In this document: positions 1-64,000 of the stretch, one piece after another
How positions within the stretch are numbered: position 1 is the first letter of the stretch
Layout: the number at the start of each line of letters is the position of its first letter
Position numbers and translations under genes: made by a program
Origin: an uncultured Enterobacterales bacterium
GTDB lineage: Bacteria > Pseudomonadota > Gammaproteobacteria > Enterobacterales > CALYQQ01
Assembly (NCBI GenBank): GCA_945288535.1
Contig: CALYQQ010000010.1
Location: 1-64,000 of the forward strand
Length of the DNA: 64,000 nucleotides
Direction: 5' to 3'
The notes under the pieces: generated by a model
What the model was told of the DNA's origin: nothing
Databases searched by the model: none
What the model saw: only the letters and a program-made list of their open reading frames with translations

Positions 1-486
1 TTCGATGTTGGAGAAAATCAGACCACACCTCGTCTGAGGGTTGTTCGTCGAATACTGACAAATCCAAATCTTTTTTATTTATTTTTTTAATATTACTGAT
101 CTTAGTATTATTAATATTAGTATTATTAATATTAGTATTCTTATATGTCGGATTTATTTCCGAGGGTAGGATTTATTTTCGAATTCCATTGTTTTCCTTT
201 TGTGGTTAATGAAATACAGTCTTTGCCACCATGTTTGCGATAATTAATTAAGCCTTTTTTACTTAAAGCTTTTAATGCACGGTAAAACAGTATCGACTTT
301 GCTATATGCAAGTGGGATTTCATTACAAATCATCTGTTTTGAAGCCCAGTAATACATTTCGCCATCAATAATTATCGGTTTAGTTCATGTGTGAAGCTGA
401 TTAAGCAAATCAAATAATGCACCTTGTTGCATATTTAGATCCCACTCAATGCATTTTGAATTATTAATGAAAGAAGTAATTCGCAT
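1..486 (-). pseudogene. Phage O-like replication protein, decayed and cut by the window edge
   Basis: On the minus strand an ATG at 486 opens a frame starting MRITSFINNSKCIEWDLNMQ, typical of the N-terminal DNA-binding part of lambdoid replication initiators (O family). An in-frame TGA at 385-387 sits where a Trp is expected (LHT-stop-TKPIIIDGEMYYW). An extra T in the run at 284-287 shifts the frame before YRALKALSKKGLINYRKHGG. A further shift near 150 is needed to reach the Asn-rich linker and the segment DLDLSVFDEQPSDEVWSDFL, which continues off the left edge. The start overlaps the stop of the upstream winged-helix gene (TAATG), as in a phage right operon. At least three lesions make it non-functional. 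The family call rests on pattern memory and on its place after cro and cII. Confidence 0.75.
102..139. repeat. 15-bp tandem direct repeat inside the phage replication gene
   Basis: The unit ttagtattattaata is present at 102-116 and 117-131 with a partial third copy at 132-139. On the coding (minus) strand it encodes the repeated N-x-N linker of the O-like protein. Lambdoid phages carry their replication origin as iterons plus AT-rich DNA within the O gene, so this could be the relic origin. It could equally be a simple low-complexity linker. Confidence 0.6.
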
Positions 487-713
487 TAGCCGTTCCTTAA
501 TAAATATTCAGCATATTTTTTGCCACTCTCAGTTTTGATCATGCGGCTTTCAATGTTGTATCCGTTTTGCTTTAAATTATAAATACGCGCTCCTAATCTA
601 AAGCACCCATATTGATTCAATGCTTGCAATGGATTGATTGATTTGCCACTCTGTAAATGCTGCAAAATGAGTAAGCACTGGTTTTTTGTGTTTTCATTAT
701 TTAACGTGCTCAT
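486..713 (-). CDS. Small winged-helix/HTH phage protein
   Basis: This 75-residue protein (MSTLNNENTKNQCLLILQHL...) has the layout of the HTH_39-type winged-helix domain seen in phage early regions: an N-terminal helix, then INPLQALNQYGCFRLGARIYNL as the helix-turn-helix, then a short wing with a basic end (ESRMIKTESGKKYAEYLL). It lies between the decayed cII and the O-like gene, and its stop overlaps the O start by one base, so it belongs to the former right operon. The frame is intact although both neighbours are broken. Its role is unknown; a DNA-binding accessory to phage early expression or replication is likely. Confidence 0.6.
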   Translation of the reverse strand: MSTLNNENTKNQCLLILQHLQSGKSINPLQALNQYGCFRLGARIYNLKQNGYNIESRMIKTESGKKYAEYLLRNG

Positions 714-759
714 ATCTGCCCGCTAGTTATGAGGTTTATATTGTTTCATCAATCTCTAA

Positions 760-1038
760 CTATTTACGAGCTAAGGTTTTTATTGATTTAAGCTCAGCTT
801 GTGAAACTTCTAATGAATCATCAGACACTAATTTCAAATTTAAACAAACTATTAGCCTTGCAATTACAGGCAGATCATCATTTTTTAATCTTAATATCTT
901 TGACTCACTCATTCTCATTTTAAGAGCAATAGTTGTCTGTGTTTTTTCTGCAAAGCGTTACAAGATTATGCTTTCAATCTTTCTCACTCTTTCATCAGCT
1001 ATGTTTGATAATTTTTCTATTGATTTGATCTCCGTCAT
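760..1038 (-). pseudogene. CII-like phage activator, nonsense-mutated
   Basis: On the minus strand the frame from ATG 1038 reads MTEIKSIEKLSNIADERVRK, then IESIIL, then TAA at 958-960, and continues in the same frame as RFAEKTQTTIALKMRMSESK...LPVIARLIVCLNLKLVSDDS to TAG at 760-762. The second part has the TQxxIAxKMxxSESxISRxK pattern of the CII helix-turn-helix, so it is one gene of about 92 codons. The TAA is most simply a CAA (Gln) to TAA change. CII would normally activate cI and int expression during lysogenisation. The start overlaps the 3' end of cro. CII identity is inferred from position and motif. Confidence 0.7.
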
Positions 1039-1214
1039 TGTTTCGATACAAAGAACTATCTACCTTCAATTTGCCTTTAGTAAATTCTTGTAGACGATAT
1101 GCGTTTTACTCAGGGATTATTTCGCCCCATTGAGATACGGCAGCGGGATTAATTATCAACGCATCAGCGACTTTTTTGGGCATTTAAAATAATTAATAAC
1201 CATTTTTTTAGCAT
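995..1214 (-). pseudogene. Cro-like repressor, frameshifted and nonsense-mutated
   Basis: The minus strand starts at ATG 1214 with MLKKMVINYFKCPKK. A frameshift in the A-run near 1170-1177 is needed to reach VADALIINPAAVSQWGEIIP. An in-frame TAA at 1106-1108 then precedes NAYRLQEFTKGKLKVDSSLY, which ends at TGA 995-997. The AVSQWGE...PE-AYRLQ-LT-G signature is diagnostic for Cro of the P22/lambda group. The gene diverges from cI across three operator-like sites, the classical cro/cI switch. With two lesions no functional Cro can be made, so the lytic side of the switch is lost. Confidence 0.85.
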
Positions 1215-1230
1215 AAGTTAAACCCAAAAT

Positions 1231-1244
1231 TTAAGAATTCTAAA
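1231..1244. promoter_or_regulatory. Operator-like site 1 in the cro-cI switch
   Basis: The near-palindrome ttaagaattctaaa has a perfect 8-bp core. It resembles the two sites at 1265 and 1280 in its TTAAG half and lies just upstream of the cro start. Three such sites between divergent cro and cI match the OR1-OR3 plan of lambdoid phages. Confidence 0.5.
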
Positions 1245-1264
1245 ATACTGCATTGTTAAAAATC

Positions 1265-1278
1265 TTAAGTTAACTTGA
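1265..1278. promoter_or_regulatory. Operator-like site 2 in the cro-cI switch
   Basis: The sequence ttaagttaacttga is an imperfect palindrome sharing the TTAAG(T/A)TAACTT pattern with the site 15 bp downstream. It probably binds the adjacent cI-type repressor. Confidence 0.6.
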
Positions 1279-1279
1279 T

Positions 1280-1293
1280 TTAAGATAACTTAA
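1280..1293. promoter_or_regulatory. Operator-like site 3, next to the cI ribosome binding site
   Basis: The sequence ttaagataacttaa is the best palindrome of the three. It ends about 20 bp before the cI start, a position suited to autorepression of cI. An AAGGGG ribosome-binding sequence follows at about 1301-1306. Confidence 0.6.
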
Positions 1294-1312
1294 ATAATGT
1301 AAGGGGTATCAT

Positions 1313-1963
1313 ATGACAACAGAAACAATTGGTCAAAGAATACGTAGGAGAAGAAAAGCATTAAATATTACGCAAAAAGACTTAGCTAAATCTCTACAAG
1401 ACGCTAGCCATGGTTCAATATCTCAATGGGAATCAGATACAACATCACCCAGTGCTAAAAATTTATTTGATTTATCAATAGCACTTGAATGCGATTTTGC
1501 ATGGCTTCTTAATGGTGGAGCAGAAACCAATGTCGTACCCGCATCATTAAAATCTTTTAAAATTCCACTAATAAGTTATGTACAAGCAGGAGTATGGACA
1601 GAGTCTTGTGAATTAAGCGATTCAACCAGATTTGAATATATTATGACATCATTAGAATTATCGGATAAAGCATTTGCGTTACAAATCAAGGGTGGCTCAA
1701 TGGAGCCTGAGTTTAAAGAAGGTGATGTTGTTATTATTGATCCAGCCATTAAGCCTACGCCAGGTGAATTTGTTGTAGCAATTAATGGTAAATCCGAAGC
1801 AACTTTCAAAAAATATAGAGAACTGGGATATGATGAGCATGAAAGAATGCAGTTTGAGCTTATTCCTTTAAATTCAGACTATACAATTATGAGTACATTA
1901 AAACAACAAATTAGAATTATTGGGACAATGGTCGAGCATAGAATATTTAGAAGAAAAAGATAG
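1313..1963 (+). CDS. cI-type phage repressor (HTH plus S24 self-cleaving domain)
   Basis: This 216-residue protein has an N-terminal XRE-type helix-turn-helix (residues about 5-65: GQRIRRRRKALNITQKDLAK...GSISQWESD) and a C-terminal LexA/CI peptidase domain. The self-cleavage site is probably Ala92-Gly93 (in SYVQAGVW), the nucleophile Ser129 (in KGGSMEPEFKEGD), and the general-base Lys166 (in EATFKKY). Families of this type hold the prophage silent and cleave themselves when RecA is activated by DNA damage. It is divergent from the broken cro with operator-like palindromes between. All catalytic elements are visible, so it is probably functional although its lytic targets are dead. AAGGGG at about 1301-1306 supports the ATG start. 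Confidence 0.9.
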   Translation: MTTETIGQRIRRRRKALNITQKDLAKSLQDASHGSISQWESDTTSPSAKNLFDLSIALECDFAWLLNGGAETNVVPASLKSFKIPLISYVQAGVWTESCELSDSTRFEYIMTSLELSDKAFALQIKGGSMEPEFKEGDVVIIDPAIKPTPGEFVVAINGKSEATFKKYRELGYDEHERMQFELIPLNSDYTIMSTLKQQIRIIGTMVEHRIFRRKR

Positions 1964-2044
1964 TAGCTTTGATGGGAATTCGAAAGCTATTTAATAATTT
2001 TGTTATAACAAAACAAATAATCTGAATGATATAAGGAAATAAAT

Positions 2045-3190
2045 ATGAATAATTTCAAAGATAAATTAAATAATCACTCTGAACACGTGAAAAAAGTTGG
2101 CAATCATTGCACAACAGAAGAAACCACAAAACAAGCTTTAATATTACCTTTACTTGATATTTTAGGTTTTACCCCATATAACCCAACTAAGGTAAAAGCA
2201 GAGTTTAAAGCTGACTTTCCAGGAGAAAAAGCTAATGAGCGAGTTGATTATGTCCTTTTTTGTCAAGATTTACCTGTAATGTTTATTGAAGCAAAATCAT
2301 GGAGTGAAGATTTAACAAATCACTGTCCTCAACTTTCTAGATATTTTAATGCAACTCCAGAAGTTGCTGTTGCAGCTATAACAAATGGTAGAGAGTGGAG
2401 ATTTTTCACCGATTTAGAACAGAAAAATATCATGGATGCCAACCCTTTTTTAAAAATTAATATTGAAGAATTGCAAGATAATGATTATGAACAACTATAC
2501 CAATTCAGATATGATCAATTTAAGCCTGAAACACTTAGGAATTTAGCAGAAGAAAGCATTTATTTCTCATTATTTACAAAAACAATAGCATCAACATTAA
2601 GAGATGCCCCCCTTGATTTTGTCAAATATGTTGCCAATAAATCAAATATTTCTAGACAATTAAATCAAAAGTTTTTAGACAGTATTACTCCTATTGTAAA
2701 AAAAGCAATTGAAAAAGCTGTAAGTAATATGGTTGTTGTAGGGTTAACTGGCAAAAAAGAACCGCTAGATGATTTAATCAGTGATATTGAAGAAAATAAA
2801 GCAATTGATGAAAAATCAGATATTATTGATCCTGATAATAAAAAAATTATTACTACTTATTCCGAAAGAGTTCTATTTAAATATATCAGTTCAATTATAC
2901 ATGATAATGAAGTGACATATAAAGATACTGAGTCATATTTTGGTATACTCTACCAGAACAAATCTAATAGATGGATTGTTCGTTACAATGACAATAAACA
3001 ACGCCCTTCTATTCAATTACCAATAGAATTAACCGAAAAAATAAAAAGTGAGATAAAAAGAGCTGGATTGGAAATAGGTGCAGGTGATCAAATTATTATT
3101 GATAAACCCGAGAATGTATTAAGAATAGCTGGAGTAATTATTGATGCATACGAATATACAAAGAATGATGAAAACTTCAAAAGAAAGTAA
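2045..3190 (+). CDS. Stand-alone HsdR-N-like nuclease, prophage cargo gene
   Basis: This 381-residue protein resembles the N-terminal domain of type I restriction R subunits (HSDR_N group). A helical start (TEETTKQALILPLLDILGF) is followed by a PD-(D/E)XK core with Asp68 (ERVDYVLF), Glu82 and Lys84 (VMFIEAKSW), then ITNGREWRFFTD. It has no helicase part. A separate C-terminal domain (about 265-381) contains ITTYSERVLFKYI and TYKDTESYFGILYQNKSNRW, a pattern I associate with conserved stand-alone proteins of this group. It lies just downstream of cI in the same direction, the position of rexAB in lambda, where genes expressed in the lysogen often exclude other phages. A ribosome-binding AAGGAA precedes the ATG. 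A defence role is inferred. Confidence 0.75.
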   Translation: MNNFKDKLNNHSEHVKKVGNHCTTEETTKQALILPLLDILGFTPYNPTKVKAEFKADFPGEKANERVDYVLFCQDLPVMFIEAKSWSEDLTNHCPQLSRYFNATPEVAVAAITNGREWRFFTDLEQKNIMDANPFLKINIEELQDNDYEQLYQFRYDQFKPETLRNLAEESIYFSLFTKTIASTLRDAPLDFVKYVANKSNISRQLNQKFLDSITPIVKKAIEKAVSNMVVVGLTGKKEPLDDLISDIEENKAIDEKSDIIDPDNKKIITTYSERVLFKYISSIIHDNEVTYKDTESYFGILYQNKSNRWIVRYNDNKQRPSIQLPIELTEKIKSEIKRAGLEIGAGDQIIIDKPENVLRIAGVIIDAYEYTKNDENFKRK

Positions 3191-3215
3191 ATTATTTGTC
3201 AATCACCCTCTTATT

Positions 3216-3238
3216 TAAACCGCCTAATGCGGTTTTTT
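3216..3238 (+). terminator. Rho-independent terminator after the HsdR-like gene
   Basis: The stem AACCGC/GCGGTT (3218-3223 and 3229-3234) has a 5-nt loop and is followed by Ts to 3238, 28 bp after the stop. It would end the cI-nuclease transcript. Confidence 0.85.
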
Positions 3239-3618
3239 CATGCATAAAATCTGTATAAACATATCTAAATATCCAATCCTTTCACGAATTAGATTTCCTA
3301 AATTCCCATATAGTTAATTTAAAATTTCTAAAATTTATTTTAGATGTTTTAAATTAATAATCACTACGGTGATCACTCTTTAACAACTAGGCACTCTTTA
3401 AATAGGGTACATAATCAAAGCCATTCGTTGAATGGCTTTGATTATGAGTTAATCCGTAAAATCTCGTCGTTTAGGGTGTGGATAATGTCTTTAGATGACC
3501 TATAAAAGATCTATCTTTAAATACCAGCGTAAGTAAGAGTTGCTGGTGATAGTAATATTATACAGCTTTTATCTAGATAGAGATTATCGCCAATCCAACC
3601 CTAAAGAGAAGTTTGAAG
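3239..3618. other. Non-coding gap with a perfect 16-bp inverted repeat
   Basis: About 380 bp lie between the nuclease terminator and the convergent PIN gene, with no credible frame. The gap holds the direct repeat cactctttaa (two copies, near 3375 and 3392) and a perfect inverted repeat at 3411-3426 and 3430-3445 with a 3-nt loop. A smaller palindrome (AAAGAT-CT-ATCTTT) lies at 3505-3518. The large hairpin has no T-run, so it is not a standard terminator. Confidence 0.6.
3411..3445. repeat. Perfect 16-bp inverted repeat, 3-nt loop
   Basis: The left arm ataatcaaagccattc and its exact complement at 3430-3445 flank gtt. There is no U-tract on either strand. It could be a bidirectional transcription barrier, a recombination site or a processed hairpin RNA between the nuclease gene and the PIN module. 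Confidence 0.8.
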
Positions 3619-4170
3619 TTAATGCCTTATATCAGCGTCCATGAAAACATCATCTGGTATATTAAATTGTTCAGGAATAGGCTCTATATCAGCGAAAGAT
3701 TTTACCGAAAGGTTTAATTCTTTGCATTTATCGTATATACCTTTATCATGTGTCCACACTTCATCTGCGTTTGTAGCTTTAGCAATTGCTATAATTTGTC
3801 GATCAAATTTGATCTTATTTGCAGTGCAAGACTCTTTTGACATCTGTCTTAACTCTTTTAGAGTTGGCAATAAAGCACATTCCATTGCTGAAATTTCTTC
3901 GAATGGGCTAATTTCAAAGCACTTCATACTATTAATTAGATTAACATGTTGGAAATGCATTTCTCTTTCAATTCCAAGTAAATATTCTGCAAGTACTGGT
4001 GTTGGAATTAAAATCACCCCTTTATTAAGCTCAATTAGATCAATTAATGCTTTGGAACGTAAGTCGACATTGCTAATAATTTGTCCGTTAGCAGGATTAG
4101 TGAATTGATGATTGGGCTTCAATCCTGTAATCATCGGGACTAATACATTTGTATCAATGATAATTTTCAA
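3619..4170 (-). CDS. PIN-domain ribonuclease-like protein
   Basis: This 183-residue protein begins MKIIIDTNVLVPMI, the PIN-domain signature. Acidic residues that could form the metal site are Asp6, Glu62 (in VLAEYLLG), Asp123 (in FDRQIIAIAKA) and Asp142 (in VWTHDKGIY). PIN proteins are Mg-dependent RNases, often VapC-type toxins. Its ATG overlaps the stop of the 236-residue partner by 4 bp (ATGA), so the two are translationally coupled. This is longer than ordinary VapC (about 130-140), with an extra segment around residues 20-50. The pair is transcribed against the surrounding prophage genes. It may be a toxin-antitoxin or phage-defence module; no target can be named. Confidence 0.8.
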   Translation of the reverse strand: MKIIIDTNVLVPMITGLKPNHQFTNPANGQIISNVDLRSKALIDLIELNKGVILIPTPVLAEYLLGIEREMHFQHVNLINSMKCFEISPFEEISAMECALLPTLKELRQMSKESCTANKIKFDRQIIAIAKATNADEVWTHDKGIYDKCKELNLSVKSFADIEPIPEQFNIPDDVFMDADIRH

Positions 4171-4877
4171 TTGATACTCCTTAATTTTTCTAGGACTTCA
4201 TAGGCATCGTCTATCTCATCCCAATTATTACCAGCATCTTTTGAGATTTTTTGTAAAGCCTGACCAAGATTTATATCTTGCAACTCAATGAAGTCTTCAA
4301 TTGTTAGTTTTTTAAGCTTCCAGATACCATCTTTTTTTATCCATTCGCTATTTCCCGTCACGCGAATATATTTAAATAGATAGTGACTCAATTTAACAGC
4401 AAGATTTGAGGTAGCCTCACAATTCAAAGTTTCTTTATTAGCCCCTTCCAGTTTTACTGGAATTATTTCATCTTTACCACCAATTTTATATAGCCGTCCC
4501 TGAACGCTGGATCTCTTGCGAATTGTTATAATCTCTGAGGTTAACTCAGGTCTAATTGTCCCAATAACAATTCCTTCACTACTTATTATTTCTGCTATTG
4601 TTCGATCTGTAGTGATTAATTTGACTAATTTTTGATGTAATGGACTATTATTAGATATTTGCTCTTTGGTTCTTTTGATGACGTCATAATGAACCGAACT
4701 GTTACTTGTATATGAATTTAATAACGTGCTACCTTCTTCAATAGATTCAAAATGAACGTTTTCTACATAACCATAAAGTCCAGATAAAACGGAAAGATAC
4801 TCTACCAATCGCGCCATTGGAAGCTGATTAGGTGTTATATCATGTAGTTTTAAGGTAAGCCTATTATTCTTACTCAT
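4167..4877 (-). CDS. Partner protein of the PIN gene, unknown function
   Basis: This 236-residue protein opens with LTLKLHDITPNQLPMARLVE, then YLSVLSGLYG and VHFESIEEGSTLL, a beta-alpha-beta start I vaguely associate with uncharacterised proteins of mobile elements. There is no signal peptide, membrane segment or catalytic motif that I recognise. The C-terminus is helical and acidic (DAGNNWDEIDDAYEVLEKLR). It precedes the PIN gene and overlaps it by 4 bp, the usual place of an antitoxin. At 26 kDa it is large for one, and it lacks an evident DNA-binding fold. It could be an antitoxin, a sensor or an RNA-binding partner. Confidence 0.7.
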   Translation of the reverse strand: MSKNNRLTLKLHDITPNQLPMARLVEYLSVLSGLYGYVENVHFESIEEGSTLLNSYTSNSSVHYDVIKRTKEQISNNSPLHQKLVKLITTDRTIAEIISSEGIVIGTIRPELTSEIITIRKRSSVQGRLYKIGGKDEIIPVKLEGANKETLNCEATSNLAVKLSHYLFKYIRVTGNSEWIKKDGIWKLKKLTIEDFIELQDINLGQALQKISKDAGNNWDEIDDAYEVLEKLRSIN

Positions 4878-5406
4878 TTGTTCACTTCAATCTGAAATAA
4901 CTAAATATATACAATACAATTTGCAATATTAACTAAAATTATGCAAGTTTTTAATTTGAGCACCTTAGGGTTAGTTTAGAGTGTTTCTATATTTGACAAT
5001 CCCCAGCCTTTAAGGGCGAGATTTTACAGATGAACTGATAAAACAATGACGCATGATCATGGCTTGATTATATAATTCTTTCTTTTAAATCATATTGATA
5101 ATATGATAATAAGCTCTATCACAATCAATATGATTTGATGCTAATATGTCTAGTAACAATTCTCACAACCTATAATAGCAAGGAAGTAATAATTTTTCCT
5201 TGCCATCCAAATTCATAAAATTACCTGTAGTGGGCTTTGGGGTGCGATGTTGGGTAACTCCTTTCAAATGCAACTACCTGTTAATTAGCTATAACCATTT
5301 TGAAATCTAAAAACACACATTTCTATTCATTCATTTCGGAAAAATCAAAACATATCAATATCCATTTGCGAGCAACTTTGTTTATGACAAGTCTGGAGGC
5401 AATCAC
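4878..5406. other. Non-coding region upstream of the candidate N gene
   Basis: About 530 bp without a credible frame. It should contain the promoter for the divergent PIN module and the left early promoter with nut-like sites ahead of the N-like gene. I could not find copies of the cI operator motif here with confidence. A hairpin with 8-bp arms (GCAAGGAA/TTCCTTGC) lies at 5178-5203. Confidence 0.5.
5178..5203. repeat. 8-bp stem hairpin upstream of the N-like gene
   Basis: GCAAGGAA (5178-5185) and TTCCTTGC (5196-5203) flank a 10-nt T-rich loop. It may be a structured leader element or a remnant terminator. No long T-run follows. Confidence 0.5.
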
Positions 5407-5670
5407 ATGACTATTGTTTACACAATAAAAAGTAATCACCAAGGTCAAGGTAACTATAGGCTTAGGAAGCAGAAGAAAAAACAACAAAAATTACAGGAAA
5501 AATATAAAGAATTTTGCCTATCACGGAAGAGAAAAGAGCTCTTATTAGGCACAAGCAGCAATGTGATCAAAGCGGTAACCATGCCAACGGTAAAAAGTGC
5601 AAAACCAACATCATCAAGTTGCTACCTACCTAATGTCAACCTATTTGCCGTTACTCAAAGGAAGCAGTAA
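5407..5670 (+). CDS. Candidate N-type phage antitermination protein
   Basis: This 87-residue, very basic protein starts MTIVYTIKSNHQGQGNYRLR and has a long Lys/Arg/Gln helix (about 18-45) and a tail SCYLPNVNLFAVTQRKQ. As I recall, P22 N (gp24) begins with a similar MTVITYGKS-like segment, has an arginine-rich RNA-binding helix and ends with an LPxVxLYA...RK motif; the match to that plan is suggestive. The position also fits, since lambdoid N lies beyond cI and its cargo and reads in the same direction. TGGAGG 8 bp before the ATG is a strong ribosome binding site. N proteins bind boxB RNA and let RNA polymerase read through terminators. No boxB was identified. Confidence 0.5.
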   Translation: MTIVYTIKSNHQGQGNYRLRKQKKKQQKLQEKYKEFCLSRKRKELLLGTSSNVIKAVTMPTVKSAKPTSSSCYLPNVNLFAVTQRKQ

Positions 5671-5815
5671 AAACATTACCGCAAGGTGCGCAATAATGAA
5701 AATTATCAAAATCGGCAATATTCTCAATTGCACATTTCATAAAATCACTAGGAATTTTCCAAACACTGTCGATGGTTGGCACTGCGTTATTATCTGGGTT
5801 GAGGAAATGATCTAT
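5651..5815 (-). pseudogene. Remnant of a small cysteine-containing phage protein
   Basis: The minus-strand frame reads IDHFLNPDNNAVPTIDSVWK, then IPSDFMKCAIENIADFDNFH, then YCAPCGNVFTASFE and a stop. The composition and the CAPCG motif look like real protein, but the frame begins at an ATA and lacks ATG, and it runs antisense to the 3' end of the N-like gene. It is probably a small gene that has lost its start. The family is unknown. Confidence 0.35.
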
Positions 5816-5952
5816 TTACAAAATATCTCTAATAAATGATGGGCTTGATATTCAAATCACCAATCACACAGGCTCATATAGCCGTTAAATTAAATATCCA
5901 CACTTTACTATTAAAACAATAGTGCAGATAGAACTACAACAGGAGGTGCAAT

Positions 5953-6189
5953 TTGTTGGTATTAAGCAGAAACAAGGATCAATCAATATTAATCGGGGAG
6001 AATATCATTGTTAAAATACTAGAATTTCATGGTGGACAGATAAAAATAGGAATTACCGCCCCGTTAAATTTAATCATTTTGTGGGATGAATTAAAACGAA
6101 AGGTCAAAAGAACCGCAAATTTAAATAACCCGTTAACCTCAAAATCCGCCCTAAATGACGGAAATATGTCAACTATGGAAAAATTATGA
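5953..6189 (+). CDS. Phage-borne CsrA/RsmA-family RNA-binding regulator
   Basis: The 78-residue protein begins MLVLSRNKDQSILIGENIIV, then KILEFHGGQIKIGITAP and a short helix, the CsrA fold: an LxLxR first strand, GxxI, the GxxIxIGIxAP core, then a helix. The usual RxEI stretch after the AP turn is altered (LNLIILWDELKRKV). CsrA dimers bind GGA motifs in mRNA leaders and control translation. The start is TTG at 5953, with AGGAGG at 5941-5946. The C-terminal 20 residues exceed the typical 61-residue host protein. It overlaps the next gene by 4 bp (ATGA). This copy lies within the prophage, so it is a paralogue of the host gene and could act on host or phage mRNAs. Confidence 0.8.
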   Translation: MLVLSRNKDQSILIGENIIVKILEFHGGQIKIGITAPLNLIILWDELKRKVKRTANLNNPLTSKSALNDGNMSTMEKL

Positions 6190-6626
6190 GTTTTTTCGAT
6201 CATCTAGAAGAATACAATATTAAATATTCAAAATGCGGTGAGGAAGTCACTATCCATGAAAGTTTGTTTTTGAGTTATACCAGCATAACCCAATTACCTG
6301 ATAACTTGTCTGTGGGTAGAGATTTGGATTTGAGTGATATCAGCATAACCCAATTACCTGATAATTTGTCTGTAGGTAACATCTTGTCTTTAAATGCAAA
6401 AGTCATCTCAAATATAGCCTACCGAGAAAATTGCGGGAAATATAACCGTACCATATTTGCCGCATATGTTAACGGAGAAATACAAATCGCAGCAGATTGC
6501 TTTTTAGGAAATATCAAAAAGTTTGAATCAGCAGTAGATAAAAAATACTCAGATACTGATGCTGAGAAATACAAACAGACAGTCCGAGAGTGTATCAAAG
6601 AACTGGAAGAGATGAAAAGCCACTAA
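6186..6626 (+). CDS. Short leucine-rich-repeat-like prophage protein
   Basis: This 146-residue protein has two near-identical repeats around ITQLPDNLSVG (about residues 34-76) that resemble the strand-turn units of bacterial LPxxLxxLxxL leucine-rich repeats. A distinct C-terminal domain follows (KYNRTIFAAYVNGEIQIAAD...GNIKKFESAVDKKYSDTDAE). Both features occur together in uncharacterised prophage proteins, usually with more repeats, so this copy seems to have a contracted array. It is translationally coupled to the csrA-like gene (ATGA at 6186). There is no signal peptide. It may be an accessory (moron) gene with a role in host interaction; the function is unknown. Confidence 0.6.
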   Translation: MSFFDHLEEYNIKYSKCGEEVTIHESLFLSYTSITQLPDNLSVGRDLDLSDISITQLPDNLSVGNILSLNAKVISNIAYRENCGKYNRTIFAAYVNGEIQIAADCFLGNIKKFESAVDKKYSDTDAEKYKQTVRECIKELEEMKSH

Positions 6627-6956
6627 CAGCGACATTGCAAATGCAATTATTCGCTTATTAGAAATTGCAAATTTTCTAGAGATAGACATTACAGGAACGT
6701 ATAGCGGAAGCATAACACTTGGATGTAAAAATCCGTATGTATATTTTTTTGTTTAATACTCCGTCTCTTTAGCTGTGAGGCTTTCATTGACCATATTAAG
6801 CGTAGAAGAAAAAAATCAATATTAAACAAATTGAGGAATGTTGGTCCAGCATTCGGTAGAATTATTTATGAACTATTTAAATTGGGTCAAGTGCTAAATC
6901 TTGATATTAAAACAGCCATTCTAGAAATATCTAACCTTCCCCACTCTTCCAAATAA
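6627..6956 (+). pseudogene. Fragments of prophage early genes
   Basis: Two protein-like stretches appear in different frames. The first runs from about 6626 to 6756 (SDIANAIIRLLEIANFLEID...LGCKNPYVYFFV-stop). The second is about 6757-6956 (CEAFIDHIKRRRKKSILNKL, RNVGPAFGRIIYELFKLGQ, VLNLDIKTAILEIS, stop). They may be halves of one gene joined by a frameshift, or two small genes. Neither has an intact start. They lie between the repeat protein and the excisionase, where small left-operon phage genes are expected. Confidence 0.45.
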
Positions 6957-7017
6957 CATTCAATAAAGCTTTAAGGCAAAAAGTAATAAGCGTTTCAAAG
7001 GAAAAATTACGAAACTA

Positions 7018-7218
7018 ATGAAAGCCTCATTATGGGCATCTCGTGAGTTTGAGTTAAACTCTCGACCTGACAATAGAACAATTAAAAGATGGATAGAAAC
7101 AGGAAAAATTCAAGGAAGAATTATTGATGAACGTGCCTATGTTTTTTCAACAGAAAAATTTGGTGTTAATCACCTCGTTTCCGCACATGTTCACAAACTA
7201 ATCAAAGAATTAAGATAA
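7018..7218 (+). CDS. xis: Excisionase (Xis-like)
   Basis: This 66-residue protein has the excisionase winged-helix pattern WASREFELNSRPDNRTIKRW followed by GKIQGRIIDERAYVFS. Xis bends attachment-site DNA so that integrase carries out prophage excision. It ends 3 bp before the integrase start, the standard xis-int arrangement. The frame is intact, but with the integrase broken it has no partner here. Intact length and motif place it in the phage 21/e14-type excisionase group, judged by eye. Confidence 0.75.
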   Translation: MKASLWASREFELNSRPDNRTIKRWIETGKIQGRIIDERAYVFSTEKFGVNHLVSAHVHKLIKELR

Positions 7219-7221
7219 ATT

Positions 7222-8408
7222 ATGTCTGTAAGGCCAAGAAAAAAGAAATAGGTTGCCAGAGTACTTTTTTACCGAAAAGATCGAAAATCCTACTTTATAG
7301 TATTCGTCAATGGAGTCAAGCGTGGCCTTGGTAGTAATCGGTTATATGCCATTGAGGTTGCTCGCAAGTATAATTTAAGGATGCGACATAATAAAAAGCT
7401 AAGCCTTGATGATTTGATTATTGAGTCTGGCGGTTATCATGGGGAAGGATACCCCCTTTCACAACATGTCGATCATCTGTTACGTCGAGCTATTGATGAT
7501 GAGCAGCCATCTAAAGATACGGTTGCTGTTTAGCAAAATGATTCAATAAGAATTAAAGAATTTTTTCATAACATTCCCTCATGTGAAATTACACTAGAGC
7601 ATGTCAATCAATATATTAAAAAATATCATAGTAATGCATCAGCTAATGTTCAAAATCGAAAGGTTAGTTTCCTGAAAAAACTATTTAGTTATGCCATGGA
7701 TGAATCATTGATGTTTGACAATCCAGCGGAACGAAAAAAAATGAAGAAACCAGAAAGAAAGCAGCGTAAACGGTTGTCATTTGATTTATCCTTAGAAATT
7801 CATCGTTATGCGCCTGCTTGGATGAACATTGCAACGGAACTTGCGCTACAAACGACCCAAGCAAGATTAGAAATAACCCGAATCAGATATTCTATCAAAG
7901 AGCTTAAAGATGGTATATGTGGTTGTGTATGGCTCAAAGAATCCGTAAACGGTATCTATGGCACACTTTATATTCACCGTCAAAAGACACAACATAAAGA
8001 AGCATCTCATGTAGCTATTCCTATCGGTGAGGCGATTAAACAAATCATAGACGCAAGCAGAGAGACAATATAATTAGTCCTTTTATTGTTCATCGGTTAC
8101 CAGATAAAAATAGCAATTCATTAAGCAAGGAAGTGTCTCACCTAACTCAAGTTGCACCCGATTATTTAAGTCGGACTTTCTCAATAATAAGGGATAAATT
8201 AGGGTTATATGAAGATTTAAGTCTGAGAGAACGACCTACTTTTCATGAAAGACGCGCATTGTCAGCTCGAATGTTACAAGACCAAGGTTACAACCCCCAA
8301 GCAAGAATGGCACATAGTGATGAAAAATCGACACGAATTTATACTGAAAATCACAGAGACTGGGTACACGTTCCACATATTGAAATAAAACTTAATAACA
8401 TTAAATAA
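7222..8408 (+). pseudogene. int: Lambdoid tyrosine-recombinase integrase, inactivated
   Basis: The frame from ATG 7222 reads MSVRPRKKK, then TAG (7249-7251), then VARVLFYRKDRKSYFIVFVN and the arm/core-binding region, with a second TAG at 7531-7533. A third interruption at about 8071 needs a frameshift to continue into SPFIVHRLPDKNSNSLSKEV and the catalytic end. Catalytic elements of the tyrosine recombinase are visible: Arg in TQARLEITRI, Lys in HKEASHVAIP, the HxxR box in TFHERRALSA, His in RMAHSDEKSTRIYTENH and Tyr in the same segment. The gene points at the tRNA-Pro gene used for integration. With two nonsense codons and a shift it cannot make full-length enzyme, so the prophage is trapped. 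Confidence 0.9.
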
Positions 8409-8681
8409 TATTAAAATAAAAAATATTAAATCTGCAATTAATAAATAAGCTATAAATAATATTTATCCCATTTTATTTATTTAAATAAAATAGTAATACT
8501 ATCACATAAAAATGATTAAATTATGAATATAAAAACATAAATTGTTAGAGTGGAGGGATAACTAACCTATTGAAATAAAAGATAAGCTTAAACAGGATTT
8601 AAGATCAAATAGTTTCACACCAGCACAAAATTTAACCAGCTTAAAATTTAATATAACTCTTTGGTTTATAGAAGGATTTTT
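8409..8681. other. AT-rich gap between int and tRNA-Pro
   Basis: No gene is seen. The prophage attachment half-site should lie at the right end of this gap and in the 3' part of the tRNA. The second copy of the core would be at the other prophage end, outside the window. Confidence 0.5.
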
Positions 8682-8758
8682 TGGTCGGCACGAGAGGATT
8701 TGAACCTCCGACCCCTGACACCCCATGACAGTGCGCTACCAGGCTGCGCTACGTGCCG
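8682..8758 (-). tRNA. tRNA-Pro (anticodon GGG), prophage integration site
   Basis: The minus strand gives a 77-nt cloverleaf. It starts CGGCACGTAGCGCAGCCTGG, has anticodon loop CATGGGGTG (GGG, reads CCC/CCU), T-loop GGTTCAAATCC, an acceptor stem ending GTGCCG, and the CCA encoded at 8682-8684. It closely resembles E. coli proL. Its 3' end faces the integrase remnant, the usual geometry when a lambdoid phage has used the tRNA 3' end as attB and restored it. Confidence 0.95.
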
Positions 8759-9608
8759 ATAATGAGCCGGTATAATACATTCTTATAATATAAATGCAAG
8801 AAAAAATCGTTATAAATTATTTTATATGGTGATAAATAGAGCAATATATAATAGCGTATCTAAAGATACCTTATCTATTAGTGTCACTAATTCTATAAAA
8901 AATATCCTAGTATAGTAGGTATAAATAGTATTGAAAATAAATTCAATTTATTGCTTAACTCTATGAAAAAATAATCAAAAGTAACCAATCTACTAATACA
9001 AAAAACATTATAACATTAATTAACGTGTTTTAATTCTTGTTTGTTTTATATTTTTAGTTATTATTATTTATTGATGAATTAGACTATAATGATAAATAAA
9101 TAATTTTTGTTAATGAAATTATATTTTTATTTTTAGTTTTATTATTTAATTATTTAAATCGGACATATGTCCTAACAGTTAAATCAAAAATTATTTTATG
9201 ATATTCAAATAAAGCGTATAAAATTAATTTACCATTGATTAAAACAACTTTATTAAAAATAACAATTTTTAGCTAAAGCTTGTTATTTATTATGATATAT
9301 AAAAAGTTTAAATATAAAAACATTTAAACTAAATCATTTAAATATATTTTTATCTAAAATTTTAAAATAAAATTATTTATATATTTTTATTGCTTATACA
9401 TTTAAATTAATGTCAATTTTATTCTTAATAAAAAATAACAGTTACTAATAATTATTAATATAAAGTTGTTTTTTAAAAATGAATTATTTATTCATATATT
9501 AATACTATTTTTTGCATACTGAAAATTAACTGATTTTATTTAATCATACAGTAATTATATTAATAACTGCGTATTGCTTTTATTCATATTAATCGATTAG
9601 GTAATATA
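8759..9608. other. 850-bp very AT-rich gap
   Basis: No open frame, tRNA or clear hairpin was seen. It separates tRNA-Pro from the transporter gene and presumably holds the promoters of both. Confidence 0.6.
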
Positions 9609-10793
9609 ATGAATAATAGACTTTCATTAACAGCAATTAGCTTTTTGGCTAATTTTATTATAGCGGGTTTTGCTAGTCAATTTGGGATGCTAACGGAACC
9701 AATCGCTAAAGCTTTTCATGCAGAAATTGAGTATGTTGCATCTATTTTTTCGTTATTAAATGGTGGCGCATTAGTAGGAACAGTATTAGCTTTTTTTTTA
9801 ATTGATATTATCGGTGCTAAAAAGATTACTCTTACAAGTTATATAATTGTGTCCTTTTGTACCTTCGTCTTGTATTTTTCGTCTTCCCTTTTAGTTATCA
9901 ATATTTGTATGATGCTAATAGGCGTATGTGGTGGAATTGGTTTATGCATAGCGGGTACTATTATTGTGTCTATATGGCAAAATAAAGTAAGAAGTACAAT
10001 GTTTGTTATACAAGATGCGACCTTTAATATTGCTGGTGTTATTTTTCCACTTATTACTACAACTGCGTTATTTCATAATTTTCATTGGGCAACGAGTTAC
10101 TTAGTCGTTGGTATGGTGGCATTATTCGCCGTAGTCATAATAGCATTGACTAATTTTGAATTTATAAATAAATCTAAACAAGCTGTAAATATAAAAGCAG
10201 AGGGTTCTGAATGGAATTTTGGTATTTTCTCAGCAGGTATAAGTTTATTTATTGCGATGTTAGCTCTGTATACTTTTCTAACTTGGTCACCGATTTTTAT
10301 CAGTACAAAGTTTTCTATTCCATTTGAAAATGCAGGTAATATTATTACGCAATATTGGTCAGCTGCCTTAATTGGTGCCATTATTTCGACTGTTATTGTA
10401 TCGAAAATGAAGATTCAAAATTTCTTTATTATGATTATTGGGTTAGCCATGATTATGACGATACTTATTGCGACAACGACACGTCTTTCTAATATCGGCT
10501 ATTTTACTTATGGTTATGGATTTGTTTGCTCTGCTTTATATAATTCAGCTATTGCTTATGGGGTCACTTTTGTTAAGCAAGCATCAAGTAAAAATGTCTC
10601 ATTTATATTGATTAGTGGTAGTACGGGGGCAATGGTTGGCCCAGTGCTAAGTTCATTATTCCATAAAGAATATAATAATCAAGTTATAATGAATATTATT
10701 CCGATGCTTTATTCATTTATATTATTGCTATTAATTATTTCTTTAATTATTCAAAAAAAATCTAAAAAATATTATCCACAATTGACACAATGA
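9609..10793 (+). CDS. TsgA-like major facilitator transporter
   Basis: This 394-residue inner-membrane protein has about 12 hydrophobic helices. The N-terminal half (LTAISFLANFIIAGFASQFG, then SLLNGGALVGTVLAFFLIDI) has the spacing of the TsgA branch of the MFS, and the central IFPLITTTALFHNFHWA stretch also fits TsgA. E. coli TsgA is 393 residues. Substrate and direction are not established for the family, so none is assigned. The ATG at 9609 gives the full first helix. It stands alone, with a strong terminator about 215 bp downstream. Assignment to TsgA rather than a related MFS branch is by recalled similarity. Confidence 0.7.
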   Translation: MNNRLSLTAISFLANFIIAGFASQFGMLTEPIAKAFHAEIEYVASIFSLLNGGALVGTVLAFFLIDIIGAKKITLTSYIIVSFCTFVLYFSSSLLVINICMMLIGVCGGIGLCIAGTIIVSIWQNKVRSTMFVIQDATFNIAGVIFPLITTTALFHNFHWATSYLVVGMVALFAVVIIALTNFEFINKSKQAVNIKAEGSEWNFGIFSAGISLFIAMLALYTFLTWSPIFISTKFSIPFENAGNIITQYWSAALIGAIISTVIVSKMKIQNFFIMIIGLAMIMTILIATTTRLSNIGYFTYGYGFVCSALYNSAIAYGVTFVKQASSKNVSFILISGSTGAMVGPVLSSLFHKEYNNQVIMNIIPMLYSFILLLLIISLIIQKKSKKYYPQLTQ

Positions 10794-11216
10794 TGATAAT
10801 AGACGTCAATATATTCAATACAATATAGTATAAGTTGTCGTATTTTATAATGTATAAAGAATAATATGAAAATATTTTATCCATTATTAAAATTTAATCT
10901 GGCGAATATATACTATAAATGTATTGGCACTGTTACCCTACTAACAGTGGCATTATAAAAGTCGTCATAGCGATTACTAATAAGAAGCGACTATAATATA
11001 ACATTTAAAACCGAATACGTTATTCGGTTTTTTTTTATAAATTGTATTACATGAATATCATATATTTATTGACTAACGAATTATTGGTACAATGTATTCT
11101 GCCTCATCATCGTAATACTGTTTTACTAATTATTATATTATTTATTAGTTAATCGTATTAAAACATATTTAATTGTCAGTATAAGATAAGATCTGGCACA
11201 AAATGGGCAGAAAAAT
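10794..11216. other. Intergenic region with the transporter terminator
   Basis: Apart from the hairpin at 11009-11036 I see no gene. The right part must carry the promoter of the Crp/Fnr-type regulator. Confidence 0.6.
11009..11036 (+). terminator. Rho-independent terminator after the transporter
   Basis: AACCGAATA (11009-11017) and TATTCGGTT (11021-11029) pair with a 3-nt loop, followed by a run of Ts to 11036. Confidence 0.9.
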
Positions 11217-11906
11217 ATGCAATTAAAAGCACTCGAACATGGTCGTTTCAACTCTTATTGGCAGGAGAATTATCTTTTAATCAAAAAAATAGTTGAAAGT
11301 TGTTGCATTGAGCATAAATTGGTGAATGAAAATTATGTATTATGTCATCAAAATTCAATAATAACTAATTTGATATTAGTGGATAAGGGTAAAATATCCA
11401 TTCGTTATACGGCCGAAAACGGTCGTCGTTTTCATTTAGGTACTATGACATGTGATGAACAACTTTTTGGTGAAATGGAATTTTTTACTAATTATATCTG
11501 TCAATTTGATATTATTGCTGAAGAAGCGTTAACAATTTCTATTATAAATGCAAACAAATTACATCAGTCTTTATTAGACTACCCCCAGTTAGCTTTATTT
11601 TTTGCAAGTGCTATTGCTATTGACTATCAAAATACTTTAGAAATTTTATTTAAAAGAATGCTATACCCTATCTCTTATAATATTGCTTATGACCTATATC
11701 AACAACATCTTAATCAACAACCAGTAAATCATTTTAATAAATATTATCTAGAAGCTGAACGTTTTGCTACCACTGATCGTGTTTATCGTAGAGCAGTAAA
11801 GGAATTAATAGAATTAGGTATCGTCGTTAAACAGGAAGGTGAATTAAAAATAAAAAATATCGATTTGTTAAAGCAATATATTAACGGAAATAATTCCATG
11901 ACGTAA
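11217..11906 (+). CDS. Crp/Fnr-family transcription regulator (YeiL-like)
   Basis: This 229-residue protein has an N-terminal cyclic-nucleotide-binding beta-roll (about 20-130: ENYVLCHQNSIITNLILVDKGKISI...EQLFGEMEFF). A dimerisation helix follows (about 130-160) and then a C-terminal winged helix (YLEAERFATTDRVYRRAVKE, LIELGIVVKQEGELKIKN). The cAMP-binding Arg-Ser of Crp and the N-terminal cysteine cluster of Fnr are not evident, so the signal is unknown. Architecture and length resemble E. coli YeiL. It follows the transporter gene but is separated by a terminator. A strong hairpin lies downstream at 12131-12165. Confidence 0.65.
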   Translation: MQLKALEHGRFNSYWQENYLLIKKIVESCCIEHKLVNENYVLCHQNSIITNLILVDKGKISIRYTAENGRRFHLGTMTCDEQLFGEMEFFTNYICQFDIIAEEALTISIINANKLHQSLLDYPQLALFFASAIAIDYQNTLEILFKRMLYPISYNIAYDLYQQHLNQQPVNHFNKYYLEAERFATTDRVYRRAVKELIELGIVVKQEGELKIKNIDLLKQYINGNNSMT

Positions 11907-12130
11907 TAGCCAATATATAATCTTTAATTATAACTTAATATTTTATAAAATAATTTAAAAAAGTTAGCTTTATTTAGCTATTAAATCTACTTCTGGTTTA
12001 TTTTTAGCATAGTAAAAATTAAATGAATTTTTATAACATAAGTATTAAATATAGAGAGTAATTATACACAAATTAAATTGATTCTTTTACTATATATAAT
12101 ATTAACTGTAATTAATGTATCGATTATAGA

Positions 12131-12172
12131 TAATCCACTCTTTATTATTCTAATCGAGTGGATTATTTTATC
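12131..12172 (+). terminator. Probable terminator between the regulator and ycgN
   Basis: The 10-bp stem TAATCCACTC/GAGTGGATTA (12131-12140 and 12156-12165) has a 15-nt AT-rich loop and is followed by ttttatct on the plus strand. It lies between convergent genes and may serve both. Confidence 0.7.
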
Positions 12173-12187
12173 TAATTGCTCAATATA

Positions 12188-12658
12188 TTATTTAATATTG
12201 TCGTCCTCTTGATAATCAGGCCATTCAGAAAGCGGTATTATATGATCTTCCCAACATGTCATTTGTTGTTCTGTTACGGCAATATGACGTACTGATATAC
12301 CAGCATCATGCATAGCTGTTTTAGAACCGGTTATTAATGGATGCCATTTTGGTAACGGTTTTTGTTCCCTTAATAAACGATACGTACATGTCTTTGGCAA
12401 CCAAGATAAAGTGCGCACGTTTTGCCGCGTTAATTTGATACAATCGGGTTCATATTTAAAACGATTATGATAATGCTTGCATTGACAACTACGAATATTC
12501 AATAAATTACACGCTACATTAGTGAAATATAATTCATCCGTATCCGCATCAATCAATTTATGTAAACAACATTGACCACAACCATCACAAAGTAGCTCCC
12601 ATTCTTGATCTGTCATATCATCTAATGTTTTACTTTGCCAAAAGGGCTGATCGGTCAT
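12188..12658 (-). CDS. ycgN: YcgN, cysteine-cluster protein of the UPF0260 family
   Basis: This 156-residue cytoplasmic protein has many Cys residues in the family pattern: [14 protein letters not shown], then [14 protein letters not shown] and CIKLTRQN. They probably bind an Fe-S cluster or zinc. E. coli YcgN is about the same length; its role is not firmly known. It is the last gene of the minus-strand cluster ycgL, transglycosylase, ycgM, ycgN next to minCDE, as in other enterobacteria. A 95-bp gap separates it from ycgM. Confidence 0.9.
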
Positions 12659-12753
12659 AATAATCCTACTACTTTATTATTGTTCATATAACAATTGCTA
12701 ATTTATATAATTCATATATTTTTTGACCAATTAGCAAGTCAAAAAAAAAATGA

Positions 12754-13410
12754 TTAGAGTACACGAGTAACAATACTTTTATCGTTTAATGACAGACAAA
12801 GTTTGTCACCTGTATGAATACTTCCTACGCCAGCAGGCGTACCTGTAAGTATAATATCACCTTTACACAAGGTGAAAAATTTACTCATATAGCTAATTAA
12901 CGGAATAATAGGTGTAATCATTTGTTGAGTATTACCATATTGTCGAATTTCTCCGTTAATAATTAATTTTAATACTGCATTTTGTGGATTTTGAAATTCA
13001 TCCGCCGAAATAAAGCCTGAAACAGGGCACGCATTATCAAAAGCTTTCGCTTTTTCCCATGGTTCACTATTTTTCTTTAATTCATTCTGTAGATCACGTA
13101 ATGTCAAATCTAAAGCAATACCATATCCAGTAATTGCCTTTGCTACATATTCTTCGTTGGCACGCTTCAATGGACTACCAATTAAAACAGCAAGTTCAAT
13201 CTCATGATTAACATCGCCTAATCCTACTGGTATATCTAAGGGATGATTAAGATGACATAATGCGCTTTCTGGCTTCATAAAAAGTAATGGCTGTTTTGGC
13301 GTATAGCTACTCATTTCTTTAATATGATTTGCATAATTTTTGCCAACACAAATAACTTTACCTACAGGTAAATTTAAATAATTACCATACCAATCTTGGT
13401 GTTGATACAT
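12754..13410 (-). CDS. ycgM: YcgM, fumarylacetoacetate hydrolase-family protein
   Basis: This 218-residue protein has the FAH-fold features VGKVICVGKNYANHIKEM, FMKPESAL, the metal-binding acidic pattern DVNHEIELAVLIG, GYGIALDLTLRDLQ and the C-terminal DIILTGTPAGVGSIHTGDKL. FAH-family members act on oxaloacetate, acylpyruvates or related diketo acids with a divalent metal; the substrate of this copy is not proven. The length equals the E. coli homologue (219). It starts 12 bp after the transglycosylase stop, so the two are co-transcribed. Confidence 0.9.
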   Translation of the reverse strand: MYQHQDWYGNYLNLPVGKVICVGKNYANHIKEMSSYTPKQPLLFMKPESALCHLNHPLDIPVGLGDVNHEIELAVLIGSPLKRANEEYVAKAITGYGIALDLTLRDLQNELKKNSEPWEKAKAFDNACPVSGFISADEFQNPQNAVLKLIINGEIRQYGNTQQMITPIIPLISYMSKFFTLCKGDIILTGTPAGVGSIHTGDKLCLSLNDKSIVTRVL

Positions 13411-13422
13411 AATTATACTGCC

Positions 13423-14508
13423 TTATGGTTCAATAATTTTATCAGCAAGCATACTGACACTTAATGCAAAATAATAAGAACGATTCCAGTGCATTAATAC
13501 ATTGAAATTATTAAATACAAGAAATGCGCGATCCTCAAGATCATCAGGCATAATTATCCAGGCATTTTTAGTAAGTTCACTTCGATTTTCTATCGTAATA
13601 TCAACACCTTTTTTTTGCCATTCGCTTACCGTTTTTGCTTTATTTTCATCTAACCCAATAAGTCCTTTATCAAAATTGTTTGGAAGCGTAATTTCTGTTC
13701 CCCAGCGTGATGATGCATCCCATCCTTCCATAGCTAAATAATTCGCTGTTGACGCAAACACATCATCAATATTATTCCATATATCAATAATGCCATCACC
13801 ATCGCCATCAGCTGCATACTTAATATAGGAGCTTGGCATAAACTGGCATTGTCCCATAGCACCCGCCCATGATCCTTTCAGATATTCTGGTGTAATATCA
13901 CCTTGTTCAATAATGCTCAACGCGTCCATAAGTTGATTAACAAAGAATGTTTCTCTACGTCCTTCAAACGCGAGACTTGCCATAGCGGAAATAATATTTT
14001 CTTTACCGGTCAAGCTTCCGTAACTACTTTCCATTCCCCATAGGGCAACAATGTATTGGGCAGGTATTTGATATTTTTTTGCCTGCCGAGCTAATTGCTC
14101 ACGGTAAATAGCATAATTTTCACGCCCTTTTGCTATTCTCTTTTTTGTTAATACACGCTTTAAATATTCATCAAGTGTTATTTTTTTTTCTAACTGATTT
14201 TTATCGGACTGTATTACGCGTTGTAACCAATATATATGAGTAAAAGCTTTGTTGATAGTAGCCTCGCTGATACCGCGTTGTTTAGCAATTATTTTCAATG
14301 TCTCAATATAACGAGCAAAGCGTGCTTCGTCGCTTTGGTTTTTAGCAAGTTGGATATCTGATGAATTTCGTATTTTGGCTGGTGTTATAGCAGATATGGT
14401 AGATATAACCTCGGATTTACTAATTGCTAACTCTTGGTTTTTTTTTGCACATGATATGAGAAAAACAAGTGCGACTGTTGAAAAAACGAGCGTGGCAGAA
14501 TTCATCAT
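13423..14508 (-). CDS. Lytic murein transglycosylase, MltB family lipoprotein
   Basis: This 361-residue protein has an N-terminal lipoprotein signal (VFSTVALVFLISCAKKN, lipid on Cys20). The transglycosylase domain contains the catalytic Glu in IVALWGMESSYGSLTG, AMGQCQFMPSSYIKYAADGD and DGIIDIWNNIDDVFASTANY. It would cleave glycan strands of murein from the inner face of the outer membrane. It belongs to the MltB-like (SLT_2) group. The gene sits between ycgL and ycgM, an arrangement not found in E. coli. No C-terminal peptidoglycan-binding domain is evident. Confidence 0.85.
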   Translation of the reverse strand: MMNSATLVFSTVALVFLISCAKKNQELAISKSEVISTISAITPAKIRNSSDIQLAKNQSDEARFARYIETLKIIAKQRGISEATINKAFTHIYWLQRVIQSDKNQLEKKITLDEYLKRVLTKKRIAKGRENYAIYREQLARQAKKYQIPAQYIVALWGMESSYGSLTGKENIISAMASLAFEGRRETFFVNQLMDALSIIEQGDITPEYLKGSWAGAMGQCQFMPSSYIKYAADGDGDGIIDIWNNIDDVFASTANYLAMEGWDASSRWGTEITLPNNFDKGLIGLDENKAKTVSEWQKKGVDITIENRSELTKNAWIIMPDDLEDRAFLVFNNFNVLMHWNRSYYFALSVSMLADKIIEP

Positions 14509-14577
14509 AAGTATTTTTGATCACTGAGTTATATCATAAAATTACTAAGATTAGCTTAGTCTTAATAGAGTTTTTAT

Positions 14578-14829
14578 TTAGCATTGTAATAAGCTCGTCA
14601 CAGGCGGAGGTATTTGCAAATAAAAACCTTTTTCAATAAGATTCGCTTTGACTAACTTAATGTCAGCATTAGCAAGTTTAGTGCGTTTATCCAAATTTAT
14701 CATCATAACAAAAATGGGTTGGCCAAAATTTGTCAACAATTCTTTAGGTACTCTAGAAAAATCATCTTTATTTTCAACATAAAGATATATTTCATCACGC
14801 TTATAACTACGATAGACAGCACATAACAT
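14578..14829 (-). CDS. ycgL: YcgL-family small protein
   Basis: This 83-residue cytoplasmic protein matches YcgL ([20 protein letters not shown] ... FSRVPKELL ... [28 protein letters not shown]). E. coli YcgL is slightly longer. The biochemical role is unknown. It is the first gene of the minus-strand cluster and diverges from minC across a 342-bp spacer, as in other enterobacteria. Confidence 0.9.
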
Positions 14830-15171
14830 TAATTAATATCCAATAACTAAATAAGTTAATTATATACACAACTATACCATAACCAGTATTTTTTTAACAA
14901 AAAGTCAGTCATTATAAGTTAAATTAGCAAGCGATATTATAATAAAAGATGACTTTATTTTTTATATTCTCTATTATATTGCTAAGTTATCCTAATATAT
15001 AACTTACTGATTTAGTTTATATTGATATTTTAAAATTGCAAAAGTATATTAATTATACTGAAAAATAATAAGTTTATGCTGTAAACAATTAAATAAATAA
15101 ACTATCATTACAACATTACATTCTTAAAGAATATATGTTTAATTAATTTAAATACACTGGGTCAAAATCTG
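14830..15171. other. Divergent promoter region of ycgL and minC
   Basis: 342 bp of AT-rich DNA with no frame. It must hold the minCDE promoter and the ycgL promoter; no single promoter stands out by eye. Confidence 0.6.
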
Positions 15172-15834
15172 ATGTCACAATCGCCAATAGATCTAAAAGG
15201 CTGCAGTTTTACTCTATCAGTTGTGTATTTGAATAATTCACAACCTGAAATCATACGTCAGGCATTGGAACAAAAAGTACAACAAGCGCATGGTTTTTTG
15301 CACAATGCGCCCATTGTATTAAACATTGGGAAATTGTCTGAAGAGATTGATTTAGATGTTATAAAAAATATTGCAACCTCTGTAGGTTTATGTATTGCTG
15401 GCGTTAGTGGTTGCAAAAATGAACAACAAAAAAGTATGGCAATAAGTCTTGGACTACCTATACTTACTGAAGGGAAAAGTAAAAAGCTTACTATACCCGC
15501 TCCAGCAAAAACACTAATTATAGATACACCGGTAAGAACCGGCCAACAAATATATGCACGCGATGCAGATCTAATTATTACAACTCATGTTAGTTCGGGT
15601 GCAGAGCTTATCGCTGATGGCAATATTCATGTTTATGGTACAATGCGTGGCCGTGCATTAGCAGGTGCCAGTGGTAATATAGAAAGTAGAATCTTTTGTA
15701 CTCAGTTAATGGCAGAATTAGTATCTATTGCTGGACAGTATTGGTTAAGTGACCAAATCCCCCCTGAAAATATTGGTAAAACAGTACAACTTTATATTAA
15801 AAATAATATGCTCACTGCGAGTTACCTAAAATAA
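15172..15834 (+). CDS. minC: MinC, septum-site inhibitor
   Basis: This 220-residue protein (E. coli 231) has an N-terminal FtsZ-binding domain ([20 protein letters not shown]..., about 1-105) and a C-terminal beta-helix dimerisation and MinD-binding domain rich in Gly ([20 protein letters not shown], then [11 protein letters not shown]). MinC, carried by MinD at the membrane, blocks FtsZ polymerisation near the poles. It is the first gene of the minCDE operon, with 25 bp before minD. Confidence 0.97.
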
Positions 15835-15859
15835 TTGTCCTAGAAAGGAATTTGTAAAT

Positions 15860-16672
15860 ATGACACGCATTATCGTTATTACCTCTGGTAAAGGTGGTGT
15901 TGGAAAAACAACAACAAGTGCAGCTATCGCAACAGGTCTGGCTAAACGAGGCAATAAAACAGTTGTAATCGATTTCGATATTGGACTACGTAATCTTGAT
16001 TTGATTATGGGATGCGAAAGACGCGTTGTATATGATTTCATTAATGTTATACAAGGTGATGCCACACTTAATCAGGCAATGATTAAAGATAAGCGTACCG
16101 AAAATTTGTATATCCTACCCGCATCACAAACCAGAGATAAAGATGCATTAACCTTAGAAGGCGTTGAAACTATTTTTAACGATTTAATTGAAATGGATTT
16201 TGATTTTATTATTTGTGATTCGCCCGCAGGTATTGAAGCTGGCGCATTAATGGCGCTTTATTTTGCTGATGAAGCTATTATAACAACAAATCCAGAAATA
16301 TCATCAGTCCGAGATTCAGATAGAATTTTGGGAATTTTATCGTCCAAGTCTCGTCGAGCAGAACAAGGGCTCGAACCCATAAAAGAACATTTACTATTAA
16401 CGCGTTATAGTCCAGCTCGCGTGGCACGTGGCGACATGTTAAGTGTTGAAGATGTCGTTGAAATTTTACGCATTCCATTATTGGGTATTATACCCGAAAG
16501 CCAATCTGTATTGCGTGCATCTAATCAAGGTGAACCAATCATTCTTGATAAAGAATCAGATGCAGGACAAGCTTATGAAGATACAGTTGATCGATTACTA
16601 GGTCAACAAAAGCCGTTTCGTTTTATGGAGCAAGAAAAAAAGAACTTCCTAAAACGCTTGTTTGGAGGATAA
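15860..16672 (+). CDS. minD: MinD, septum-site ATPase
   Basis: This 270-residue protein of the ParA/MinD class has the deviant Walker A KGGVGKTTTS (residues 10-19), the switch region DFDIGLRNLDLIMG, Walker B-like FDFIICDSPAGIE and a C-terminal amphipathic membrane helix (KKNFLKRLFGG). ATP-bound dimers bind the inner membrane, recruit MinC and are released by MinE, producing pole-to-pole oscillation. Length is identical to E. coli. AAGGA lies before the ATG, and minE follows 6 bp after the stop. Confidence 0.98.
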   Translation: MTRIIVITSGKGGVGKTTTSAAIATGLAKRGNKTVVIDFDIGLRNLDLIMGCERRVVYDFINVIQGDATLNQAMIKDKRTENLYILPASQTRDKDALTLEGVETIFNDLIEMDFDFIICDSPAGIEAGALMALYFADEAIITTNPEISSVRDSDRILGILSSKSRRAEQGLEPIKEHLLLTRYSPARVARGDMLSVEDVVEILRIPLLGIIPESQSVLRASNQGEPIILDKESDAGQAYEDTVDRLLGQQKPFRFMEQEKKNFLKRLFGG

Positions 16673-16678
16673 TTGATC

Positions 16679-16936
16679 ATGGCTATTTTAGATTTCTTCC
16701 TATCATCAAAAAAATCAACGGCAAATCTAGCAAAGGAACGGTTACAAATTATTGTTGCTGAACGTCGTCGAGGCGATATTCAACCTGACTATTTACCGCA
16801 ACTAAAAAAAGAATTATTAGATGTTGTTTGTAAATACGTCAAAATTTCGCCCGATATGTTAACCGTAGAACTAGAGCAAAAAGGCGATGATATTACTGTT
16901 CTTGAAATGAATATTACCTTACCAGAAGCAGAATAA
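16679..16936 (+). CDS. minE: MinE, topological specificity factor
   Basis: From ATG 16679 the protein is [20 protein letters not shown], then [20 protein letters not shown], matching E. coli MinE along its length (85 versus 88 residues). It has an N-terminal membrane-targeting segment, the MinD-activating stretch and the C-terminal dimerisation domain. A TTG at 16673 in the same frame is a less likely start because homologues begin MALLDFF. MinE stimulates MinD ATPase and confines the division inhibitor to the poles. GGAGG of the minD 3' end serves as ribosome binding site. Confidence 0.97.
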
Positions 16937-16979
16937 TATCTCGATCACGTCTTATTACTTGATTATCGATCTTATTTAT

Positions 16980-18122
16980 TTAATATTCTTCTAGTATTTT
17001 TTCTATTTGGCGGGAAAATAACTCTCCCCGCCAGCCACTCATCAAAACGGGTTTTCCTTCCTTTTTCTGCCAATGCCAACGAAGCAACTGATTTATTTGA
17101 CGTCTTGAGGACAATAATTCACTATTTATTGATTTCTCATCTGCAAGTGATTGTAATAATGCTTTTAATGTTTTAGCAGCTTTTTTATAATTAGGATAAT
17201 CTATCAATCGTTCAATCCGTTTCGGCCATTTATCTTCATCTACTTCTTGCCCTTGTTTAATTAACGCAAGTAATGTCGTTCCATGATGTCGAATTTCTGT
17301 ATTGGCCAAACCTAATTGTCTTAACTCATATAATGTTTTTGGTTGTGTGATCGTAAGTTGTTTTAAATGCTCTTCTTTTACCACAAAATTTAATGCAATA
17401 TTGTACTGGCGGGCATAACGTATCCGCCAGGCCGCCAATAGTTGTAAAATAGCTAACTGTTGGGGTTTTAATTGCCAAGCATTAGTGATATCAAGATAAG
17501 CCTTTTCTGGATAAATTGATTGTCGGCGACGTTGGCATACGCGTTGACAATCATCTAATGCCGCATATAACCAATTTGTTTGCGTAAGCTGATGAATTAG
17601 TTGCTGTGCTACTGGTAATAAATAATAAACATCTGCTGCTGCATAATTATACTGCTTTTGTGTCAATGGACGAGCTAACCAGTCGGTTCTCGACTCACTC
17701 TTATCTAATTGTATACATAATTTATCACTAACAAGTTTAGCAAATCCTGTTGATAATGGATAATTATCAAATGCAGCCAAAATTTGCGTATCGATCATAG
17801 GTTCTGGTAACGTATTGAATTCATGCATAAAAATCTCAAGATCCTCACTACATGCATGAAGAATTTTTGTTACCTTTTCGTCTGTTAATAAATGACAAAA
17901 AGGTTGCCATTGACGAATTGATAAAGGATCAATAAGCACAATTTGTTGGCCGTCATACAGCTGTATCAAGCCAAGGGTAGGAAAATAAGTCCGTGTTCTG
18001 ACAAACTCTGTATCTAATGCTACATATTTAGCTTGTCTTGCCCGTTGACAAACATATTCTAATTCAATATCTGAATTAACTATATGATAATTTAAATCTT
18101 CTTTATTATTTTCCATTGCCAT
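16980..18122 (-). CDS. rnd: Ribonuclease D
   Basis: This 380-residue protein (E. coli 375) has the DEDD exonuclease motifs ALDTEFVRTRTYFP, ILHACSEDLEIF and YNYAAADVYYLLPV, then tandem HRDC-type helical domains (about 205-370). It trims the 3' ends of tRNA and other stable RNA precursors. It is convergent with minE (43 bp apart) and downstream of fadD in the same direction, the E. coli fadD-rnd arrangement. MAMENNK precedes the conserved region; the third codon (ATG) is an equally possible start. Confidence 0.95.
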   Translation of the reverse strand: MAMENNKEDLNYHIVNSDIELEYVCQRARQAKYVALDTEFVRTRTYFPTLGLIQLYDGQQIVLIDPLSIRQWQPFCHLLTDEKVTKILHACSEDLEIFMHEFNTLPEPMIDTQILAAFDNYPLSTGFAKLVSDKLCIQLDKSESRTDWLARPLTQKQYNYAAADVYYLLPVAQQLIHQLTQTNWLYAALDDCQRVCQRRRQSIYPEKAYLDITNAWQLKPQQLAILQLLAAWRIRYARQYNIALNFVVKEEHLKQLTITQPKTLYELRQLGLANTEIRHHGTTLLALIKQGQEVDEDKWPKRIERLIDYPNYKKAAKTLKALLQSLADEKSINSELLSSRRQINQLLRWHWQKKEGKPVLMSGWRGELFSRQIEKILEEY

Positions 18123-18261
18123 AATAACCTTGCTTGGACTTCACGAACGCTATATTCAAATACTGATTTTACCAATTAGCGAGTAAAGATAATCCTATTG
18201 TGACCAGGCTCATCTTAAATTAGCTGTCTCTTTTATTTGATGAACGCCAAATGCATATTGG

Positions 18262-19944
18262 TCAGTTTGATGAACGCTGAGTTAACGCATGCTCACGTAA
18301 TTCACGACGCAAAATTTTACCTACGTTTGATTTAGGCAATTTCGGCATAAATTCAATGAGTTTAGGAACTTTATAGCCCGTTAAGTTATTTCGGCAAAAT
18401 TCACGAACATCTTGTTCAGTAAGTGAGGGATCTTTTTTTACAATATATAATTTAACTTGCTCACCACTATGAATACTCGGAATACCTATTACAGCAACTT
18501 CAAGCACTTTGGGATGAGTAATCACCAAATCCTCAATTTCTTTAGGATAAACATTAAAGCCTGATACAATAATCATGTCTTTTTTACGATCAACGATACG
18601 AATGAAACCTTGTTGATCCATAGTGACAATATCGCCAGTAAATAACCAGCCATCGACCATTATTTCCTCTGTTGCCTGGGGATTATTCCAATAGCCTTTC
18701 ATTACTTGAGGCCCCTTAACCCAAAGCTCTCCTGGCTCATCAAATCCAACAATTTTCTTTTCTTCATTTATAATACGAATATCGGTTGAAGCTACTGGTA
18801 AGCCAATACTACCATTATAGGCATCTAAATCATAGGGATTTACAGCAACGAGGGGGGAACACTCTGTTAATCCATAGCCTTCAAGTAAATATGTACCTGT
18901 AATACGGTGCCAATTATCTGCTACTGGTTGCTGTAATGGCATTCCTCCACCGACAACAATATGTAAAGAAGAAAAATTCAGTTTATTAAAGTCATCATTG
19001 TTAATTAATGCATTAAATAATGTATTTACACCTGTTAACGCCGTAAAACGATTTTTAGCTAACGTCGATACCAATCCTTTAATATCGCGTGGATTAGTAA
19101 TAAGCAGATTACACGCGCCAATTTCGACAAAAAATAGGCAATTTACCATTAACGCAAAAATATGATATAGCGGTAATGCAGTAACAATGATTTCTTCACC
19201 AATGCGAAGCCGAGGCATAAAATTTGCCTTTGCTTGCTCTATATTAGCTAAAAGATTACGGTGTGTTAGCATAGCACCTTTTGAAATGCCTGTTGTGCCA
19301 CCTGTATATTGCAATAATGCAATATCATTGCGTTGAATAGTAGGCGCACTAAAAATTAGTTTACGTCCTTTTTGTAAAGCGGATAGAAATGAAACACTTC
19401 CCGTAAGATGGTATGGCGGGACGAGTTTTTTAACATATCTAACAGTAAAATTTATGGCTAAACGCTTTAATGGTGGAAATAAATCGCCAATATCTGTAAC
19501 AACAATGTGTTTAACATTTGTATGAGTGATAACTTTTTGTAAAGTATGTGCAAAATTTGCCAATACAATCAGTGTTGTGGCACCACAATCTTTAAGCTGT
19601 TTTTCAAGTTCCCGTTCTGTATATAGCGGATTGATATTTACAACTATTAATCCTGCACGTAATGCCGCAAATAATACGACTGGGTATTGAAGTAAATTTG
19701 GCATCATTATCGCCAATCGTTCCCCTTTTTTTAGCGCCAAATCCTGTTGAAGATAAGCTGCAAAATCACGACTATATTGTTCAAGTTGACGATAGGATAT
19801 AGAATGCCCCATATTTTTAAAGGCCGGCTTATCTGTAAAACGCTCGACCGCTTTACTAAACAGCTCCACCAATGATGTATAATGATCTGGATTTATTTCT
19901 GCAGGAACATCATCAGGATAACGATTTAACCAGATTTTTTCCAA
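18262..19944 (-). CDS. fadD: Long-chain fatty acid-CoA ligase
   Basis: This 560-residue protein (E. coli 561) starts [20 protein letters not shown] and carries the AMP-binding signature [20 protein letters not shown] and the FACS motif [20 protein letters not shown] with [17 protein letters not shown]. It activates long-chain fatty acids with ATP and CoA at the inner membrane, coupling uptake to beta-oxidation or phospholipid synthesis. It precedes rnd by about 140 bp. Full length and intact motifs suggest it works, which is notable in a genome losing metabolic genes. Confidence 0.97.
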
Positions 19945-20879
19945 TTCCTCATCCTCTACTATTTTTACTATTCTTTACTATTTGATATTATAATTATTTG
20001 CTATATTCAATTGCTTTTTAAGCTGATTATCTTGACATTAGGCTTTATTAATAGCTATTTTCAGTAATAAGCAAATAGGTATAAATAAAAAGGAGCGAAT
20101 TATAGCTGGTCTTCATGGCAAAATATATGTTTTCGATTGGGGTTTATATGATTTCGTGTTAAAAAGGACAAGAATATAATCGTCTCATGACTGAATTTAA
20201 TTCATTATGCTTATTCAAAATTACCTAATAGTAATATTAAAAGGAAGTGATTCATTCAGCTAATTTACCCATTTTTAAACGGCTCGTTTTACCTGATCTT
20301 TTCCGAATAATGCGGTTAATCCAATAGTAGGATAAAATAGTTAAGATTTATACGCATGCATGTTCAAAATAGCATTACTTATCACTTGACTTTAGTGTGC
20401 TTATACTAAAAAAGCATTAATATATGTGAAGTTATAAAGAATATACTATAACTTTTTGCTATTTTTCCTCATATATACACTTGTTATCAAGTTGTTTACA
20501 GAATATGTTAATCTATAAGTTAGATTAAACAAATAGTCTATCCTATTCAATAAGTTATTTTTCGCACGATTTACGATAGCCAATGTTGCTATTATTTTGG
20601 ATGTGAAAATTCATTTTAAAACGTTATATTAGCGTGAAAAATAGCGAATTCGTAAAATATATTACTTATCATAATATTATATTGATAAAAATAATCTCCT
20701 TCGGCTAAGAAAATATCACCTTCAAAATAGTATTTGTGTGCTAACAACAATCTAAAATTAGGGTATTTTTTTGAGCATATTCTCTCTATACTAGTATAAT
20801 AAAGGATATTAATCTGATTATTGTTAATAATAGAACATGCAGCATTAATATAATTAAATATAGTAATGCTGATGACTAT
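19945..20879. other. 935-bp gap where E. coli has yeaY
   Basis: No frame, tRNA or clear hairpin could be supported. In E. coli the lipoprotein gene yeaY lies between fadD and tsaB. I could not recognise any remnant of it, so it seems fully eroded or was never present. The right end contains the fadD promoter region. Confidence 0.6.
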
Positions 20880-21596
20880 TTAGAGTCTATTAGGTAATTT
20901 TTTCCAGGCGACATTATTACGTAAATAGCTTGGCTCTACTTGTTCTACTGATTTATATAAGCCATGTTGCCAATCGTCTAATGCTAATGGTAACATATCT
21001 AATGCTGATGGAAATTCAATATTACTTTTAATCAATTGACAATTAGACCCATTCTTCTGAATTTGGTTTGCCAAATCGGGATATGCTTGCCACGCTGTAC
21101 CAGCAAGTTGCCATTCATTTGTTAACATGGTTAATTGATTTATCACTTGTTGTGGTGTAAGTACTTTCTCTGGTACTGTTTGTTGCCAATGATTATTCTG
21201 ACCTACCATATAACAACCAAGATAAATTTCCCCCATTCTGGCATCAATACCCGTTAATACTTGGTAGGCATTGTTAGTTCTTCGACACCCTTCAGCCATT
21301 GTTTTTAATGTTGAAATACCAATCAAGGGTAAATCCGCACCTAATGCTAGTCCTTGTGCAATACCAATACCTATTCGAACACCGGTAAAGCTACCTGGGC
21401 CTTTACCAAAGGCTAACGCATCAAGCTGATTTAATGTGATCCCTGATTCTGTCAAAATTTGATCAACTAAGGGTAAAATACGTTGGGTATGTCTTTGTGG
21501 ACAAACTTCAAAATAAGATGTTTGTTCGCCATCATTATATAAAGCAACCGAACACGCTTCAGTCGCTGTATCAAGTGCCAGTATACGGATTGGCAT
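20880..21596 (-). CDS. tsaB: TsaB, tRNA t6A37 synthesis partner of TsaD
   Basis: This 238-residue protein of the actin-like ATPase fold starts MPIRILALDTATEACSVALY and has FGKGPGSFTGVRIGIGIAQG and LPLIGISTLKTMAEG, all typical of TsaB (YeaZ). It scaffolds TsaD and TsaE when threonylcarbamoyl is placed on A37 of ANN-decoding tRNAs, an essential step in most bacteria. It lies next to yoaA as in E. coli, 140 bp away. Confidence 0.96.
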   Translation of the reverse strand: MPIRILALDTATEACSVALYNDGEQTSYFEVCPQRHTQRILPLVDQILTESGITLNQLDALAFGKGPGSFTGVRIGIGIAQGLALGADLPLIGISTLKTMAEGCRRTNNAYQVLTGIDARMGEIYLGCYMVGQNNHWQQTVPEKVLTPQQVINQLTMLTNEWQLAGTAWQAYPDLANQIQKNGSNCQLIKSNIEFPSALDMLPLALDDWQHGLYKSVEQVEPSYLRNNVAWKKLPNRL

Positions 21597-21736
21597 GTCT
21601 ACCTCAATATTTATAATTAATAGGATACTACAATAATCCTATAGTATAGCTTATTGTATTACTTAGGTTAATTTTGCCATACGTGATTATCGCTAGCATT
21701 AATTTTATGTTATTTTATAAATCTATCTGATAAGAT

Positions 21737-23641
21737 TCATTTTCGTTGGTGTAAAAACTGTTCGGCTTTATCAAGATCACGTGTTCTTGACATGAGAGGT
21801 AAACTATTAAGAAAAACAGCACCATATGGACGAATAACTAACCGATTATCACAAATAACAATAACGCCATAATCATCATTATCGCGGATCAATCGTCCCA
21901 CACCCTGTTTTAATGTGATCACAGCATCAGGTAACTGCACCTCATTAAAGGGATCACCACCACGTAATCGACAATCTTCCATACGTGCTTGTAATAATGG
22001 ATCGTCAGGTGATGTGAATGGTAACTTATCAATAATAACACATGAAAGCGCACTACCTCTTACATCAACACCTTCCCAAAAACTACTTGTCGCAATCAAT
22101 AACGCATTTCCTGAACGTGTAAATTCATTAAGTAAGTTTGTTTTACTTGTTTCACCCTGTACCAAAACAGGCAATGTTATTAATTTTCGAAACGCTTCTG
22201 CAAGCTCTCGCATCATTTGATGAGATGTGCATAAAAAGAAACAACGTCCTTGGTTAGTTTCAATTAAGGGTTTTAGTTTTTCCGCTAATAATTTAGCTAT
22301 ACCATGTTGATTAGGTGTGGGTAAAAAGCGTGGAACACAAAGCAATGCTTGTTGCACGTAATTAAATGGGCTCGGTAAAAGTAACGATGTTGCATTCTCT
22401 AATCCTAATCGATTAGAGAAATAATCCAGCTTATCATTTACTGATAATGTCGCTGAAGTAAATACCCAACTCTCACCTTTGTCATTCATTAATGAGCGAA
22501 ATTTATCAGCAATAGACAAGGGTGTTAAAGCCAGCACAAAATGACGCCGCGAACACTCATACCAATAACTATAACCGGAAATATGAGTATCTCTTAGCCG
22601 ATGCAACCGTTCTCGATACAGCAAAATCCGGTCAAATGCAGCATCGAGTAAAGCGGAGCGACCCGCTGCTAACTTAATAACGTCATAACATAACTCAAGT
22701 GCATCATCCATTAACAAAAAAAGTGATTGTTTATTTTTTTCCTGCATGAGATCACGTAAATTACCTCTAAAGCCAGGATCACCTAAAGCTATACGGAAAT
22801 CTTGCGTTGTTTGGTTTAACCGTTCAGCGCATTTTTGTAATTGTGCAATATCTCTGACTTCGGTACGATAAGCAATTATTATATCTTTTGATAAATCAAT
22901 CAATTGCCTACTCGATAGTTGTTGACCAAAATATTGGCTTGCTATATCGGGTAACTGATGCGCTTCATCAAATATCATAACATCAGCGTCAGGTATAAGT
23001 TCAGCAAAGCCTGTCTCTTTAACTACGAGATCAGCCAAAAACAAGTGATGATTAACAATAATGATGTCAGCATCCATCGCTTGTCGTCGCGCTTTCACGA
23101 CGAAACAGTCTTTGTACTTTGGACAGTCGCTACCTAAACAATTATCATTATTACTTGTTACTAACGGCCAGATAAAACTATCTTCGGCAATATCAGCGCA
23201 AGTACTAACATCACCTTGTTCTGTCTTAGAGGACCAATGACGCAATTTTACTAAATCAGCTAATGTGGCATTAGATAATTCTCCACCAGCTAAAGATTGT
23301 TGTTCAAGTCGTTCAAGGCAAAGATAATTTGAGCGTCCTTTTAAAAGTGCCTGTTTACCATAAAAGTTTAACGCGTTAATAACGTTAGGTAAGTCGCGAT
23401 TATATAGCTGATCTTGTAATGCTTTTGAACCTGTTGAAATGATGACTTTTTTTCCGGAGCGTAATGCTGGAACCAAATAACCATAGGTTTTTCCCGTCCC
23501 TGTACCAGCTTCTATTATAATTTGTTGTTTCTGTTTAATTGCATTTGCAACTGCTTGCGCCATATCTTGTTGTGGCTGCCGAGATTTAAAGCCACGAATA
23601 GCTTTGGATAGCGCACCATCAGGCGCAAAATCATTGATCAC
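21737..23641 (-). CDS. yoaA: YoaA, XPD/DinG-like Fe-S helicase
   Basis: This 634-residue protein has Walker A IIEAGTGTGKTYGYLVPALR, the Fe-S cysteines (CLERL..., then CLGSDCPKYKDCF), the DEAH box VMIFDEAHQLPD, and helicase motifs V/VI (SFWEGVDVRGSAL, QGVGRLIRDNDDYGV). Length matches E. coli YoaA (636). In E. coli it works with HolC (DNA polymerase III chi) in replication-fork repair and damage tolerance. The start MINDFAPDGALSKAIRGFKS agrees with homologues. Confidence 0.95.
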   Translation of the reverse strand: MINDFAPDGALSKAIRGFKSRQPQQDMAQAVANAIKQKQQIIIEAGTGTGKTYGYLVPALRSGKKVIISTGSKALQDQLYNRDLPNVINALNFYGKQALLKGRSNYLCLERLEQQSLAGGELSNATLADLVKLRHWSSKTEQGDVSTCADIAEDSFIWPLVTSNNDNCLGSDCPKYKDCFVVKARRQAMDADIIIVNHHLFLADLVVKETGFAELIPDADVMIFDEAHQLPDIASQYFGQQLSSRQLIDLSKDIIIAYRTEVRDIAQLQKCAERLNQTTQDFRIALGDPGFRGNLRDLMQEKNKQSLFLLMDDALELCYDVIKLAAGRSALLDAAFDRILLYRERLHRLRDTHISGYSYWYECSRRHFVLALTPLSIADKFRSLMNDKGESWVFTSATLSVNDKLDYFSNRLGLENATSLLLPSPFNYVQQALLCVPRFLPTPNQHGIAKLLAEKLKPLIETNQGRCFFLCTSHQMMRELAEAFRKLITLPVLVQGETSKTNLLNEFTRSGNALLIATSSFWEGVDVRGSALSCVIIDKLPFTSPDDPLLQARMEDCRLRGGDPFNEVQLPDAVITLKQGVGRLIRDNDDYGVIVICDNRLVIRPYGAVFLNSLPLMSRTRDLDKAEQFLHQRK

Positions 23642-24246
23642 ATTAACCTCGGATTATATTACCATTGCCATTAATCAATAATGACAACATTGTGAAAAGA
23701 AAACCAGAAAAACAGTATAAAAAATTAATGATGGTTTACGCAAATTCATTATTGTATTTGCTTACGCTGGCTAGATAGATTTTGCTTACTATTTGAAATG
23801 ATATCCATTATGAATTGCAATAATAAGAGCTGGGTGATCTATATTTATATCATTATGGATAGGAAATTAACGTAATCAACTGACGTAACACTATATATGA
23901 CATTATTCGTGCTCCCAGTAACAGTGATATCAAATTTATACTGTTACTACTGACTAATATCATTATATAGGCACTATCATAGCGTTTATAATAGAAAACG
24001 TGCTATAAAAATTATCTAAATAAGATTCAGTGTTAGATTTGACATAATTAACGCCTTACTACCAATTTTAATGCGATATATCATAATAAAATTATTTTGT
24101 AATAGCCGATATAAGGCATCTTCTACCTTTTGTCAATTTTGCAGAATATTATTGGTTATTTATCCTTTATATTACCTGCAAAGCATCGTATCCTATTACT
24201 GCCATACGCTATAGTTTATCTTAGATGATAAACATAAACTTTAATG
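23642..24246. other. 605-bp gap upstream of yoaA
   Basis: No gene is supported; E. coli has yoaB here. A hairpin with 9-bp arms AGTAACAGT/ACTGTTACT lies at 23917-23925 and 23940-23948 without a T-run. It may be a relic terminator between yoaA and pgl. Confidence 0.5.
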
Positions 24247-24945
24247 TTATTTAGGTGCCCAAACGACTTCTACTGGTGTAAGAATTTGATTTAAAATAGC
24301 GCGGACCGGCATTTCATTTACATCTGCGTCATCTTGTGCTTTTTGATAAGTAATATGTTGCTGCTCACCGGTTAAATATAAATAAATATATTTACTATGC
24401 AATAATGAAGGTAATGTCATTGTTATACGTGAATAAGGCGCATCTAATGACATAATAGCGATACAAGTACGATTGGAATACATATCTAATGCAGAATGTA
24501 ATTCTTTGGATTTAGGAAAAAACGATGCCGTATGGCCATCATTCCCCATTTCTAATAGAACAACATCAAACGGGCGTAAAATGTTTTTTAATGTATTTTC
24601 TGTCTGTTTTTCGCCTTGTGCGGCCGTAGCTTTATTATTTTTGAGACTAATAAAATGTGAGTTAGCAGCTAATCCAGTTAATAGATATTGACGTAGTTGG
24701 TGTTCATTACTCAAGCTTGATAAAACATCTACCCAACACTCATCGACTAATGTTATTGTTACTTTATCCCAATCTAAATGTTGTTTTGATAGTATTGAAA
24801 ATAATCCAGTTAATGAGTGTCCAGCAGATACAACTAAACTGGCCTTCCCTTTTTTAGCAATTGATTGAGCTAATTTCTGAATAATCTCTTGTGCTAATGA
24901 TTTATCTAAAACATCTGTAGACGGGTATTGCGTGAACTTCGTCAT
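24247..24945 (-). CDS. pgl: 6-phosphogluconolactonase (DevB/Pgl type) with altered motifs
   Basis: This 232-residue protein is of the DevB/Pgl type: a loop SAGHSLTGLFSILS, then WDKVTITLVDECWVD, SNEHQLRQYLL and LLEMGNDGHTASFFP. The enzyme hydrolyses 6-phosphogluconolactone in the oxidative pentose phosphate pathway. The family loop is usually SGGxTP/SP and the second motif DERxV; here they are SAGHSL and DECWVD, so Gly and the conserved Arg are replaced, while NDGHTAS is kept. The gene lies next to the dead pykA, and I see neither zwf nor hexR, which flank pykA in E. coli. Activity is uncertain; it may be decaying. Confidence 0.8.
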   Translation of the reverse strand: MTKFTQYPSTDVLDKSLAQEIIQKLAQSIAKKGKASLVVSAGHSLTGLFSILSKQHLDWDKVTITLVDECWVDVLSSLSNEHQLRQYLLTGLAANSHFISLKNNKATAAQGEKQTENTLKNILRPFDVVLLEMGNDGHTASFFPKSKELHSALDMYSNRTCIAIMSLDAPYSRITMTLPSLLHSKYIYLYLTGEQQHITYQKAQDDADVNEMPVRAILNQILTPVEVVWAPK

Positions 24946-25695
24946 TAATAACCCCTATTTTTGTAAAAAATAAATTAGATTAGATAAAAAAAATAGTTTA
25001 TTAATTATTATTTAAAATAACCTAGTCTAATAGCCAATTCGACAAAGTATTATTATAGTTAGTGTTCATTTATATTATTATGATTTTCAATTAATCACTC
25101 ATCCTAATACATGAGGATTAAAATTATATCACCTAAATAGACTGTATTGTAAAAAATAAATAGTTTAATTATAATTAATATATACTATAAACTTATTGTT
25201 TATAACTTAATTATTGTTTATTTTAACAATAACATTATTAATTAATTTGAAATTATATATGCTTTATTTTTCATAATATTATAAATAAACTTTATTTACA
25301 CGCAATCAAAAAGCAACCAAAAAAAATATATAACTCTTGTTTTTTATTTAAAAGCTAACATAGCTTTTAAATGGTATTTCATAGTATATGATCGATTATA
25401 TCGATAATTTTATTAAATTTAAAAAAAGTTGTTTTTATTATTATCTTATTATATTTATTTAATTTAATCGCAATAATACTGTCACCTATTGTTATAATTA
25501 TTTAATTTCATTTTGTTAAAATAATTAGTCACATTGATGCTATCTTTTCTAATTCAAACATTTTATTTGAAAATAATTAATAATAGAATATAGCTATTTT
25601 GACTAATAATAATATTAAATTAAATAATATGCTATTAGAATATCAATCTGGAGGATAACAGTTCATTAACTCATTGACATATAATGGAGTAGCCT
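24946..25695. other. 750-bp very AT-rich gap before the pykA remnant
   Basis: No gene is recognisable. In E. coli hexR (and beyond it zwf) occupies this position. There is a short palindrome AAAAGCTA-ACA-TAGCTTTT at 25350-25368. Nothing else stands out. Confidence 0.55.
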
Positions 25696-27090
25696 ATGTC
25701 AAAATGTCTTAGAAGAACAAAAAGCGTTACTACATTAGGTCCATCTACCGATCGTGATAATAATTTAGAAAAAATAATAGAAATAAGCGCTAATGTTGTA
25801 CGTCTTAATTTTTCATATGGTAAATTTGATGAACATAGGCAACGCGCAAAAAAAAGCTAGAGAAATTGCTACTCGTCTTGATAAACAAGTTGCTATTTTA
25901 GGGGATCTGCAAGGTCCCAAAATCCGTATTTCAACATTTGCTGAAGGTAAAGTTTTGCTCAATCCTGGTGATCAATTTATTCTTGATGTTAATTTAGCTA
26001 AAGAGCAAGACACTAAACACAGTGTAGGAATTAATTATAAAAAATTACTTTCGGACGTTAATCAACGCGGTATTTTATGATTAGATGATGGTCGTATTCA
26101 ATTCAAAGTAATGGAGATAACAGGATCTCAAATTATTTGCAATGTTATTATTGGTGGCGGTTTGTCTGCACCCTCTCTTACAGAAAAAGACAAACAAGAT
26201 ATAATCCATGCAGCCAATATCGGCGTTGATTATCTGGCCGTTTCATTTCCTCGCAATGGTGATGATATTCATTATGCGCGTCATCTTGTTCGCTATGCTG
26301 GCAGCCATGCTAAAATCGTCGCTAAAGTTGAACGAGCTGAAGCCGTCGCTAATGACCAAGCCATAGATGATATAATTTTAGCTTCTCATGTTGTTATGGT
26401 AGCGTGTGGAGATCTTGGTGTTGAAATTGGTGATGCTGAATTAGTTGACATTAAAAAAAATTCATACGTTGTAACCATACATTAAATCGTGTGGCGATCA
26501 CGACAATGCAGATGATGGAATCAATGATCACTAATCCTTTACCAACCCGAGCAGAAGTTATGGATGTTGCTATGAGGTTTTAGATGGTACCGATGCTGTT
26601 ATGCTTTCAGCGGAAACTGCTGTGGGACAGTATCCAGCTGATACGGTCATCGCTATATCAAATGTGTGTCTTGGCGCTGAAAAAATGCTTGGTACCAATA
26701 TATGCGATAACCGCTTGAATGATGAATTTAATACTATTGAAGATGCTATTGCCATGTCTGCAGCGAATCATCTTAATGCTGTAAAAGCAATAAATGCATT
26801 AACAGAATCTGGTCAAACTGCTTTGATGATGTCAAGGCTCAGTTCAGTACTTCCTATCTTTGCCCTTTCTGCCCGTGAACGAATATTACATCAAGTTTCA
26901 TTATATCGTGTGTTATACCTATTTATTTTGACTCAAAAAGTGATAATGGTTTATCTATATCATTAGACGCGATTAACCTCTTGCAAGACAAAGGATATTT
27001 AGAAAAAATGATCGTGTATTAGTTACACAAGAGGATAGAATGAAAATCATTGGCAGTACCAATACATGCCGTATTTTATGCGTTGAGTAA
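25696..27090 (+). pseudogene. pykA: Pyruvate kinase II, heavily disrupted
   Basis: The ATG at 25696 opens [20 protein letters not shown], and the region ends IGSTNTCRILCVE-stop at 27090, colinear with E. coli PykA along its whole length. Visible lesions are: a frameshift in the 8-A run near 25850; an in-frame TGA at 26078-26080 within ILLLDDG; loss of about 12 codons around 26155 (GGPLSNNKG... missing before GGGLS); frameshifts near 26470 (before ALIRR-like sequence), near 26573 (ANAVLDGT), near 26912 (after ALYRG) and near 27010; and a 3-codon loss near 26758 (MYA). Glycolysis must then rely on another pyruvate kinase, presumably pykF elsewhere. Confidence 0.97.
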
Positions 27091-27155
27091 TGCTTTTTAT
27101 GATAAGCAAATAGGTATATTTTCCATACCTATTTACCCTATTTTTCACGAAATAA

Positions 27156-28118
27156 TTAAATATCTTGTCGTGAATAAGGATCTTTGTCACCTTTTTTACG
27201 CGTCTTAAGCAATTTAAGTAGCCAAGTATATTGTTCTGGATCTCGTTTCACAAAATATTCAACTTCTTGATTCATCGCTCGAGCTATACCTTCATCATCC
27301 GCCTTGGCTAAATTTTCCATTGGCGGTCGAATATAAATATCAAGGATACCTTTTTTACCACGATAAACAGGAAATAAAGGAATAATAGTCGCATCCGTCA
27401 CTTTCATTAAACGACCAAGCACAGGTAAAGTCGCTTTATAAGTTGCAAAAAAATCAGCAAAAACACTATGTTCAGCACCATGATCTTGATCGGGTAAATA
27501 AAATCCCCAATAACCTTGTCTAATTGATTTAATAAAAGGTTTTATACCATCTACTCTGGCATGCATTCTGCCACCAAATCGTCGACGCATTACATTCCAC
27601 ATCCAATCAACGAGAAGGTTACGTTGGTTATGGAACATCGCTGCCATATTAATTCCTTTAGCAGCAAACAGCATAGCCGGAATATCAACAGCCCAACCAT
27701 GAGGGACTAAAAAAATGACATTCTTCTTTTGCTCTATCATTTTTTCGACAATCTCATAACCATGCCAACGTGTTCGCTTTAATAAAAAATCAGGATGTCG
27801 TGTACCCTGCTCTGCCAACAAAATAAGTGTCTGCATCATATTGCTAAACATATTATCAATAAGTGCTTCTCTTTCTTGGTGATCTAATTCTGGCATACAA
27901 TAATATAAATTAATTCGAGCACGTCGCCTAGCACCTTTTGCCAATCGACCAACCCATTTTCCCAGTTTACCTAAAAAAGGATTTCGCCAAGTCGCCGGAA
28001 TATAAGCTAATATCAACATAATTCCGACACCAAACCAAATTCCCCAATAACGGGGGAGAAAAAAAGAAAACCGAAATTGCGGAATAAATTCACTATTCGC
28101 TGAAGTAGCTTTTTGCAT
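27156..28118 (-). CDS. lpxM: Lipid A myristoyltransferase LpxM
   Basis: This 320-residue inner-membrane acyltransferase (E. coli 323) has an N-terminal membrane segment (FFLPRYWGIWFGVGIMLILA), the catalytic H-x4-D motif FLVPHGWAVDIPAML, and FHNQRN, RRRFGGRMHARVDGIKPF, GYWGFYLPDQDHG. It adds the last acyl chain to Kdo2-lipid A, giving hexa-acylated lipid A. It sits downstream of mepM and convergent with the pykA remnant, as in E. coli. It appears intact. Confidence 0.96.
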   Translation of the reverse strand: MQKATSANSEFIPQFRFSFFLPRYWGIWFGVGIMLILAYIPATWRNPFLGKLGKWVGRLAKGARRRARINLYYCMPELDHQEREALIDNMFSNMMQTLILLAEQGTRHPDFLLKRTRWHGYEIVEKMIEQKKNVIFLVPHGWAVDIPAMLFAAKGINMAAMFHNQRNLLVDWMWNVMRRRFGGRMHARVDGIKPFIKSIRQGYWGFYLPDQDHGAEHSVFADFFATYKATLPVLGRLMKVTDATIIPLFPVYRGKKGILDIYIRPPMENLAKADDEGIARAMNQEVEYFVKRDPEQYTWLLKLLKTRKKGDKDPYSRQDI

Positions 28119-28297
28119 GAGATAACCTGTTTTTTTAACAGATAAATAAACCTATTTTAGACCGCTTTATTTATCTACTATGGTTAAAATTAGCAACCTT
28201 AAAGGTAAAGTGGCTGTTATCAATAACAACCAAGGTAACGCAAGTTGTTATTGATAAATAATATTACAAGACAAACTTTATAGTCAGCTAGCCATTT

Positions 28298-30091
28298 CTA
28301 TTTACGTTTATTCCCATTAATTACGTGTAAACTAGCATCATTCGTTATATCAGCCGAGGGGGGATCACCCGCTAATCTACGTTGAGTTCCACTCTTTTTT
28401 TTAGGTTGTGCTGTTTCTCCAGCTACAGGTGCCTGTTGTTTCGCCTGTATTATAGTAGATGTTGAAGTATCTTCTGTATTAGTCCCTGATGAATCTTTGG
28501 ATACATCCTTTGATATATCTGGCGATGCTTCACTATTTACCTCTAATGACTCTTCAGGTGCGGACGAGACCGTTGCACTAATTTCTTTTGGTAAAGTAAG
28601 TGTAATTTCATTCTGTGCTTTTTCTGACTGAGATATTGGCACAACTGTTGTAGCATTACTTCCTACAACAGCATCAGTCGCATTACTTGTAGTGGCAGTT
28701 ACCGCTGGCATATTTTTAATTGCATCATCCAGTTTAGCTTTAACTGTTTCCGCATATTTTTTGAATTCTTTCAAATCATCGCCAACTAAGCCTTCTGGCC
28801 TTGGCAAATCAATTTTTAATGGATTTACAGGTCTGTTGTTGACGTGAAATTCATAATGTAAATGAGGTCCTGTGGATCTTCCAGTATTACCAGAATAGCC
28901 AATAATATCGCCTCGTTTTACAATCTGCCCTGGTTTTACGACAAAACGACTAAGATGTAAATAGCGTGTCATATATTGGCGCCCATGACGTATCGCTACA
29001 TAATTTCCGGCAGCCGGTCCATAGCGAGCAACAACAATTTCACCATCACCCGCCGCTACTACAGGTGTTCCCACTGGCATGGCAAAATCTGTACCATTAT
29101 GGGGTGAAATCCGCCCTGTGATTGGATGTAAACGAGCGGGATTAAATGGTGAAGATATACGAAATTTTTTATCACTTAATACCGGAATACGTAAAAATCC
29201 ATCCGCTAACGGCTGACCATTTTCATCATAATAACCACGATATTTTTCGAAATAAATGACGTAACGATCTTTACCTCTATTACGCATTTTAGCCGCTAGA
29301 AAACGACTAGAAACATGTTCATTATTAACTAGTTCACGCTCAACTAAAACAGAAAATTTATCGCCAATTCTTAATGTTTTAAAGCTAATTTGAAACTCTA
29401 AAAAACGCGCTGCGTTATAGCGCTCGCTAACAGCTAATCCTGCTAATTGTGCACTACCAATAAAGGTATTATTCCCTTCCCTGCCTATTTCACCAGCGAA
29501 CAGCCGTTCTTGCCATTCTCCTTGCGTAAGGTCGATTGATTCTTTAAAGCTATCACCAGAACGTTCGTAAATACGCGTTTCTTTGCGACTCACGTTCCAG
29601 GTTAATGTCTGTAAACGGCCTTCGTCATCAATACTCCAAGTAATAATTTGTCCCGGGCGCAATTTATTACTTAAATCAGGAAATTGTTGAGTGAGTGTAT
29701 AAACATCACTTACACCGATATCGTAACTTTCCAAAACTTTTGCTAAGGTATCACCGACAGAAAGTATGTACTCATTAATCGTACTTTCGTTGCTAACATC
29801 AGTATTACTGACATCAGTATTGCTAACATCACTTGAATTATCTATAGGAAGATCAGTTGACGTATTTCCTACATCTTCATTGGCACTTACTTGCAACTCT
29901 TGCGCAGTTTCATTCTCTTTAGGTATAACAATATTTATTTTCGAATTATCAAAATTTTTTTGGAAAAAAATATTTTGAATTGGTTTCCAGCCAATAGCAA
30001 TTGCTATAATTATAATAAGTGCTATAACATATTTATAACGCTCAAAAAAACCAAGCTTCTTCGTTGGTGTTAATTCTATTTTTCGCAGCAA
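28298..30091 (-). CDS. mepM: MepM-like murein DD-endopeptidase with long low-complexity arms
   Basis: This 597-residue protein compares with 440 in E. coli MepM. A cytoplasmic start and one membrane helix (about 20-37) precede an Asp/Ser-rich linker holding a triple DVSNT repeat (about 88-103). A LysM/OapA-like module follows (YILSVGDTLAKVLESYDIGV...). The M23 LytM domain has the zinc ligands in HNGTDFAMPVGTPVVAAGDG and GPHLHYEFHVNNRPVNP. It cleaves D-Ala-mDAP cross-links, opening murein for growth. Beyond residue about 460 is a Ser/Thr/Ala/Glu-rich tail of about 130 residues ending in basic residues (GTQRRLAGD, NGNKRK), which is unusual. It is followed by lpxM and preceded 16 bp by znuA. Confidence 0.93.
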   Translation of the reverse strand: MLRKIELTPTKKLGFFERYKYVIALIIIIAIAIGWKPIQNIFFQKNFDNSKINIVIPKENETAQELQVSANEDVGNTSTDLPIDNSSDVSNTDVSNTDVSNESTINEYILSVGDTLAKVLESYDIGVSDVYTLTQQFPDLSNKLRPGQIITWSIDDEGRLQTLTWNVSRKETRIYERSGDSFKESIDLTQGEWQERLFAGEIGREGNNTFIGSAQLAGLAVSERYNAARFLEFQISFKTLRIGDKFSVLVERELVNNEHVSSRFLAAKMRNRGKDRYVIYFEKYRGYYDENGQPLADGFLRIPVLSDKKFRISSPFNPARLHPITGRISPHNGTDFAMPVGTPVVAAGDGEIVVARYGPAAGNYVAIRHGRQYMTRYLHLSRFVVKPGQIVKRGDIIGYSGNTGRSTGPHLHYEFHVNNRPVNPLKIDLPRPEGLVGDDLKEFKKYAETVKAKLDDAIKNMPAVTATTSNATDAVVGSNATTVVPISQSEKAQNEITLTLPKEISATVSSAPEESLEVNSEASPDISKDVSKDSSGTNTEDTSTSTIIQAKQQAPVAGETAQPKKKSGTQRRLAGDPPSADITNDASLHVINGNKRK

Positions 30092-30107
30092 CTGTAAATA
30101 TCCTCAA

Positions 30108-31097
30108 CTAAACATCATGTTTCAGACAATTGGCAAATTGTTGTGACAATTGTTCCAAAAACTGCATATAACTATTCTTATGTAATTCAATATTACTACC
30201 TAAAGGATCAAGTATGCCATGACGAACATGAGTTCCTCGTGTCACGGTTTCGATGACCTTTGGCTTAAATTGTGGTTCCGAAAAAATACATTCAGCCCGA
30301 TTTTGTTTGAGTATTTCACGGATCTGATTTAATCGCTGAGCACCAGGTTGAATTTCAGGATTTATTGTGAAATAACCTAATGGTGCTAATCCAAAGCTTC
30401 GTTCAAAATAACCATAAGCATCATGAAAAACAAAATATCCTGTTCTTTTAAATGGAATTAGCATATTACCAATTTTTTCTTCGGTTTGCTCTAACTTAAC
30501 ATTAAATTCATGCAAATTTCTTTTTATTTCATTCTGCTTTGATGGATATCTTTTAGCTAATTCAACAGATAATACTGTTGCAATTTGTCTAGCAATTTGC
30601 GGAGACATCCAAATATGCATATCACTTGTGTGATGGTCATGTATATCATGGGATCCCTCTGAACCATGATTAGCATGATTTTCTTCATCCTGATCCTCTT
30701 CATTATGTGCAATAAGTTGTGTAATCTGTGGGATAGTGGTTAAGGTAATATACTGATTTTTATTAAGTTTTTTTATTGATTGTGTCAAAAAAACTTCCAT
30801 ATCCGGGCCAATCCAAATAAATAAATCAGCATTGCTTAATCGCTGTATATCCGATGGGCGCATGGCATAAGAATGCGGTGAGACGCCATCAGGAAGTAAC
30901 ACGTTGGTTTCTGTAATACCATCTGTAATTGCTGCCGCGATAAAAGCTAATGGTCTAACCGATGTCACCACGTCCGCTTGAGCTGTACTAATAGTTCCAG
31001 TGAACAAACATAATATCGTTGCTAACTTACGTATATTTATATTGAAGAAGGACGTGAATTGTTTAACATCCCTACTGGATGGCTTCAAAATAGTCAT
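30108..31097 (-). CDS. znuA: Zinc ABC transporter periplasmic binding protein ZnuA
   Basis: The start is ATG 31097, with GGGGA 8 bp upstream; an in-frame ATG 30 codons earlier would place the Zur sites inside the gene and is rejected. The 329-residue precursor has a signal peptide ending about TISTAQA. It has the zinc ligands of the cluster A-I family (GVSPHSYAMRPSD, a His in MHIWMSPQIA and FHDAYGYFERSF) and an acidic His-rich loop (HANHGSEGSHDIHDHH). It captures Zn in the periplasm and delivers it to ZnuB. It diverges from znuCB across two Zur-box palindromes, so it should be derepressed in low zinc. The first gene downstream is mepM, 16 bp away. Confidence 0.96.
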   Translation of the reverse strand: MTILKPSSRDVKQFTSFFNINIRKLATILCLFTGTISTAQADVVTSVRPLAFIAAAITDGITETNVLLPDGVSPHSYAMRPSDIQRLSNADLFIWIGPDMEVFLTQSIKKLNKNQYITLTTIPQITQLIAHNEEDQDEENHANHGSEGSHDIHDHHTSDMHIWMSPQIARQIATVLSVELAKRYPSKQNEIKRNLHEFNVKLEQTEEKIGNMLIPFKRTGYFVFHDAYGYFERSFGLAPLGYFTINPEIQPGAQRLNQIREILKQNRAECIFSEPQFKPKVIETVTRGTHVRHGILDPLGSNIELHKNSYMQFLEQLSQQFANCLKHDV

Positions 31098-31127
31098 TAT
31101 ATATTCCCCGGCATCGATAGATAGAAG

Positions 31128-31142
31128 TGTTATATTATAACA
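31128..31142. promoter_or_regulatory. Zur box 1 in the znuA-znuC intergenic region
   Basis: The perfect palindrome TGTTATATTATAACA matches the Zur consensus core TGTTATANTATAACA. It lies 31 bp upstream of the znuA start and would block its promoter when Zur is zinc-loaded. Confidence 0.88.
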
Positions 31143-31150
31143 AAATAATA

Positions 31151-31165
31151 TGTTATAATATAACA
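31151..31165. promoter_or_regulatory. Zur box 2 in the znuA-znuC intergenic region
   Basis: A second perfect palindrome, TGTTATAATATAACA, is centred 23 bp from the first. Tandem sites about two helical turns apart would allow two Zur dimers to bind the same face. Confidence 0.88.
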
Positions 31166-31363
31166 AATAAAAAAACGAATACCTCAAGACAAGATAATAG
31201 TAATAAAGGTAATTTGTTATAACGCTTATTCACTAAAGCTATACTTTGATCGTCAAAAGTGAACATTATATCTTGCTTTACTACGAATTTGACATTTTGT
31301 TTAATTAACTAGATATAATTATCTCTTCTTGTTTTTCCCAATGACAAATTAAACAGGAACATT

Positions 31364-32116
31364 ATGGCCAATCTGGTTACGCTAAAAAATATTACCGTAC
31401 GTTATGGGGCAAAAATTGCGTTATCAAATATTTCATTAAATCTTAATCAAGGTGAAATTTTAACGTTAATTGGCCCAAATGGTTCAGGTAAGTCAACCCT
31501 TGTACGCTGTATTTTAGGACTTGTGAAACCCTCATCGGGTAGTGTATGGCATAAACCATCATTGAAAATAGGTTATGTCCCACAAAAATTAGTTCTTGAC
31601 CCAACGCTGCCGTTGACCGTGGAACGTTTTATGTCCTTACGCTTATCGGTGCATAAGGATGCTATTTTGCCCGCATTAGAACGCGTTAAGGCAAATCATT
31701 TAATACAACAGCCAATGCACAATTTATCGGGTGGTGAAACTCAGCGTATTCTTTTAGCCAGAGCTTTACTCAATAAACCACAATTATTAGTTTTGGACGA
31801 GCCAACTCAAGGTGTAGATGTTAATGGACAAATTGCATTATATACCTTAATTGCTGATTTACGTAACGAAATTAATTGTAGCGTTTTAATGGTTTCCCAT
31901 GATTTACATTTAGTCATGGCTAAGACAGATAAAGTATTGTGTTTAAATCAACATATTTGTTGTTCTGGCACACCTGAAAGTGTTACATCGCATCCTGAAT
32001 TTATTGCGATATTTGGTCAATATGATACGCAACAACTGGCTATTTATCGTCACCATCATAATCATCGCCATGATCTCAGAGGAAAAATAATTCTTAATTC
32101 CCATAAAGGTAGTTAA
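31364..32116 (+). CDS. znuC: Zinc ABC transporter ATPase ZnuC
   Basis: This 250-residue ATP-binding subunit has Walker [11 protein letters not shown] (about 37-46), the signature [20 protein letters not shown], Walker [13 protein letters not shown] and the switch His in [10 protein letters not shown]. The C-terminus is His-rich (RHHHNHRHD), common in zinc transporters. It energises zinc import with ZnuB and ZnuA. The gap to znuB is 2 bp, so the two are coupled. Confidence 0.97.
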
Positions 32117-32118
32117 TA

Positions 32119-32895
32119 ATGTTAGATATAATGTTACCTGGCTGGTTAGCCGGAATCGCGTTGTCCTTGGCAACGGGGCCATTAGGTTGTTTTGTAGTAT
32201 GGCGCCGGATGTCTTATTTTGGTGATACCTTGTCACATGCTTCATTGCTGGGTGTTGCATTAGGACTAATGCTACATGTTGAACCATATTATACCGTTAT
32301 TGTCGTCACACTTTTGTTCGCACTATGTTTAGCCGCCCTTGAACGTAAACCTCAATTTTCTCTTGACACCTTACTCGGCATATTGGCGCATAGTGCACTA
32401 TCATTAGGCATTATTTTCAGTTTACAGACGGGTACTAAGACTGAATTAATCTCTTATTTATTTGGTGATTTATTATCGATTACTTATCAGGACGTTATAT
32501 TAATTATTTTATCTGTTTTTTTCGTCACCTTATTACTTTTTTTACAATGGAAAACAATACTATCCGTCACCGTAAGCTCAGAGTTGGCCTACGTCGATGG
32601 AATTAATATTAATAAAACAAAATTACTTTTAACACTATTAACGGCTTTAGTTATTGGTCTTTCCATGAAATTTGTGGGTGCTTTAATTATTACTGCAATG
32701 TTGGTTATTCCAGCTGCAACGTCTCGCCGATTTGCTAAGACCCCTGAGCAAATGGCTATTATTGCAATTATTATTGGTATCATCTCCGTGAGTGGCGGCT
32801 TATTATTATCGTGGTATTATAATACTCCGGCAGGACCTTCTGTTGTTGTTTGTGCTGCATTATTATTTATTTTAAGTTTATGTAAAGAAACGTAA
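32119..32895 (+). CDS. znuB: Zinc ABC transporter permease ZnuB
   Basis: This 258-residue inner-membrane permease has about seven hydrophobic helices and the family motif around [20 protein letters not shown]. Residues 200-255 contain the coupling region ([20 protein letters not shown]). Length matches E. coli (261). It is the second gene of the Zur-controlled znuCB operon, and a terminator follows at 33037. Confidence 0.97.
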
Positions 32896-33036
32896 GCATA
32901 TTAACTAAAAGTGTTATTTTTTCCTTTATTGTTCATTTTATTATCTTGTTTGTGTAATTAATAATGAAACTTTTAAGTTATTTAGCTATCATAATTAATA
33001 CACTGTTTTATGAATTATTTGTACGTTACTTAACTT

Positions 33037-33074
33037 ACCCAATAATGGCTCTCTCCATTGTTGGGTGTTTTTTG
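33037..33074 (+). terminator. Terminator after znuCB
   Basis: ACCCAATAATGG (33037-33048) pairs with CCATTGTTGGGT (33055-33066) with a mismatch and a 6-nt loop, followed by GTTTTTTG. Confidence 0.85.
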
Positions 33075-33175
33075 AGAATACTTTTGTTATATAATGACAA
33101 AGAAATAAAATTAGAATAATTTCCATAAAATAATTTAGACTTATTTTACTTTAATTGCATAGGTAAAGAGGTTAT

Positions 33176-33721
33176 ATGTCACTGATAAAGAAAATATTCA
33201 TAGGCTACCTAGTGCTTTATATATTAAGCTCTTTTTTCCTATTTTTATATATTTTACCTTCATCTGACATAGTTACTATTACTAAAACAGAAACACAACG
33301 TGGTAAAGATGTTATTTTTCAATCAAGGAATAAGGAAACCGGTCCAGCTAGAGATACTTATTATATTTCAACTAGAAATAAAAATAATAAAATTATGATG
33401 TATCGTAATCAAAATAATAGCTGGTATATGAAATTTGATAGTGCTGATTTACAGGCTCAAGCAGACTCTGTAATTGAGTCACAACAAAAGGCAGTTATAG
33501 TTTCATATGGTTTTCGTTCAAATATAATAAATTCATTTAAAAATGTTCTTAGTATTAAAGGTGTTTCCGATTTTAATTCTTCAACATTTACGCTTTATAC
33601 CATTGTTAAGTGGGTGGGTTGGCTAGTATGGTTAGCCTTAATTATCATTCAAATTACTATCCCTGTATTATTTCGGAATTGGCGCCAGGCACGTCAAGAT
33701 AAAGCGCTTGGTGTAAAATAA
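33176..33721 (+). CDS. DUF1523-family membrane protein
   Basis: This 181-residue protein has an N-terminal membrane helix (about 6-27), a periplasmic domain (SSDIVTITKTETQRGKDVIF, then RDTYYISTRNKN, MYRNQNNSWYMKFDSADLQA and VSYGFRSNIINSF) and a second helix (about 146-168), ending in a basic tail. The D-I-V-x-I, YRNxxxxWYxKFDSADLQA and YGxR patterns match DUF1523, an uncharacterised inner-membrane family. It stands alone between terminators, so context gives no function. Confidence 0.8.
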   Translation: MSLIKKIFIGYLVLYILSSFFLFLYILPSSDIVTITKTETQRGKDVIFQSRNKETGPARDTYYISTRNKNNKIMMYRNQNNSWYMKFDSADLQAQADSVIESQQKAVIVSYGFRSNIINSFKNVLSIKGVSDFNSSTFTLYTIVKWVGWLVWLALIIIQITIPVLFRNWRQARQDKALGVK

Positions 33722-34415
33722 TTTTAAAATAAATTCAATCAGTAAAAATTGATAAATAACTATTTCTCTTTTAACTTATTATGATTATATTTATTTAAAT
33801 ATAATTAAAATGCTATATTAATCAATTTTTCTTACTCAAATTTAATAAATTTATGAATGAAATTAGTATAACTATGCTCGTTAATTTTTAATATGAGTAT
33901 GTTTCAATATGGCTTATTGAAAATAATAATTAGTTTATTTTTTAACTTTCTATACGTATTTTTTTGCCTATTAATAAATTAATAATGATGCGTATATTAC
34001 GTAATCAAATCAACTTAAAGTTTAATTAATATTGCTTATTGTTTGACTAATAATAAAATTTTCTTTTGCCATTTATTTTCATTACGCATATAGTTACATG
34101 AAATTAAATATGAAAATTTGTAAAAAAGCTTTGTATTTCTTTTATCAATTTTTTATACGACTGATAGCCATCAAAATCCTATCGTACCATTTCTATAAAG
34201 TAATAACAGAGAATCGTTTATCAGAAAAGAAAATACCCCCTTTTTCTGTACATTTGATGCATAATTTTACCCGTAATCATCCTTTTCTAGAATAATAACC
34301 ATAGCTAAATTAATATTTATTTGCTGACTATTACTAACTTTGGCTTAAATATGGCATTATTTCAGATTCATGTTAGAATTTTTGCCATTTTTCTGATAAT
34401 TATGAGCAATGATTT
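33722..34415. other. 694-bp AT-rich gap upstream of rimO
   Basis: Only a weak 65-codon frame (34098-34295), Lys/Phe/Ile-rich and without a good ribosome binding site, is present. I do not call it. No hairpin or RNA gene was recognised. Confidence 0.55.
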
Positions 34416-35744
34416 ATGAGTAGTATTCCTACCATTGGCTTTGTTAGCCTTGGTTGTCCTAAAAATTTAGTCGATTCTGAACGCATTCTTACTGAATTAC
34501 GCACTGAAGGCTATCAGATTGTTTCCCAGTATAAAGGTGCTGATTTAGTTATTGTCAATACATGTGGTTTTATTGATAGTGCAGTTCAAGAGTCTTTAGA
34601 AGCTATTGGTGAAGCACTAAATGAAAATGGTAAAGTAATTGTTACGGGGTGTTTAGGCGCAAAAGAAGATCAGATAAGAGAAATACACCCAAAAGTATTG
34701 GAGATTAGTGGTCCTCATAGCTATGAACAAGTATTAACACAAGTACATAAATATGCACCTAAACCAGTATATAACCCTTATACCAGTTTAGTACCAGCAC
34801 AGGGTGTAAAATTAACACCTAAACATTATGCTTATTTGAAAATATCCGAAGGCTGCGATCACCGATGTACCTTTTGTATTATACCCTCATTACGAGGTGA
34901 TCTTGAAAGTCGCCCTATTGGCTCTGTATTAGATGAGGCAAAACGGCTAGTAGAGGCTGGCGTAAAAGAGCTACTTATTATTTCTCAAGATACATCGGCT
35001 TATGGTGTTGATATAAAATTCCGTACCAACTTCTGGAATGGTCAGCCGTTAAAAACGTCAATAGTTAGTTTATGCGAACAACTCGCAAGCTTGGGTATTT
35101 GGATACGTTTACATTATGTTTATCCTTATCCTGACGTTGACCAAATCATACCGCTAATGGCTGCAGGTAAAATACTTCCTTATTTGGACATACCATTACA
35201 GCACGCTAGCCCAAAAATTCTAAAACTCATGAAGCGACCAGGTTCAGTCGAAAGAACATTAGAAAGAATAAAGCGTTGGCGTGAAATTTGCCCTAACCTA
35301 ACTTTACGCTCAACATTTATTGTTGGTTTTCCAGGCGAAACAGAAGATGACTTCCAAGAATTACTTAATTTTTTAAAACAAGCAAGACTAGATCGCGTTG
35401 GTTGTTTCAAATATAGTCCGATAGAAGGTGCAACGGCAAACCAGCTTCCAGATCAAATTAGTGAAGATATTAAAGAAGATCGTTTTCACCGCTTGATGCA
35501 ATTACAACAAAAAATATCATTACAGCGATTACAAGAGAAAATAGGAACAATCCAATCTGTCATTATTGATGAAATTGATGAAGAGGGTGCTATCGGAAGA
35601 AGTATGGCAGATGCTCCTGATATTGATGGTGTTATTTATTTAAATGGTGAAAAACGTTTTAAACCTGGCGATATTGTTAGGGTAAAAATTGAGCATAACG
35701 ATGAATATGATATGTGGGGATACGTCATTTCACCCGATGAGTAA
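34416..35744 (+). CDS. rimO: RimO, ribosomal protein S12 methylthiotransferase
   Basis: This 442-residue radical SAM enzyme (E. coli 441) has the UPF0004 N-terminal domain with cysteines in [19 protein letters not shown] and [11 protein letters not shown]. The radical SAM CxxxCxxC motif follows ([19 protein letters not shown]), and a C-terminal TRAM domain (about 375-440). It adds a methylthio group to Asp89 of ribosomal protein S12. It is a single gene between two gaps. Full length and all six cysteines suggest it is active. Confidence 0.97.
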
Positions 35745-35778
35745 AAATTTTATTACACTATTACAGAAATAAATTAAT

Positions 35779-35825
35779 AGGAATATAAAAAGTAATTAAT
35801 TATAAAAAGACTTATTTATATTCCT
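35779..35825. terminator. Weak hairpin after rimO
   Basis: AGGAATATAAA (35779-35789) and TTTATATTCCT (35815-35825) can pair across a 25-nt A-rich loop 35 bp after the rimO stop. The T-run is poor, so this is a tentative terminator. Confidence 0.4.
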
Positions 35826-35973
35826 TTATTCAATATGAAACAGTATGTTATTTTTAACTAAAAAAGCAAAAAATAGATTTAGAAGTATAAGATGAATTAA
35901 GTCTATTCTACGAATATATACTTGTATATTATTTATGTAGATATCCTCATATAGGAATGCGTTAACTCACGTT

Positions 35974-36411
35974 TTAGATACTATTGTAAGTCGTTAAACG
36001 ACATAATGGTTCTATTGTTTCGACTCTAATGTAACTTATTCTGATGGCATTTTCAGGATCAACCAATTGCCTAACAGACATACTTTGCTCGTTTATATGG
36101 TCAACAACTAAGGCTGTCTCTACTATAGTTTGGTTTTCTAAATTAAGTATATAAACACCATTTTCTTCAACTTCATAACGACTAACTTCTACGCCTTCTT
36201 TATTATAACTTTTTTTTAAGCTATCACAATAAAACATGTTATTTGTCACTTTACCATCTTTACTAAATTCAACAACATTGGCTATACCATTACTCAGAGG
36301 TTGCATTGCCCAGATGCCAATTAATTTATCACTAATATCTATCATCGTTTTTTTATTGGCATACGCGGCAAAACTGATAATTAAGCAAAATAAAATGAGC
36401 CCGTTTTTCAT
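35974..36411 (-). CDS. Small exported protein of unknown function
   Basis: This 145-residue protein has a clear signal peptide (MKNGLILFCLIISFAAYA, cleavage about residue 18). The mature domain begins DISDKLIGIWAMQPLSNGI and continues with alternating beta-strand-like stretches (NVVEFSKDGKV, NGVYILNLENQT). The GIWAxQP...EFxxDGxV pattern recalls small lipocalin-like secreted domains, but I cannot name a family. Two Cys (in YCDSLKK and EPLCRLTT) could form a disulfide. It is flanked by long gene-free DNA. A periplasmic location is likely; the function is unknown. Confidence 0.65.
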   Translation of the reverse strand: MKNGLILFCLIISFAAYANKKTMIDISDKLIGIWAMQPLSNGIANVVEFSKDGKVTNNMFYCDSLKKSYNKEGVEVSRYEVEENGVYILNLENQTIVETALVVDHINEQSMSVRQLVDPENAIRISYIRVETIEPLCRLTTYNSI

Positions 36412-38363
36412 AGTTAAGCCTTATACCTATTAATAAAAAATAAAAATGACTATTCGCTATCATGAAATATTCATGTTGTTTTCACAACTTATTTTACATC
36501 ATTTATATTGACTATAACTTATTAATCAATAATCTTAACATTAAACAAACCGATCCTATACATTGTACGAGATAAAGTAAATTATCATTTTAGCATATAT
36601 TTTATCTAAAATAATAGCTTAAATTAATAACAGCATATAAATAAGGCATCGATTTATATCGTATTCTATAACATTAAATATTATTCTATTAAAATAGTAT
36701 TATTGCTTATGAACAAGTTAGTTATATTATACAACATCATATTAATTTATTTTAATAAAAATTTATTTTTATATTTTTTAAAATATATTTATCAATATAG
36801 AACTTATTTATATTATCTTTACCATGTTGTTTACATTAAGAATAATTGAATAACTATTATCATGTCAATAACATATCCTTTGCAAATATAATTATATATA
36901 GCCAGGAATTTAAATAATAACTAATGATTAAATGAAATACAGTGTTAAAATTTAAGCTAGAAATATTATTTTGTTATTATATTTTTAATTACCTTAATTT
37001 TATGTCATCTTTCTTTATGATACGCTATATAATAATTTAGCCTAGTATTATTAATTTAACACCATCAAATAATTTTCTTTTTTACATATTAATATATTAG
37101 AAAGTAAATTATACTTATATTATTTATCTAAACAAAAGAAATAAATAATAATATTGTTAAAATTATAAATTATATTTCTTTTATTTTCTTTCTAATAAAA
37201 GCATTAGATTTTCTGGCATTACTTTTGAAATGTAATTATAAAAAGTGAAATTAACAATAATAGATAAGCTTTATTATTATTAATATAATTATAAATCAAT
37301 TTATTGTAAATATATGGTATAAATTATTTTTTTAAACCTCATAAAATTTAATAAATAATATTAACTATTATGATAATATGAATAACTTCCTTATGTTTTT
37401 TTATGAATAAAAAATCTTTAACTTTATTTAATAACAACTAATTAATTGTTTTAAAAAGAAAAATAGTTATTATTGCATTAGATTTAATCAAATTAAAAAT
37501 GTACATTTTTATAATTAAATTTAATTGAAATAATTAATGAAAATATAATTTCTATATTAATAATATTATAAATATGTCATAGCTATCTATATGAATAATG
37601 ATAAGAATAGTCCATATTATCGACATCTATATTAGTTACAATAAGATTGCTATTACATAGACAAACCTAAAATAATCAATTGATTTAAAACAAGAATAAC
37701 ACCAGATAAATCAAGCATCTTAACACATTAGTTTATTTAATATATTTTTATTAAAAATATTAATGTCATTATCTATTTTAAGGACAAGTATTAATAGATA
37801 ATAAGTTAAATAATAAAATAGATTACTATTATATAACTTAAGTTATATAAAATTTAGTCATAATAAATAGATACTAATTTAATAAATGAGTTGTTTTATT
37901 TATATTGGTAATCTTTAATAGATAGTAAAAATAGCATTTATATTTATAGTTTAAAATTAATGCATTTGTTAAATCATAAAAACATCAATTGTATATTAAA
38001 AATATAAATCACAGAGAAATAACTTTACTATACATTATTTCTCTGCAAAAAAAGATAGTAATATAAATCTAACAATTACCTTTATCTATTGCTATATCTC
38101 TTAAACTTATAAAATTAAAAAATAAATCTAAATTATTAGTTAAAATATTATATATTTTAAATTAATAATATAATTAAAACTTAGTTAATAAATTAAATTG
38201 ATTGTATACTTTATTTTGAATACAATCATAAACTATGCTTAATTACTATAATTAAATAATTATCTTAACAAATAACTTAATTAATTAAAAATAATTTTAT
38301 AATGAAATTTAACTTAGTAATAAAGTATAAACAATTTTTACAAAGATCACCTTATAAAAGGTA
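36412..38363. other. 1.95-kb gene-free, extremely AT-rich stretch
   Basis: No frame, tRNA or rRNA is supported on either strand. The only ordered element is a perfect hairpin at 38012-38045. Composition is higher in A+T than the gene regions. It could be eroded pseudogene DNA. Confidence 0.65.
38012..38045. repeat. Perfect 11-bp stem hairpin in gene-free DNA
   Basis: CAGAGAAATAA (38012-38022) and TTATTTCTCTG (38035-38045) flank a 12-nt loop. It lies about 320 bp past the msrA stop; on the minus strand it is followed by a T-rich stretch, so it may be a distant terminator or a remnant. Confidence 0.6.
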
Positions 38364-38906
38364 TCAACTACTATAAACCAAGTTCCAATGTTTTTCTAAA
38401 AAATGTTGCCTGCCTGAATCAATATAATAACGTTGATATTGTTCAGGTTGTCTTTTATAAAAATCTTGATGACTTTCTTCCGCTGGATAAAATTGTCCGG
38501 CATCAAGAATTTCCGCAACGATTGGTTTACTAAAAATACCGCTATTATTTAATCTAACCTTTGAGTTATAAGCCAGTCGACGCTGATGTTCTGAATGACA
38601 AAAAATGGCCGGTTTAAACGCAGAACCTCTATCCGTAAACTGGCCATTTGAGTCCGTTGGATCTATGTGTTGCCAAAATAGTTCAAGTAATATTTCATAA
38701 CTCAGCAGTTCTGGATCAAATATTACTTGTACAACTTCAATATGTCCTGTAATACCTGAACAAACTTCTTCATGTCTGGGATTTTTTGTACAACCACCAG
38801 TGTAACCTACTGTTACACATTTAATACCCTGATGGGAAATAAAGGGTTTTACCATATACCAAAAACACCCTCCACCAAATGTCGCGATTTCATACCTTTT
38901 ACTCAT
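38364..38906 (-). CDS. msrA: Peptide methionine sulfoxide reductase MsrA
   Basis: This 180-residue enzyme has the catalytic GGGCFWYM motif (Cys14), VTVGYTGG, the GHIEVVQVIFDP region, and FWQHIDPTDSNGQFTDRGSA with FYPAEESHQDFY. It reduces S-methionine sulfoxide in proteins. Residues after Cys14 are YMVKP rather than the commoner C-T/M-E, a variant found in some MsrA. Its length is nearer the short MsrA forms than E. coli MsrA (212). It is isolated, with gene-free DNA on both sides. Confidence 0.95.
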   Translation of the reverse strand: MSKRYEIATFGGGCFWYMVKPFISHQGIKCVTVGYTGGCTKNPRHEEVCSGITGHIEVVQVIFDPELLSYEILLELFWQHIDPTDSNGQFTDRGSAFKPAIFCHSEHQRRLAYNSKVRLNNSGIFSKPIVAEILDAGQFYPAEESHQDFYKRQPEQYQRYYIDSGRQHFLEKHWNLVYSS

Positions 38907-40280
38907 CCGAAACTCCTGAATATGTAAAAAATAAAAAAGATGGATTATTTAGATTAGCTTAAATATAACTTTAGTTTAGATAACAAAATTTACCAATTAT
39001 ATTATTCATATAATAATATCAATATTTGAATAATTAATTATCAACTAAAGTGTAGATAATAATTTATTTTGATTCAAATAAAGGTGTTAATTTATGAATA
39101 AAGCTTCAAATAGTAAATGAAAAATAATATTAATTATCTATTGTTATTTAACTAAAAAAAATAGATTACTTATCTTCTTAATAGACCTTTTTTACTATTC
39201 ACTTATAGAAAATAGCAATACAAGTAGGAAAGGGGTTAAAATGTTAATTATAATTTAGAAAATAATAGTACAACTGTAAATTTTATAATACTTACATTTT
39301 ATGTTTAGTTATTTACATTATAACTATATTTATAAAATAATTTTAACTTTAATAAATCTATTATTGATTAAACGCAAATTTTAAAAAAATATTAATAACC
39401 ATTATAATAAAATTATAAATCAAGTATCATTAGGTGATTGGAAAGAAATAGTATATTACAAAATATTAAAATTAATTAAAAATTTATATATTTTTTTGTT
39501 ATATAAAATAACCAAATAATTGTCAAGTTATAATAGTGAAACTAAAAATGTATAATGTAAAAAATGATTAATTATTGATTATAATAAATAGGTTTAGATT
39601 ATATAAACATTATATTTTCTTTATTAATAATATTAATACTTATTAATATCCATTCATTTTATTGTATAAATAATAGATGTTAAATATAACTTAATTTTAA
39701 ACAATCATCTTGTTATACAAAGTTGAATTTCACTAATATAAATTATATGAAAATAGATATTGATAAATTTTCTTATAATAACTATTATTAGTGTCATTAG
39801 TACTATGAAAATAAAGTCTCCTTGGTAAAAAATAATGATGTAATCGCAGGCGAATCATTACTAATGTGATTATCTTCCCCTAGTATATAGGGAATAGTAT
39901 TTTCCTGAAAACATTATATTTTTAGCTTCATTATGTGTATTAACTAACCAATTTTGATAGTCCTATTAATTTGGTATCACGTATAATAAATAGACTATGC
40001 GTAAGTCTTTTGTCTATTTTTAAGTATAAAGTTACAAATAACTAAAATAGTTAGAAAAATAGGGATGAATGGTACTTGAGGTGTATCAATTGCTATACTA
40101 TAATCTTCTAGTATAGTTACTTTACGCTTACTTTATCCAGAGTAATACTCTCTATTTTACTGCTAATTTAATGTACTGCTAAATATTAATAATTGACGTC
40201 AGATTATTAAACTTATTTAGTGTCAGTAAAGCCAATATACTATATTCATATTTATTTATTTTATTTATTAAGAAAAAACT
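38907..40280. other. 1.37-kb gene-free AT-rich stretch
   Basis: No gene or RNA is supported. The ends carry the promoters of msrA and cnu. No repeat family was seen. Confidence 0.6.
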
Positions 40281-40493
40281 ATGGGTGCTCTAGAATATTT
40301 ATTAAAATTTCGTCGGTGTTCTACTGAGGATAGTTTAGAACGGTTATATGATAAATTAAACTATTCTCTCTCTGACAATAATTCATTGGTCAATATGTAT
40401 CGTGCAGCTGATCATCGTCGTGCCGAACTTGTTGCAGGTAAATTATTTGACCTTGGTAAAATACCAAAAACAGTCTGGAGTCAGGTGAGATAA
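40281..40493 (+). CDS. cnu: Cnu (YdgT), Hha/YmoA-family nucleoid factor
   Basis: This 70-residue protein reads [70 protein letters not shown]. The LYDxLNYxLxD, [14 protein letters not shown] and FDLG-PKxVW patterns match Cnu more closely than Hha. Members bind H-NS or StpA and strengthen silencing of AT-rich or horizontally acquired DNA; Cnu also binds oriC-region DNA in E. coli. A strong hairpin follows 27 bp after the stop. Retention in such an AT-rich genome fits a silencing role. Confidence 0.93.
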
Positions 40494-40520
40494 TTTTCAT
40501 TGTCAATAATGATATATATT

Positions 40521-40557
40521 ATATTGCGAGATAACCATTAGATGTATCTCGTAATAT
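40521..40557 (+). terminator. Hairpin terminator after cnu
   Basis: ATATTGCGAGATA (40521-40533) pairs with TATCTCGTAATAT (40545-40557) through a G-U pair and an 11-nt loop, 27 bp after the stop. The following T-tract is short. Confidence 0.65.
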
Positions 40558-40883
40558 AATATTTGCACAAAATATGCATATATAAAGAAGATCTGCTATG
40601 ATGATAGATTAATCCTGGTATTACTATTGTTTATATTATTTATTCAAAATTGCTCTTCTTGCTGCTTATTTATTCTCTATTTATTTTTGTATTCAAATAA
40701 AATAGGTTTCATATAAGTTGATCGTTATTTATCAAATAAGTAACAATTTATTTCATTTGCGTAACTAATATTATCACTTTAATATTATTGTTTTTAAATT
40801 TAGTCTTATTTAATTTTAATATAGTAAATTGCTAGATACGTTCATTTATCTAGCATCTTTTCTATCTTTATTTCTATTATAAG
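40558..40883. other. Gap between convergent cnu and rlmC
   Basis: No gene. A second hairpin, TGCTAGATA (40830-40838) and TATCTAGCA (40847-40855), sits 28 bp past the rlmC stop and is followed on the plus strand by a T-rich run. It probably stops transcription from both sides. Confidence 0.6.
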
Positions 40884-42020
40884 TTACTTATTGCGATGAC
40901 GTAATAAAACTAAAACTTCATAATGCATTGTATTTGGGAACATATCAAATAACTTGACCTTTTCAATTTGATAATGATCTAATAAATTAATATCGCTCAC
41001 CATGGTTGAAGCATTACAACTCGAATAAAGAATAAACGTAGGTGCCATTTTATTTAAATAATGGCAAAGTGATTGTCCTATACCGCGTCTTGGAGGGTTT
41101 ACTAAAACTAAATCAGGTAATTGTTTTTGTTGTAATGCAAATGCTGTCGAATCTAAAGATTGAAAATCAATATTATCAAATGACATATCTCGAATAGTCC
41201 GTTGTGCACATTCAATTGCTTCTGAATTAATTTCAATACCGATAAGTTTATTTGTCTTAGTTTTACAATGCAGCCCAAATCCGCCAACTCCACAAAATAA
41301 ATCCCATATTTCTGAGATTGCTAATGTAGAAACCCATTTTTTGGCTGTTGCATATAATTTTTCCGCAATAATTCTATTTGTTTGGAAAAAACTACCGGCT
41401 TTAATATATAAAGGAATAGAATTAATTGTCTGCTTTAGCATAGTGTTTTTTGTTAAATTTATTTCTTTATCACCTTCAAGTCTTGCCATATGAATAGGCT
41501 GAATATTAGCAGAAACCACTGCTACATTAGGTAACTTTGTCAATAACCAAGGTAATTCTATTTTTAACCGTGACAATTTAGTTTCTGAACGTAATATAAA
41601 GCGTAATAATAACTCTTCCCGTTCATTTTGTGTTATTAAAAGGTACTTTAATTCACCGCGTCGTTTATTTATATTGTAAGGTACTAATCCTACTCGACCT
41701 ATGAACTGTTTAATAACTGGGAAACTTTTATGAAACGCGGGTGGATACAACGGGCAATCGCATAAATCTATAGGTTCTTTTCCTGGTTGATTTATCCCCA
41801 AAATAGGTAATTCTACACTACCTGCAACTGCCATTTTTGCTTTATTACGAAATGCGCTAACTTCACTTGCAACTGGTACTAAATATTGCTTTACGGGTAT
41901 ACCGTGCAAAAGTTGTTCTAAATGTTGTTGCTTTTTAATTAATTGTTGAGGATAAGGTGTTGCTAATTCACTACACGATAAACACTTTTTAGCCGCAAAA
42001 TATTTGCAATACATGACCAT
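40884..42020 (-). CDS. rlmC: RlmC, 23S rRNA m5U747 methyltransferase
   Basis: This protein of up to 378 residues (E. coli 375) has Fe-S cysteines near the start (YCKYFAAKKCLSCSELA) and in DLCDCPLYP, plus FRNKAKMAVAGSVELP and FVLRSETKLS. It also has the SAM pocket WDLFCGVGGFGLHC, LVLVNPPRRGIG and the catalytic Cys in YSSCNAST. It methylates U747 of 23S rRNA. The third codon (ATG at 42014) fits homologues better than the first (MVMYCKYF). It lies 12 bp from ybjN in the same direction. Confidence 0.95.
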   Translation of the reverse strand: MVMYCKYFAAKKCLSCSELATPYPQQLIKKQQHLEQLLHGIPVKQYLVPVASEVSAFRNKAKMAVAGSVELPILGINQPGKEPIDLCDCPLYPPAFHKSFPVIKQFIGRVGLVPYNINKRRGELKYLLITQNEREELLLRFILRSETKLSRLKIELPWLLTKLPNVAVVSANIQPIHMARLEGDKEINLTKNTMLKQTINSIPLYIKAGSFFQTNRIIAEKLYATAKKWVSTLAISEIWDLFCGVGGFGLHCKTKTNKLIGIEINSEAIECAQRTIRDMSFDNIDFQSLDSTAFALQQKQLPDLVLVNPPRRGIGQSLCHYLNKMAPTFILYSSCNASTMVSDINLLDHYQIEKVKLFDMFPNTMHYEVLVLLRHRNK

Positions 42021-42032
42021 ATAAATAAAAAA

Positions 42033-42533
42033 TTAATGTAATTGGTGTGGTGGTTGATTCACAAGAGATCCTGTTATCTCATCTTGGTCTTCGTTTTCTT
42101 CGCTCAATATTAAATGATTAACATTAATATCAATAATTATTTGAGTGAGTTGTTCCTCAAATTCCATAAGAAAACCATGAAATTGTGAACGTGTAAGGCC
42201 ACGTGCAATAGACATTGTCTGACAAATAACAAGCCGTGGAAAATTATCATCTTGTATATCTATAAATAATTTCGTTGATAACGTTGATGCATTTATTTGA
42301 TTTAAGTCAAACATAAGTGACATCATCATACTTGGCCTTATAATAGTTGAGGCTGCACATATAATGGTATTATTGATAATATCTAACTTTGTATTAACTA
42401 AATCATCAATATCTATTGACTGTTCGGTAGATAAATGTAACGAATCACAGGTATCGCATTCATAGTAAAAAATGTTTAGTTGTTCTAGCCAAACTTTTAA
42501 TAAAGTTAAGTCAGGAATGATCAACTTATCCAT
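42033..42533 (-). CDS. ybjN: YbjN-family protein
   Basis: This 166-residue cytoplasmic protein reads MDKLIIPDLTLLKVWLEQLN, IFYYECDTCDSLHL, then INASTLSTKLFIDIQDDNFP, RLVICQTMSIARGLTRSQF, matching E. coli YbjN (158). YbjN resembles type III secretion chaperones in fold and suppresses some temperature-sensitive mutations; overexpression in E. coli affects motility and stress responses. Its molecular role is unclear. The acidic C-terminal tail ends in His-rich NQPPHQLH. It is followed by rlmC. Confidence 0.9.
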   Translation of the reverse strand: MDKLIIPDLTLLKVWLEQLNIFYYECDTCDSLHLSTEQSIDIDDLVNTKLDIINNTIICAASTIIRPSMMMSLMFDLNQINASTLSTKLFIDIQDDNFPRLVICQTMSIARGLTRSQFHGFLMEFEEQLTQIIIDINVNHLILSEENEDQDEITGSLVNQPPHQLH

Positions 42534-42919
42534 ACTTACTCCTCAAGAAAATAATAAAAAAATTCTCAATACCGACTCAGTGTTAATGCATTTATACTAT
42601 AATAATCCGCTGTATTTAATTATCGATATAAAGATTATGCCATTACAAAACTTCGCACAAATGAATATCCATCTTCTTGTTAGCCTTATCAATATGAAAT
42701 TGCGCAATACTTTCCATTCTCTTCATGCATTATGCTGTTATTATGAGATTAATGAATCTCATCTAATTAGCAAACTAAATAACGAAAATTACTATTATTC
42801 TAGAGAATTGAACCAATGCAAATTAGGTTGATGTAAGTCGCACTCTTAATAAACGGTTAACAATATATGATAAAATAAGCAGATAGTTTGCATATAATGT
42901 TTTGTGTTTGACTTTAACC

Positions 42920-43564
42920 TTAATTAACTGCATCACCTACATAAGGATTATTTTTATGTTCTTCTCCAATAGACGACATTGGCCCATGTCCAGGAATAAA
43001 AAGCACATCATCACCAAGAGGCCATAGTTTATTTTTAATAGATGATATTAAATCATCATAACTACTTAAGGGAAAATCTGTCCTTCCTATACTACCATTA
43101 AACAGTACGTCACCAACAAGAGCTAATTTTATTGATTGACTAAATAGTATAATATGGCCAGGTGTATGTCCTGGACAATGATAAACATTTAATATTTCAT
43201 TACCTACTTTAATAACATCGCCTTCTTTCAGCCATTGATCTGGCCTAAAAGCCTCACATGCAGGTAAGCCAAAATGCTCACTTTGTAAGGGTAATGCTTC
43301 AAACCAAAAATTATCAGAACGATGTGGTCCAATAATAGATGTTTGATAATAATCTGCTAACTCCCTGGCTGCGGCAACATGATCAATATGTCCATGAGTT
43401 AATAATATATGAGCAATATTGAGCGAAAGTTCTTCAACAAGTTGCTTGATTCGCTCACTGTCACCACCCGGATCAACAATCGCTGCTTGCTGAGTTTCAT
43501 CACACCATAATAATGTGCAATTTTGCATAAAGGATGTAACAGGTGTAATCTTATATTTCAGCAT
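42920..43564 (-). CDS. gloC: GloC/YcbL, metallo-beta-lactamase-fold hydrolase
   Basis: This 214-residue protein (E. coli 215) has the metal motif LLTHGHIDHVAAARELA, then VYHCPGHTPGHIILFS, LVGDVLFNGSIGRTD and FIPGHGPMSSIGEE. It is a type II glyoxalase-like enzyme that hydrolyses S-lactoylglutathione. It ends the minus-strand run from cmoM through muk, ldtD and mepK, in the same order as E. coli ycbBKL. Confidence 0.94.
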   Translation of the reverse strand: MLKYKITPVTSFMQNCTLLWCDETQQAAIVDPGGDSERIKQLVEELSLNIAHILLTHGHIDHVAAARELADYYQTSIIGPHRSDNFWFEALPLQSEHFGLPACEAFRPDQWLKEGDVIKVGNEILNVYHCPGHTPGHIILFSQSIKLALVGDVLFNGSIGRTDFPLSSYDDLISSIKNKLWPLGDDVLFIPGHGPMSSIGEEHKNNPYVGDAVN

Positions 43565-43742
43565 AAAAACTCCTGAGCTAAGGGATTATAAAAGTATGAC
43601 ATACCGCAAATACGTCATTATCGGCTAATTTATTTTTCAATTTACTTAATATAGACAGATAAAAGCAATGATTACAATTGATTTTAAAAAAAGTTAGTCA
43701 AATCAAAAAATAGCTAATTTGCTATATCTGTTAGATATCGAC

Positions 43743-44348
43743 TTAAACGGACTTTGTTTTTACAATTGCTTTAGCTATTTCTGCCCTTGGCCAAAACCGA
43801 TTTATGCCAGTATCAATATGAATAAAGTTACTTCTAGGATAATAACCTACGCCCCCAAATTTCATTTGTAGTGCAGTTTTCAATACGCTGTTTAAGGGCA
43901 CCCCTTCAAGACGGAAATCTGCTGCCCTTCCCTCCATATGTAAACTTTTTTCAGCTACACCTTTTTTAGAACTACGTAACTTATTATTTGTTTCAGGTGA
44001 ACGATAGCCACAAATCAAGAGTAGTTGATGTTTAAGACCATGGGCTTGATTAATTGCATAAAGTTGATCAAATAATTTAGGATCTATAGAAATGTGTTTA
44101 CCTGTTCGATAATCACGAAATAGCTGATTTAATCGATCTAACTCTTTTGCCACATAATGCCCATTAATAAAATAAGCTGATTCAATAAATTCGTTTGTGT
44201 TGAGTGCTTTTATCCGTAATACTCGAGAAGCTATCTTCGTATCAGATTGAGATTTAGCTGCTAAACTAAATTTAGGAAATAAACTTAGCCCCAGATAGGA
44301 AGAACCAAATTGCAATAAACGACGACGATTAATATAATTTCTATCCAT
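43743..44348 (-). CDS. mepK: MepK (YcbK), murein endopeptidase of the M15/DUF882 group
   Basis: From ATG 44348 the protein begins MDRNYINRRRLLQFGSSYLG, a twin-arginine signal. The mature part has LICGYRSPETNNKLRSSKKG, KSLHMEGRAADFRLEG, and FGGVGYYPRSNFIHIDTG, where the zinc ligands (His, Asp, His) lie. A TTG at 44369 in the same frame is a weaker start. MepK cleaves mDAP-mDAP cross-links, the bonds made by L,D-transpeptidases, and here it follows ldtD, as in E. coli. About 200 residues, like E. coli (182). Confidence 0.94.
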   Translation of the reverse strand: MDRNYINRRRLLQFGSSYLGLSLFPKFSLAAKSQSDTKIASRVLRIKALNTNEFIESAYFINGHYVAKELDRLNQLFRDYRTGKHISIDPKLFDQLYAINQAHGLKHQLLLICGYRSPETNNKLRSSKKGVAEKSLHMEGRAADFRLEGVPLNSVLKTALQMKFGGVGYYPRSNFIHIDTGINRFWPRAEIAKAIVKTKSV

Positions 44349-44468
44349 AATAAAATAAGCTAGGACCAATAGGTACTTTAACTATTGGTTTTCATGTAAT
44401 TGGAAATTTAATTGAGAGTAAGTCGGTAGAAAGGAAATAAATAACTTACTCATGCAAACTATTATGGA

Positions 44469-46148
44469 TTATAAGTTTAACAAAGTTTTTACTATAGGTA
44501 AATTACTCTGCCCAATATCGCTATTATTATCATAACCATAAATATCATCTCTAATTTGAATTGTCCCATTATCACCAATCCAGATAGTCATATAAAAGAG
44601 ATAAACAGGAATTTTGTTACTAATATTTACATACACTGTTTTTTCCTGAGATAACGCATTATCCATTTTATTTTTATCCCAGCCCACTTGACTTAAAATT
44701 ATTTCTGCTAAAACAGAGGCTTTATTTACTCTGATACAACCTGAGCTCAAGGCTCGCACATCTTTGTTAAATGAATTATGGTTAGGTGTGTCATGCAGAT
44801 ATATCGCATCAGCATTTGGCATATTAAATTTAAAACGCCCCAAAGAATTATTACGACCAGGTGATTGTTGAATACGGACATGAGGGTCTTTCAGTGAAAT
44901 TTTACTCCAGTCAATATCTTCTGGATTAATAACTACCGCATTCTTTGACCAACCATCATACATTGTAAAACCATTGCGTTTTAAATAATCGGGATCATGT
45001 TTAATTTTAGGTATAACATCCTCCCGTAACAATGTTGGTGGTACGTTCCAAGGTGGATTTAATACGACATTATTTAGTTTACTTAGCATTATTGGCGTCT
45101 TACGCTCTATACGTCCAACAATTGTTTTTGAATAAAAACGTTCACGACCATCGACATAATAACGAAGTCCATAATCGGGAATATTAACCAAAATAACTGT
45201 GTCAATTTCAGCTGGTAAGGCATGTAATCGTTGCATATTTAATGCAAGTTTACTTGCTAAGTTAGTAGGAGATACTGTAAGTAATTTTCGGGTACGCGGA
45301 TCAAGTATTCCTGTCGGATCCATTCCTTGTTGTCGTTGAAATACTTTAACATGATTAACCAACTCATTATTATAATATGGATTTTGTTCAGAAATTGGCG
45401 GTGAAAATTCAATGAGTTGCCCATTCCAAATAGCTTGACGTTTTAAAATAGTTTGTAATGCGGTGAAATCTTCAATTGACATTTTATCTCCCGGTTTCAA
45501 CGTATTACGTATATTTAATGGAGGCCAACTTTCCTGATCTTTTAAGATGCGATGTAAGGCATTGCGCATTAATTTATAATTTAAATTTTGTGGTGCCGAT
45601 TCATCTATAATCTGTTTCAGCATTCTATTTTTAATAGCGATCTGAAGTTCATTTATAATGTGAGATGAAGGTATTAGTGAAAGCGGTTTACTCTCATATA
45701 ACATTTTATTACCAATTTTGCGCGACTCTTGAATAAATTGTAAGTATCCCAATAATGCATCAGTAAGCACAATATCTCGACTAATACCTTTCAACTCTGG
45801 TTTTGCTAACCATCTAACCCAACTTGAGAATTGTGGCTGCACCCCTGCAAGGGCGACTTCAGCTAATTGCATCTCAAATTCATAACGTATAGTGCGATCT
45901 GCCCAAATAGGTAACCTATCATTTGCTGTATAGATTTTCGTTAATTGTGATAAATAATAAAGCTCGATATCTGCTGGCAAAACGGATTTTAGATCTTGTC
46001 CCATTTTTACATGTTCTTCTTCCGTGGGAAAATAACGCATTTCTTCATTATTATTTTTAACATTAAGAAACGAACATGAAGTGATAAAAAAAATAAGCAT
46101 AGAGAATAATATTAAATGACATGTTTTCAATATATTGAATACCAGCAT
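44469..46148 (-). CDS. ldtD: LdtD (YcbB), L,D-transpeptidase
   Basis: This 559-residue protein (E. coli 615) begins with a hydrophobic segment ending FFITSCSFLN, which may act as a lipoprotein signal rather than a simple anchor. A peptidoglycan-binding-like domain follows (YYNNELVNHVKVFQRQQGMD, then PTGILDPRTRKLL). The YkuD catalytic domain carries IYLHDTPNHNSFNKDVRALS with SSGCIRVNKAS, where Cys is the nucleophile. It forms mDAP-mDAP cross-links. The shortening relative to E. coli falls in the N-terminal third. Confidence 0.94.
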   Translation of the reverse strand: MLVFNILKTCHLILFSMLIFFITSCSFLNVKNNNEEMRYFPTEEEHVKMGQDLKSVLPADIELYYLSQLTKIYTANDRLPIWADRTIRYEFEMQLAEVALAGVQPQFSSWVRWLAKPELKGISRDIVLTDALLGYLQFIQESRKIGNKMLYESKPLSLIPSSHIINELQIAIKNRMLKQIIDESAPQNLNYKLMRNALHRILKDQESWPPLNIRNTLKPGDKMSIEDFTALQTILKRQAIWNGQLIEFSPPISEQNPYYNNELVNHVKVFQRQQGMDPTGILDPRTRKLLTVSPTNLASKLALNMQRLHALPAEIDTVILVNIPDYGLRYYVDGRERFYSKTIVGRIERKTPIMLSKLNNVVLNPPWNVPPTLLREDVIPKIKHDPDYLKRNGFTMYDGWSKNAVVINPEDIDWSKISLKDPHVRIQQSPGRNNSLGRFKFNMPNADAIYLHDTPNHNSFNKDVRALSSGCIRVNKASVLAEIILSQVGWDKNKMDNALSQEKTVYVNISNKIPVYLFYMTIWIGDNGTIQIRDDIYGYDNNSDIGQSNLPIVKTLLNL

Positions 46149-46602
46149 ATAAACCTTTTATAATTAATTTCAGATTTGATTTTATTTATAGCCTTTTCAT
46201 CTAAAAATGAACTAAATTAAAGTATTTATTAAATTATGAACAATTTTAAAGTTATAGCTGATTTTTATTTTTTCTAAATAATTCTTAGATAATTAGACTA
46301 ATAAATTATAAAAAAATAAATATAATATATATTAATAAAAAATCGTACTATGCATGGCTAATCTATTAATTCTATATAGTCATATATATTACTAAAATTT
46401 AAATAACACATACAATAATAAAATATCGAAATAGACAAATGAATTACTTTTTTATCTTTTAATATACTGATAATATAAATATAAATATAAATTAAGTTGC
46501 TTTAATTTTTTAAATTTAATTATCTATTTTTTATAATTACATTAAAAAAATAAGCTGCTATTTTCATAGCAGCCTATTTTAGCAAAAAAATATAATTTTT
46601 AT
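46149..46602. other. Gap between ldtD and mukB with the mukB terminator
   Basis: No gene. The right end holds the strong minus-strand terminator at 46543-46573. The rest is AT-rich and presumably includes the ldtD promoter. Confidence 0.65.
46543..46573 (-). terminator. Rho-independent terminator of the muk operon
   Basis: On the minus strand GCTGCTAT and ATAGCAGC (46566-46573 and 46554-46561) form an 8-bp stem with a 4-nt loop, followed by TTATTTTTTT, about 30 bp after the mukB stop. Confidence 0.92.
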
Positions 46603-49600
46603 TTATGCTATAGCAGCTTTTTCTTCTATCATTTCCGATTCAGCAAAACCTCGCAATCCGACAACATGGACGTGTTCCTGCCGGCCAAAAATTTTTCGAA
46701 CTAATTTATACGTTGTGCCTTTTTCTGGACTGATATTTTCCGGCGCAGCAATAAGTAATTGCATTTCCAATCGTTCACATAGCTCAAACAAGGTCGCGAT
46801 TGACTTTGCGTCGAGACGAGCAGCTTCATCAAGAAATAATAGACGACACGGTGCAATATCTTTACCACGTATACGCCGTGATTCATCTTCCCAGCTCTGT
46901 ATGACCATAACAAGTATTGACATACCTGTACCTATAGCTTCTCCTGTTGATAAAGCACCACTCTCTGCACGAAGCCAACCATCAGCACCACGTGATACTT
47001 CTACATCTAACTCAAGATAACTACGATAATCTAGCAGTTCTTCACCAATCGTTTGGGGTGTACGCTGTCCCATATCAATTTGCGGATTTAACCGCTGATA
47101 AAGTTTAGCTAAAGCCTCTGAAAACGTTAGATGCTGACTATTAAATAAATCCTGATGTTGATCTTGTTGATCGGCCAAGATATCAAGTAATAATGTATGT
47201 GTTTCTCGAATATTTACATTTAAACGAACACTATTCACTTGACCAAAAGAAACAGATTGTAAGCCTTGGTTTAATGCTCTTATTCGGTTTTGTTCACGTT
47301 GAATTGTTTTACGAATAATACTGGCGACACTCTTAGCACTAATCGCGAGTATTTTTTCACGGCTATTAAGTTCTTCTGTCAGACGCGATAACTCAATTTC
47401 CATTTGTTCAATAGCTTCAATAGGATCGTCAGTATGAATAATATCTTGCCGTATACGTTCACGTAAATGACGGTAGACTTCAATATAGAATTGAATTTTC
47501 TTTTCAGGATTTTTTGGATCTTCAGACATCCTTAAGACATCACGTAAATGCTCATTATCAGCGACTGCTAACCGTAAAGCACCAAGGGCTTTATCTGACA
47601 TTGAACGTAATGCTTCAGCATCCAAATATGCAAGTTCACGTCGATGTAGACGTCGCTCTACGCCATTATCTTTTACTAAACGCAAAACATTGCACCATCC
47701 TGCTTTGATTTGTACAACCAACTGTCGTATTTGTTGATAATCGCGTTCAGTTTTACGAATACGCTTTTGTGATGCTTCTATTTCAGTTTCACAAATAGTT
47801 AGTTGTTTAGCTAATTGCGTTAAACGCAGACGATTATTACTTAATGCGGTATGTAATTCTTCACGACGCAATCGAGCTCGTGTTTCACTCTCTGAATCAG
47901 CACGAACCCCCGTAACACTTAAATCATTTTTAAGTTCTTTCAACATATCTTGTCGTGTATTGAAAGCACTTTTGAGTGAAGCACATAACTCATTTACTTG
48001 ATTATACTGTGTTTGCTGTTGCCGTAATCCTTCACGTGCTTGCGACCGCGCAGCTTCTGAATAGGCTAGTCGTTGACGTAATTGCTCATTTAAATCTGAA
48101 TCCTCTATTAATATGCCCGCCGAATCACTATAACTAAAATGAGATCGACGTTGTACAACCTCAGATAAAGCAAACGTTTGTTGTTTTAATAACCGTTGTT
48201 TCTCCTGCGCTTGTTGATAATCTATCATTAAAGCTTCTTGTTGGTCTGGATCGCTTTGTAATGCATTCGCAATAACGTCTAATTTTACTAATTGCGCATT
48301 ATATTTTTGTATATATTGTTGAGCTTCTTTTGCTTTTTCTAGCTCCTCCCGAACGTCTTCTACACGAGCAAGTAATGTTTTATCTTGTAGTAAATGAATA
48401 TGGGGATGTAATCGATGTAAAAGCGTTACCGTTTCTTTAATTCGCTCAATTTGTTGATGATACTGTTGTTCTTTATTTTGATAATCGGTCAATAATCGTT
48501 CTATCTCATTACGACGCTGATTATATTGTTGAATTTCAGCTTCAGGATCATTGTCAAAAGCAATACTTAAATGCGAGCCAACAAATTGACTAAAGGTTTG
48601 CTGCAATCGTTGTATTTTTTGTACATCAAAGGAAAGTGCTGCATAATGCTCTGCCAGTTTTTCTTTTTCTTGGCGTAACGTGTCAAGCCGTTTTTCCCGT
48701 GCAGCACTACCAAAAACAGGTGTAGCAGGGAAATGCGAATAACGCCATTGACGCTCACTTACTTTTACAATAACCGCATTTTTTAACTCTTCAATATCAA
48801 AAACGCTGTCATCAAATGATTGTGGATCCCCTTCAATAAGATAAAAGTCTTCGGGAACGTCATCTAAATTATCAAGTTGCTCACGAATTGCTGCCAAATC
48901 AGAAATAACAATCGCATGTCGTGCTGGCCCGTATAAAGCAGAAAAATAAGGGGCATCTTCAAGCGTAACATCTTCATAGATTTCAGAAAGAAGCACACCA
49001 TTTAATTTTTCAGCCAGCATCAGCAGACGGCTATCATCGGCTCCACTTGGTTGATTTAATCGTTCAATTTGTTCTTCAACCTCATGTTTATGCTGCTGGA
49101 TCTCGTCACGTTGTAAGCTAAGTGCTCTTTCCTTTTCTAATAAATGTTGAATTTGCGCCATAACTGACTGGCTATCGAGTAATTCGCACCCACTTTGCTT
49201 GCTAAGCTGTAATAACATATCTTGAGCAACAAACCAGGCTGGTGCTTTTTCGGCCAGTATTTTGCTATGTTGATTAATCTGCATTTGTTCTTGCAGCAAA
49301 TTTAGCCGTTGTTCACTTAATTGCTCATTCTGACCGATTATCACATCCATTTGCTGTTGGAAAGCAGATTCAGCTTGTTCCAACTCATCTAACTGATAAT
49401 CATGACTCGCGAGTTTAACAAAACGAGTAAATATCTGCTTAGCCTCTTGCTGTTGATTTAGTCGTTGTTCAAGTTCTAATAAATGTGTACGTAATGGTTG
49501 TATGCGATCTGCCATATGCAGCTGATTTGACCAGTCACGTAATAGGTTTCGTGCTTTTTGCCATGCTTGATCACGCGCTACATCACCCGAAAGTTGCTTA

Positions 49601-51048
49601 ACTAATTGATAAGCTTGTTCAAATTGTCCTTGTGCCGTCTGTAAAATATTGACTCTCTGCTCTAATAATAACAAGGATTCCGTTGATTCTACTTCACGTT
49701 TGCGAAAATTTTCTAACCAAATTGCGGCATCATTTTCTGTCAATTCAGGCAATGAACAATATTCTCGTGCTTTATCTAGGGCATCAATAGCTTGTTGATA
49801 TTGGATAGAACGTGTCTGTTGTACATCTAGTGCTTGTTGATAATCAGCCAATTGACTTTTAATTTCGTCAACTTCTTGATTAGCTACTTCATAGCGCATT
49901 TCCTTTTCAGCTAATAACTCAGCAGTTTCGGCAACGATCTGATTTTGCTCCTCTAACCGATAAGATAATTCTTCAAGTTCAGCTTGATAACGATCAATTT
50001 TTTCTTGTTGCCGTATTGCTGTCTGTACCAGGCTTAAATAATCATTCGCTGATTGATAATCTGTTTCTAAATCGTCTTCTTTTTCCTTAATTTCTTGTAA
50101 TTCTTGTGTCATATTAACATGACGCACTTGTTCATCTTTAATATGCTGATAATGAGATAATAATTCATTTCGGATGGTTAATGCTTGCTCGATACGAAGA
50201 CGACGCTCATTAGCATGACGCATATAATCAGCAGCAACATAGGCTGTAGCTTCCGATATGAGATGTTTAAATAATTCCCTTTCTGACTGAGTAATTTTAA
50301 TCGCATCTAATGTCATGCGATTTTCACGCAACGCTGACTCCATATCCTGAAATGCTTTACGTACCCCACTATTTTCAGGTAATAAATAATCACGCAACGA
50401 GCGCGTAATAGCACTAGAGATCCCACCATATAATGATGCTTCAATTAAACGGTAGAATTTACTCCTGTCGGCTGAGCTCCTTAGGCGTTTGGGGATCAAG
50501 CCTAAATCAAACATAACAGCATGATAATCACTGATTGAGTTAAATTGTTTAAATTGAACGTTTTCAATTTCATCAACGCGTTCTTTTAACTCTTGCAATG
50601 TTAAAATCCGTGCCTGTCGATCATTAAGTGCCTCTGTAACAATCTGACTTGGAACAAATACAGTAGGTAATCCCTGCAACATAAAGGGTTTAATATCAAC
50701 CTTACGATCTCGACCTGCAACTTGTTGCAATCTAACACCACATATAATACGTTGATGACGGGAATTAATCATATCCAGTAGTACATAACAAACACCTGGT
50801 CGTAGTTTTCCAAAGAGACCTTTATCTCTTGATCCCGTCGTTGCACCTGCTTCAGTTGTATTACGGAAATGTAATAATGTTAAGTCTGGTATTAATGCTG
50901 TAACAAAAGCGGCCATTGTCGTTGATTTTCCCGCACCATTGCCACCTGAAAGCGTTGTCACTAATTCGTCTAATTCAAAAGTGCGAGCAAAAAAACCATT
51001 CCAGTTAATTAATGTAAGTGAGCGAAATTTACCCCTTTCTATCATCAT
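46603..51048 (-). CDS. mukB: MukB, chromosome condensin SMC-like subunit
   Basis: This 1481-residue protein (E. coli 1486) has an N-terminal ATPase half with Walker [16 protein letters not shown] (35-42), then long coiled coils (about 290-650 and 860-1130) around a hinge (about 660-790, including [20 protein letters not shown]). The C-terminal half has the signature [18 protein letters not shown] and Walker [15 protein letters not shown]. MukB with MukE and MukF organises and segregates the chromosome. The ATG overlaps the mukE stop (ATGA). The second ATG, at 51045, fits E. coli MIERGKF equally well. Confidence 0.98.
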
Positions 51049-51776
51049 TGCTCATCCTCAGCGACATTTGATTGACATTCATTAAGTCGTTCACGCTCTT
51101 CGATTTCGACGAGATGCACACCCTTATTTTCTAACGTTAATGCTTCACCATCACGGATCATACGTAATTGTGCCTCACGAATATTGTCACTACTACGAAC
51201 ATCAGCACCAAAACGAAATACTGATTCGCTAATACGAAATTTAGTATTATCATGATTAATAAATGTTATTATACCTAAGCGACGCAACCGATTGAGGGAT
51301 GCTCTAACTTTTTCTTGTAATTTTTGTCGATCAAAATCAGACCCTGTTGAACGTTGATTAATATATTTTAATAATTTGTTTTCATCAGAAAGATTAACTA
51401 ATTCATCGTATAATTCATTACTTGTAAAAATACCTTCGTTAGCTAATCGTTCAGGACCTAAATAGAGATAACATAAAATTTTCCCGACCATCATATCTAG
51501 TTCAGAAAGGACGGAACGTGCTATTAATGTGGTCGAACGAGGTCGAAGATAAAAAAATCCTTCTGGTGCCCGAATTAATTCGACGTTATAACGTAGATAA
51601 AAACTTTCCAGTTCATCCTGATAATCAGTCAAAAAGGTGTAATTATCCATTTCATCACAGCTAATATGACGCCCTAAACGAAGTGCACTATCTAATAATG
51701 GAAATAATGCATTGCTAATAGCTTCTGCCATACGACGTGGCATAATTTTTTCAATTTCAGTATTTATTGATGACAT
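51045..51776 (-). CDS. mukE: MukE, condensin subunit
   Basis: This 243-residue winged-helix protein has [60 protein letters not shown] and [19 protein letters not shown], nearly identical to E. coli MukE (234). It bridges MukF and DNA. The gene overlaps mukF by 20 bp and mukB by 4 bp, so translation is coupled and subunit stoichiometry may depend on it. The C-terminal tail is variable and acidic. Confidence 0.97.
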
Positions 51777-53079
51777 GTGCCTGTACCTTGGCTCCGTAAT
51801 CGTTAATTTTCTGCCACTCAGCGGGCAATCCCGTAAAATCAGCGTCAGCTATACCTAATCGAACAGCCTGATCAATCAGTAAACGGGCTATATCAAAGTG
51901 ATTATTACGTGGAAATTGCAAGAGATATTCACGCATAACTTGCGCTAAATCTAAAGGTAATTGTTGTTGTTGATAAATCGCTAATGTTTGCTCAATATGA
52001 CTAACAATTTGCTCTTTTACTTCAATGAAGTCTTCATATTCTAGTTCGGCAGGCAATTCACCTGTAACATCAATATCCGCTAAAATAATGTCTTCATCAC
52101 GCATATCTAAAAGACGTTCTGCATTAGCATACGTCAATGCCCATGGTGCATCAAAATAGTCAATTACTGATTGACGTAATCGTTGGGCAAAAATACGATT
52201 TTTATCCATGTCTATTGCTGTTCTAATAAATTTGTGAACATGTCGATCATAACCAATCCATAAATCAATACTTTGTTGCCCCCAACTAATAATCCTGTCT
52301 AATTTACTCTGTAGTTCCAATACCAATTTTTCAACAAAATGTAAATGGCTATTACCAATAGTCGTATCTTGTATCCGTAATAAACTGTCTTGTAGTTTAT
52401 CACCTGCTGCTTCCAACGTATCCTGTAGTTCTCGCAGCGTATCAGATGTCTCATTTAATAATACTTCACAGCTAGATATTGCTGCTCGCCAGTCCTTATT
52501 CAATAAAGCGGCTATATTTGCTTTTACTGACTGTTGCTGCTCATCCATCACACGTTGAGATAAGTCAATACTGTCAAATATTTCTGCGACCGAATATTTT
52601 AGGGGAGCAAAGACATTACGATGCCAATAAAACTCATCACCGCCTTCTTCCGCAGCAGTAGCGGTTCGCTCTAGCTCTTGGGCAACTATCGATAATTGTA
52701 CAGATAAACGTAATGTTGAGAATTCTCGCTGACGAATGTAATAATCCGTAATTCCTATGGCTAAAGGCGTTAATCTATATATAGCATGACCTTCTGCTTG
52801 TTCACTTGTAAAACGATTGAGTAATCGTTGGCGAACCAGGTCATTAATTGCATTATTTGCTCGTATCGCTATGGTTTCCTGTGATTGTTCAAATTCAGTA
52901 TTAACATATCGGAAAGCATCAATTAATTCACCTTCTGTCATTTCACCATCAAATCGTGAACTATTTAGTGTCGCAATAGCCAGCAATAATGATAATCGCT
53001 CGGTTGATAATGTTAATGAAAAATTATTTTTTCTAGCCCAGTTTACAAGTTCAGGAATAGTCTGGGAAAACTCATTCAT
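51757..53079 (-). CDS. mukF: MukF, condensin kleisin subunit
   Basis: This 440-residue protein (E. coli 440) starts [20 protein letters not shown], which with [20 protein letters not shown] forms the N-terminal winged helix used for dimerisation. A helical middle follows, and a C-terminal winged helix that binds MukB heads. It is the kleisin of the MukBEF complex. The gene follows cmoM by 8 bp, so transcription runs cmoM-mukF-mukE-mukB as in E. coli. Confidence 0.98.
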
Positions 53080-53087
53080 AATCAGTC

Positions 53088-53852
53088 CTATTTATCGTAA
53101 TTTTGCGCCATAATATGAATATAACGACCTAAACTTAAAAAAGGTTCTTTGCGGCAAAACTGTTGTTCTAAAGATAATAGCGTAGAAAAGTCAATTGATT
53201 CAGTTTGTATATAATCATGAAAAACTCTAACACCGCTTTTGCTTATTATATTCATTTCTAATTCTGTTAACCATTGATCAACATGCTGTGGATGCAAAGG
53301 ATTATCAGGCGATAACGTTCGTTTTTTCCTTTTTCGCATACCCGCATTAATATAACCTATATTGCCAAGCTGAATATTTTTGAATAGAAGTCCATTATAG
53401 TTGTAATACATTAAGGATAAGACACCTTGCGGTTGCAGATACTGTTTAAGTGTAGCTAATATTTCTCGAGGATTTGCGATCCATTCAAGAACAGCATGAA
53501 ATAAAATTAAATCGACGGGACGCTGCAAGTATTGTGCAACATCTTGTGCCGAACAGTGAATAAACTGAATAGATGATTCAACATTTTGTTGTCTGGCTAA
53601 CGTTTGCGCTTTTGCTAACATTTTGCCTGAAATATCACAAAGAATAATTTTGTGACCTAATTTTGCCAACCGACAAGCCATTATACCTTGTCCTCCACCT
53701 GCATCGAGTATGTATAATGGACGCGAGGGTTGTTCAGCAAGCCACATCGTTAAATCTTGCCATAAAATGGCTTGACGGATTTTTCCTTTATCAGTTTGAT
53801 AAATATTTTGAGAGAATTTATCTGCTATATCATCGAAATTACGGTCACTCAA
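53088..53852 (-). CDS. cmoM: CmoM (SmtA), tRNA mcmo5U methyltransferase
   Basis: This 254-residue class I methyltransferase (E. coli 261) begins [20 protein letters not shown], with the SAM loop [20 protein letters not shown], then [29 protein letters not shown] and [10 protein letters not shown]. It methylates cmo5U34 in tRNAs to mcmo5U. It is the first gene of the muk operon and diverges from elyC. Confidence 0.95.
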
Positions 53853-54002
53853 TCAGATACTCCTGCAAATAAAAATTTTCACAATAAATGTAAAAACTTA
53901 TTATTATCTATAAATTAGTACATCAATAGAAGTAAACCACCTTAATAAGAAGAATTTTGCTAACAATAATTGACCATACTTCAATTTATAGAGGATAACA
54001 TT

Positions 54003-54758
54003 ATGCTTTTCATATTGAAAAAATTCATTGGTGGGTTACTACTGCCATTGCCATTACTACTTATTATTATCGGTTTTTCTACATTATTACTTTGGTTAGC
54101 TCGTTGGCAGAAAACAGCTAAAACGCTACTTTCCGTTAGCTGGTTGCTGTTGGTTATCTTTAGTTTGCAACCTAGCGCAGATAAATTGTTAATACCCTTT
54201 GAGCAACATTATCAGACATATAATGATGATAATCCAGTAGAATATATCATAGTTTTAGGTGGACAATATACTTATAACCCTGAATGGGCGCCATCTTCAA
54301 ATCTTGGAAGCAATTCTCTTGCGAGAGTAGTAGAAGGCATACGCCAATATAGAAAACAGCCAAATACCAAATTAGTATTTACTGGCGGAAAAGCACACAA
54401 TAATTCTGTTTCTTCTGCACAAGTAGCAGCAAATGTCGCTATTAGTCTTGGTGTTCCAGAACAATCAATTATTAAAATAGAAGACGTATATGATACACAA
54501 CAAGAAGCTAACGCAATTCATCATTTAGTTGATAAAAAACCCTTTTTATTAGTAACATCAGCGAGTCATTTACCACGTGCTATGAAATTTTTTCAACAAC
54601 AAAATATGATGCCAATTGCTGTGCCTGCTAACCAACTTGCAATACAAACAGCCCTTAATCCTTGGGAAAAAGCTATTCCTAATGCGCATTATTTACTACA
54701 TAGTCAGACAGCCTTTTATGAAGCATTAGGCACTTTATGGCAATATATTATCTACTAA
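54003..54758 (+). CDS. elyC: ElyC (YcbC), envelope biogenesis factor
   Basis: From ATG 54003 (GAGGAT at about 53991-53996) the protein is MLFILKKFIGGLLLPLPLLL, with two N-terminal membrane helices (about 8-26 and 33-57) and then a DUF218 domain: VEYIIVLGGQYTYNPEWAPS, SNLGSNSLARVVEGI, LVFTGGKAHNN, LLVTSASHLPRAMKFFQQ. An in-frame ATG 11 codons earlier lacks homologue support. ElyC supports recycling or use of the undecaprenyl lipid carrier for murein and ECA synthesis, especially in the cold. It diverges from cmoM, as in E. coli. Confidence 0.95.
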   Translation: MLFILKKFIGGLLLPLPLLLIIIGFSTLLLWLARWQKTAKTLLSVSWLLLVIFSLQPSADKLLIPFEQHYQTYNDDNPVEYIIVLGGQYTYNPEWAPSSNLGSNSLARVVEGIRQYRKQPNTKLVFTGGKAHNNSVSSAQVAANVAISLGVPEQSIIKIEDVYDTQQEANAIHHLVDKKPFLLVTSASHLPRAMKFFQQQNMMPIAVPANQLAIQTALNPWEKAIPNAHYLLHSQTAFYEALGTLWQYIIY

Positions 54759-55212
54759 CAAATTATAGTTGCATTTTTGCTGTATTTAATAAGGACAGAG
54801 TTGATTATCAATAATAAAGCGGTACTTTTGATGTATCCAATTTATAATGATAGTCACCCTATAAAATAATTCTGAATGATTAGAATAATATTAAAACATG
54901 ATAAGACACGTCATATGATAAATAAAATAATTATATAAATAAGTTTCTTATTTTAAACAATAATACTTAGTATTTTATAGTGATTATACTTCCGATATAA
55001 TCACTATAGTCATTAGGATACGTATAATGGTACTATTTAATTCATTGAACGAAGACGTCAAATTATATTAATAACCTTACGAAAAAAAACTTATTAATGT
55101 AGTAATTATGTATTTACCAAAATAATTATTAAATTATCCTTATTTTAATTACCTAATTTAATAAACACCTAAGTAAACTACTAAAAGTTAAATAATTTAA
55201 GATAATACTGAT
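54759..55212. other. 454-bp gap between elyC and the Flp pilin gene
   Basis: AT-rich with no gene, tRNA or strong hairpin that I can support. Confidence 0.6.
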
Positions 55213-55452
55213 TTATGATGAGATTGCTTTCGTAACATGATCCGTTACGTCCGTTGTTACTCTATTGAAAATAGCAGTAAACATTTTAGGCAATACACCA
55301 TCATCCCCCACAACTAATAAAGTTGCACCCACTACTCCTGCAACAACAACAGCATATTCAACAGTAGTTACAGCCGTTTTATCATCCCTAAAATACATTA
55401 AGGTAATATACGGTTTTATTAAAAATCTAAGTAGCATGGAAGATATTTTCAT
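55213..55452 (-). CDS. Orphan Flp/Fap-type pilin subunit
   Basis: This 79-residue protein has a basic N-terminus, then RDDKTAVTTVEYAVVVAGVV and a hydrophobic helix, and a short C-terminal helix (PKMFTAIFNRVTTDVTDHVT). It fits the Flp/Fap pilin pattern: a short leader, Glu at +5 and Tyr at +6 of the mature helix. The residue before the likely cleavage site is Ala instead of the common Gly. Flp pilins form type IVb (Tad) pili and are cut by TadV-like peptidase. No tad/rcp genes are within the window, so it is an orphan here; an assembly locus elsewhere is possible. Confidence 0.75.
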   Translation of the reverse strand: MKISSMLLRFLIKPYITLMYFRDDKTAVTTVEYAVVVAGVVGATLLVVGDDGVLPKMFTAIFNRVTTDVTDHVTKAISS

Positions 55453-55967
55453 TTTTCCTCTTAATCTTAGTTAATCTAGAACATTAATGATATTTTAACT
55501 TACAAAACATAGAGTTTTTTGCAAGTGGTTATTGTTATAGACCGTTTTAGATTTATTCTATCCTTAGTTCTAAGATAATTACTTTACTCTACTTTGTAAT
55601 CAGATTTAGTATATTCCTTTTCTAAGATAAATTCAAAATAATATATTATTTATATCATTAAAATATCTATCCTAAAAACAATTTGTTAAATATAATTTAA
55701 TTATTATTTACTTTACCCTAACTAAAATATAGTAAAAAATAAATAGCTAATACTATTAACTATATTGATTAGTCCATAATTCAATATGATATCTTTATTT
55801 TATATAGCATACATGGCCTCTATCAATAAAACAAAAAAACATAATTTTATATCATTAGGATAAATAAGATAAATTATACTTCCTTATAAGAATAAAATAA
55901 TAATTTAGTCAATATATCAATAAGCCTAAACTTAACAACATAAATGTGTCATTTTCTATTCTTATAC
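55453..55967. other. 515-bp gap between the pilin and topB
   Basis: No gene is supported. The left end must hold the pilin promoter. No terminator of topB is obvious. Confidence 0.55.
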
Positions 55968-57899
55968 CTATTGCTTTCGTTTATTTCTTTTTGTTTTATT
56001 TACATTACGCTTACTGCCATCCTTGGGATTAAGTGAGTTTATTTTCTGAAATAATGCAGGTATTTCAATTTGTTTCGCTTGCTCAATAAGCTCATACAAT
56101 TGTTTCTCCAATGGTTTCATAAAATCCTGATATTTGCATTGTTTCTCACTAATTTGTGCTAAAAACATTTCCCAATAAGCGGTCATATCGGGCCGAGTCG
56201 CCGTTTCTGGTAAAATATCTATTAGTGCTTTACCAGCTTCTGTAGCAATAATTGTACGTCCTTTTTTTTGTAAAAACCCTCGTTTAAAAAGCAGTTCAAG
56301 AATACCCGCACGTGTTGCCTCTGTACCGAGACCATCGGTTGAACGAAGTACTTTTTTTAATTCTTTATCTTGAACAAAACGGGCAATACCTGTCATCGCA
56401 GATAAAAGCGTTGCATCCGTAAATGATTTTGGTGGTTGTGTTTGTTTCTCTACGACTTCACCATGTTCACATAAGAGATTTTCATTCTTTTTCACTACTG
56501 GTAACGGTGGATCATCATGTTCAGTTTCTTGTTCCTTACCGGTCAATAAAATCCGCCATCCTTGCACTGTCATAAATCGTGCTTTCGCTATAAATTTACC
56601 CCCGTTAATCGTGAGATTGATGACACAACGACGATATAGTGCATCCGGACAAAATTGCATAATATATTGTCGGGCAATCAAATAATAAATATGTCGTTCA
56701 TCTTCGGTTAATATTATCTGACTTTTGCGCGCTGTAGGAATAATCGCATGATGCGCTTCTACCTTTTTATCATTCCAACAACGGTTATGCTGTTTTTTAT
56801 CAATAATAGTTGCTACTAATTTTTCTAATTCTGGCTGATGAAGCGCCATTGCAGCAAATATACTCTCTCGTCCCGCAAAGTGCTCTTCTGGTAAATAACG
56901 GCAATCTGAACGAGGATATGTAATTAGTTTATGCGTTTCATATAAACGCTGACAAATATCTAAAACATATTGGGCACTCATACCGTATCGTTTTGCGGCT
57001 TCAATTTGGAGTGCAGATAGAGAAAAAGGGAGCGGTGCTATTTCAGATTCGTTTTTATCCGAATAATTTGTAACTGTCGCAACGTGTCCGGTTATTTTTT
57101 TTACAACATGCTCAGCCAATTCACGATGGATTAATCGATCTTCTTCATCTAAATAAGGTTCACATGATTGGCTAGGTAGCCAACTTGCTGTAAAACGCTC
57201 ATTTTTTGGTGTAATAATATGTGCTTTTACTTCATAGAATGCCTTTGCTACAAAGTGTGCGATTTCATTATCTCGTTTGACAACTAAGCCTAAAATAGGC
57301 GTCTGTACTCGGCCAACAGATAAAACACCATGATAACCTGCTTTACGTCCAAGTAATGTATAAGCTCGAGTCATATTAATGCCATAGAGCCAATCGGCTC
57401 GTGCTCTAGCAAGCGCTGAAACGCATAAAGGAATAAACTCTCGATTACTCCGCAATCTCGAGATCGCTTTAGCTACAGCCTGTTTATTTAAATCATTAAT
57501 AAGGCAACGCTGCACATTTCGTTTTTTCTCAGCGGGTAATGCTAAAAAATCTAATACTTCATCAACCAATAATTGACCTTCACGATCAGGATCACCTGCA
57601 TGAACAATTTCATCTGCATCAGATAAAAGTACTTTGATGATGTTTAATTGTTTAGCTACTGAAGGACGAGGTTTAAGTAACCATCTTTCCGGAATAATAG
57701 GCAGATCGGTCAATTTCCAATGCGCAAATCGGCTATCGTAGTTGTCAGGTTCAGCTTGTTCCAGCAGATGACCAATACACCACGTAACAATTTGCCCACC
57801 ACCACATATAATGTGACCTTCTTTTTTTTGTTGAGGCTGTGGCAAAGCATCCGCAATTGCCCTCGCTAGACTTGGTTTTTCTGCAATAAATAATCGCAT
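55968..57899 (-). CDS. topB: DNA topoisomerase III
   Basis: This 643-residue type IA topoisomerase (E. coli 653) has the TOPRIM start [20 protein letters not shown] with acidic triad [20 protein letters not shown], and the catalytic Tyr in [18 protein letters not shown]. It also has [20 protein letters not shown] and a basic C-terminus ([16 protein letters not shown]). It decatenates DNA during replication and recombination. It lies beside selD as in E. coli, but across a 528-bp spacer instead of a short one. Confidence 0.97.
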
Positions 57900-58427
57900 A
57901 GATTATTTCATTCTTACTTATTTTGGTTATAAAACTTGGCGCATTTTATTGTATCGCCTTGAAAAACAATTTTAACTCTTTTTTTACTTAATTGATAAGC
58001 ATATATGGGATCTTAATATACTTTTAATGTTGTTGAAATGCTTACTTCATCGCATTATCAAAAAGTTGGAAGTACTAATAACCGAGTCGTTTACGAATAG
58101 AGAACAATCTATCGTTTTAATAATGACGATATGATAATCAATCTTATTGTTCCGATTACTAACGTTTAAACATCTGACACATTTTTACTATATATTCCTC
58201 AAATACCCAATTTAATTTACTTTCAACAGCTTCATATTAACAACAATTGTAGCTATTTTTCGTTGACGTTTATATCATCGGTTAACACGGTGGTGTAATT
58301 GTTCAATCTAATAAAAGTAAGTTAATTGCTCATAAAAATGTACTTTGAGCAAATTTACTGGATGACTAAACATAATAGGTTTATCTATTTCAAGCATCAC
58401 CAATAATCTAAACGTCCACGATACGCA
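57900..58427. other. 528-bp gap between selD and topB
   Basis: No gene is supported. It holds the topB promoter; selD runs toward it from the right. Confidence 0.55.
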
Positions 58428-59471
58428 TCAAATAATCTCGATTATTGGTTGTTGGATTTCTGACGCATATAACTCACCTATTTCTGTCAATGCTAAACCC
58501 TGTTTTTTAGCGATTGTATTTACTATTTGCTCAGCTTTTTCATCAACCGCCAATAATAAACCGCCAGACGTTTGTGGATCACACAAAACACTATGTTGTA
58601 AATGAGTCATATTTCCGATCAAATGACCATAACTATCAAAATTACGTTGTGTTCCACCAGGAATGCATCCTGCTTTTACATAATATTCAACATTAGGTAA
58701 TGTAGGGATATTATCATAAGTAATTTTTGCATGGAGTTCAGCACCTTGACATACCTCAATTAAATGACCTAATAGACCAAACCCCGTAATATCGGTCATC
58801 GCTTTCACGCCTTCGATTGTTGCAAATTCAGCACCAATACTATTTAGTTGACACATAATTTTTACTGCAATATCACTATCATCAGGCAATAATTTATTTT
58901 GTTTTTCGGCTGTTGTTAGAATACCAATACCTAATGGTTTGGTTAAATAAAGCTTACAGCCTGCGGTGGCTGTACTATTTTGTTTGATCTGGTTGCGATG
59001 AATTATTCCGGTGACAGCTAGCCCAAAGATAGGTTCTGGCGCATCAATGGAGTGTCCACCAGCTAAAGTTATTCCCGCTTGATGGCAAACCATCCGCCCA
59101 CCCTCGATAACTTTTTGTGCAATTTCAGCCGATAACTTTGCCACTGGCCAACCTAAAATAGCAATAGCCATAATAGGTTTACCACCCATTGCATAAACAT
59201 CACTAATAGCATTTGTTGCAGCGATACGCCCAAAATTAAAAGGATCATCAACAATAGGCATAAAAAAGTCAGTGGTACTTATAATAGCTGTGTTATTACC
59301 AATATCATAGACAGCTGCATCATCTCGCTTATCGTTTCCCACTAATAAATTTGGATCTATTTGTTTTGCTAATTCAGTGTGAAGAATAGTATCAAGAACT
59401 TTAGGTGATATTTTACAACCGCATCCAGCACCATGACTGAATTGCGTTAAACGAATAGGAGATATAGTCAT
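58428..59471 (-). CDS. selD: Selenophosphate synthetase SelD
   Basis: This 347-residue enzyme (E. coli 347) starts [20 protein letters not shown], with the catalytic Cys and Lys in GCGCK. It has [58 protein letters not shown] and [17 protein letters not shown]. It makes selenophosphate from selenide and ATP for selenocysteine and 2-selenouridine in tRNA. The active-site Cys is encoded by TGC, so no selenocysteine is needed. ydjA, which follows selD in E. coli, is absent here. Confidence 0.97.
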
Positions 59472-59828
59472 TTATTATTTAATATCCAGTAATAGAAATG
59501 ATTATATAATACCTTGCTTATCTCTCTTTGATAAGTTTAGTGATAAGACTATGATAGTATTACTTGTATCTAACTGATTATAAAAGGGAATAATATACCA
59601 ATATAGATAACTCGTTTATTGTAACTAAATGAAATAATATCGTTAGTTAAATCATTACAGAATGTTGTTATGCTTAATAAATAAGATAACCGTATATGTA
59701 GTTAATGTAATCGTTTTTTATACATATATGCATTTATTTAACCAATAAATAATTATTTTCTAAATATTCGAGTAAACTCAAAATAAGTGTAGTTTCTTTG
59801 CTTTCAATAAGGTTATTATGGGGTCCTT
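59472..59828. other. Divergent promoter region of selD and sppA
   Basis: 357 bp without a gene. E. coli has ydjA between these genes; I see no trace. Promoters of both neighbours lie here. Confidence 0.6.
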
Positions 59829-61691
59829 ATGCGTTATTTGTGGCGATTTATTAAGTTTATTTTTACTTTTTTTTGGCGATTACTCTGTTTTATTCGAGAA
59901 TTCGTGCTCAACATTACCTTTCTCTTATTTTTATTTCTGATCATAGGTATTTATGCAACTATCTCTAATGAAAACTATGCTCGCTTACCTCAAGATGGTT
60001 TATTACTTGTTAATTTGGCCGGAAAACTCGTTGAAGAACCAACAAATAATACGCCACTAAAAATGCTTAGCAATGAATTACTATTGGGGAAATCGGATCC
60101 TAAACAACAAGATAATTCACTCTTCGATGTAGTCGAACGCATTCGTTATGCAAAAAATGACAACAACATTACTGGGATGCTTCTACAACTTGATAATTTT
60201 GTTGGTGGAAGTAAACCCGCTTTAGATTATGTTGCTAAAGCCATAAGAGAATTTAAAAGCACAGGTAAGCCTATTTATGCTTATGGAACAAACTATTCTC
60301 AAAGCCAATATTTTTTAGCGAGTAATGCTGATATTATCTACTTAGCTCCACAAGGCAGTGTAGCTATCACTGGCATGTCAACCAATAATCTTTATTACCG
60401 TGATCTTTTAGACAATATTAAAGCAAAGAGTTATATCTACCGTGTAGGTACTTATAAATCCGCAGTCGAACCTTTTTTGCGTAATGATATGTCTCCTGAA
60501 GCAAGGGAAAATGCACAACGTTGGCTTAATAGTATGTGGCAAAGTTACCTTAATGAAGTAGCAAACAATCGACATGTTACTCCAGATGTTATCTTTCCTG
60601 ACATTGATACATTATATAAAAAAATGCAAAACGTTGCAGGTAATAGTACTGTTTATGCACTGGAAAATAAGCTCGTTGATAAAATTATTCGATTAAGTGA
60701 TTTGAATATGTTATTGCTTAAAGAATTTGGATCACGCCAAGAAAATAATAGTTATAAATATGTCAGCATTTATGACTATCAGATCCCTGAGCCAACCAGT
60801 AAAAGAAACAAAATTGCCGTTGTATTTGTTAATGGCGTTATTGCTAGTGGCGAATCAGACAATGATACAGCTGGTGACGTAACTATTATAAGTCAATTGC
60901 AAGACGCACGTTTAGATAATACGGTTAAAGCTGTTATTTTACGTGTTAATAGTCCAGGAGGTGGTGTTACTGCTTCAGAGCAAATCCGCAACGAATTGGT
61001 AGCCTTACGTGAAGCTGGAAAACCACTTATTATATCAATGGGCGGTGTCGCTGCTTCGGGTGGTTATTGGATATCAACCGCCGCAGATAAAATTATTGCT
61101 ACCCCAGATACCATAACAGGATCAATTGGTATTTTTGGTTTAATTACGACCTTTGAACACACCGCGACTTCTGTAGGTATTCATGTCGATGGCGTAAGTA
61201 CATCACCATTAGCCAATATTCATTTACTAAAAGATATTCCAGATTCAGTATCCAAAATTATGCAATTGCAAGTTGAAAGTGGCTATGCATCATTCTTACA
61301 CCTTGTTGCACAATCAAGAAATAAAACGACAAATGAAATCAATACTATTGCTCAAGGTCAGGTTTGGATTGGTTCCGATGCCAAGCAAAATGGCTTAGTT
61401 GATATTTTAGGCGATTTCGATGACGCCCTGGATGAAGCGGCTAATTTAGCTCATTTAGATAAAGATAATTATCAAATTAGTTGGAGTCGTCGTCAACCCA
61501 CATTGGCTAATATGCTGTTGAACGCATTGAATATAAATATGCAATCCACTGTAAAAAATGCAATTACATCAGTAATACCGGTTAGTTTGTTAAATACAAT
61601 TCTTAGTATTGAAAAATCCAATGTAATTACAACATATTCTGATCCAATGAATCATTATATTTATTGTCTTGATTGTGGTTATACAAATTAA
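59829..61691 (+). CDS. sppA: Protease IV (signal peptide peptidase SppA)
   Basis: This 620-residue inner-membrane protein (E. coli 618) has an N-terminal anchor (about 24-45) and two tandem SppA domains. The catalytic Lys210 lies in the N-domain (YRVGTYKSAVEPF) and Ser410 in the C-domain (ISMGGVAASGGYWIS). GSIGIFGLITTFEHT is also conserved. It digests signal peptides left in the membrane after export. GGGG 6 bp before the ATG supports this start. Confidence 0.97.
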   Translation: MRYLWRFIKFIFTFFWRLLCFIREFVLNITFLLFLFLIIGIYATISNENYARLPQDGLLLVNLAGKLVEEPTNNTPLKMLSNELLLGKSDPKQQDNSLFDVVERIRYAKNDNNITGMLLQLDNFVGGSKPALDYVAKAIREFKSTGKPIYAYGTNYSQSQYFLASNADIIYLAPQGSVAITGMSTNNLYYRDLLDNIKAKSYIYRVGTYKSAVEPFLRNDMSPEARENAQRWLNSMWQSYLNEVANNRHVTPDVIFPDIDTLYKKMQNVAGNSTVYALENKLVDKIIRLSDLNMLLLKEFGSRQENNSYKYVSIYDYQIPEPTSKRNKIAVVFVNGVIASGESDNDTAGDVTIISQLQDARLDNTVKAVILRVNSPGGGVTASEQIRNELVALREAGKPLIISMGGVAASGGYWISTAADKIIATPDTITGSIGIFGLITTFEHTATSVGIHVDGVSTSPLANIHLLKDIPDSVSKIMQLQVESGYASFLHLVAQSRNKTTNEINTIAQGQVWIGSDAKQNGLVDILGDFDDALDEAANLAHLDKDNYQISWSRRQPTLANMLLNALNINMQSTVKNAITSVIPVSLLNTILSIEKSNVITTYSDPMNHYIYCLDCGYTN

Positions 61692-63215
<1,524 letters not shown>

Positions 63216-63240
63216 TTCTGTACTAAAATATGATCTTCAG

Positions 63241-63266
63241 AGGGCAGTATTGAACTGCCCTTTTTT
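63241..63266 (+). terminator. Rho-independent terminator after gapA
   Basis: AGGGCAGT (63241-63248) and ACTGCCCT (63254-63261) form an 8-bp stem with a 5-nt loop, followed by a run of Ts. Confidence 0.95.
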
Positions 63267-63290
63267 ATTATATTAACGAAGGCATCTACT

Positions 63291-64000
63291 ATGTCGGATA
63301 AATTATTTTGTTTACCTGTCGAGCAACAACTTACACCTTATATTTCTTTATGTAAGTTAGATCAATTGTCTATACTTGTCATTAAACATCCTGAGTTTCG
63401 CGCTGCTATTGCATTGCAAGGAGCTCATTTATTAAGCTGGCAACCCATTAATCAGGCACCGGTAATTTGGTTAAGTGAAAATGCCGTATTTAAAAAAGGT
63501 CAGGCTATTCGAGGAGGGATACCACTTTGTTGGCCTTGGTTTGGTAAATCAGCTTCCCCTTCCCATGGTTTTGCGCGCAATAAGCAATGGCAATTACAAG
63601 AATATAAAGAAGATAACGATACTGTTAGATTATCATTTATGCTTGAACATGATGACGCAACACTTGCATTATGGCCACATCCGTTCCGTTTAGTTAATAA
63701 TTTTTGTTTTAATAAATATCAACTTGATATTCAATTGACGAGTTTTGGTAATTTTGACATTACAACCGCATTACATACCTATTTAAATATAGGTGACATC
63801 GATCAAACATCTGTTTGTGGTTTAGGAAATCATTATTTAGACGCATTGACAGCGACTTACTTAAATATAAATGGTGAAAAATTATTAATTCATGGTGAAA
63901 TTGATCGAATTTATGATCAATCATCGGCAATAACTAAGATAAATGATGCGGTTCAACAGCGTACTTTAATTATGACACACTATAATCATCGCGATATTGT
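63291..64000 (+). CDS. yeaD: YeaD, D-hexose-6-phosphate mutarotase-like, 5' part only
   Basis: The frame from ATG 63291 stays open to the window edge (236 codons): MSDKLFCLPVEQQLTPYISL, then FRAAIALQGAHLLSWQPINQ, PVIWLSENAVFKKGQAIRGG, IPLCWPWFG, SHGFARNKQWQL and ITTALHTYLNIGDID. The GIPLCWPWFG, HGFARxxxW and LHTYxNIGDI motifs are those of YeaD and the aldose 1-epimerase superfamily; the two His and a Glu further on would be catalytic. It interconverts alpha and beta anomers of glucose-6-phosphate and similar sugars. E. coli YeaD is about 294 residues, so about 55 are missing at the right edge. Confidence 0.95.
   Translation, partial: MSDKLFCLPVEQQLTPYISLCKLDQLSILVIKHPEFRAAIALQGAHLLSWQPINQAPVIWLSENAVFKKGQAIRGGIPLCWPWFGKSASPSHGFARNKQWQLQEYKEDNDTVRLSFMLEHDDATLALWPHPFRLVNNFCFNKYQLDIQLTSFGNFDITTALHTYLNIGDIDQTSVCGLGNHYLDALTATYLNINGEKLLIHGEIDRIYDQSSAITKINDAVQQRTLIMTHYNHRDI

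Follow-up and report, generated by a model that had tools for sequence, protein, structure and literature searches.

Introduction

RexAB of phage lambda and RexABpp of Pseudomonas putida are two-gene cargoes located downstream of cI, and the effector of RexAB is a membrane protein. RexA is believed to detect DNA intermediates of phages and, in response, to switch on this effector (PMC12894663). In VapBC systems, a small DNA-binding antitoxin of the RHH, AbrB or PHD type is encoded first in a coupled, overlapping operon and the PIN protein second. A toxin-antitoxin survey from 2009 describes many partners of PIN proteins and nowhere mentions an OB fold in its text (PMC2701414). DS-5 (DefensePredictor), which consists of a PIN protein and a DUF5830/AcrIF4-like protein, defends Escherichia coli against phage, needs both genes and is not a toxin-antitoxin system (PMC13092281).

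In Type I restriction-modification, the HsdR nuclease domain with its D / ExK / QxxxY motifs is combined with helicase domains and adjacent hsdM/hsdS genes. FS_HsdR_like, a defence protein of phage satellites, is a stand-alone HsdR-like protein with reported anti-phage activity. The phage protein family phrog_4225 ('endonuclease'; NCBI 'type I restriction endonuclease', about 380 aa) is located behind phage repressors, and phrog_19868 and phrog_21691 are catalogued separately, both with unknown function.

Here, we analysed a stretch of 64,000 nucleotides (the window) from an uncultured Enterobacterales bacterium, in which representatives of the last three families lie between a cI-like and an N-like gene. 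We see an even chance that these genes occupy the rex (accessory) slot of a lambda-like prophage in decay and represent two independent, horizontally exchanged cargoes, with exclusion exerted by a nuclease and a PIN module. What is new is the PIN pair, in which two formerly unlinked PHROGs are now joined and the partner has a predicted OB fold; the nuclease belongs to an already known family.

A decayed lambdoid prophage with two modules between cI and N

The lambdoid, decayed prophage remnant comprises the first 8.8 kb of the window, from the contig end at its left edge up to tRNA-Pro(GGG). The gene order is cI (+), HsdR_N nuclease (+), the opposed PIN/partner pair (-) and the N-like gene at 5407, with the following features:

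1313..1963, + strand: cI-like repressor (HTH_3 and Peptidase_S24), 216 aa
2045..3190, + strand: stand-alone HsdR_N nuclease, 381 aa, without helicase
3217..3235, + strand: probable terminator of the nuclease gene, hairpin then U-run, -8.2 kcal/mol, z -3.1
3410..3446, no strand assigned: perfect 17-bp inverted repeat, strong hairpin on both strands
3619..4170, - strand: PIN-domain nuclease of 183 aa; start codon TTG, AAGGAG site
4167..4877, - strand: partner of 236 aa, leading gene of the pair, overlapping PIN by 4 nt
5407..5670, + strand: N-like antiterminator, 87 aa (PF25694, 3e-8), right boundary of the slot
5953..6189, + strand: CsrA-like protein, open frame (PF02599, 2e-16), downstream of N
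7018-7218: Xis-like frame, open
7252..8408, + strand: integrase pseudogene, in-frame stop at 7531-7533, frame change near 8040-8073
8682..8758, - strand: tRNA-Pro(GGG), adjoining the integrase, probable attachment site

These results confirmed the frames, places and families given in an earlier note on this DNA, which had described cI followed by a stand-alone HsdR-N-like nuclease and an opposed two-gene PIN module before N. The repressor matched Peptidase_S24 (9e-22) and HTH_3 (2e-12) in Pfam as well as phrog_4 (1e-46). The frames of cI, nuclease, PIN and partner are intact and far longer than expected by chance: with 0.074 stops per codon in the AT-rich local DNA, the probability of meeting no stop is 7e-8, 2e-13, 8e-7 and 1e-8, respectively. 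The 17-bp inverted repeat separates two convergent units, cI/nuclease and the PIN pair, and a hairpin is also present between cI and the nuclease. As the pair is inverted and converges on the nuclease, with the terminator and the 17-bp hairpin in between, it needs its own promoter in the window.

The lytic surroundings were previously taken to be broken, which holds for the integrase and for the early rightward genes, whose remnants are divided among frames; furthermore, positions 1-1300 contain no complete cro-like frame. However, frames for N-, CsrA- and Xis-like proteins have stayed open. The selective survival of the cargo, although correct with respect to the intact frames, was therefore overstated and is weak evidence, since other frames are open as well and a contig end forms the start of the window. 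A further copy of the tRNA-Pro end, which could serve as second attachment site, was not found in the assembly, and the search for a terminase gave no clear match, the one weak match being to a family that also matched in 11 of 14 control genomes.

The nuclease is a stand-alone HsdR_N protein found behind different repressors

The nuclease matched HSDR_N in Pfam (7e-15), and alignment of its residues 1-375 to positions 1-357 of phrog_4225 (E 2.8e-139) identifies it, at the sequence level, as a full-length member of this catalogued and common phage family, with the same position behind repressors and no essential difference. Residues D68, E82-x-K84 and Q96-x3-Y100 (D/EAK/QxxxY) are invariant from Gammaproteobacteria to phages of Gram-positive hosts (Firmicutes). 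The window nuclease thus shares the nuclease motifs of Type I HsdR but lacks the rest of that system: no helicase domain was matched within the 381 aa, and no methylase or specificity gene (hsdM/hsdS) was found among the ORFs at 1-9000. Because of the missing methylase partner, the nuclease must settle self versus non-self otherwise, possibly by recognizing modified or replicating DNA. It resembles FS_HsdR_like in standing alone, a likeness drawn by description only.

Matches to the nuclease family were obtained in 32 of 296 genomes of the order and in 20 of 99 genera, several of them being weak and to large HsdR-type ORFs. In addition, 18 annotated phage records carry the family, with Gram-negative and Gram-positive hosts from Klebsiella to Streptococcus and Corynebacterium, and in phages of both groups it lies directly downstream of unrelated repressors. 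Four relatives (L001, L002 and L003 with 86-89% identity, L065 with 82%) are located directly behind S24-type repressors that differ in their DNA-binding halves. The family also follows the repressor in Rac-like prophages of E. coli, and other sites are in a tail module and beside Q. Conservation of the DNA starts about 38-107 bp upstream of the nuclease start, indicating that the nuclease is transferred as a cassette that includes its own leader. Together with the hairpin behind cI, this travelling upstream DNA suggests that the nuclease may have its own promoter.

A comparison of dN/dS with relatives, as the earlier note had proposed, revealed purifying rather than relaxed selection on the nuclease lineage: omega was about 0.05 (0.05-0.06 for the six nearest relatives in the test, 0.05-0.12 overall), with a synonymous divergence of 1.2-1.8 between the nuclease and close relatives.

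The PIN gene is paired with a partner in Pseudomonadota and Acidobacteriota

The PIN protein matched PF01850 (3e-6) and, over the full length, phrog_21691 (2e-50). Its acidic quartet D6, E62, D123 and D142 is intact and 92-98% conserved among relatives. The partner is a full-length match to phrog_19868 (3e-70) and gave no family match in Pfam or NCBIfam.

For the distribution of the pair, a partner pattern was built from a six-row subset of the alignment, as the seven-row alignment was too diverse. It matched 121 genome stretches, 80 of which were kept, including Acidobacteriota. Across Pseudomonadota and Acidobacteriota, the partner is followed by PIN on the same strand at a distance of about 0-20 nt in 109 of 119 loci, and the usual junction is a 4-nt or 1-nt overlap. 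Two of the ten exceptions end at a contig end, and in four others the partner is intact but PIN is truncated, with its first codons left; in one of these (L185) it is apparently interrupted by an HNH-type gene. That PIN was lost first in these four loci would be expected if it is the toxic member, and is suggestive in this respect. The pairing was also seen in a profile search of 399 Pseudomonadota genomes, nine of which contain a full-length partner (a tenth match was a fragment of 41 positions); the PIN profile, run independently, picked out the same nine genomes. Homologues of the partner are found on plasmids and in Pseudomonas phages as well.

Taken together, the pairing of partner and PIN is near-obligate. 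Around the pair, no constant neighbourhood of defence genes was found, and the openly licensed literature yielded no name for the module, which may be named elsewhere. It is thus apparently a distinct, widespread and unnamed module.

The pair is similar to VapBC in having a PIN protein with an intact acidic quartet in second position of a coupled, overlapping operon and a gene in the antitoxin position first. Unlike the small DNA-binding antitoxins of VapBC, however, the partner has 236 aa and a predicted OB fold, and the PIN protein of about 180 aa forms a subfamily of its own. With DS-5 the pair has in common the two-gene PIN architecture, the comparison being based on the description and the DUF5830 profile only. 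DUF5830 was not matched in the partner at E <= 1, nor anywhere in the 296 genomes of the order, so that an identity of the pair with DS-5 is not supported, though still conceivable. Compared to RexAB, the likeness is one of position, as the pairs of the window and of a Proteus relative lie between cI and N, whereas the effector of the window pair is a PIN nuclease instead of a membrane protein; neither RexA nor RexB families were matched in the pair in Pfam.

The previous statement that the combination could not be tied to a named system holds in so far as none of the PADLOC-DB 2.0.0 profiles matched any of the three proteins at E <= 1. It has to be corrected in two points: these are two modules, and the nuclease is the known phrog_4225.

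The partner is predicted to contain an SSB-like OB-fold domain

Profile and structure searches had been named as a check of the three proteins, and besides the family assignments above they point to an OB fold in the partner. The AlphaFold2 model of the partner, calculated with 68 sequences, reached a pLDDT of 89.5 and a pTM of 0.62. It consists of an N-terminal alpha/beta domain and an OB-fold domain at residues of about 117-198. In Foldseek, the second half matched the OB folds of RPA32, Stn1, bacterial SSBs and phage SSBs, with a best match of E 4e-5 and probability 1.0. The matches cover about 90-120 of the 236 residues with a TMq of about 0.27, and the low whole-chain TM-scores reflect that the matched stretch is only part of the chain. 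In the predicted model, the partner therefore carries an SSB-like OB-fold domain. In contrast, the model of the nuclease was poor (pLDDT 58.7) and could not be used. Searching the sequences of solved structures gave nothing for any of the three proteins.

PIN cassettes are exchanged behind cI

A survey of gene neighbourhoods, also suggested before, showed that both modules recur separately behind cI or between cI and N. A Proteus mirabilis prophage (L048) has cro and cI followed by a DUF3024 gene, partner, PIN and N, and the pair comes directly after cI in the Pseudomonas phages Ostro and Pacha. In the Proteus and Pseudomonas relatives the pair is on the strand of cI; only in the window is it opposed. 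Co-expression with cI consequently does not hold for the pair in the window. All relatives examined carry either the nuclease or the pair, never both, and a single combined system of nuclease and PIN was rejected for this reason.

Phage AV001 shares 97% identity with Ostro up to a point 16 bp past the end of cI, where the identity breaks, to be resumed later. In between, Ostro has the 1.39 kb PIN pair and AV001 a different, overlapping two-gene cassette of 1.48 kb, the second gene of which also encodes a PIN protein. This clean replacement indicates that the slot exchanges PIN cassettes. The notion of a rex-like slot is supported, with two separate cargo modules in the window and exchangeable cargo in other phages. 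The first protein of the AV001 cassette could not be assigned as a homologue of the window partner: hhalign gave a collinear alignment over the OB region that is not significant (E 0.16-0.2). The exclusion genes olg1/olg2 of Pseudomonas phage Fc02 are not the same pair either: they are small, unrelated to it and lie upstream of a repressor of the Mu-like type.

Discussion

The position behind cI, the swapping of cassettes and their nuclease content argue for exclusion functions expressed during lysogeny, and both cargoes probably act against other phages. The nuclease would be expressed with or beside cI in the lysogen and would most likely cut incoming phage DNA. In the pair, the partner would be translated first and coupled to the PIN ribonuclease, which it probably restrains. 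Its OB domain would most likely read a signal of infection, such as single strands or their binding proteins, and phage replication would then free or activate the PIN enzyme. The latter would cut RNA, by analogy to VapC tRNA or rRNA, and thus arrest the infected cell.

We consider it possible, but rather unlikely, that the two genes form an addiction (toxin-antitoxin) module of the usual kind, which serves to stabilise prophages and plasmids and affects phages incidentally. The partner-first order with the 4-nt overlap, the PIN fold, the occurrence on plasmids and the loss of the toxin first are in agreement with this idea; however, a partner of 236 aa in which no DNA-binding antitoxin domain was found, and whose predicted fold differs from the PIN antitoxins listed in PMC2701414, is not, nor is its placement in an exclusion slot where it is exchanged for another PIN cassette. 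About equally doubtful is a sensor-effector defence that requires both proteins, with the partner as activator instead of antitoxin. DS-5 is an example of two-gene PIN defence that does not behave as toxin-antitoxin (PMC13092281), and an OB fold is suited to sensing single strands, but DUF5830 was not detected in the partner, and retention of the partner after truncation of PIN in four loci is better explained by an antitoxin than by an activator left without use.

For the nuclease, a role in the phage's own life cycle, such as recombination or processing of host DNA, instead of exclusion appears improbable to us. Its presence in intact temperate phages, in some of them near RdgC or exonuclease genes, would fit such a role, whereas its sporadic occurrence, the swapping between unrelated repressors and the additional sites in the tail module and beside Q are the behaviour of cargo. 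That all these genes are neutral leftovers of a dying prophage with accidentally open frames is the least probable explanation and quite unlikely: the broken integrase and early genes and the lack of a clear terminase are consistent with it, but the catalytic residues are intact in nuclease and PIN, omega in the nuclease lineage is about 0.05 and both modules recur in the same slot of other phages.

Beyond exclusion by the two cargoes of this prophage, we tentatively propose, at well below even chances, a new class of two-gene anti-phage systems that is mobile across both Pseudomonadota and Acidobacteriota. The OB-fold partner would here be both brake and infection sensor of PIN, and temperate phages would swap different lysogeny-expressed PIN cassettes of this design, as exclusion modules, in the rex slot. 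If true, a widespread unnamed PIN module would gain a structural logic, an OB-fold controller with an RNase, and a defined niche in the cI-N slot. Ostro and AV001 would then be a natural swap pair, with near-identical repressor regions and different cassettes, which would make the exclusion hypothesis directly testable in laboratory Pseudomonas lysogens. The helicase-less HsdR nuclease, finally, emerges as a broadly used, repressor-linked cargo.

Genes around the PIN pair

The neighbourhoods of the PIN pair that were read in loci from other genomes (L-numbers) revealed no constant neighbour. Putative restriction-like genes, as judged from sequence, repeatedly adjoin the pair in a few chromosomes (L085, L103 and L104, and L102 and L139). 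At L185 (~6700-7400), the PIN gene appears to be split by an HNH-type gene, with the preceding partner intact.

In Pseudomonas phage AV001 (L219), the same slot, behind cI, is occupied by a second, different PIN two-gene cassette (4928-6287), consisting of a 278-aa partner and a 177-aa PIN protein. The SSB-like OB region of the family studied here, the window partner and its homologues, aligned collinearly with the AV001 partner, without significance. A relative, also accompanied by a PIN gene, is found in another genome (L224).

Further features of the prophage

The following features were annotated in the window:

3410-3446, inverted repeat of two perfectly matching 17-bp arms around a 3-nt loop, separating the convergent nuclease and PIN units
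5953-6189, prophage-encoded CsrA-like protein adjoining the N-like antiterminator gene, frame open
6186-6626, protein in which a leucine-rich-like repeat (ITQLPDNLSVG) occurs twice, in near-identical copies
8682-8758, tRNA-Pro(GGG), adjoining the integrase remnant

Since a second copy of the tRNA-Pro(GGG) end was not found in the assembly, the other prophage end was either lost or unassembled. The C-terminal part of the repeat-containing protein (6186-6626) showed weak similarity to phage families.
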